Assembly (NCBI GenBank): GCA_014240065.1
Contig: JAAZXR010000046.1
Span: 1 to 32,879 of the forward strand
Direction: 5' to 3'
DNA length: 32,879 nt
From: Myxococcales bacterium
Lineage (GTDB): Bacteria > Myxococcota_A > Polyangia > Nannocystales > Nannocystaceae
A program made the translations under genes and the position numbers. Under the pieces are notes generated by a model. It saw only the letters and a list, made by a program, of their open reading frames with translations. It ran no database searches and was not told where the DNA came from. This document shows, piece by piece, positions 1-32,879 of this stretch; position 1 is the stretch's first letter; every line of letters starts with the position of its first letter.

Positions 1-62
1 CAGACTCCGAGACAGACTCCGAGACAGACTCCGAGACAGACTCCGAGACAGACTCGGAGACA
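1..62 (+). repeat. 12-bp tandem repeat encoding Asp-Ser-Glu-Thr
   Basis: Five consecutive 12-bp units (GACTCCGAGACA, with one C-to-G change in the fifth) run from position 3 to 62 in the reading frame of the downstream Cys-rich protein. Each encodes DSET. The array runs off the left edge, so its true copy number is unknown. A 12-bp unit can expand or contract without shifting frame, so it would act as a variable-length acidic, hydroxyl-rich linker between the unseen N-terminus and the metal-binding-type repeats. Confidence 0.9.
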
Positions 63-1787
63 GGTCCACCCGAAGATTGCAGCTTCGACGTCGACTGCCC
101 GCCGGAAGATCCCTGTGAAGTCGGGCGGTGCGCCGCGGGTACGTGTATCTTCGCGCCGCTCGACTTGGACGGCGATGGATTCCCGCCCCTCCAGTGCGGC
201 GGTGGCGATTGCAACGATCTCAACCCATCCACCTTCCCCGGGGCCGTGGAAGCGTGCGACGACAATGACGACAACGACTGCAACGGGGTCGCCGACTGCT
301 TCGATCCCGCATGCGACGGCGCGAGCAATTGTGGATGTCAGCCCGCTCCGGGTGGCGAGGTCTGCGACAATGGAGAGGACGATGATTGCGACACCATCGT
401 GGACTGCCTCGACGCAGACTGCGTAGGGACACCGATCTGTGGGTGTCTCCCGTCGGAGATCGGCGCCTGCGGGAATGGGTTCGACGAAGACTGCGACGGG
501 GCTTTCGACTGCGACGACGTCGACTGCATCCTCGACCCGCAGTGCCAATGCATCAGCACCCCGGAGGTTTGCCTCGGTGGAGAGGACGAAGACTGCGACC
601 TCCTCGTTGACTGCGCCGATTCAGACTGCGCCGCCGCTCCCGCGTGCGAGTGCTTTGGTCCGCCCGAGCCTGAGAACTGCGACGACGGGACGGACAACGA
701 CTGCGACGGCGCCGCAGACTGCGCGGATCCGGACTGCTTCATCTCGCCGGCGTGCGATCAATGCGAGGAGGAGGTCTGCAACGATGGGGAAGACAACAAC
801 TGCGACAACCTCATCGACTGCGGCGATCCGGCCTGCGCCTTCTCCCCATTTTGCGAGCCCACGCCCGAGCAGTGCAACAATCAGCTCGACGACGACAACG
901 ACGGCGACGCCGACTGCAACGACATCGACTGCGCGAGCGCCCCCATCTGCCTCCAGGAGCACGCGAACTGCAACACCGCGCTGCTCGTGAGCGGGTCGGG
1001 CGTGTTCTTCGGAGACACCGACGGGTTCGAGAACAACACCTCCGGAAGCTGCGGTGGCGCGGCCGGAGAGGCTGTGTTTTCGTTCGTGTTGAGCGAACCC
1101 TCCCAGGTCACCATGACCGCGGTGGGCACCTCCTTCGACTCCACCGTCTATCTGCGCGCCGGAGACTGCGAGGATGGATTCGAGCTCGGCTGCGACGACG
1201 ACAGCGGCGGCAACTTCGCGGGCGCCCTCACCTTCCCGATCTTGTACCCCGGCACCTACTTCGCGTTCCTCGACGGCTACGCCTTTGACCCGTTCGGCGG
1301 CGCCAACGACGGCCCCTACCAGTTCAACCTGGAGATCATCCCCAACCCCCCAGAGGTCTGCGACGACGGCATCGACAACGACGGAGATATCTACGTCGAC
1401 TGCGCAGACCCCGACTGCACCTTCTCCCCGAACTGCGCCGGCTGCAACGCGGGCGCGGATCCGACGGCGGAGTTCGGTGTCGCAGCGTGCACGGACGGCC
1501 TCGACAACGACTGCGACGGACAGTCCGACTGCAGCGACGACGACTGCTCAGCGAGTGATTTTTACGTCACGGAGTGCTGCAATGGGACCGATCAGAACAA
1601 CAACGGCATCGAAGACGACTTCAACTGCCGCTGCAACAGCGACGCAGACTGCTCGAGCGGGCAAATCTGCTACGACCACACAGCCTACGCCTGCGGGATC
1701 CCGTGCACCTTCTTCTTCGGCGACGTCTGTCCCTTCGTCGCGGCCGGGTCGTTTTGCAATCAAACCACGAACCAGTGTGAATACTGA
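1..1787 (+). CDS. MopE-like Asp/Cys-rich repeat protein with internal PPC-like domain (5' partial)
   Basis: The frame is open from the left edge (first full codon at 3), so the N-terminus and any signal peptide lie outside; 594 residues are visible. After a DSET linker comes one fuller MopE-type unit (DLDGDG, DCND, PGAVEACD, DNDCNG). About eight shorter units of roughly 30 residues follow, of the form E-x-C-D-x-G-x-D-N-D-C-D-G, then D-C-x-D-x-D-C and a closing Cys. The run is interrupted at about 960-1345 by a Cys-poor, Gly/Phe-rich stretch that resembles a beta-sandwich PPC (pre-peptidase C-terminal) domain. The C-terminus is a small Cys-rich knot. MopE-type repeats are known from secreted and surface proteins of delta-proteobacteria and from the copper-binding MopE of Methylococcus. 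Here the Asp-dense loops suggest calcium or other metal binding outside the cell. The exact function is unknown. Confidence 0.85.
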   Translation, partial: DSETDSETDSETDSETDSETGPPEDCSFDVDCPPEDPCEVGRCAAGTCIFAPLDLDGDGFPPLQCGGGDCNDLNPSTFPGAVEACDDNDDNDCNGVADCFDPACDGASNCGCQPAPGGEVCDNGEDDDCDTIVDCLDADCVGTPICGCLPSEIGACGNGFDEDCDGAFDCDDVDCILDPQCQCISTPEVCLGGEDEDCDLLVDCADSDCAAAPACECFGPPEPENCDDGTDNDCDGAADCADPDCFISPACDQCEEEVCNDGEDNNCDNLIDCGDPACAFSPFCEPTPEQCNNQLDDDNDGDADCNDIDCASAPICLQEHANCNTALLVSGSGVFFGDTDGFENNTSGSCGGAAGEAVFSFVLSEPSQVTMTAVGTSFDSTVYLRAGDCEDGFELGCDDDSGGNFAGALTFPILYPGTYFAFLDGYAFDPFGGANDGPYQFNLEIIPNPPEVCDDGIDNDGDIYVDCADPDCTFSPNCAGCNAGADPTAEFGVAACTDGLDNDCDGQSDCSDDDCSASDFYVTECCNGTDQNNNGIEDDFNCRCNSDADCSSGQICYDHTAYACGIPCTFFFGDVCPFVAAGSFCNQTTNQCEY

Positions 1788-1802
1788 GGGCGGACACGAC
1801 AA

Positions 1803-1831
1803 AGCGGAGGGACCCGGGGGCCTCCTCCGCT
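1803..1831. terminator. Terminator-like hairpin between convergent genes
   Basis: AGCGGAGG (1803-1810) pairs perfectly with CCTCCGCT (1824-1831) around a GC-rich loop. It lies in the 66-bp gap between the stop of the MopE-like gene (1787) and the end of the convergent lipoprotein gene (1854). There is no clear U-tract on either side, so it may be a bidirectional attenuating hairpin rather than a textbook intrinsic terminator. Confidence 0.45.
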
Positions 1832-1853
1832 CGCTGCCTCCCGTGGCCGGAGA

Positions 1854-2486
1854 CTAGAGGGTGCTCGAGTTCGTGCCCGAGTTCTCTTCGATGCAGGTGG
1901 TCAGCGCGTCGGTTTGCTCCCACGCGCACGATCCTGCGGGGCCGTAGGGGCCACAGTTGGCGTCGGCGTAGCAGGCGTACTCCGGCTTGAACTCGCAGGT
2001 GCTAATCCCGCTGTCCGTGTTGGGATCGTAGCAAAGCTGCCCGCTGCACCCGCCGACGAGACAGGTGGTGGAGTCATCCTCCACGCATCGTTTGCAGGTC
2101 CCCTTGTTGTTGTACTGCTCGATATAACCGGGGGCACACAGCAGCTCCGCGTCCACGGGGGTCCACGAGCCGCCGCACTTGGGGGACGTGGGGGATGAGA
2201 GCTGACAGGTCGCGCAGGTCAGGCCCTTGAAGTTTTTCTCGACGTAGTCCGCTTCGGGGAGGCAGTCGATGGCGATCATGGACGTGTCCACCCAGCCCGA
2301 CGGACACTCCACCGCGGGCTTGGCCTCCGGCAACGCCTCCTCATGAGCGGGATCGATGAAGGTGACGGCGTGGCCCGCGGCTTCGAGGCGGTCGACAGTC
2401 TCCAGGGTGTTCGTACCGACATCGGCGCACCCGGCCGCGAAGCTGAGCGCAGCGATCATCGTGATAGTGGTCTTCAATTGGGTCAT
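1854..2486 (-). CDS. Cys-rich secreted lipoprotein, unknown function
   Basis: A protein of about 210 residues. I start it at the ATG at 2486 because the product then begins with MTQLK, a hydrophobic stretch and a lipobox (LSFAAGC), which is a clean lipoprotein signal. The preceding 16 codons of the longer frame are polar and fit no signal peptide. A purine-rich GAGAACGAA lies just upstream of that ATG. The mature part has a short linker and then many cysteines in pairs (CATCQ, CKRC, CAWE), suggesting a disulfide-rich extracytoplasmic domain. I do not recognise the family. It is convergent with another Cys-rich secreted protein, so both may belong to the cell surface. Confidence 0.75.
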   Translation of the reverse strand: MTQLKTTITMIAALSFAAGCADVGTNTLETVDRLEAAGHAVTFIDPAHEEALPEAKPAVECPSGWVDTSMIAIDCLPEADYVEKNFKGLTCATCQLSSPTSPKCGGSWTPVDAELLCAPGYIEQYNNKGTCKRCVEDDSTTCLVGGCSGQLCYDPNTDSGISTCEFKPEYACYADANCGPYGPAGSCAWEQTDALTTCIEENSGTNSSTL

Positions 2487-2826
2487 GGCTTCGTTCTCGT
2501 TTCGGTGTCTTACGCTGACTGCTTCATCGCCCACAACCCAAGTTGAGACAAGGGAGATGGGCTATCACGCCCATAGGAATCCTCACAACCGCATCATAAC
2601 GGTCAGAACGCTGTACTAGAGGCCAATAATGGCGTCTCTCCTCGCTTGAGCCTCAATTGCAGAGTAACCCCACATACAATTGCAGATCTGCATCGACGGA
2701 GGAGCGCGTCTCCATTTGGTCGCCTCCCCACGAATCACGCCGGATGGCGCGCGCGGCCCCACACTCGCGAATTCCACCTTCCTCCACTTTTTTGCGAAAT
2801 CGACGACCTTCAAAGATGGTGGAGTC
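2487..2826. other. Intergenic region with inverted and direct repeats
   Basis: This 340-bp stretch is less GC-rich than its surroundings and has no convincing gene. It contains an inverted repeat, ATGGGC-6 nt-GCCCAT (2557-2574), about 70 bp upstream of the lipoprotein start. It also has a direct repeat CAATTGCAGA at 2654-2663 and 2677-2686, 23 bp apart (about two helical turns). These could be regulator-binding sites for the divergent genes. I see no well-spaced -35/-10 pair. Confidence 0.35.
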
Positions 2827-3054
2827 ATGCCCGTTTGCGATGATCACATGGCCCAGTCCACCGCTCCTCTCCGTGGACCTAGCCTGCGACGACGCGACGA
2901 CGAGCGCGCGGCTGTGCGGGCGATCATGCAGGGGCTCATTCGCGCCGTCGACGAGGGCTGGTCCCTCGAGGCCTCCCAACCTGAGGGATCCTACCGCGGC
3001 CTATGGGGCAAGACGTTTGTGCGCTTCTTCGCCCGCGATGCCAAAACGGGCTGA
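2827..3054 (+). CDS. Small hypothetical protein (75 aa)
   Basis: A short frame starting MPVCDDHMAQ, or seven codons later at the ATG at 2848, and ending FARDAKTG. In its favour, third codon positions are strongly GC-biased and it fills an otherwise gene-free stretch. The C-terminal half (GLIRAVDEGWSLE, then GLWGKTFVRFFAR) reads like a real amphipathic protein. Against it, the GGAG at 2821-2824 is too close to the first ATG, and the 3' end overlaps the convergent TPR gene by 54 bp. I recognise no family. Confidence 0.35.
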   Translation: MPVCDDHMAQSTAPLRGPSLRRRDDERAAVRAIMQGLIRAVDEGWSLEASQPEGSYRGLWGKTFVRFFARDAKTG

Positions 3055-4314
3055 ACCTGCGCACCCATCTTTGGGCGAGAGCGGCACATCCGACCATTGG
3101 GCTCGCTCGGCAGAGATCGGCGCGCCCTTGACGAACGCGTCGATCATCGCCCGGTGACTCGAGCGAACCGCCACCACCCGCGCCTGCTCAAGCGCCTGAT
3201 TCGCGAGGAGCTCGTGACCAAGGTGGCGGTGCACGCTGGTTAACTCGAGGCAATCATGCACCGCGCCCCCGAACCGAAGATCCCCCTGCACGTCCACCTC
3301 CAACGCGCGCTCAAACGCGCCGACCGCCTCTTCGTGCCGCCCAAGCAGGACCAGCGCCCGGGCCCGCCCGCGCTCCGCCCGCCCACGCGCGACCGGCGAG
3401 TCCCGCGTCGGATCCCACGCCCGTCGGGTGGTGCCGCAAAACTCGTCGAGCGCCGCCTGGTAGCGTCCGCGCCGGAGGTAGGCCTCCGCCAAACCAAGCT
3501 CCGGCGAGTCGTCGCGCAGCGGCGACTCCTGCTTTAACGTCGACACCACGCGATACGGGCCAGTGTCTCGCTGCCGCGCCGCGGCGACTGCTCGTGACCG
3601 CTCGGCGTGGTCGTGGAGGGCCCGTAAGAAGCAGTCGATGGCGGCGTCTACGCCCCCGAGTCGAAGCCAGAGCCAGCCCGTCTCCGTGAGTTCTTCCTTG
3701 GTTGGCCTCGCTCGCCGGATCGCCCGCCAACCGATGCAGGCCTCACTCAAACCGAGCATCTCACGGGCCACCGCCGGCTGACGCGCCTCCAAGAGTCGCT
3801 CCGCCAGGCGCCGACTCAGCCCGCCGAGCGCGCGATGAAGCTCCGGACTCTGCTCCCAAAACCCCGCGGGCACCTGCGACAGCACCTCGGCCGAGCGCGC
3901 GGCTTGCCCCACCAGCACCAAGCTCGTCGCGTAATTGAGGCGGTCGGCGCTCAGCTCGTGCACCGAGAACCGGGCGCGCACAGAGGGCCGGACCGCCCAC
4001 AACCGCTCGTAGATTCTCTTCGCGCGCCCATAGTGCCCCGACCGCAGGGCCCAAAATCCGTGATCGCGCATCCGATCCGCCGCCGCGCGGGCCCCCCCTT
4101 CCCACGCGTGTCGAAACACCCACGCTCCACCGGCCGCCGCGAGCGCCGAGCCCACACTCCCGGTCACGGCGAAGATGGCGGCGGCAGGCCACAGCAACAG
4201 ACATGACGTGGCGATGCGAGCACCCGGCGGACTCCTTCCAAAACGGGCCACCCGGCCCACGCTGTCGTGGGGGATGGCAGGAATCGTCGAGGTCATCGAA
4301 TCGGACATACACAC
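3001..4314 (-). CDS. TPR-repeat membrane-anchored protein
   Basis: A 437-residue protein. A short cytoplasmic N-terminus is followed by a hydrophobic hairpin at about residues 34-68 (CLLLWPAAAIFAV, then an Ala/Gly-rich stretch). The rest is helical with TPR-like spacing: HYGRAKRIYERLW, GGVDAAIDCFLRAL, RRGRYQAALDEF and GRHEEAVGAFERAL. Such proteins usually scaffold protein-protein contacts. There is no catalytic domain. Three in-frame ATGs lie close together at the start (4314, 4308, 4296), so the start is uncertain by a few codons. No neighbour suggests a specific partner. Confidence 0.7.
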   Translation of the reverse strand: MCMSDSMTSTIPAIPHDSVGRVARFGRSPPGARIATSCLLLWPAAAIFAVTGSVGSALAAAGGAWVFRHAWEGGARAAADRMRDHGFWALRSGHYGRAKRIYERLWAVRPSVRARFSVHELSADRLNYATSLVLVGQAARSAEVLSQVPAGFWEQSPELHRALGGLSRRLAERLLEARQPAVAREMLGLSEACIGWRAIRRARPTKEELTETGWLWLRLGGVDAAIDCFLRALHDHAERSRAVAAARQRDTGPYRVVSTLKQESPLRDDSPELGLAEAYLRRGRYQAALDEFCGTTRRAWDPTRDSPVARGRAERGRARALVLLGRHEEAVGAFERALEVDVQGDLRFGGAVHDCLELTSVHRHLGHELLANQALEQARVVAVRSSHRAMIDAFVKGAPISAERAQWSDVPLSPKDGCAGSARFGIAGEEAHKRLAP

Positions 4315-4432
4315 CGGCTTGCTACCTTAATGTTGTCCTGTCACTTCGACCAGAAATCAAGCCCGCGGACCCCTCACGCGCACCAACGCCGTCGCAGCGC
4401 GCATTCGCGGTATGATGAGGGGGCAGTGTTTT

Positions 4433-5236
4433 ATGGACGAGCCGCATGACAAGGGCCCACGCCGGGCTGCGCCGACCGCGAGCGGCGCGCTCGTCGGGCA
4501 CAGGGGCTTGAGCCACTACTACCCCGAGAACACCGAGGCCTCCGTCGATGGTGCCATCGCGGCGGGGCTCTACGGCGTCGAGGTGGACCTCCGCGCGAGC
4601 CGCGATGGCGTGCCGTTCCTCGTCCACGACGTCCGGCTCCAGCGCGTCGCGGGGCTCAACGCGCGCGTCGACGAGCTCGACGCGACCTCGCTCGCCCAGC
4701 GCACCGTGACGCTGACGCCCCCCGAGCCGCGGAGCCTCGCCGCCCCTCCGCGAATCGTCTCCTTTGAGGCCGCGTATGCGCCCCGTGCTGACGCCCTGCG
4801 ATGGTACGCTGAGATCAAGTTCGACCCGAGGTGCGTCGATGAAGTCGCGCGGATATGGCGAGAGCACCCCCCGCTCCCAGGGAGCGCGTGCATGTCCTTC
4901 GACCGCGCGCTGTGTCGCCGCGCACGCGCAGCGCTGCCCCCGGAGGTGCTCGTAGCGCGGATCCACCAGGAGCGCGTTGAGGGAGGACCGCTGCTCGACC
5001 CGATCATCGAACAGACGCGCGCCGACCACCTGGACGCCGTCGCGTTATGGCACCGACACATCGACCCCCCATGGGTCCGCGAGGCCCACGAGGCCGGCCT
5101 GCAGGTGTTCGCGTGGACGGTCAACGATCACGAGAGCGTCGACGCGGCGCTCCGCGCGAACGTCGACGTGCTCATCACCGACGGGCCGTCACCGCTGCTC
5201 GCCCGCTTTGGCAAGACACCACCGCCGGCCCCCTAG
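4433..5236 (+). CDS. Glycerophosphodiester phosphodiesterase family protein
   Basis: A 267-residue GDPD-fold TIM barrel. Catalytic and metal-binding residues are in the expected order: H23-R24 (GHRG), E33-N34-T35 (PENT), E50/D52 (EVDLR) and H65-D66 (LVHD). The C-terminus has the typical FAWTVND and LITDGP strand motifs. The family hydrolyses glycerophosphodiesters to glycerol-3-phosphate and an alcohol. No signal peptide is visible, so it is probably cytosolic. The ATG at 4433 is preferred over 4412 because GAGGGGG (4417-4423) sits 9 nt before it. It is convergent with the glycosyltransferase gene with only a 9-bp gap. Confidence 0.88.
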   Translation: MDEPHDKGPRRAAPTASGALVGHRGLSHYYPENTEASVDGAIAAGLYGVEVDLRASRDGVPFLVHDVRLQRVAGLNARVDELDATSLAQRTVTLTPPEPRSLAAPPRIVSFEAAYAPRADALRWYAEIKFDPRCVDEVARIWREHPPLPGSACMSFDRALCRRARAALPPEVLVARIHQERVEGGPLLDPIIEQTRADHLDAVALWHRHIDPPWVREAHEAGLQVFAWTVNDHESVDAALRANVDVLITDGPSPLLARFGKTPPPAP

Positions 5237-5245
5237 GTCGTCGCT

Positions 5246-7165
5246 TTACTTCGACCGACGCTTCTTGGCGCGGCGCTTCTTGTTTTTCTTCCTGCGGCGC
5301 TTGTTTTTCTTGGTGGGCCGTTTCTTACCCGCGCGTTTGAGGCGCGCGGTCCGGTGCGGCGTGTGCTCAAGCAGCGTCAGCTTCCCGGAGCGGAACACCA
5401 CCTCGTAGCGGTCCTTAATCTCGGTATGGAGCGCCTCAAATTCGCCCATCGGGTCCCCTTTGGCCCCGTCGAAGAACGGCCGCGCCCGGACGACGAACGC
5501 AGGGGGGTCGGTCGTGAAGGCCTCGACCAGCTCGTCCGCGCGCGGGCCGGGGACGAAATGCAGGCGGTCGGGGCGCTCCGATCTCTTGGCGAGGAACATC
5601 CCGTTGTAGTTGTAGGTGGTGACCGTCCCCAGGCTCTTGTACATCGGGGTCGGCGCCTGGCGGTCCGCGTAAAAGTAGACCGACCAGCCCCTCCATCCCC
5701 ACACGAACAGGCGCTCGTCGGGCGCGCTGTTCTTGTGGATGAACGTCGCGATGGAACGATCCGCGGTGGAGGGGCGCCAGCCGTGGCTGTACTTCCCTCT
5801 CAATATCTTGGGGGCGGCACGGGCCACCTCCACCATCGTATGGGCGCCCAGCGCGAGCAACGTGGTCGTCAACGCCGCGAGCACAGCGCGTCGCGTCCAC
5901 GGATGTTCCCGCCGCTGTTCACTCCATAACAAATTGTCTGCCGCCGCTCCGTGCGCGCTACCCCCTCGCCGACACACCCACCACTGACGCGCAGACGCTA
6001 CCAGCGCACGGAGTGTCCGCGGCAGGACGGGGTGCACCGCGAGGATGCTCAGCGCGGGGAGGTACTGCGGCGCGTAGTGCCGGAAGTATCGCATCCCGCC
6101 GAGGCCGCCCCCGACGACGCTGAGGACCGCGAAAACCAAGACCACCGCGAGCGCGAGGCCCTGCCCCCGCCGGAGCGTTCGATCGCCCATGATCCGGTCC
6201 GCCACGGCGCATCCGAGGACCGCCCCGGCTGCCATAATCTGCACGGGGAACTTCGCCTCGAGGTGCAACAAGACTCGCCACGGCACGTACCAAAACGGCG
6301 CGTCTACGACCCGTGACGAGTAGGCCGCCGCCGCGTCTAGCGGGAAGACCGCGCGCACGAGGACCTCAAGCCCGGCGCCGCTGACGACGTAGTGAATGCC
6401 GAGCGGGACACCGGCCATGACGCCGCCGATGATCCACAGCGGCCAGTGACTCCAATTGGCGTAGGGCGCCCCCGCCCTGCGCGCCAGCACCCAGGTCAAC
6501 AAGACGATCGGCGCTAGCACGACCGCGTTCGCCTTGATCAAAAATGCGAGCCCCGCGAAGATCCCGGTGAGCAGCGGCCACCACCATCCGCGGTGCCACC
6601 AGCTGTGAACGGCGCAGGCGAAACACCACGCGGTCGGAGGGACGATCCACGTGGTGTAGTTCGATTGAAACGACGCGAACGACATCCAATAGAGCGCGCA
6701 GGCGACGGCTGCGCACCACCGCGCCGTCCGAAGCGCCCCCCCTTGCAGCGTATAGACCCGCGTGGTCGACCACCACACACCCAGCATCCCGAGGCACAGC
6801 CACCACTCGCAGGCCAAGTGCACAGCGTGAACACTTCGACCGAGGAGCTTGAACGCGAGGGCGACCAGGTAGAACGCACCAGGCGCCTTGATCTCCGCGG
6901 TGTCCACGTAGGGCATTCCGCCCCGCAAGAGCATATCGGCGTTGTAGGTGATGCCCGCGACGTCGTGATTCCCGAGGCCGACGATCGGACGGTGAACCCG
7001 AGCGGTCCAATACACCACCGCACCCGCCAAGACGACCAGCAGCATCAACAGCCATCGAATCACACTGGACGCGCTGGTTGTGCGCGGCGCCGCACCGTCG
7101 TTATGTCGCAGTCGTTGTGCCACCAGGATCTGAGCCGGAGTGTGCAGAAAACCGCGCGCAGCCAC
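5246..7165 (-). CDS. GT-C type integral-membrane glycosyltransferase with polybasic tail
   Basis: A 639-residue protein with about ten or more membrane segments, starting with WLLMLLVVLAGAVVYW at about residue 38. The first extracytoplasmic loop has acidic residues (GNHDVAG, then VDTAEIKAPGAF), as in the GT39/ArnT-like superfamily that transfers sugars from polyprenyl-phosphate donors. A soluble C-terminal domain follows the last helix (about 450-605) and includes FVWGWRGWSVYFYA. The acceptor cannot be told from sequence. The last 35 or so residues are almost entirely Lys and Arg, which is unusual. The start is a GTG with AGGA just upstream. It lies 27 bp downstream of the photolyase gene on the same strand, so the two are probably co-transcribed. 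Confidence 0.8.
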   Translation of the reverse strand: MAARGFLHTPAQILVAQRLRHNDGAAPRTTSASSVIRWLLMLLVVLAGAVVYWTARVHRPIVGLGNHDVAGITYNADMLLRGGMPYVDTAEIKAPGAFYLVALAFKLLGRSVHAVHLACEWWLCLGMLGVWWSTTRVYTLQGGALRTARWCAAVACALYWMSFASFQSNYTTWIVPPTAWCFACAVHSWWHRGWWWPLLTGIFAGLAFLIKANAVVLAPIVLLTWVLARRAGAPYANWSHWPLWIIGGVMAGVPLGIHYVVSGAGLEVLVRAVFPLDAAAAYSSRVVDAPFWYVPWRVLLHLEAKFPVQIMAAGAVLGCAVADRIMGDRTLRRGQGLALAVVLVFAVLSVVGGGLGGMRYFRHYAPQYLPALSILAVHPVLPRTLRALVASARQWWVCRRGGSAHGAAADNLLWSEQRREHPWTRRAVLAALTTTLLALGAHTMVEVARAAPKILRGKYSHGWRPSTADRSIATFIHKNSAPDERLFVWGWRGWSVYFYADRQAPTPMYKSLGTVTTYNYNGMFLAKRSERPDRLHFVPGPRADELVEAFTTDPPAFVVRARPFFDGAKGDPMGEFEALHTEIKDRYEVVFRSGKLTLLEHTPHRTARLKRAGKKRPTKKNKRRRKKNKKRRAKKRRSK

Positions 7166-7192
7166 AAGTCCTAGGCCGATTTGGTCGTCGCG

Positions 7193-8719
7193 TTACAGCA
7201 ACCGACGCTGTCGTGGGAGCGCCGGTTCAGGTCCAAAACTGGCGAGGTAGGCCTTCAATTTCAATTTTCGCCGTGTGGAGTCTGAGGACATGTAGCGGAC
7301 CTTCCCAAAGATCGAACGCTCGGGACCCCACGCTCGATCATAGCGACCGAAGGTCCAAAACACCCCGCTGTACGAGTTCGGATCCCGCCCGTCGAGGGCC
7401 CATCGGTTGTTGAGGTGCAAGAGGCGTTCTAACGCGACCCGCGGCGACGGCGACCACTCCAACACCTTCTTGCCCCACAGCATCCGCAGGTAGTTGTGGA
7501 TCCGACCTTCTCGTTGAAGCTGTCGCTGCGCGGCGTTCCACACCTCGTCGTGGGTCTGTCCCGCCTCCAAGGTCTCCAGCGGGTACGCGCTCGGACGCAC
7601 ATCGTCGGCGTGCGCAGCCAACGTCTTTTGGGCCCACGCCGGCAGCGACTCGTATCGATCATAGCTGTGCGGACGCCCCACACACATATTAAATCCAAGC
7701 TCGCGCCACGTGACGATTTGATCGAGGAAGCTCTCCGAGGCCGACGGGAGCCCCCACCACCCTCGCCTCGCGCCCCGCGTGTCTTCCCCGAGTCTCCCTG
7801 GCGTCCAATCCGCCGCTCGCAGCACCCGGTGAACCACCTCGTGCGCCGAGACCACGCCAAAATGCAAGTACGGAGAAAGACCGCTCGCGGCCTCTTGCTC
7901 GGCGTCGTTGCGGTGCTCCGCATACCGGGGCAGCCGCTCCGCGAACAACCGCTCCACCGCCGCTGCGCCGGCCCGGGCGCCTCCGGAGGTTTCGACGGCC
8001 GCGACTGCGTGGTCGATCTGGAGCGCGGACACCGTCGCAGGGATCGAACACCCAGGGTCGTGCCGCCCCCAACGAGTCCCCGAGAGCGGATCAAACGACA
8101 GCGCTGGGAGCCTCAGCTCTTTCAGCGGGTCTTCGTGCGGCGCCGCCGCCAGGTGGGGTGCGAGGTGTTTTTGTAAGAACGCCCGGAAACTGTGGGCGGT
8201 GGTGAACACACGCTCCGTCGACCTCATCGGGAAGATGCCGTTGCCATCGACAGTCTCCAAACGGACCGGGAGTCGCGGGGCCACCGAGGCGACCGCGCGA
8301 GGCAAAAAGAACGCGGGGTAGTCGTCGGTCACGATGACGCAGGCGCGCCTCGCGAGATGCTCGAGCAACCCCTGCCCCTCGCCTGGCGCTGGCTCGACGT
8401 AGGGCAGGTAGGACACCGCGGCGGTGGCCAGGCGTTCGTCCTGCTCCCTCATTCCCTGCAAGAGGAAGGTGTGGTGTCGGTCAGACGCCCATCGATACCC
8501 GCAGCGAACAGCCTCGAACACGAGCAGCGGTCGTTGGAGGCGCCGCGCGTGCTCCGCCGCCCGTTGGAGCGCGAAATTCCACCGGGTCCTCCGCGCCGCC
8601 ATCACCCAATACAGCACGTACGCGCCGTCCTGGGAGATCGGCGCGTCGTTGACCATGACCACTCGCGACGCGGGTACCGCTGACACAGGGGAAGTGTAGC
8701 GAGGCCCGCGCAAACGCAA
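7193..8719 (-). CDS. phr: Class II CPD deoxyribodipyrimidine photolyase
   Basis: About 500 residues. The N-terminal photolyase alpha/beta domain has YVLYWVMAARR and VIVTDDYP. The C-terminal FAD-binding helical domain carries class II hallmarks: LDQIVTWRELGFN, RIHNYLRMLWGKKVLEW, LNNRWALDGRDPNSYSG and FGKVRYMSS. The enzyme uses blue/near-UV light and FADH- to split cyclobutane pyrimidine dimers in DNA. The TTG start at 8719 is chosen because GAGGTGGG lies 6 nt upstream; the ATG at 8656 is an alternative that would still keep the whole domain. It is divergent from the tail-anchored protein gene and followed by the glycosyltransferase gene. I saw no recognisable light-responsive operator. Confidence 0.9.
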   Translation of the reverse strand: MRLRGPRYTSPVSAVPASRVVMVNDAPISQDGAYVLYWVMAARRTRWNFALQRAAEHARRLQRPLLVFEAVRCGYRWASDRHHTFLLQGMREQDERLATAAVSYLPYVEPAPGEGQGLLEHLARRACVIVTDDYPAFFLPRAVASVAPRLPVRLETVDGNGIFPMRSTERVFTTAHSFRAFLQKHLAPHLAAAPHEDPLKELRLPALSFDPLSGTRWGRHDPGCSIPATVSALQIDHAVAAVETSGGARAGAAAVERLFAERLPRYAEHRNDAEQEAASGLSPYLHFGVVSAHEVVHRVLRAADWTPGRLGEDTRGARRGWWGLPSASESFLDQIVTWRELGFNMCVGRPHSYDRYESLPAWAQKTLAAHADDVRPSAYPLETLEAGQTHDEVWNAAQRQLQREGRIHNYLRMLWGKKVLEWSPSPRVALERLLHLNNRWALDGRDPNSYSGVFWTFGRYDRAWGPERSIFGKVRYMSSDSTRRKLKLKAYLASFGPEPALPRQRRLL

Positions 8720-8744
8720 GCGCGGCCCACCTCAGCGTCCAACG

Positions 8745-8754
8745 GTGGTACAAC
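8745..8754 (+). promoter_or_regulatory. Putative extended -10 element (GTGGTACAAC)
   Basis: GTGGTACAAC reads as an extended -10 (TG-n-TAnnnn) and ends 23 nt before the ATG at 8778. The identical 10-mer precedes the nadD-type fusion gene (28376-28385, minus strand), and GTGGTACAGA precedes the dehydratase-like gene (23646-23655). No good -35 is seen 17 nt upstream, as can be the case for extended -10 promoters. Confidence 0.35.
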
Positions 8755-8777
8755 TCGCAGCGGAGGCGAGCGGCGAT

Positions 8778-9689
8778 ATGAGCGGAGATTTTCTCACCAT
8801 CACCGACCATCAGCATGAAATGCTTGATGAATTTGACATCTCCGGCGCCCCCGCTCCGACCGCCGCTCGCGCGCAGTTACCGGGCACGGCTCGTGTTTCA
8901 TGGGAGGAGCTGAGCGGCGATCACCCTCCTTCCCCAGCGGTGGTCGACTGGTGGCGTTCCCAAGCGCCATGGACAGCGTCGCAGGCCGCGAGTCTTGTCG
9001 GTCTCTCGCCCCTGCTCGACCAGACAGTCCACCGATTCGCAGGTGTGGTGCTCGACGCCTTAGGCCGCCTCGCGCCCGCGCCCACCGACCTGCTCGCGGT
9101 GGCGCTCGACGACGCCCGCGCGGCCTTGGCGGCGTCGCCCTCAACGGCGTGGTTTGTCCCGGGCGCCCGCGCCCTCTCGGCGGTCTTCCTCGGGGGCGAC
9201 CCCGCAGGTGGCCTGCGGGTGGCGCTCGGCGTCTCACCTGGGCGGTCAAAACATCGATGGCCACCGGCCGACGAGGGGCCGGGTCCAGAACACACCGACG
9301 GCGAACCACCGTGGCGCGAACCCGTGGCTCAGATCCTCACCGCGCTATGGGAACACCGATCCATGATCCCAGAAGACGCCCGAAGGGAGGCGCTGTTGAC
9401 CCTCGCGTGGCACTGCGGCTCCGACGCCCGCGCGCGCGCGCTCAGTCTCATGAACCCGCATCACCGGCGCTTCGCCGAGCTCGCAGCGGCGGGGGGGGGT
9501 GAACCCTCTACCGTGCTCGAGCGCTACTACGACCTCGCAAAGGGCGGCGCAGCGAAGGCGCGAGGGGGCGCCGAGCCAGCGGCCCCGTTGGCGCCCCCCT
9601 CTCCCCTGCACCGCTGGACGTGGCAGCGCGGGCTGGTGTTCGTGTTCCTGCTCGCGCTCAGCTTGTGGGTGTACCTCAAGGACACGTGA
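8778..9689 (+). CDS. Tail-anchored hypothetical protein
   Basis: A 303-residue protein with no recognised domain. The soluble part is Ala/Pro-rich with helical blocks (DLLAVALDDARAALA, REALLTLAWHCGSDARARAL). A single hydrophobic segment near the end (GLVFVFLLALSLWVYL) is followed only by KDT, so the topology is tail-anchored with the bulk in the cytoplasm. The ATG at 8778 is preferred to the GTG at 8745 because GGAGGCGAG lies about 12 nt upstream of it and the earlier GTG lies inside a promoter-like element. A run of nine G (9491-9499) lies inside the gene. It is followed by heme A synthase after 51 bp. Confidence 0.65.
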   Translation: MSGDFLTITDHQHEMLDEFDISGAPAPTAARAQLPGTARVSWEELSGDHPPSPAVVDWWRSQAPWTASQAASLVGLSPLLDQTVHRFAGVVLDALGRLAPAPTDLLAVALDDARAALAASPSTAWFVPGARALSAVFLGGDPAGGLRVALGVSPGRSKHRWPPADEGPGPEHTDGEPPWREPVAQILTALWEHRSMIPEDARREALLTLAWHCGSDARARALSLMNPHHRRFAELAAAGGGEPSTVLERYYDLAKGGAAKARGGAEPAAPLAPPSPLHRWTWQRGLVFVFLLALSLWVYLKDT

Positions 9690-9728
9690 ACTCACGGGCG
9701 CGCGGGGGCTCCGCCCGCGATCTGCGGG

Positions 9729-9734
9729 TACACT
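9729..9734 (+). promoter_or_regulatory. Possible -10 (TACACT) for a leaderless ctaA transcript
   Basis: TACACT lies exactly 6 nt before the GTG start of ctaA and there is no Shine-Dalgarno sequence. This is the same spacing as for the parA-like and clp-like genes. No -35-like hexamer is seen at the right distance, so this is weaker than the other two cases. Confidence 0.3.
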
Positions 9735-9740
9735 CCGGGC

Positions 9741-10697
9741 GTGAAGCCGCAGCGCAGCACCGCCGAGCGCGTCGCCATCTTCGTGCTCGCCTACACCGTC
9801 CTCGTCATCGTGTTCGGGGCGTGGGTTCGCATCACCGGTTCCGGCGCGGGCTGCGGACAGCATTGGCCGACCTGCCATGGAGAGCTCCTCCATCGCCCCG
9901 AGTCGACGGAGACCATGATCGAGCTGACCCACCGCGTCACGTCCGGCGCAGCGGGCTTGCTGTCGTTGCTGCTGTGCGTGACCTCGTTCCGGATCCGCCC
10001 GATCTCCCGACCTGCACGACTCGGCGCGTTGTTGAGCGTGGTCTTCATGATCACCGAGTCCCTGATCGGGGCCGGAATCGTTAAATTTGAGCTCGTCGCC
10101 GACAACGCCAGCGTAGAGCGGGCGCTCGGGATCTCCGTTCATCTCGTCAACACCTCGCTGCTGACGGCGGCGCTGGCCCTGGCCGTCTGGGGCGCGCAGG
10201 GCCGCAGCGTGCGCGACGATCCTGATCGGGTCAGCCTGGCGCTGGCCCTCGTCGCCTGCGGCGTCACGCTCATGGTGATGACGACGGGCGCGGTGACCGC
10301 CCTGGGAGACACCCTGTTCCCACCGGAGAGCGACCTGAGCGCCCTCGCTGTCCTCGCGCGCGACCACGCCGCTGGCGCGCACCTGCTCGAGCGAACCCGC
10401 GGGGTCCACCCGATGCTCGCGGTGGTCGGTGCCCTGGTCCTCATCCTCACCATGACGAAGATGGGAGAGCGTGCGGACACCGGATCGACCCCTCGCCTAT
10501 GCCGCCTCATGATTAAGTTGGTCCTCGCCCAAGTCGCGCTCGGCCTGGTCAACATCTGGATGTCCGCGCCCGGCTATCTGCAGCTGATGCACCTCGGCCT
10601 GGCCACCGTGTCGTGGATCGCCCTGTGCTTCGCCACGCTGAGCCTGCTCGAACGAGCGCGTCACGCCGTGAACCCGCCGACGACATCCGCGCAGTGA
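9741..10697 (+). CDS. ctaA: Heme A synthase (CtaA/COX15 family)
   Basis: A 318-residue integral membrane protein with about eight helices. It oxidises the C8 methyl of heme O to the formyl of heme A for aa3-type cytochrome oxidases. It has the conserved loop VRITGSGAGC with a Cys pair at C38/C45 (CGQHWPTC), the helix-2 motif E61-x-x-H64-R (ELTHRVTSG), and later histidines in SVHLVNTSLL, GVHPMLAV and LMHLGLA. The start is GTG with no ribosome site. No protoheme farnesyltransferase or oxidase gene is adjacent. It ends 4 bp from the convergent exonuclease gene. Confidence 0.9.
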   Translation: MKPQRSTAERVAIFVLAYTVLVIVFGAWVRITGSGAGCGQHWPTCHGELLHRPESTETMIELTHRVTSGAAGLLSLLLCVTSFRIRPISRPARLGALLSVVFMITESLIGAGIVKFELVADNASVERALGISVHLVNTSLLTAALALAVWGAQGRSVRDDPDRVSLALALVACGVTLMVMTTGAVTALGDTLFPPESDLSALAVLARDHAAGAHLLERTRGVHPMLAVVGALVLILTMTKMGERADTGSTPRLCRLMIKLVLAQVALGLVNIWMSAPGYLQLMHLGLATVSWIALCFATLSLLERARHAVNPPTTSAQ

Positions 10698-10701
10698 GGC
10701 G

Positions 10702-11748
10702 TCACTCGGTCAGCAACGCGCGCGCCCGCCGATAGATGCGCGCGGTCGCCTCGACGTCACCGACGTTGTACTCAGCGATTCGCTCGATGTCCCCCCGCGC
10801 GTACGTGGGGGCCACCATCGACCCGTCCATGTCCCCCTTCGGCGAGGTGATTCCGAGGGCCCAGCAGACCACGTCAAGGCTCGCCGGACCGCTCGCTCGA
10901 AACGCCCCGGCCCGCCCCACGAGCGGCAGCAGATCCAGATGTCGCTTGTTCGAGCGCGCCAACAAATCGACTCGGACCGGGATGTTGTGCACGAGGCTCC
11001 TCGCCACCAAAAATGGGACGTCGAATCCCCGGCCGTTGTAGGTGACCACCCTCGACGCCTGACTCGCCAAAAACCAGAACGCTTCGAGGAGCTGCGGCTC
11101 GCTCATCGGCCGGATCCACGGGGGAAACTCCGCGTCTGCGCGTCCCTCGGGTGGGACCACGAGCGCTGTCACGGGCATGGCCTCCTCCCCCGCCTCTCCG
11201 TCGCCAACGGCGAGCGAGACGATCTTCCCGAACCACGGCGACAGGCCCATGACCTTGGCCTCTTCGGACTCGCTGCGGTCCGCGTGCTTGGTCACAGCCT
11301 GCGCGATGGTCGGCGGCACCTTGCGCAGATCCGTGTCTGGCACGGTCTCAATGTCGAAGACGAGGCTCTCACAGCGCAGGTCGGCCGCGCGCTCGTATCC
11401 CGCGCCCAGCAACACCCGAAGGTCCGCCTCCCCCTCCGCTGCCCGCCGGATTCTGCTTACGACGAGCTGTTTCGCGCCGCGATAGTCGTCGAGCGCGAAC
11501 CGAATCTTCACGACCGCGCCGTCCTCGAGCGACCGCATCGCGCCCATGGCCTCTTGTGCGTCGTCCCAGACTTTCACGGGGAAGCCGCCGCTCGCGTCGA
11601 CCACCTCCGCGTCGAAGAATGGCCGCCCCGCGCGCGTCACACCGTCACGCACCGCGCGGAGCACCGCGAACGCAGTGCCGCGGAACTCCCCCGCGCGCGC
11701 CGTCTTCAGGTCGGCTAGCTGTTCGATGTGCGTGTCGTTGACGGCCAT
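10702..11748 (-). CDS. OB-fold plus DEDDy 3'-5' exonuclease-like protein
   Basis: A 348-residue protein. Residues about 20-102 look like an OB nucleic-acid-binding fold (FRGTAFAVLRAV, FFDAEVVD, FPVKVWDD), as in the N-terminal domain of YhaM-type exonucleases. Residues about 128-345 form a PolB-exonuclease-like RNase H fold: motif I FDIETVPD (131-138), motif II TYNGRGFD (236-243) and motif III Y327-N-V-G-D331. This gives the four acidic residues plus Tyr of a DEDDy exonuclease, with two-metal 3'-5' degradation expected. DNA or RNA preference is unknown. It is the last gene of a leftward set, 12 bp after the Imm33-like lipoprotein gene. Confidence 0.78.
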   Translation of the reverse strand: MAVNDTHIEQLADLKTARAGEFRGTAFAVLRAVRDGVTRAGRPFFDAEVVDASGGFPVKVWDDAQEAMGAMRSLEDGAVVKIRFALDDYRGAKQLVVSRIRRAAEGEADLRVLLGAGYERAADLRCESLVFDIETVPDTDLRKVPPTIAQAVTKHADRSESEEAKVMGLSPWFGKIVSLAVGDGEAGEEAMPVTALVVPPEGRADAEFPPWIRPMSEPQLLEAFWFLASQASRVVTYNGRGFDVPFLVARSLVHNIPVRVDLLARSNKRHLDLLPLVGRAGAFRASGPASLDVVCWALGITSPKGDMDGSMVAPTYARGDIERIAEYNVGDVEATARIYRRARALLTE

Positions 11749-11760
11749 GATTCAGACTCT

Positions 11761-12561
11761 TCACTTCGGCGCACCGAGAGCGGTCTGCCCCCGCGTGCTG
11801 AACTCGGCGCCCCCGCGTGTCACCGCGCTCGCCGGGGACGCGCGCACTCCATCCTTCCAAATCACCTGGTCGGAGGAGTCCATGACCATATGGGGCGCGC
11901 CGCTGCGATAAAAGACGAGGTAGCCCGGAGGGAGGGTGAGGCTGGACAGGAGCTCTGGGCGGCGGCGATAGACCTCGTAGATAGGCACGCTCTCGATGGT
12001 CCCGGCGTCGCTCTCCGCGTGGGGGTTGACCATCCGCCATCCGCTCATGCGCCCCCCAGGCGACGCCACCCGAAAGAGCATGACCTGGTCCGAGCTCCAG
12101 GCGTCCGAGGACACCAACATGTGTTGATCGTACTGAACCTCCGACGACTCCACCGCAATTTTCGAAAGGAATGAGCGCTGCGCTGCGTCGATTTTCAATG
12201 AAGCAGAGATCTCCGGGCGGCCCCGGCTCTCCGTCTCTCGTTCGTAGTCGGGCTCCCACACCTCAAGCCTCCCGCGCACCAGCTGCAACGAGAATGTCGT
12301 CCAGCCATACGGCACCTCGACGCCGTCGACGAGCTCGATCCCCCGTCGGCTGAGTTCGCGAAGATGCGCGAACAAGAGCTCCACTTCGTCCGTCAGCAGC
12401 GGATCACATCCGATGACGATCCGAGCGCCACCGATCTGCCGCGTAAACCTGTCCTCCTCACCGCCAACAATGACGACGTTGAGGGCCGGGCGCCGGGCGC
12501 ATGAGGTCAGCGTGGACGCCTGGAGCAAGCAGACGGCCATGATCGCGAGCGCCCCCCTCAC
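11761..12561 (-). CDS. Imm33-like (DUF2185) lipoprotein
   Basis: A 266-residue protein. The GTG at 12561 overlaps the upstream gene's stop (GTGA), and the product then begins VRGALAIMAVCLLQ with a lipobox LTSC (Cys21). The preceding in-frame codons are read through the upstream gene and do not look like a signal. The body carries features I associate with two-part Imm33/DUF2185 proteins: a conserved W, WEPDYE, a Q, SGW (MSGWRMVNPH), YEVYRRRPELL and LTLPPGYLVFY. Imm33 proteins were named as predicted immunity proteins of polymorphic toxins, but no toxin lies nearby. The family match is from memory of motif order and is not certain. It sits between the pseudo-ATPase and the exonuclease. Confidence 0.6.
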   Translation of the reverse strand: MRGALAIMAVCLLQASTLTSCARRPALNVVIVGGEEDRFTRQIGGARIVIGCDPLLTDEVELLFAHLRELSRRGIELVDGVEVPYGWTTFSLQLVRGRLEVWEPDYERETESRGRPEISASLKIDAAQRSFLSKIAVESSEVQYDQHMLVSSDAWSSDQVMLFRVASPGGRMSGWRMVNPHAESDAGTIESVPIYEVYRRRPELLSSLTLPPGYLVFYRSGAPHMVMDSSDQVIWKDGVRASPASAVTRGGAEFSTRGQTALGAPK

Positions 12562-13700
12562 GCGCGGCCCTCCGCGGAGTCCGGGGCGAACGAGACCCTG
12601 GCGCGGGTCCACTCCCACTTGAAGCCCTCCACCCGGCGCGGCGGCGCGGCGTCGCGTTCGTCTTGCACGACCACGGCCATCGCCTCAGCCCCCGCGGTCG
12701 TCGCGCCGTCTTCCCCGCGGGTGAGGTCGGAGCGCGGCCGGCCTGAAGCCACGATGGAGAGCCCCGCGCGCACCAGGCCCTCCTCCCTCGCGCGCTGAAA
12801 CGTCGCCGCGCCGCGGGCGCAGCGACACGCCGCCAACACGATCCAGCCGCGGCCGCGCGCGGTCCTGAGCAGCTGCATCAGCCACGCGCTCTCTCGCTCG
12901 GCAGGGACGCTCCCGGCGTCTTGGTATCGCTCCCACACCGCCAACCCCGTCAGCGCGAGGACCAGCTGCCCGCCACCCTCCGAGTCAGCGGCTGTCCACC
13001 GATCGAGGTCTCGGACAAGCTGCTCGAGGAGTTCATCTCCGTACATGATCTTCGGCGCGACGTGACAAAGACGCGAACGCCAGGCCTCCTCTACCGCGGG
13101 ATCGACAGCCCCCGCCTGTGCGTTCTGGCCGCGGAGTGTCTCCAAGGCAGCCCCGCCCCAGCGCCCGCGCCGTCGCGTGAGCAGGTCATCGGCGCCGGCA
13201 CCGTGCAACACGACCGCCCGCGCCCCCGCGCCGCCGCTGAGGTCTTGAACCTCGGGAGTGGCGACCGCGAGCGCCTCTGCGATTTGAACGACGAGGGCGT
13301 CGGCGACGCCTCGCCGATCAGCGTCGACCGCGATGACGTCCCCCGGGCGAACAGCCCCGATCACCGCGTCGACCTCGGGTCCAACCCCAGCACCGCACGG
13401 GCTCCCATCAGGCCACCCTGGGAGCGCGCCGATCCGCAGGCCGCGTGCGTCCGCCCTCCGCCCGCTCTCCGAGGATGAGCGCAGCAACCCACCATCCTCG
13501 CGAAGCTCGACGTGAGTCAGACGCGCGAGATCTTCTGGTTCGAACCATTGCTCGTCGGGATCGGCCGATTCCAGCGCCTCCAACTCGTCGCGCACCTCCG
13601 CCGCGACGTCTTCGATCGCCGCGCGATGCAAGCGATCAACGAGCGATCTTGGATCGTCCTCGTCGCCGGCGGTTTTCTTATGGGGATCAGGCGCGACCAC
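12558..13700 (-). CDS. RecA/DnaB-fold pseudo-ATPase
   Basis: 380 residues from the GTG at 13700. A longer frame to 13904 would run into the divergent parA-like gene and encodes an unconvincing N-terminus. The N-terminal part is acidic and helical. From about residue 100 the order of elements follows RepA/DnaB/Rad55-type ATPases: G-x-E-V-D-A-V-I-G, then PGDVIAV, then a helix VVQIAEALA. The P-loop position reads DADRRGVAD instead of GxxGxGKS, with no Lys or Ser/Thr. The Walker B position reads LVLALTG with no Asp, and the later strand ends LAACR rather than in a sensor His. It closes with FKWEWTRARVSF, like the last strands of that fold. I infer a non-hydrolysing homologue. It overlaps the next gene by 4 bp. 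Confidence 0.55.
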   Translation of the reverse strand: MVAPDPHKKTAGDEDDPRSLVDRLHRAAIEDVAAEVRDELEALESADPDEQWFEPEDLARLTHVELREDGGLLRSSSESGRRADARGLRIGALPGWPDGSPCGAGVGPEVDAVIGAVRPGDVIAVDADRRGVADALVVQIAEALAVATPEVQDLSGGAGARAVVLHGAGADDLLTRRRGRWGGAALETLRGQNAQAGAVDPAVEEAWRSRLCHVAPKIMYGDELLEQLVRDLDRWTAADSEGGGQLVLALTGLAVWERYQDAGSVPAERESAWLMQLLRTARGRGWIVLAACRCARGAATFQRAREEGLVRAGLSIVASGRPRSDLTRGEDGATTAGAEAMAVVVQDERDAAPPRRVEGFKWEWTRARVSFAPDSAEGRA

Positions 13701-13759
13701 GACCCCTAAACTACCGCAGGATCGCGCGAAGCGCCTCTTGGAGTGAACTTGCGGAAAAA

Positions 13760-13788
13760 TTGGCGTGTGGAGGGCAATCCCGTAGCTT
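13760..13788 (+). promoter_or_regulatory. Promoter of the parA-like gene, probably leaderless
   Basis: TTGGCG (13760-13765), a 17-nt spacer, and TAGCTT (13783-13788) form a sigma70-type pair. The hexamer ends 6 nt before the ATG at 13795, so transcription would begin at or next to the start codon. No Shine-Dalgarno sequence is present. Confidence 0.55.
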
Positions 13789-13794
13789 CGACGC

Positions 13795-14430
13795 ATGATC
13801 GCGGCGTTCATTGGACTGAAGGGAGGCACCGGAAAAACCTGTCTCTCGCTGGCGACGGCGGCCTGTGCCCAAGACGACGGGGCCAACGCGCTGCTCGCGG
13901 ACACCGACCCCTCGGGCCTCGCGACCTGCTGGCGACCGGATGGATTCTACGGCTGCGTCGCCTGGCCAAGAGGAGACTTCTCCGGTCTGACGGAGACCAC
14001 CCGTGGCGTCGACTTCGCGTCCATCGACATCGCGACCGGCGACTTCGAGACGATTCGCGCGGCCGCAGGCGTGGCGAACGTCCTCGTCATCCCGTGCCTC
14101 CCGTCGCCCCTCGACGTGCAGTGCTGCGCGACCCTCCTCGACGCGCTGGAGTCACGCAACATCCCCGAGCGATGCCCGGTGCGGGTGCTGCTGAATCGCG
14201 TCGACCTGCGGACATCCTTAGGGCAGCGGGCCCAATCCGATCTCCAGGCGGCCGGGTTCCCGATGCTCGAGACGGTCGTCGGAGATCGAGTCGCGATGAC
14301 GGATGCGCTCGCCCGCGGCGAGTTCCCCAACCGCGCAGACACGCTGTTGCAACGCGAGCTTCGCGGCCTGCTCGACGAGCTCGAGTCGGTCACCCAGGGC
14401 ACGTTCAGCGCGGCGACCGTGGCTCACTAG
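13795..14430 (+). CDS. ParA-type (MinD/ParA superfamily) ATPase
   Basis: 211 residues. Deviant Walker A KGGTGKT at 9-15 with the signature Lys9, Walker A' ADTDPSGLATCW (35-46), a Walker B-like strand FASIDIAT, VLVIPCLPSPLDV, and VLLNRVDLR near the nucleotide-specificity region. These proteins dimerise with ATP on DNA or membrane to position plasmids, chromosomes or protein complexes. It is short for a chromosomal Soj/ParA (about 250) and close to the ParF/VirC1-like size class. No parB or parS-like repeats are visible nearby, so it is an orphan. It is transcribed away from the pseudo-ATPase operon, with 94 bp between the two starts. Confidence 0.85.
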   Translation: MIAAFIGLKGGTGKTCLSLATAACAQDDGANALLADTDPSGLATCWRPDGFYGCVAWPRGDFSGLTETTRGVDFASIDIATGDFETIRAAAGVANVLVIPCLPSPLDVQCCATLLDALESRNIPERCPVRVLLNRVDLRTSLGQRAQSDLQAAGFPMLETVVGDRVAMTDALARGEFPNRADTLLQRELRGLLDELESVTQGTFSAATVAH

Positions 14431-14444
14431 GCGACCGTCGTTCT

Positions 14445-14467
14445 TCACGAGCCTCGGAGGCTCGTGA
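14445..14467. terminator. Perfect hairpin at a convergent junction
   Basis: TCACGAGCCT (14445-14454) and AGGCTCGTGA (14458-14467) form a perfect 10-bp stem with a 3-nt loop. It lies 14 bp past the parA-like stop and covers the last seven codons plus stop of nqrM. There is no U-run on either side. It probably acts in both directions, ending parA transcription and stabilising or ending the nqr transcript. Confidence 0.6.
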
Positions 14468-14675
14468 GTTCGCCCGGCGGGCGCATGACGCTCGTCTCCG
14501 CGCGTAGCGGATCCGCGGGATCGCAGGCGCCGGGACGTCCGGCGTTATCGCATGCGCACGCCCCCCCTACTCCGCCGCAAGACCCCTTCAGCTCCTTACG
14601 CTGCACGATGACGCCGACGGCCATCGCCATCATCAAGAACGCCATGGTCCCTGCGGTGAGGAGGAATATCTGCAC
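14445..14675 (-). CDS. nqrM: NqrM, Na+-NQR maturation factor
   Basis: 76 residues from a GTG. One N-terminal helix (IFLLTAGTMAFLMMAMAVGVIV) is followed by QRKELKGSCGG and further cysteines (CACDN, GACDPAD), matching the small NqrM/DUF539 family. NqrM is required for assembly of active Na+-NQR and is thought to deliver iron to the membrane Fe centre between NqrD and NqrE through its conserved Cys. In many bacteria it closes the nqr-apbE operon, as here, except that an unrelated gene lies between apbE and nqrM. The C-terminal tail after about residue 55 is not part of the conserved region. Confidence 0.85.
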   Translation of the reverse strand: MQIFLLTAGTMAFLMMAMAVGVIVQRKELKGSCGGVGGACACDNAGRPGACDPADPLRAETSVMRPPGELTSLRGS

Positions 14676-14749
14676 GCTGTGGGTCTAGCACGCGGCGCAC
14701 GATACGACCATCGTGCCGCCGAGCGGACGGCGCAAGATCGCGTCAACGC

Positions 14750-16342
14750 TCAAAGACTGACGCCGAGGCGCTTGCAGGTCCGGCGGGCCTTCCCACGCCG
14801 AATGAGCGGCAAGCGACGAAAGGCGCTCTTCGCCTTCGTGACATCCCTCATCCCGCAGGCGGCGATCGTCTCAAGGTACGCCGCCTTGGACCCCCCGTTT
14901 TTCACCGCCCGCGCCAGCCGGTACGCCTTCTTGTAGTTCTTCGCGTCGAACGCGACCTGCGCCTCGCTGAGGCCGCCGCTGCTTTGGGCGCTCGTTGGCG
15001 CGGGAGCGCCGCTCGAAGCTGTCCCGGGGTCTTTCGGCGCGGCCTTCTTTGCCCGCTTCCGAGCGCGCCGCGAGGGTGCCTTGGCAGGCGCCTGTTCCGT
15101 CGTGTCGCCGGTCGTGTCGCCGGTCGTGTCGCCGGTCGTGTCGCCGGTCGTGTCGCCGGTCGTGTCGCCGGTCGTGTCGCCGGTCGTGTCGCCGGTCGTG
15201 TCGCCCGTCGTGCCGGTCGCGTCGCCCGTCGTGCCCGTATCGCCCGTCGCGCCCTCATCCCCCATGGAGCCTCCGGTCCCATCGTCCGGCCCGTCGGCGA
15301 GGAGCCCCGAAGGCGCGTGGAGGCCGGCCGTGGTCGAGGCGACGCCGTCATCAGCGTCCTCGTCGTCCCCGCAAGTCGCCACGCCCATCATGACGACAAC
15401 CGCCACGGCGGCGGCGGCGATGACCGCGGCCTTCAGGCCAGAGCTGCCTCCCTCGGACGCGTCCGTCGAGGTGGTCGTCGGGGCGCCCGCGGTCCCCGTC
15501 AATTCCCCGGCAAGCTCATCCACCAACGAGGCCGAGTCGGCCTCCGGGACCGAGGCTGCGTCGTCCGCTGCGGGGGCATCGGCGCCTCCGCGCGACACGG
15601 CGGCGATGGTTGAATCCGAAATTTCCGCGGCGCGAGTTCCCGCGATGGAGGCGACATGCCCAGGCGACGGCAGCCGCCGCGACCCAGAGGACGACGCGCT
15701 GGCGGAGGATTCCTCCGACCGATCTTCGGACTCCGACTCGGCCGCCGCACGCTGTGGCGCCGACGACTCGGCCGCGTCCGTCGTCGCAGGGTCGTCGCCC
15801 GCGGCGCCGCGCGCGTTCGCGACGCCCTCCGCGTCTTCGGTAGCGTCGGGACCTGGAGCGTCGTCCTCTCGGACGGAGGGGGCCGCAGCCGCGGGCGTGT
15901 CTTTCTCAGGACCGGAGGGGGTCCTGCCCAGATTCAGCGGTGGGAGCCCTAAGCCGCTGCCGCTCGCCAAGAGCGGGCTGGTCGCAGGGGGCGGCGCCTC
16001 GTCGGCGGCCCCGCTCGATGCCGTGTTCTGTGGCGCCGCTGAGGGCGCCGGCGTCGCACCACCACGTCGGCGTCGCGGCGGCGGTGGCCCTTTGGAAGGG
16101 GGGCGCGGCCGCGCGGGTGTCAGGTCCGCGAGCAGCTCGTCGATCTCGAGCAGCTCGACTTCTTCGCCCGAATCCGCGTCCGCATCGTCGCCGCGGATGC
16201 TCGGCGCCTTGTTGGTCTTCACCGCCATCTTCCGCAAGCTGGCCAGACTCCCCTTACTCCCCGCGCTCGAGCTGGCGGACGGGTCTCGCGCCCCCGCGTC
16301 TGCCCGCCCTTTGGGCGGCTCGTTCTCCTCTCCAGTTCCCAC
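14750..16342 (-). CDS. Single-pass low-complexity protein with TTGD repeats and TPR-like C-terminus
   Basis: About 530 residues. The start is uncertain: the GTG at 16342 is taken here, with TTG at 16384 and ATG at 16228 also in frame. A long Ala/Ser/Pro/Asp-rich N-terminal region contains an acidic patch (EEVELLEIDELLADL). A single membrane helix follows near residue 310 (AAVIAAAAVAVVVMMGVA). Then come a Thr-Gly-Asp tandem-repeat linker, a Lys/Arg patch, and a folded end of about 75 residues (LSEAQVAFDAKNYKKAYRLA, then AACGMRDVTKAKSAF) that resembles the short TPR-like tails of myxobacterial signalling proteins. No enzyme domain is seen. It is embedded in the nqr operon between apbE and nqrM, but nothing in its sequence shows a role in Na+-NQR. 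Confidence 0.75.
   Translation of the reverse strand: MGTGEENEPPKGRADAGARDPSASSSAGSKGSLASLRKMAVKTNKAPSIRGDDADADSGEEVELLEIDELLADLTPARPRPPSKGPPPPRRRRGGATPAPSAAPQNTASSGAADEAPPPATSPLLASGSGLGLPPLNLGRTPSGPEKDTPAAAAPSVREDDAPGPDATEDAEGVANARGAAGDDPATTDAAESSAPQRAAAESESEDRSEESSASASSSGSRRLPSPGHVASIAGTRAAEISDSTIAAVSRGGADAPAADDAASVPEADSASLVDELAGELTGTAGAPTTTSTDASEGGSSGLKAAVIAAAAVAVVVMMGVATCGDDEDADDGVASTTAGLHAPSGLLADGPDDGTGGSMGDEGATGDTGTTGDATGTTGDTTGDTTGDTTGDTTGDTTGDTTGDTTGDTTGDTTEQAPAKAPSRRARKRAKKAAPKDPGTASSGAPAPTSAQSSGGLSEAQVAFDAKNYKKAYRLARAVKNGGSKAAYLETIAACGMRDVTKAKSAFRRLPLIRRGKARRTCKRLGVSL
15099..15206 (-). repeat. 12-bp tandem array encoding Thr-Thr-Gly-Asp
   Basis: Nine near-perfect copies of a 12-bp unit (plus strand GTCGTGTCGCCG) give TTGD repeats on the minus strand. 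Degenerate copies (GATGTTGD, GATGDTG) lie on the 15207-15250 side. The low divergence between copies indicates recent expansion by slippage or unequal exchange. The unit is a multiple of three, so length changes alter only the linker. There are no unique spacers, so it is not a CRISPR. Confidence 0.92.
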
Positions 16343-16392
16343 CAGTCGAGCATAGCAAATGCAGCCGAACCGGTGCGCGCCCAAAGCCGCGA

Positions 16393-17493
16393 TCAGTTGG
16401 TCATCGCCGAGAACCCGGGAGACATAATTTCACGAAACGTGTCGCCAGTGCGCACGAGCATCATATAGTCGAGCCCTGCGCGAGACGCGACCGTCTCTGC
16501 GCGCGCCGGCCCCATCACGTTCAGCGCTGTCGCCCACGCGTCGGCCTCCGCGGCGCTCTCCGAGATGACTGTGACCGAGCCAAGCTCATGGGTCACCGGA
16601 GATCCGGTCCTGGGGTCGATGGTGTGCGAGACGGTTGTGCCGTCCAACCGATAGAAGTTGCGATAGTCGCCAGAGGTCGCCATCGCGGCGTCGCGAAGCG
16701 AGACCGCGACCACCGCTTGACGCCGCGCGCCGGCGACGGGGGTCTCAACGCCGATCCTCCAAGGCCCCCCCGAGGGCCCCGCCCCGCGGGCCCGGACCTC
16801 ACCTCCTATCTCGACCATATGCCGGACCGAACCCTCCGACCGAAGAAGCGCAGCGAGCTGATCGACCGCGTATCCCTTGGCGACGGCGGAGAGGTCGAGC
16901 TCCATCCCGTCGCGCAGCCAGCGAGCGGCGAGGTCCGACGGATGAAGCTCCAGGTGCTCGAACCCTACTCTCCCGGCGAGCGCATGGACGTCGGGCGCGC
17001 TCCGCGGCCGCGCGTCGGGTCCAAAGCCCCAGGCCCGCACCAGCTCACCCACAGTCGGATCGAAGGCGCCCTCACTGCGCCGGTGGACCCCCTTGGAGAT
17101 CGAGAGCACCTCATGAAGCTCCCGCGGCACCGACACCCACTCGCCGCTCGGCGCTCGATTGAGCCCCATCAGCGCTGAATCGTCTCGATAGGTCGAGAGC
17201 GCTTGATCCAGCGCCTGCAAGCGCGCGTCCAATCGCTGTGAGAGGCCCTTCGGATCCGGGTGCTCCCCGACGACCTTGACGGTCCATGTGGTCCCGAATA
17301 TCGCCCCGCTCACGCTGGTGAGGTCACGGGCCGCGCTCACCTCCTGCGCAGGGTGAGCAGCTCGGTCCGCGAGCTCGGCGACTTGAGGCGCGCGCCACCA
17401 AAGGACCAACCCCGCGACACCGCCAAGAACGGTCCACCCGAGCAGCCTGCGCGCCGACCCGATCCCGCGCGAGGGATCCTCATGAGGATCCAG
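16393..17493 (-). CDS. apbE: ApbE, FAD:protein FMN transferase
   Basis: ApbE attaches FMN from FAD to a Thr in [S/T]GAT-type motifs, here expected in NqrB and NqrC. Family motifs are GTTWTVKV, GAFDPTVGELVRAWGF, ELDLSAVAKGYAVD, MATSGDYRNF, TIDPRTGSP and, near the end, EADAWATALNVMG. The first canonical start is a TTG at 17409, but it cuts through a hydrophobic N-terminal anchor (RRLLGWTVLGGVAGLVLWW). Reading in frame further upstream, a CTG at 17493 lies one base past the nqrF stop and has GGAGG 5 nt before it. I adopt it, giving 366 residues with an intact membrane anchor. The family is sure and the start is an inference. Confidence 0.88.
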   Translation of the reverse strand: MDPHEDPSRGIGSARRLLGWTVLGGVAGLVLWWRAPQVAELADRAAHPAQEVSAARDLTSVSGAIFGTTWTVKVVGEHPDPKGLSQRLDARLQALDQALSTYRDDSALMGLNRAPSGEWVSVPRELHEVLSISKGVHRRSEGAFDPTVGELVRAWGFGPDARPRSAPDVHALAGRVGFEHLELHPSDLAARWLRDGMELDLSAVAKGYAVDQLAALLRSEGSVRHMVEIGGEVRARGAGPSGGPWRIGVETPVAGARRQAVVAVSLRDAAMATSGDYRNFYRLDGTTVSHTIDPRTGSPVTHELGSVTVISESAAEADAWATALNVMGPARAETVASRAGLDYMMLVRTGDTFREIMSPGFSAMTN

Positions 17494-17494
17494 A

Positions 17495-18772
17495 TCAGCC
17501 TCCGAAGTCGTCGAACATCACGTTCTCGGGCTCGACGCCGAGGTCGATGGCCATCTTGATGACGGCCTCGTTCATCATCGGCGGCCCACAGATGTAGAAC
17601 TCGATATCTTCTGGCGCCTCGTGCTTCGTCAAGTAGTTGTCGAGCACGACCTGGTGAATGAAGCCCGTATATCCCTCCCAGTTGTCCTCCGGGAGCGGGG
17701 CGGAGAGCGCGAGGTGCCACTCAAAGTTCTCGTTCTCGCTGGCGATGGCGTCGAAGTGATCGATGTAGAACGCCTCACGAAGTGAGCGCGCGCCGTACCA
17801 GAAGCTGATCTTTCGATCCGTGTGGACGCGTCGAAACTGGTCGAAGATGTGCGAGCGCATGGGCGCCATCCCAGCGCCGCCGCCGATGAAGCACATCTCG
17901 CTGTCAGACTCACGCGCGAAGAACTCCCCATAGGGACCGGAGATCGTGACGGGGTCTCCGGGCTTGAGGCTGAAGATGAACGACGACATGATCCCTGCCG
18001 GGAGGTCGTCGCGGCCGGGCGGCGGAGACGCCACCCGCACATTCAACATGATGATGCCGTGCTCCTCCGGGTAGTTCGCCATGGAGTAGGCGCGGGTCAC
18101 CCCCTCGTCCACTTTGGACTCGTAGCGCCACACGTCGAAGCGATCCCAGTCGGGGCGGTACTCCTCCTCGATGTCGAAGTCCTTGTACTGGATGTGATGC
18201 GGTGGGCACTCGATTTGAATATAGCCGCCGGCGCGGAACGGGACCGCCTCGCCCTCTGGGAGATCCAAAATGAGCTCCTTGATAAAGGTCGCCACGTTGT
18301 GATTGCTGCGCACCGAGCACTGCCACTTGCGGACGTCGAAGACCTCGGGGTCGAGCTCGATCGCCATGTCCGACTTCACCTTCACCTGACATGAGAGGCG
18401 CACGCCTTCGCGCGCCTCGCCCCGGGAAATCCACCCCTCTTCCGTGGGGAGCATCGCGCCGCCCCCCTCTTGGATCTTCACCTTGCACACGCCGCAGCTC
18501 CCCTTCCCACCGCACGCGGACGGGATGAAGATTTTGTTGTCGGACAGGGTGTTGAGGAGGGTCGAGCCAGCGTTGGTTTTGAGCGCCTTGTCAGGGTCGT
18601 CATTCACCATGATGACCACGCGCTCGCTGCTGACGAGCCGGCTGCGCGCGAGGGCCAAAATGCCAACCAAAACCAGCACGATGGCGATGAAGAAGGCGAC
18701 CCCGAGCCCGATGAGCTGGAATTCGGCCTTGGTGAGCGGCGCTTGGGTGGCTGCGAGAAAAAGATCCATCAT
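17495..18772 (-). CDS. nqrF: Na+-NQR subunit F (NADH dehydrogenase)
   Basis: 425 residues. An N-terminal helix ([20 protein letters not shown]) is followed by a 2Fe-2S ferredoxin domain with C87, C93, C96 and C128 ([12 protein letters not shown], then LSCQV). Next come a FAD-binding barrel ([11 protein letters not shown]) and an NADH-binding domain ([13 protein letters not shown], then [12 protein letters not shown]). It accepts hydride from NADH and passes electrons via FAD and 2Fe-2S into the membrane subunits. Length and domain order match the family. AGGAGAG lies about 10 nt before the ATG; the second ATG is one codon later. It follows nqrE by 15 bp. Confidence 0.97.
17499..17503 (-). promoter_or_regulatory. 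Ribosome-binding site that decides the apbE start
   Basis: GGAGG on the minus strand lies within the last codons of nqrF and 5 nt before the CTG at 17493-17491. It is the only strong Shine-Dalgarno sequence before the apbE domain. It implies translational coupling to nqrF and supports CTG initiation over the TTG at 17409, which has no well-spaced site. Confidence 0.5.
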
Positions 18773-18787
18773 TGTTTCATTGCTCTC

Positions 18788-19399
18788 CTAGAGTTGAATC
18801 CCGGCGAACGCTTGAAATCCGAGCGCCATCAGTCCGGTGACGATGAAGGTGATGCCGAGGCCTCGGAGACCCGCTGGAACATCGGAATAGCGCATCTTCT
18901 CGCGAATGGCCGCGAGCGCGACCACCGCCAGCATGAATCCCAGACCAGAGCCGAACCCAAAGACGAGGCTCTCTCCGATATTGTAATCGCGCTCCACCAT
19001 GAACAGCGACGAGCCCAAGATCGCGCAGTTGACGGCGATCAACGGCAAGAACACCCCGAGCGCCGCGTGCAGCGCCGGGAGGAACTTGTCCAGCGTCATC
19101 TCCACGATCTGCACCGCGGCAGCGATGGTCCCGATGAACACGAGAAAGTTCAGGAACGAGAGGTTGGTCTCGGGCATGCCCGCCCACGTCAGCGCCCCCT
19201 CGCGGAGCGCGTAGTGGTAGATGAGCGCGTTCATCGGGCACGTCACGGTCAACACGAAGACGACCGCGGCGCCGAGGCCGATGGCGGTCTCCACTTTCTT
19301 GGAGACCGCGAGGAACGAACACATCCCGAGGAAGAAGGCGAGCGCCATGTTCTCGACGAACGTGGCCTTGGTCAGGAGGCTTAGATAATGCTCAAGCAT
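18788..19399 (-). CDS. nqrE: Na+-NQR subunit E
   Basis: 203 residues, six membrane helices, full length. Family features include [20 protein letters not shown] and the conserved Cys-containing half-helices (LGMCSFL and [13 protein letters not shown]). Together with NqrD it holds the intramembrane iron centre, by Cys ligands, that carries electrons across the membrane between NqrF and NqrC. It starts 4 bp after the nqrD stop. Confidence 0.96.
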
Positions 19400-19403
19400 G
19401 GTC

Positions 19404-20030
19404 TTACTCCGATTCCACCAGTTCTGGCTTCATGGTTCGGATCACCCAGATGGCGAGTCCGATGAGGAAAAATGCGGCCGGTGACAGCACCATCAAGCCG
19501 TTGGCGGGGTACCAGCCGCCGTCGCGTACGAGCGGGAGGATCGTCACGCCCATGAGCTGCCCAGCCCCGAACAGCTCGCGGACGGCGCCCACAATGACGA
19601 GCAGCAGGCTGTAGCCGAGACCGTTGCCCACGCCGTCGAGCAGGCTCGCCAGCGGCGGGTTCGCCATGGCGTAGGCCTCCGCGCGGCCCATGACGATGCA
19701 GTTGGTGATGATGAGCCCCACGAACACCGACAGCTGCTTGCTCACATCGAAGACGTAGGCCTTGAGCACCTGATCCGTGATGATGACCAGCGACGCGATG
19801 ATCGTCAGCTGGACGATGATCCGAATGCTCGACGGGATGTAGTTGCGGATCGTGCTCACGGCGAGGTTGGACAAGCTGACCACCACGATCACCGCCAACG
19901 ACATGACCAGCGCCGTCTCGAGCTTCGTCGTCACCGCGAGCGCGGAGCAGATGCCGAGCACCTGCACGGCGATCGGGTTGTTGTTGAGCAGCGGATCGAT
20001 GACCGCCTCACGATTTTGTTTCGAGCTCAT
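19404..20030 (-). CDS. nqrD: Na+-NQR subunit D
   Basis: 208 residues from the ATG at 20030 ([19 protein letters not shown]); the upstream 40 codons of the open frame overlap nqrC and are not NqrD-like. Six hydrophobic helices. [18 protein letters not shown] and [15 protein letters not shown] are characteristic. ITNCIVMG supplies the second conserved Cys for the NqrD/E iron site. It lies 1 bp after the nqrC stop. Confidence 0.96.
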
Positions 20031-20031
20031 C

Positions 20032-20820
20032 TTACGCGCCCCCCTGTGCCGTAAAGCGATCGAGGTAGGGTTTGAACCCGTCGTCGCCCATCCAGAATTG
20101 AACGAGGTAGCTGACCCCGCGACTCGTAATCGTGGCGCCGGAGAGGCCATCCACGCGGAATGGATCGGAAGACGCGCTGCCTGCCGGCCCCTTGATCACC
20201 GAGATCTTAGGCTGACCATCTTCTCCGTAGACCTTGCGGCCCTTCCAGCTGCTCCGCCAGCGCGGATTGTCGACCTCGCCGCCCAATCCTGGGGTCTCCG
20301 CGTGCTCGTAGAACACGATGCCAGACACCGTCTGCGCGTCTGACTCCACGGCCAAGAAGCCGTACAGCGTCGACCACAGCCCCTTGCCGTGCATCGGCAA
20401 GATGAGGTTGTCCACCGCGCCGTCGCGCATCACGTGATAGACCAGCGCATGGTTCGGGATCCGCAGCACCTTCGCGGGATTCCCCGCCGGCGCCGCCACG
20501 CTCGTCGCGGGGTCGATCGCGGCTCTCCGCATGTCGTAGGTCGCGGGGTCGACATCGTCGACGTATTCGCCCGTGTCGAGGTTGATCACCTTGGTGACGA
20601 TATTCTCTTCGAAGCGCTCCGCGACGACGTCTGGCCCGAGGTCCTCGCCTGCGCGGATCAGCCCGGCCACGGAGAGGACCTTCTTTTGTCGGTCTACGAT
20701 CTTGTTCGCGTCTTGCTTGGGCTTGAGCGCGACCGCCGACGACGCCACGAAGATCGAGCACACCAGGCAGACCGCCCCGGCGAAGAAGAACATATACGAG
20801 GTACTGTTTCGATCAGCCAT
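20032..20820 (-). CDS. nqrC: Na+-NQR subunit C (covalent FMN)
   Basis: 262 residues from the ATG at 20820 ([11 protein letters not shown]); the longer frame adds 11 codons inside nqrB. One N-terminal membrane anchor ([15 protein letters not shown]) is followed by a periplasmic FMN-binding domain. The flavinylation motif is S227-G-A-T230 ([11 protein letters not shown]), where ApbE attaches FMN through a phosphoester to Thr230. TPGLGGE is the other family signature. The start overlaps the end of nqrB by 8 bp. Confidence 0.96.
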
Positions 20821-22039
20821 AACGAGCCTTTCGTCGCTTGATGTTGGCCTCAACGACGAAGTGGTCGATGAGCGGTGCGAACATATTCATGAACAAGATG
20901 GCGAGCATCATGCCCTCGGGATACGCGGGGTTTACGACGCGCACGAGCACGACCATCACGCCGATTCCGAAGCCATAAATCCACTTGCCGATGGACGTGA
21001 AGGCCGAGGTGACCGGGTCGGTCGCCATGAACGCGGCGCCGAACGCCCACCCGCCGAGCACGAAGTGCCAGTGGGCCTGCACCGAGAACATCGGGTTGGT
21101 GTCGGAGCCGATGAGGTTGAGCAACGTCGCCATGAGCGCCGTGCCGATCACCGTCCCGATCATCGTCTGGTACGCCCCGATGCGCATGACCACGAGCACC
21201 ACAGCCCCGACGATCGCGAGCAGCGCGGAGGTCTCGCCCACCGATCCCGGGATGAAGCCGACGAACGCGTCCATCCACAAGCCGGGCTCCGCCGCGAGCA
21301 CGTCTTGGCCGCCCTCGGCGGCGCGCGCGAGCCAGGTCGCCCCCGACCAGCCGTCGACCGCCGGGGTCGACGTGGCCGCGGTCCACACCTTGTCTCCGCT
21401 GATCTCCGCGGGGTAGGCGAAAAACAGGAAGGCGCGGCCCATGAGCGCGACATTGAAGATGTTCATGCCGGTCCCGCCGAAGATCTCCTTCGCGAGCACC
21501 ACACCGAAGGCGATGCCCAGCGCGACCTGCCACAGCGGGATCGTGGGCGGCACGATGAGCGCGAACAAGAACCATGTCACGAGGAAGCCCTCGTTGATCT
21601 CGTGTCCGCGAACGAGGGAGAAGATGAGCTCGATGTGGCCGCCGACGAGCCCCGTCACGATCAATATCGGGAGGAAATACACCGCCCCATGGATCGTGCA
21701 CGTGAGGATATTCGTGGCGTCGTAGCCGAACCCGAGCGCCTCGTACACCGCGGTCTGCCATCCGTCCCACGGGAGGGCGCCGTGGCCCACGGCCAGCGCC
21801 GCCTGGTAGCCCGTGTTGTACATGCCCCACAAAAGGCACGGCATCAGCGCGAAGACCACGGTGATCATCATGCGCTTGAGATCGATGCCATCGCGCACAT
21901 GGGAGGCCCCGCTCGTCACGTCTGGGGGGGTGTACAGGATGGTGTCTGGCGCCTCGTAGAGCGCGTGCAAGGGCGCATACTTCTCGCCCTTATTAAACTT
22001 CTCACCGATTTTATCGAGTGCTGTTCGCAGGAGATCCAT
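20813..22039 (-). CDS. nqrB: Na+-NQR subunit B (covalent FMN, riboflavin, quinone site)
   Basis: 408 residues from the ATG at 22039 ([15 protein letters not shown]), which overlaps the nqrA stop as TGATG. It is the main sodium-channel and ubiquinone-reducing subunit, with about ten membrane helices. The FMN attachment motif is S232-G-A-T235 ([10 protein letters not shown]). Other conserved blocks are [20 protein letters not shown] and [18 protein letters not shown]. The length is typical. Confidence 0.97.
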
Positions 22040-23421
22040 CAGCCTTCCTTCCAAATGAGGTCCAGGTTGCGCCGCAGTACGTGCGCGTAGTCATGCTTGC
22101 CAGGGCACACAAAGGTACAAAGGGCGAGGTCTTCTTCATCAAGTTCCAAGAGCCCGAGCCTCTCCGCGCGCTCCACGTCGTCGACCAACAAGGCCCGGAG
22201 GAGGAAGGTGGGCAGGATGTCGAAGGGAAACACCCGCTCGTACATCCCGATCGGCACCATCGCCCGAGGCGACCCATTGGTCGTGGTGGTCATGTCAAAC
22301 TTCTTGCGCGCGTTGAGCTGCGACACGAAGATGCCGGAGGTCGAGAACTTCTCCGCCCCCGGGGACAGCCAGCCAAACAAGAACCGCTCACGACCCTCTC
22401 GCAGCACCGACACTTGATTGTGGTGGTTCCCGAGAAACCCGACCTCCGGCGCCGAGGAGTGGAAGCCAGACAGCACAGATCCCGAGATGAGGCGGGCCTC
22501 CCCGTCCGCGAGCTCGCCAGACGTCAGGTCGTAGAGGTTCGCGCCCGCGCGGGTCTTGAGCAGACGCGGACGTCGGACCATCGGCCCGCACAGCGCCACC
22601 ACGCGGGTGTGGTCGATCCGCCCCGTGCGCACGAGGACGCCGATCGACAGCACCTGCTGGTAGTTCAAGTGCCACACTGAGCGAGTCCGGCTCACGGGCA
22701 TCAGCGTGTGAATGTGAAGGCCGACGGTCCCGGACGGGTGCGGCCCCGAGAAGTCCTCGACGACGACGTTGTCTCCGCCGCTCGCCTCGACGCGGGCGCC
22801 TTGGCGGCGACACACAAACAGCTTCCCGTCGGTGAGCTTGCTGAGCGCCGTGACGCCAGCCTCGAAGTCTTCTTGGCGGCCTGCGAGCACCACCGTCGGG
22901 TCGGCTGCGAGCGGGTTCGTGTCCATCGCGTTGACGAAGATGGCCGCCGGCGCGGCGGCGGCGATGGCCGGCGTGCGTGAGTGGGGACGCGCGCGCAGGC
23001 AGGTCCACAGGCCCGACTCGTTGAGCAGCGCCCGGACCTGGGCCGCGGTCATCGAGGCAGCGGCCGCGCCGTTGAAGGACTCAAGCTCGACTTGCTCCTC
23101 CATGCGCGCCTCGTTGTTTTGCTCGGCTTCGCTGAGCTCGATCACCACGGATTGGAGCGCCCGGTACTCGCCGCGATTGACCGCGCTGACGCGACCAGCG
23201 GCGGGGCTCGTGTGTCGCACGCCGTCGGCCTTGCGGTCCTCGAACAGCAGCTGCCCGCGCTTCACCTCGTCGCCGACCCTCACGGCCATACGTGGTTTCA
23301 TCCCCACGAAGTCCATGGCGACGACCGCCACGTGCGTGCCGCTCGCGACCGCCGAGACCTGCTGTTGCGGCGCGCCGGTGATGGGTAGATCGAGTCCTTG
23401 TTTCGTAGTGTGATGCCCCAT
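22039..23421 (-). CDS. nqrA: Na+-NQR subunit A
   Basis: 460 residues, soluble, RnfC-like fold. It begins with the typical [10 protein letters not shown] and continues with [20 protein letters not shown] and the barrel-sandwich strand [16 protein letters not shown]. The C-terminal part includes [15 protein letters not shown] and [15 protein letters not shown]. It is the first gene of the operon and is preceded by a 241-bp divergent intergenic region. It docks on the cytoplasmic face of NqrB and has been linked to quinone binding. Confidence 0.96.
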
Positions 23422-23662
23422 GAAGTTGCTGCGTCTCCGATAGAGGGATGGTCGTGGTCAATACGCGCCCGAGGCCCCGCTTGGCGCTCGCGGCGCTCGG
23501 TGCGCTCGCACGAACGAGACGTCCTCGTTCCGCCCGCCGTTTACCACCGTTCATGTGCAGGAATCCATCACTCAAACCGTGATTTGAGCGCGGCGCCGGG
23601 CATCACGCCGGGCGGCCGGATCCTGTCCCCGCTTCCCCGCCATCGGTGGTACAGATTCTGCC
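23422..23662. other. Divergent regulatory region between nqrA and the dehydratase-like gene
   Basis: 241 bp with no gene. It contains GAACGAG-5 nt-CTCGTTC (23512-23530), a 7-bp inverted repeat. It also contains a nested pair of inverted repeats, ATCAC/GTGAT (23567-23583) and CTCAAA/TTTGAG (23571-23588). Either could be a regulator site for the nqr operon. For nqrA itself TTGACC and TATCGG are present but only 13 nt apart, so I do not call a promoter. Confidence 0.35.
23646..23655 (+). promoter_or_regulatory. Extended -10-like element (GTGGTACAGA)
   Basis: This shares eight leading bases with the GTGGTACAAC elements at 8745 and 28376 (minus). It ends 7 nt before the GTG start at 23663, which has no ribosome-binding site, so the mRNA could be leaderless. 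Confidence 0.35.
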
Positions 23663-24661
23663 GTGAGCGCCGCCTCAGATCCTCCCTCGCTGGATGACAT
23701 CCGTTCGTGTCGCGAACGATTTGCGGACCGGGTCAAAACCACGCCCATGTGGCGGTGGTCCGGGCCCGGCGTCGACGAACGCCGCGGAACAGCCGACATC
23801 CACCTGAAGCTCGAGCTGTTCCAATTCGGGGGTTCTTTCAAGCCTAGGGGCGCTTTGAGCGTCATGGAGGAGATGAGCCCCGCGGCCCTCGCGCGAGGTG
23901 TCGCCGCCATCAGCGCGGGCAACCACGCCATCGCGACCGCCTACGCCGCCCGCGGCCTCGCGAGCCACGCCACGGTGGTGATGCCCAAAAACGCCAACCG
24001 CGCGCGGGTTGACGCCTGCCGCCGGCTCGGCGCGACCGTCCAGCTTACGGACGATATCGCGCGTGCCTTCGTGGAGGTCGAAGAACTCTGCGCCCGGGAA
24101 GGTCGCACCTTCGTCCATCCGTTCGAGGGGCATCTCACGGCGCGGGGTACTGGCACCTTGGGGCTTGAGATCTTGTCGCAGCTCCCCGACCTCGACGCCG
24201 TGGTGGTACCCATCGGCGGGGGAGGACTTTGCGCCGGGGTCGCGGCCGCCGTGAAGCAAGCGGCACCGCGGGTGCGCGTGTTCGGGGTCGAACCCGTGGG
24301 CGCGGACACCATGCACCGGAGCTTCGCCTCGGGACAGCCGGAATCCATCGACAAGGTGCGCACCATCGCCGACAGCCTCGGCGCTCCCCACGCCGCGCCC
24401 TATTCGATGGGCCTGTGCCGGCGCTTCGTGGACGACCTGGTGTTGATCGACGACGACATGATTCGCGACGCCATGCGGATCTTGTTCGTCCACGCGCGGT
24501 TGGCGGTGGAGCCCGCCGGGGCCGCCGCGACGGCCGCCGTGCTCGGGCCGCTGCGTGATCGGCTCCAAGGCAAGCGCGTCGTGAGCATCGTGTGCGGCTC
24601 GAATATGGATCCCGCGACCTTCGAGGCCTATCTTTGTGGCGCCGGCCCCACCACCGAGTAG
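23663..24661 (+). CDS. PLP-dependent threonine/serine dehydratase-like enzyme
   Basis: 332 residues of fold-type II. The PLP lysine is K60 in GGSFKPRGA, the phosphate-binding glycine loop is PIGGGGLCAG at about 182-191, and there is SAGNHAIATAYAA and a late VCGSNMD. This combination fits threonine ammonia-lyase or serine racemase-type enzymes. There is no C-terminal ACT regulatory domain, so it resembles the catabolic or racemase-like class rather than feedback-regulated IlvA. The exact substrate is not certain. GTG start, no ribosome site. It is followed by the Clp-like gene after 82 bp. Confidence 0.82.
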   Translation: MSAASDPPSLDDIRSCRERFADRVKTTPMWRWSGPGVDERRGTADIHLKLELFQFGGSFKPRGALSVMEEMSPAALARGVAAISAGNHAIATAYAARGLASHATVVMPKNANRARVDACRRLGATVQLTDDIARAFVEVEELCAREGRTFVHPFEGHLTARGTGTLGLEILSQLPDLDAVVVPIGGGGLCAGVAAAVKQAAPRVRVFGVEPVGADTMHRSFASGQPESIDKVRTIADSLGAPHAAPYSMGLCRRFVDDLVLIDDDMIRDAMRILFVHARLAVEPAGAAATAAVLGPLRDRLQGKRVVSIVCGSNMDPATFEAYLCGAGPTTE

Positions 24662-24708
24662 CGGCGTCGGCCCGGTGTTGCGCGCGGGCGCCGAGTTTCG
24701 CAGCTTCT

Positions 24709-24737
24709 TTGGTGTGCTGAACATCAGTTGCTAGGGT
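24709..24737 (+). promoter_or_regulatory. Promoter of the Clp-like gene, probably leaderless
   Basis: TTGGTG (24709-24714), a 17-nt spacer and TAGGGT (24732-24737) precede the ATG at 24744 by 6 nt. Spacer and distance to the start are identical to those at the parA-like gene. No Shine-Dalgarno sequence is present. Confidence 0.55.
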
Positions 24738-24743
24738 CCGCAG

Positions 24744-27014
24744 ATGGACATGCGAGCAGGCCGCGTCGCGGGGCGTCGCCGTCAATCGACCACAAATCGA
24801 CCGGTTTCAAGAGACCGATCCACGGGCCTGCTGGTGTCCGTGCTCGACGATCACGACACCGTCGCATTGCTGCACGCCATGGGCTACGACGCCGCGCAAA
24901 TTCGTGCCGGGGTCGAGGAGGTCGAGGCGACGCACGAAGAGCGATTCGATCGCGAGCCCGTTGACTGGCATCAGCGACTCCTGCAGCGCGGCTTCAACCC
25001 CCAAAACCCGGTAGATTCTCTACTCGCCATCGCGCGCAGCGCAGACACACGCGCGTATCAAGCGCTTGAATTCAGCGGTGTCCGGGTGGCGAGCCTGCGC
25101 AAGGCGCTCGTCGAGCACGCCCGGCGCAGCCCGATCACGCCCGGAGATGACAGCGAGCGACGGCGACGCGCGTCTCCCGTCGGAGCAGGCCGCCGCCACG
25201 ACGGTGCCGACCCCGACGCCGCCGCCCCCCGCCGAACCCGCAGGGGGCGCGCGGACGCGGTGTCGAAGTCAGCTCCTGCTCGCGATGTCGACGCGGCGCC
25301 TCGACGCCGCCGCCAACAATCTCAAGCGCGGTCGGAGGCGGCGCTGGCAGCCCACGACCTGCTCGTCCCCGTGGAGGTCGATGGACTCGCGCCAATTCAC
25401 GGTCGAGACACGGAGCTCGGGAACCTCGGAGACGCCCTCATGCGCGCGGCTCATCGCGCCCCGGTGCTCGTCGGCCCCCACGGATCGGGGCGGACGCTCG
25501 TCGCGCGGCACCTCGCCGCCGTCGTCCCCTCCCCTGTCTACGTCCTCGACGCCACCGAGTACGGCGACGAGGAGCAGCTCCGGGCCGACCTGCAGCAGGT
25601 CGCCGACGCCCACGGCGTCGCCATCTTCGACGACATGGACCGGATCGCCAGCGAGACGTCGCCGCTGTTCTTGCCGGCGCTGGCCCACGCGTGGGCCCAC
25701 GCGTCCCCCAGAGTCCTCACCATTGTGAGCCACGAGACGAAGGCCCAGCTCGAGGCGTGGATGCCGGGCGTGCTTGAGAGCCTCGACGTCATCGACATGG
25801 GACGCACGAGCCCCGGCGACCACGCGCAGGCGCTTGAGCTCGCCGCACCCGGGGTGCTCTCGCGCCATGATCTCTCCTTGGACCCGGACTTTCACCTCAG
25901 CGAGCTCAGCCGCATGAGCGAACAGTTCGTGACCGGCCTCGCCATGCCCGGACGCGCCATCGACGTCCTCGACCTCGCGTGCGCCCGTGTGCGTCGCACC
26001 GGCGCCACCGAGCTCTCGCGCGAGCTGTGCGTGCAGGTCATCTGCGAGCGGACGGGGCTGCCGGTCGCGCGCGTCTCCGGCGCCGGAGATCAAGACGCGC
26101 TGGAGCTCGAGTCGGAGCTCTCGCGCAGCGTCGTCGGACACGATCACGCGCTGCAGACGGTGGCGGACCTCATCCGACGGAACCGGGCCGGGTTTCGGAG
26201 CGGTCGCCCGATCGCCACGGCCCTGCTCCTCGGCCCGTCGGGTGTCGGGAAGACGGAGATCGCGAAGGCGCTCGCGGGCGCGCTGTTCCACCGAGAGGAC
26301 ACGCTCTTGCGGCTCGACATGAGCGAATATTCAGAGTCGCACGCCGTCGCGCGGGTGGTCGGCGCCCCTCCCGGCTATGTCGGCCACGAGTGCGGCGGCG
26401 CGCTCACCGATCCCATGCTCAAGCAGCCACACCGCGTGGTCTTGCTCGACGAGATGGAGAAGGCCCACCGCGACGTCCACCAGCTGTTGCTGCAGGTCTT
26501 TGACGAGGGCCGCCTGACCGACGGGCGCGGGAGGACGGTGGACTTTCGCCACGCGGTCGTCATCATGACCTCCAACCTCGGCGCGAGCGTCCTCGACGCA
26601 GACACCCGCCCCCCCAAAGACGACGTGCTCGCGCTCGCGCGCGCCGCCTTCCCGGTGGAGCTGTGGAACAGGATCGAGGCGCCCCTGGTCCTCAACCCCT
26701 TGAGCGAAGCGGAGATGCGGCAGGTGCTCGTGCGGCTCGCCGCCGCGTCCTCTGCCAAGCTGCACGCAGATCGAGGCATCCAATATGAGCTGTCGCAGGC
26801 CGTCGTAAGTCGCCTCGTTCGCCTCGCCGGTAAGGACGCCGCCTTGGGCGCCCGGCCGCTCCGCCATCTGCTCACGCGCGAGGTCGAGGGATTTTTGGCC
26901 GACGGCATCTTGCGGGGGAAGATCCGCGCGGGCCACCGCGTCAGCGTCGCGCTTGAGCGTGGGCGAATGCGCCTCGACCTCATGCCTCCGGCGCGCTCGC
27001 CAGCAGCCCCTTGA
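24744..27014 (+). CDS. ClpA/ClpB-family AAA+ unfoldase with degenerate first ATPase domain
   Basis: 756 residues. Residues about 34-125 resemble a diverged Clp N-domain (VALLHAMGYDAAQIRAGVEE). Residues 126-200 are an Arg/Ala-rich linker. D1 (about 210-440) has a Walker A of GPHGSGRT (244-251, Arg for Lys) and a Walker B of VAIFDDMDR (Asp for Glu). It lacks the paired Arg fingers expected near 340 (AWMPGVLESL). D2 (about 460-745) is intact: GPSGVGKT (497-504), pore loop GYVGHECGG, Walker B VVLLDEMEKAH, sensor MTSNLG and sensor-2 GARPLRHLL. There is no ClpB middle domain, and no IGF/IGL ClpP-docking loop in the short segment after SNLG. I infer a ClpP-independent disaggregase or remodeller powered by D2. 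Confidence 0.82.
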   Translation: MDMRAGRVAGRRRQSTTNRPVSRDRSTGLLVSVLDDHDTVALLHAMGYDAAQIRAGVEEVEATHEERFDREPVDWHQRLLQRGFNPQNPVDSLLAIARSADTRAYQALEFSGVRVASLRKALVEHARRSPITPGDDSERRRRASPVGAGRRHDGADPDAAAPRRTRRGRADAVSKSAPARDVDAAPRRRRQQSQARSEAALAAHDLLVPVEVDGLAPIHGRDTELGNLGDALMRAAHRAPVLVGPHGSGRTLVARHLAAVVPSPVYVLDATEYGDEEQLRADLQQVADAHGVAIFDDMDRIASETSPLFLPALAHAWAHASPRVLTIVSHETKAQLEAWMPGVLESLDVIDMGRTSPGDHAQALELAAPGVLSRHDLSLDPDFHLSELSRMSEQFVTGLAMPGRAIDVLDLACARVRRTGATELSRELCVQVICERTGLPVARVSGAGDQDALELESELSRSVVGHDHALQTVADLIRRNRAGFRSGRPIATALLLGPSGVGKTEIAKALAGALFHREDTLLRLDMSEYSESHAVARVVGAPPGYVGHECGGALTDPMLKQPHRVVLLDEMEKAHRDVHQLLLQVFDEGRLTDGRGRTVDFRHAVVIMTSNLGASVLDADTRPPKDDVLALARAAFPVELWNRIEAPLVLNPLSEAEMRQVLVRLAAASSAKLHADRGIQYELSQAVVSRLVRLAGKDAALGARPLRHLLTREVEGFLADGILRGKIRAGHRVSVALERGRMRLDLMPPARSPAAP

Positions 27015-28362
27015 GCACCTTCGTCATCACCTCATAGACCTCGCGTGCCGCCCCTTGGAGCTCGTGGGTGTGGCGCTCCACAGCGGCGGCGTCTCCGCGT
27101 GACACCGGGCCCGTCACCCCGGCTGGGAAGCCGAGCCGCGAGAGGTTAAACAGGCTGCTCTCCATGAGCACCGAAATCGCGTCGCGGCCTTGGTCGCCCT
27201 CCACCCCGACCGCGTCCAGCTCCCGCGCGGCCAGCACCCGAAAGGCCCCGACGAAATTTGCAGCGAGGGCGCAGGCGGCGTGGTACCGGACGCGATCGCT
27301 CGCGGTGAGCGCTCCGAGCGCGATCTGTCGAGCGCGGGGGACGATCCGGTCCACGAGCGCCGTCGCTGCGACATCGCCCTCCACCCCGAACGCGCAGCGA
27401 TCCAGCAAGTCCCGATCCACCTCGCGCCGGAGCGCGCAGATGGGATGCAGGGTGCCCACTGAGTTCCCCGCGGCGTGCAGCACCGCGAGCCCTAACTCGC
27501 TGTCTGCCCGAACCGCGCCGGCCCCGTGCAGCACGGGCGTCGTCGGGTCAAGCCCGGCGTTCGCCAGCCGGTCGGCGACCGCCGGGATCTGCGGGTCTCC
27601 CACCAACACCCACACGCCGTCGAGGCGGGTCGACGGGATCGACACGTCGCCAGCCCCGAAGGCGCGCCCGGAAATTGTCTGGACGCCCCACCCCTCCTCC
27701 CGCAGCCACCGCTCGGCGTGTGTCGCGACGTTTCCAGTGCCGATCAAGAGCAGGCTCCCCTTCGTCGTCGTCGCCGCGCCGAGCTGCGCCAGCACGCGGC
27801 GCGGCACCGCCGCTCGCAGCAGCGCGCGCGCGCCCGGGTCATCACGCTCAAGCGCGGCCCGCACCTCTCTGCTTGAAATCTCGGGCAGCGCGAACGCACC
27901 TGACGAGTGTCCGCCCCGGGGCACCACGATCGGGTCGAACCGCCGCTCGATCTCCTCCCACCGATGCCAGCGGGCCGTCTCCTTTGACTCGATAATGTCA
28001 CTCCCAACGACGAGCCGAACGCGGGCGAGCGGCCAGGACCGGGCCACAGCGTGGAGCAGCGCCAAGCTGCTGCCTCGGGGCGCCGCCCCAGCGTCTTGCG
28101 TCGCGTCAAGTCGGCGCTCGATGTCCGAGACCACCACGTCGGGACCGTGTCCGCGCATGGCCGCCCGCACCCACGTCAAGCGGGCCTCAAATGCGCTCAG
28201 CTTTTTCCCCAACGTGTGGGTGTCCGCGGGACACACCACGACCCGGTCTGCCAGGCCCATGGACAACACGTACGACGGCACCATGACGTGCCCGATATGG
28301 GGAGGATCAAAGCTCCCGCCGTAGACCGCGATCGTAGATTGCCTTGTCATGGAGGTGACCAT
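26980..28362 (-). CDS. NadD-DUF2520 fusion protein
   Basis: 460 residues from the ATG at 28362 (ATG at 28350 also possible). The frame stays open far upstream, but that part is only the shadow of the kinase gene. Residues 10-195 are a nucleotidyltransferase of the nicotinate-mononucleotide adenylyltransferase type: GGSFDPPHIGH (HxGH 22-25), RLVVGSDI and ISSREVRAAL. Residues about 201-455 are a Rossmann plus 6PGDH-like DUF2520 protein: LLLIGTGNVA, TLHPICALR, HAACALAANF and GPVSRGD. One polypeptide thus joins NaMN adenylylation (NAD synthesis) to a predicted NAD(P)-dependent dehydrogenase of unknown substrate. Its 3' end overlaps the convergent Clp-like gene by 35 bp. Confidence 0.82.
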   Translation of the reverse strand: MVTSMTRQSTIAVYGGSFDPPHIGHVMVPSYVLSMGLADRVVVCPADTHTLGKKLSAFEARLTWVRAAMRGHGPDVVVSDIERRLDATQDAGAAPRGSSLALLHAVARSWPLARVRLVVGSDIIESKETARWHRWEEIERRFDPIVVPRGGHSSGAFALPEISSREVRAALERDDPGARALLRAAVPRRVLAQLGAATTTKGSLLLIGTGNVATHAERWLREEGWGVQTISGRAFGAGDVSIPSTRLDGVWVLVGDPQIPAVADRLANAGLDPTTPVLHGAGAVRADSELGLAVLHAAGNSVGTLHPICALRREVDRDLLDRCAFGVEGDVAATALVDRIVPRARQIALGALTASDRVRYHAACALAANFVGAFRVLAARELDAVGVEGDQGRDAISVLMESSLFNLSRLGFPAGVTGPVSRGDAAAVERHTHELQGAAREVYEVMTKVLKGLLASAPEA

Positions 28363-28375
28363 GGGCGCGAATTCC

Positions 28376-28385
28376 GTTGTACCAC
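28376..28385 (-). promoter_or_regulatory. Putative extended -10 element before the NadD fusion
   Basis: GTGGTACAAC on the minus strand ends 13 nt before the ATG at 28362, inside the 31-bp gap after the kinase gene. It is identical to the element at 8745-8754 and suggests an internal promoter in addition to read-through from valS. Confidence 0.35.
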
Positions 28386-28393
28386 TTTCCCGT

Positions 28394-29248
28394 TCACTCC
28401 CCGCACAGGCCCCTCGCGAGCCGTGACACCTGCCCCTCGTAGCCCCCGCCAAACAGCGCCGCGTGCACGAGCAGCGGGTAAAGCTGATACACCTGACGGC
28501 GCCGACGCCAGCCCGGCGCCAGCGGATAGCTTTGTTCGTAGGCGGCGTGGCAGCGGGGGGTCCACCCTCCGAACAGGTCCAGCATCGCGAGGTCGACCTC
28601 GCGGTGACCACAATACGCCGCGGGGTCGATAAAGACAGGATCTTGCGTCGGCGTGCAGAGCACGTTGCCTCGCCAAAGATCCCCGTGGAGCCGAACGAGC
28701 GGCTCCGCCACCTCCAACACCTGCTCCACTCGATCCATGGCCCGGAGCACGGCGGATTCGGTGCCCGGGGACAGGCGGCCGCGCGCCATCGCGACTTCGA
28801 GCGCGTGTGCGATTCGGGCGTCGCGAAAAAATGTCGGCCAATCGCGATCACGCGGGTTCGGCTGGGGCAGCCCCGCCAAGAAATTGTCCTCCTCGAGGCC
28901 GACCTGCTCCTCACTGAATCGGTGCGCCCGCGCGAGGGTGCGACCGAGGCGCTCTTCAAACTCTGGGCCGGCGCGCACCGAGGCGACCCACTCCAGCGCC
29001 AGCGAGTCGACCCCCACGTGCTCCACCCGCGGGACCTTGAGCCCCGCGCCCGCGAGGAAGCGCAACCCCCGGGCCTCCGCCTCAAAAAAACCTGCGGGCG
29101 GATCTTGCATGGTTTTGCACGCCCACACCTGGCCGTTCTCGAGGGTGCATCGCCAGGTGTCGCAGATGTCGCCCCCTCGCACGCGCTCTGCCGCGACGAG
29201 GGCCACGTCGAGCAGCGCGCGCAGGTGGTCGAGACCGGTCACGCTCAC
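28394..29248 (-). CDS. Fructosamine/ketosamine-3-kinase family protein
   Basis: 284 residues with the aminoglycoside-phosphotransferase fold. ATP-binding N-lobe (WACKTMQ), PGFFEAEARGLRFL-type helix (here AGFFEAEARGLRFL), conserved EEDNFLAGLPQPN, the catalytic HGDLWRGN, and the metal site FIDPAAYCGHREVDLAM. Members phosphorylate the sugar of protein-bound ketosamines; bacterial ones characterised so far prefer ribulosamines and erythrulosamines. The adduct then decays, repairing glycated lysines. It overlaps the phosphatase gene by 4 bp, a pairing known from other bacteria. Confidence 0.92.
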   Translation of the reverse strand: MSVTGLDHLRALLDVALVAAERVRGGDICDTWRCTLENGQVWACKTMQDPPAGFFEAEARGLRFLAGAGLKVPRVEHVGVDSLALEWVASVRAGPEFEERLGRTLARAHRFSEEQVGLEEDNFLAGLPQPNPRDRDWPTFFRDARIAHALEVAMARGRLSPGTESAVLRAMDRVEQVLEVAEPLVRLHGDLWRGNVLCTPTQDPVFIDPAAYCGHREVDLAMLDLFGGWTPRCHAAYEQSYPLAPGWRRRRQVYQLYPLLVHAALFGGGYEGQVSRLARGLCGE

Positions 29249-29730
29249 CGCCCGCCGCGGTCGCCGTCGAGATACTCCACGATGCCGAGCGCCGCGCGTT
29301 CACACATATCCAACACCGCCTCAAACCCCTCGTCCCCGCCGTAGTAGGGATCTGGCACCTCCGCCGCGGTGCCCCCGGGTTCAAAGGAGCGGAGCAGCCG
29401 CAGCTTCGCCTCCGCCATCCCGGCGGGCGCGATCGCGCGAAGCTCACGCAGGTTGTCATGGTCCATCGCGAGCACGAGATCGAAGCGTTCAAAGTCCTCA
29501 GGGGTCACCTGCCGCGCACGTGAGGTCAACTCGTAGCCCCTCCGCTGCGCGGCCCTCCGCGCGCGCTTGTCGGCCAGCTCCCCGACATGCCACGCGCCGG
29601 TCCCCGCCGAATCGATCGTGAACTCGCCCGCCCGACCGAGCCCCGCGACGACGCCTCGAAACACGCCCTCCGCCGTCGGCGAACGGCAGATATTCCCGAG
29701 GCATACAAAGCACACCGACGCGGTGCTCAT
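29245..29730 (-). CDS. Low-molecular-weight protein tyrosine phosphatase
   Basis: 161 residues. The P-loop C10-L-G-N-I-C-R16-S is complete, and the general-acid loop DPYYGG near residue 129 is present. DSAGTGAWHVGE is typical. Besides phosphotyrosine, LMW-PTP homologues linked to fructosamine kinases can dephosphorylate ribulose-5-phosphate-type protein adducts, making substrates for the kinase. The tight coupling to that kinase here favours this role over tyrosine signalling. Its start overlaps the valS stop by 4 bp (ATGA). Confidence 0.93.
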   Translation of the reverse strand: MSTASVCFVCLGNICRSPTAEGVFRGVVAGLGRAGEFTIDSAGTGAWHVGELADKRARRAAQRRGYELTSRARQVTPEDFERFDLVLAMDHDNLRELRAIAPAGMAEAKLRLLRSFEPGGTAAEVPDPYYGGDEGFEAVLDMCERAALGIVEYLDGDRGGR

Positions 29731-32477
29731 GGTGTCGACCCGCTGAGCTGGGCGAGCAGGTGCTCTTGCTTCTCGATGTTGCGGGTCACCGCGACGAGGC
29801 GTTCGCGCTCCGCTTCGACCACGTGCGGCGGGGCCTTGGAGGTGAACCCTGCGTTCGCGAGCTTCCGGGTCAGGCCCTCAAGTTCTTTGCGCCTCTTGTC
29901 GAGGTCCTTCGCGATGCGGCGCTTCTCCTCCTCGATGTCCACGAGACCGTCGAGGGGCAGCACGATCTCTAGCTCGTCCACCACGTCCACCGCCGCGCCG
30001 TGGGGGAGCGGCGCGTCCTCATCCAAGCGTGACAACTCCGTCACCCGACCCACAAAGCACAAGGCATCGCGGACGCGTTCCACCCGCGCCCACGCGTCTT
30101 GGTTGGAGGTGCGGATCTGCAGCGGGACCCGCTTCGCGGGCGGCACCCTCGCGTCCGCCGCGAGGTTCCGGCGCTTGTGAATCACGCGCTCGAGCAGCTC
30201 GATGTCGGCGACCGCTTCGAGCACAGCGGGGGCCGACAGCAACGACGCCAGGTTGGCCAGCGGGCCGGGCGTGGCACCTTCGTCCCCGGAAAACTCCGGG
30301 AACGCGGCGGTCATGAGGCTCTTTGAGTCAGCCTGCCGCCCGGGCAGCTGCTGCCAAATCTCCTCCGTGACGAAGGGGATAAACGGATGGAGCGCGCGCA
30401 AGGTGAGGTCCAACACCAGCGCGAGCGTCCCCTGGGAGCGGCCGCGCGCCGTCGGGTCGGCGCCCTCCTTGAAGTTCGCCTTCGACAACTCAAGGTACCA
30501 GTCACACAGTTCGTGCCAGACGAACTGGTAGGCCTTGCCCGCCGCGAGATCGAGACGCCACCCCTTGAGCTCAGCGTCCACAGTCTTCAGCATCTGCGCG
30601 CAGCGGTTCAAGATCCAGCGATCGGCCACCGACAGCAGCTCCCAACGACCGGGCGTGACGACCTCCGAGCGGAAGGCGTCCATGTCGACCCCCTCGAGGT
30701 TCATCATCGCGAAGCGTGACGCGTTCCAGAGCTTATTGCAGAAGTTCCGATAGCCCTCCACCCGCTTGCGCGAGAACACGATGCCGTGCTCTTGCCCGCC
30801 CATGGTCGCGAGATAGAAACGGAGCGCGTCGGTGCCGTACTCATCGATGAGCTCGATCGGGTCCACCACGTTCCCCTTGGTCTTGGACATTTTCTGCCCG
30901 TCCTCGCCGAGCACCATGCTGTGCAAAAAGATGTCCTTGAACGGCGGCTCCCCCGTGAAGTGGATACCGAACATCATCATGCGCGCGACCCAGAAAAACA
31001 GGATGTCCCACCCCGTCTCCATCAACGTGTTGGGATAGTGGGTCTTGAACGCTGGCGTCTGCTCGGGCCAACCGAGGGTCGTGAGGGGCCACAAGCCCGA
31101 GGAGAACCACGTGTCGAGCACGTCCTCATCTTGACGGACCTCGCCGCTGCCGCACTTTTGACACGCCGCCAGGTCTTGTCTTGAGACGCTGATAGCTTCG
31201 CAAGCGCCACAGTACCAGGCGGGGATCCGGTGCCCCCACCAGAGCTGACGGCTGATGCACCAGTCGTGGATATTCTCCATCCAACGGTAGTAGTCATTGG
31301 CGCGGTGGCCCGGGACGATTCGCGTGGCCCCATCTTTCACGGCGGCGAGCGCCTTCTCGGCCATCGGGGCCACGTTCACGAACCACTGCGTGGAGGGCAG
31401 CGGCTCGACGATCACGCCGCTGCGCTGCGAGTGCCCCACCTTCATCGCGTGCGGCTCGACCTTCACGAGCGCCCCGCCCTGCTCAAGCTCCGCGAGCACG
31501 GCCTCTCGGGCTTCGCTCACGCTCAACCCCACGAAGCGCGCGGGCGCGGGCGCACAAATACGACCGTCGAGATCGATCACTTGGATCAGGTCGAGGTCGT
31601 GGCGCTTCCCGGTCTCAAAATCGTTGAAGTCGTGGGCCGGCGTCACCTTGACCGCGCCCGTCCCAAACTCCATGTCCACCAAAATTGGATCCGCGACGAT
31701 AGGGATCGTGCGCCCGGTCAAGGGGAGATCGATGGTCTTGCCCACCAGGTGTCTGTAGCGCGGGTCCTCTGGGTGTACGGCCACGCCCGAGTCACCGAGC
31801 ATGGTCTCCGGGCGCGTCGTCGCCACGACCAGGGTCTCCTCAGTGCCGGTGACCGGGTACGCGATCTGCCACAACTTGCCGTCGACATCTCTCGCTTCAA
31901 CTTCGAGATCGCTCACCGCTGTCTGCGAGCCCCAGTCCCAGTTGATCAGCCGGTGGTCGCGATAGATCAGCCCCTGCTCGTACAAGGTCACGAAGGCCTC
32001 TCGAACGGCGCGACTGGACACCTCGTCCATCGTGAAGCGGTACATTCCCCAGTCCAACGAGGCTCCCATGCGCTCCAGCTGCCCGTCGATCGCGCCCCCG
32101 TGGTCTTCTTTCCACGCCCAGGTGCGCCTCAAGAACGACTCGCGCCCGACCTCGAGCCGCGACTTGCCCTCCTTCGCGAGCAGGTCGCGCTCCACCATGA
32201 CCTGGGTCGCGATGCCCGCGTGGTCTGTCCCAGGCAGCCAGCGGGTCGCGAACCCGCGCATGCGGTGCCATCGGACCAGCGTGTCCTCGATGGTCGCGGT
32301 CAGGGCGTGGCCCATGTGGAGGCGGCCTGTCACGTTTGGCGGCGGGAGCGTCACCGTGTAGCTAGGTGCGTCTCCATGGTCATCGGAGGGCACAAAAAGA
32401 CCGGAGTCCCGCCACCATGTGTACAGGCGGGCCTCAACGCTGGCTGGTTCGTAGACTTTACTGAGGGTGGACGACAT
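29727..32477 (-). CDS. valS: Valyl-tRNA synthetase
   Basis: 916 residues, full-length class I synthetase. PPPNVTGRLHMGHAL carries the HIGH-type signature (HMGH 54-57). The editing domain includes TTRPETMLGDSGVAVHPED. The KMSKTKGN signature is at about 526-533, followed by an anticodon-binding domain and a C-terminal coiled coil (about 850-914; RIAKDLDKRRKELEGL) that grips tRNA-Val. GAGG lies 9 nt before the ATG. It leads the run that continues into the phosphatase, kinase and NadD fusion. Confidence 0.97.
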   Translation of the reverse strand: MSSTLSKVYEPASVEARLYTWWRDSGLFVPSDDHGDAPSYTVTLPPPNVTGRLHMGHALTATIEDTLVRWHRMRGFATRWLPGTDHAGIATQVMVERDLLAKEGKSRLEVGRESFLRRTWAWKEDHGGAIDGQLERMGASLDWGMYRFTMDEVSSRAVREAFVTLYEQGLIYRDHRLINWDWGSQTAVSDLEVEARDVDGKLWQIAYPVTGTEETLVVATTRPETMLGDSGVAVHPEDPRYRHLVGKTIDLPLTGRTIPIVADPILVDMEFGTGAVKVTPAHDFNDFETGKRHDLDLIQVIDLDGRICAPAPARFVGLSVSEAREAVLAELEQGGALVKVEPHAMKVGHSQRSGVIVEPLPSTQWFVNVAPMAEKALAAVKDGATRIVPGHRANDYYRWMENIHDWCISRQLWWGHRIPAWYCGACEAISVSRQDLAACQKCGSGEVRQDEDVLDTWFSSGLWPLTTLGWPEQTPAFKTHYPNTLMETGWDILFFWVARMMMFGIHFTGEPPFKDIFLHSMVLGEDGQKMSKTKGNVVDPIELIDEYGTDALRFYLATMGGQEHGIVFSRKRVEGYRNFCNKLWNASRFAMMNLEGVDMDAFRSEVVTPGRWELLSVADRWILNRCAQMLKTVDAELKGWRLDLAAGKAYQFVWHELCDWYLELSKANFKEGADPTARGRSQGTLALVLDLTLRALHPFIPFVTEEIWQQLPGRQADSKSLMTAAFPEFSGDEGATPGPLANLASLLSAPAVLEAVADIELLERVIHKRRNLAADARVPPAKRVPLQIRTSNQDAWARVERVRDALCFVGRVTELSRLDEDAPLPHGAAVDVVDELEIVLPLDGLVDIEEEKRRIAKDLDKRRKELEGLTRKLANAGFTSKAPPHVVEAERERLVAVTRNIEKQEHLLAQLSGSTP

Positions 32478-32498
32478 TGGGACAGACCTCGCCGCCGC

Positions 32499-32528
32499 GT
32501 TGTAGCAGTCTGAGCCCGAACCCGTCAG
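32499..32528 (-). promoter_or_regulatory. Putative valS promoter
   Basis: On the minus strand CTGACG (32528-32523), an 18-nt spacer and TACAAC (32504-32499) precede the valS ATG, leaving a 21-nt leader that contains its ribosome site. The -35 overlaps the stop codon of the upstream gene. No T-box-like structure fits in the short leader. Confidence 0.4.
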
Positions 32529-32879
32529 GCGGTTTTTGCTCTATCTCGAATGATCTGTTCGGCCAGCTCTGGCACGACCTCCCAGACCACCTGCTCGACC
32601 ACCTCATGCGACAGCGCGAGGAGTGCCTTCACCGCTGCGGGATCGAGGCCGCTTCCCGCACCTGAGCCCTTGAGCCGCGCGAGCATACTCGCCGTGGGAG
32701 CGTCGCTCGCCGCGAACGGGATCGGAATCGCGATGGGGATCGGGCCGCTCGCGGGAGTCGCCGCGGGAGCCGCCGCGGGAGTCGCGACGCGGGCGATCGG
32801 CGTCGGTGCTGCCCGTGGCGTGGGCGCTGCCCGCGGGGCCGCTGCGGGCCGTGGCGCGGGGGCAGCCGCCGGGGCCGGC
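32525..32879 (-). CDS. C-terminus of a Pro/Ala-rich protein with EVVPELAE tail motif (5' partial)
   Basis: 117 residues are visible up to the TGA at 32525; the N-terminus lies beyond the right edge. The visible part starts with a long Pro-Ala linker (repeats such as AAPTPRAAPTP), then a segment rich in PIPIAIPIP. It ends in a short helical motif, ALSHEVVEQVVWEVVPELAE, followed by QIIRDRAKTA. Very similar C-terminal helices close many myxobacterial response-regulator, zinc-ribbon and FrzS/AglZ-like proteins, where they may act as docking or targeting signals. Function cannot be assigned without the N-terminal domain. It lies 47 bp upstream of valS. Confidence 0.65.
   Translation of the reverse strand, partial: PAPAAAPAPRPAAAPRAAPTPRAAPTPIARVATPAAAPAATPASGPIPIAIPIPFAASDAPTASMLARLKGSGAGSGLDPAAVKALLALSHEVVEQVVWEVVPELAEQIIRDRAKTA

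Follow-up and report, generated by a model that had tools for sequence, protein, structure and literature searches.

A conserved ParA, pseudo-ATPase and lipoprotein gene block points to a small cellular system in part of the Nannocystaceae

Three neighbouring genes encode a ParA-type ATPase, a RecA/DnaB-fold pseudo-ATPase and a lipoprotein with an Imm33-like domain. Next to an ordinary DNA/RNA-trimming enzyme, they stay together in a few related predatory-type bacteria, which suggests a small, as yet uncharacterised system of the cell and not a grouping by chance. Our leading but still tentative reading is that they form one lineage-restricted system, inherited vertically within part of the Nannocystaceae. 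Literature searches returned nothing on this gene block.

Layout and conservation of the block

The window is the whole stretch of DNA analysed here, 32,879 nucleotides from a Myxococcales bacterium. The open reading frames were read directly. Between positions 10702 and 14430, a leftward trio (pseudo-ATPase, lipoprotein, exonuclease) faces away from the ParA-type ATPase. The features are the following:

9741..10697, plus strand: CtaA/Cox15 heme A synthase, outside the module, convergent with the exonuclease and conserved beside it
10702..11748, minus strand: OB-fold plus DEDDy 3'-5' exonuclease, 348 aa, ATG at 11748, motifs intact
11761..12561, minus strand: two-domain Imm33-like lipoprotein, 266 aa, lipobox LTS-C, GTG start
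12558..13700, minus strand: RecA/DnaB-fold pseudo-ATPase, about 380 aa, GTG start, degenerate Walker A
13755..13794, plus strand: promoter-like element TTGGCG-17-TAGCTT, conserved, 6 nt 5' of the ParA ATG
13795..14430, plus strand: ParA/MinD-type ATPase, 211 aa, NF041546 match (E 4.5e-27), PDB matches to ParA/ParF

The tight packing of the three leftward genes, divergent from ParA, had been described before, and it holds. The TGA stop of the pseudo-ATPase overlaps the GTG start of the lipoprotein by 4 bp (GTGA, 12558-12561). A gap of 12 bp separates the lipoprotein end (11761) from the exonuclease ATG (11748). In two genomes, the exonuclease and lipoprotein genes overlap.

In the window and its relatives alike, the block is flanked by CtaA on one side and by the Na+-NQR operon, ApbE and an NqrM-like gene on the other (the NqrM label is a call by eye, without a Pfam match). 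It occupies a stable chromosomal place, fixed in three genera, and not a variable island. SbcCD is inserted near ParA in Enhygromyxa salina, and SbcC is there in Plesiocystis pacifica. In Enhygromyxa, SbcD and SbcC stand beside the block at locus L059 2388-7855. They do not adjoin it in the window or in the Polyangia MAG (G006). Between the NqrM-like gene and ApbE, the window has a gene (14750-16384) whose product contains a long tandem stretch of TGDT/TTGD and gives only a weak TPR-like match.

The four genes keep their order and orientation in E. salina SWB005 (G022), P. pacifica SIR-1 (G007) and the Polyangia MAG. E. salina SWB007 (G015) lacks the pseudo-ATPase and has the lipoprotein inverted, and ParA, lipoprotein and exonuclease are still adjacent. 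This locus (L062 7633-10660) is a natural deletion, with the lipoprotein inverted relative to the exonuclease. A degraded pseudo-ATPase was sought in SWB007 and not found.

We searched 193 genomes of the class with profiles. The full-length pseudo-ATPase was found in only four of them, the window's included, always beside the lipoprotein and the block ParA. The only further match of its profile was a DnaB helicase. The full-length lipoprotein was found only in these four carriers and in SWB007, with distant relatives elsewhere. A phylum sample of 379 genomes left this distribution unchanged. Among 29 genomes of the family, all four pseudo-ATPase carriers fall within the five lipoprotein carriers (hypergeometric P 2e-4, a value that ignores shared ancestry). 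Some of the genomes are MAGs or drafts, and contig stretches were the material used. The window's genus has one other genome in the set (G001), which is 54% complete and shows none of the block genes. The first search, with a single sequence, gave matches in G018 and G041 that the profile did not recover. A distant match in G392 sits, by eye, in a TsaE-like P-loop protein and looks like chance.

The block proteins have diverged to 24-37% identity; nevertheless, the gene order is kept. The genes are open, with dN lower than dS over deep divergence. The pseudo-ATPase is the fastest evolving of them. The earlier note had offered a way to refute the grouping, namely homologues lying apart with no shared neighbourhood. 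We ran this test and found a conserved neighbourhood in the relatives, which argues for a real grouping over a chance one. The note had also looked to co-occurrence in distant genomes or near defence islands. Shared gene order extends over three genera, the carriers all belong to one family, Nannocystaceae, and no defence signature was found.

The ParA-type ATPase and the pseudo-ATPase

The ParA of the window conserves the Walker A motif (KGGTGKT) and both aspartates. Three Enhygromyxa/Plesiocystis copies have replaced the lysine with arginine (KGGTGRT), and the Polyangia MAG shows alanine at the second aspartate. Two of three lineages have lost a catalytic residue in this way. All five block ParAs have another residue in place of the glutamine that follows DxDP. 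In a small tree they cluster together (support 88/91; 90% of bootstrap trees). Domain searches match CbiA/ParA_partition, and the NF041546 match is below the curated cut-off.

This protein resembles the type Ib plasmid and phage partition ATPases (ParF/ParA, NF041546) in size, fold, deviant Walker A and identity (about 30%). However, the block differs from ParF/ParA systems in having no recognised ParB/ParG or centromere, and the catalytic residues are replaced in the relatives. In the window and four related loci, we recognised no gene for a ParB/ParG-type adaptor next to ParA. A positioning ATPase without ParB had been proposed; the ParA-type assignment stands, and no ParB was recognised beside it. 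In most relatives, the replaced catalytic residues make an active positioning motor doubtful.

ParA was also thought to have a leaderless-type promoter. The promoter-like element TTGG-(17)-TAnnnT, 6-7 nt 5' of the ParA start, is conserved in an alignment of five genomes. A strict sigma-70 scan did not list it.

The pseudo-ATPase of the window alone has no significant family match in Pfam or NCBIfam. In its relatives, weak matches to AAA_25, AAA_16 and DnaB_C appear, and a search with the family profile brings up a genuine DnaB helicase in one relative. The predicted model (AlphaFold) has a mean pLDDT of 66 and a pTM of 0.64. Searched against the PDB, its best match is DnaB (E 2.9e-9) with a modest TM-score (about 0.45), and Rad51-type proteins are also matched. 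So is a chain of a Bcs complex, which we take to be BcsE. A RecA/DnaB fold is well supported as a prediction, on a model of medium confidence.

The P-loop (Walker-A) lysine is gone in all four pseudo-ATPases. The loop reads RRGVA-DA in the window, ARGVGRTS and QRGAGRTS in Enhygromyxa/Plesiocystis, and is deleted in the Polyangia MAG. From the alignment, the Walker-B aspartate is also lost in the window and in this MAG. Compared with the DnaB/RadA-type ATPases, the predicted core fold is similar and a weak profile match surrounds the P-loop. In contrast, no copy has a functional Walker A (GxxxxGK[ST]) or the DnaB N-terminal domain, and two have lost the Walker-B aspartate together with the DnaB glutamate position. 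The earlier description of an inactivated RecA/DnaB-fold protein is supported by the lysine loss, the predicted model and the profile match to the helicase. The best-kept part of the protein is an N-terminal motif, WFxxExLAxxSxVEL (WFEPEDLA..VEL in the window). It holds nine of 28 invariant columns (Fisher P 6e-5, for a motif picked after viewing the alignment).

The lipoprotein and the exonuclease

The lipoprotein of the window matches PF24719 (E 1.1e-10; 41.7 bits against a gathering score of 27), and this domain is matched in all five members. The lipobox cysteine is likewise conserved in five of five, in agreement with the first assignment as a lipoprotein. Its model is confident over residues 38-240, and a fold search of the PDB gave no significant match.

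The literature lists Imm33/DUF2185 among the immunity domains of polymorphic toxins (PMC3482391). The block protein shares with Imm33-like (PF24719)/DUF2185 proteins its C-terminal domain. It differs from them by adding a signal peptide, a lipobox and an N-terminal domain, and by having no toxin partner. We recognised no toxin gene in the window or in the related loci. Distant relatives in other families are stand-alone, with no ParA or pseudo-ATPase nearby. Since these have no recognised lipobox, the predicted membrane anchor is specific to the block's lipoprotein among the relatives seen. As a label, "immunity-type" refers here to the domain's name alone and is not supported as a role.

Some Imm33-like relatives are fused to zinc-ribbon or TPR-type N-terminal parts (L093 5411-6214; L115 1474-2280; L086 811-2043). 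No toxin was recognised near these three. This suggests that the domain is not confined to immunity.

The exonuclease matches PF10108 (E 7.7e-18) and has a YhaM-like OB region (2.6e-8). Its catalytic motifs DIET, NGRxFD (NGRGFD in the window) and YNxxD are invariant in 11 members, so its identity as an OB-plus-exonuclease protein is as first proposed. The OB region resembles YhaM and the DEDDy domain, with all motifs present, resembles PolB-exo2 (PF10108). Unlike YhaM, the OB part is fused to DEDDy rather than HD. Sampled class-level relatives match in the nuclease part only.

Of the 29 family genomes, 25 have this gene, in most cases with other neighbours and without ParA, pseudo-ATPase and lipoprotein. 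It keeps the convergent CtaA even in G002, a genome without the block. By this distribution, the exonuclease is a family-wide core gene and not the dedicated module member supposed at first; it is probably a co-transcribed neighbour. On the exonuclease tree, the block carriers need one to three changes. By this phylogeny, the block may have had a single origin, followed by loss in G002.

Possible roles of the block

We tentatively favour ParA, pseudo-ATPase and lipoprotein as one system. The pseudo-ATPase was found only where the lipoprotein and block ParA are present, and the linkage of ParA with the lipoprotein outlasts the rearrangement in SWB007. Some observations argue against it. The lipoprotein is exported and the other three proteins are cytoplasmic, with no inner-membrane protein in the block to link them. 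SWB007 manages without the pseudo-ATPase. Moreover, because the carriers belong to a single family, the linkage could be partly inherited synteny. The genes would then have separate functions, held together by the kinship of their carriers and by a transcript that includes the core exonuclease. The flanking Nqr/ApbE/NqrM genes and CtaA are likewise kept near, and the exonuclease/lipoprotein overlap in two genomes favours retention of such a transcript. Nevertheless, the order is kept despite 24-37% identity, and the pseudo-ATPase is never found alone. We consider inherited synteny unlikely as the whole explanation.

The main rival reading is a domesticated remnant of plasmid or phage replication and partition genes (ParA plus DnaB), working with the exonuclease in DNA maintenance. 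The pseudo-helicase would load on DNA or SSB, ParA would provide a nucleoid tether, and the exonuclease would trim ends. The relationship to DnaB, the best named profile relative outside the module, agrees with this scheme. So do the likeness of ParA to partition ATPases, the OB and DEDDy domains of the exonuclease and the SbcC gene that adjoins the block in P. pacifica and, together with SbcD, in E. salina. However, we recognised no ParB, parS, integrase or other element genes nearby. SbcCD is not beside the block in the window or the Polyangia MAG, the exonuclease stands without the other three genes in most of the family, and the lipoprotein has no role in the scheme. We consider this reading rather unlikely. 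The idea of a repurposed cassette survives as a possible origin of ParA and the DnaB-type protein. Present carriage by a phage or plasmid was rejected. Relatives of the pseudo-ATPase were not found in the phage, plasmid and viral collections, and the viral matches of ParA are ordinary partition-type proteins (about 31%). A new anti-phage or inter-bacterial conflict system, with the lipoprotein conferring immunity, is very improbable. The listing of Imm33/DUF2185 as a polymorphic-toxin immunity domain (PMC3482391) and the presence of a nuclease would fit it. In contrast, there is no PADLOC match (the only hit, to DpdD at 0.014, is at chance level), no recognised toxin and no variable island. 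Viral contigs hold no relatives of the pseudo-ATPase or the lipoprotein, and the distant Imm33-like relatives are stand-alone. A defence locus, one of the first suggestions, is unlikely because PADLOC gives no support and the chromosomal context between Nqr/ApbE and CtaA is fixed. We found no signature of defence, phage or a mobile island at the block.

Orphan ParA-type ATPases serve to position or gate large machines of the cell; every well-studied one has its own adaptor. In the favoured system of ParA, pseudo-ATPase and lipoprotein, the candidate adaptor is a repurposed, engine-less helicase-type protein and the candidate output a surface lipoprotein. ParA would act as a nucleotide-dependent dimer switch. 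The pseudo-ATPase, without ATP turnover, would be its cytoplasmic partner and scaffold, with WFxxExLAxxSxVEL as the likely docking piece. This pair might place or gate an envelope process, in which the lipoprotein would be the outer component. The exonuclease would be an older housekeeping nuclease on the common transcript. A more specific proposal is an undescribed envelope-linked switch of marine myxobacteria. In it, ParA and RecA/DnaB-type proteins that are both losing ATP turnover would become a structural pair that controls an outer-membrane lipoprotein. We regard this as speculative and rather improbable.

In working mode only, BcsQ/BcsE is perhaps the closest mechanistic precedent found. 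There, the partner to which a MinD-class ATPase is tied has a degenerate RecA-like domain, which oligomerises and aids membrane targeting; BcsE binds BcsQ via a GGDEF-like domain (PMC7439463). Like the BcsRQ-BcsE proteins of enterobacterial cellulose secretion, the block pairs a MinD/ParA-class (SIMIBI) ATPase with a degenerate RecA-like partner, and BcsRQ-BcsE is a cytoplasmic regulator of an envelope process, which we count as a likeness. The block differs in having a lipoprotein instead of the GGDEF-like domain, BcsR, BcsA/B or cellulose genes. The partner here stands as a separate protein, which is DnaB-like and has an N-terminal motif of its own. Membership in the BcsQ/BcsE system was rejected, since a domain search of the block loci recognised neither the GGDEF-like BcsQ-binding domain nor bcs neighbours. 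If the proposal is true, the block would join BcsQ/BcsE as the second clear case in which a ParA-class ATPase works with a RecA-fold partner that has degenerated. Catalytic residues decaying in parallel in the two proteins would then be a testable example of ATPases turning into scaffolds.

Two further genes of the window, both on the minus strand, are unusual. At 26980-28362, a single frame of 460 aa appears to fuse a nicotinate-nucleotide adenylyltransferase-type domain with DUF2520. At 7193-8719, a photolyase-like protein with weak domain scores is possibly a divergent or degenerate cryptochrome/photolyase.
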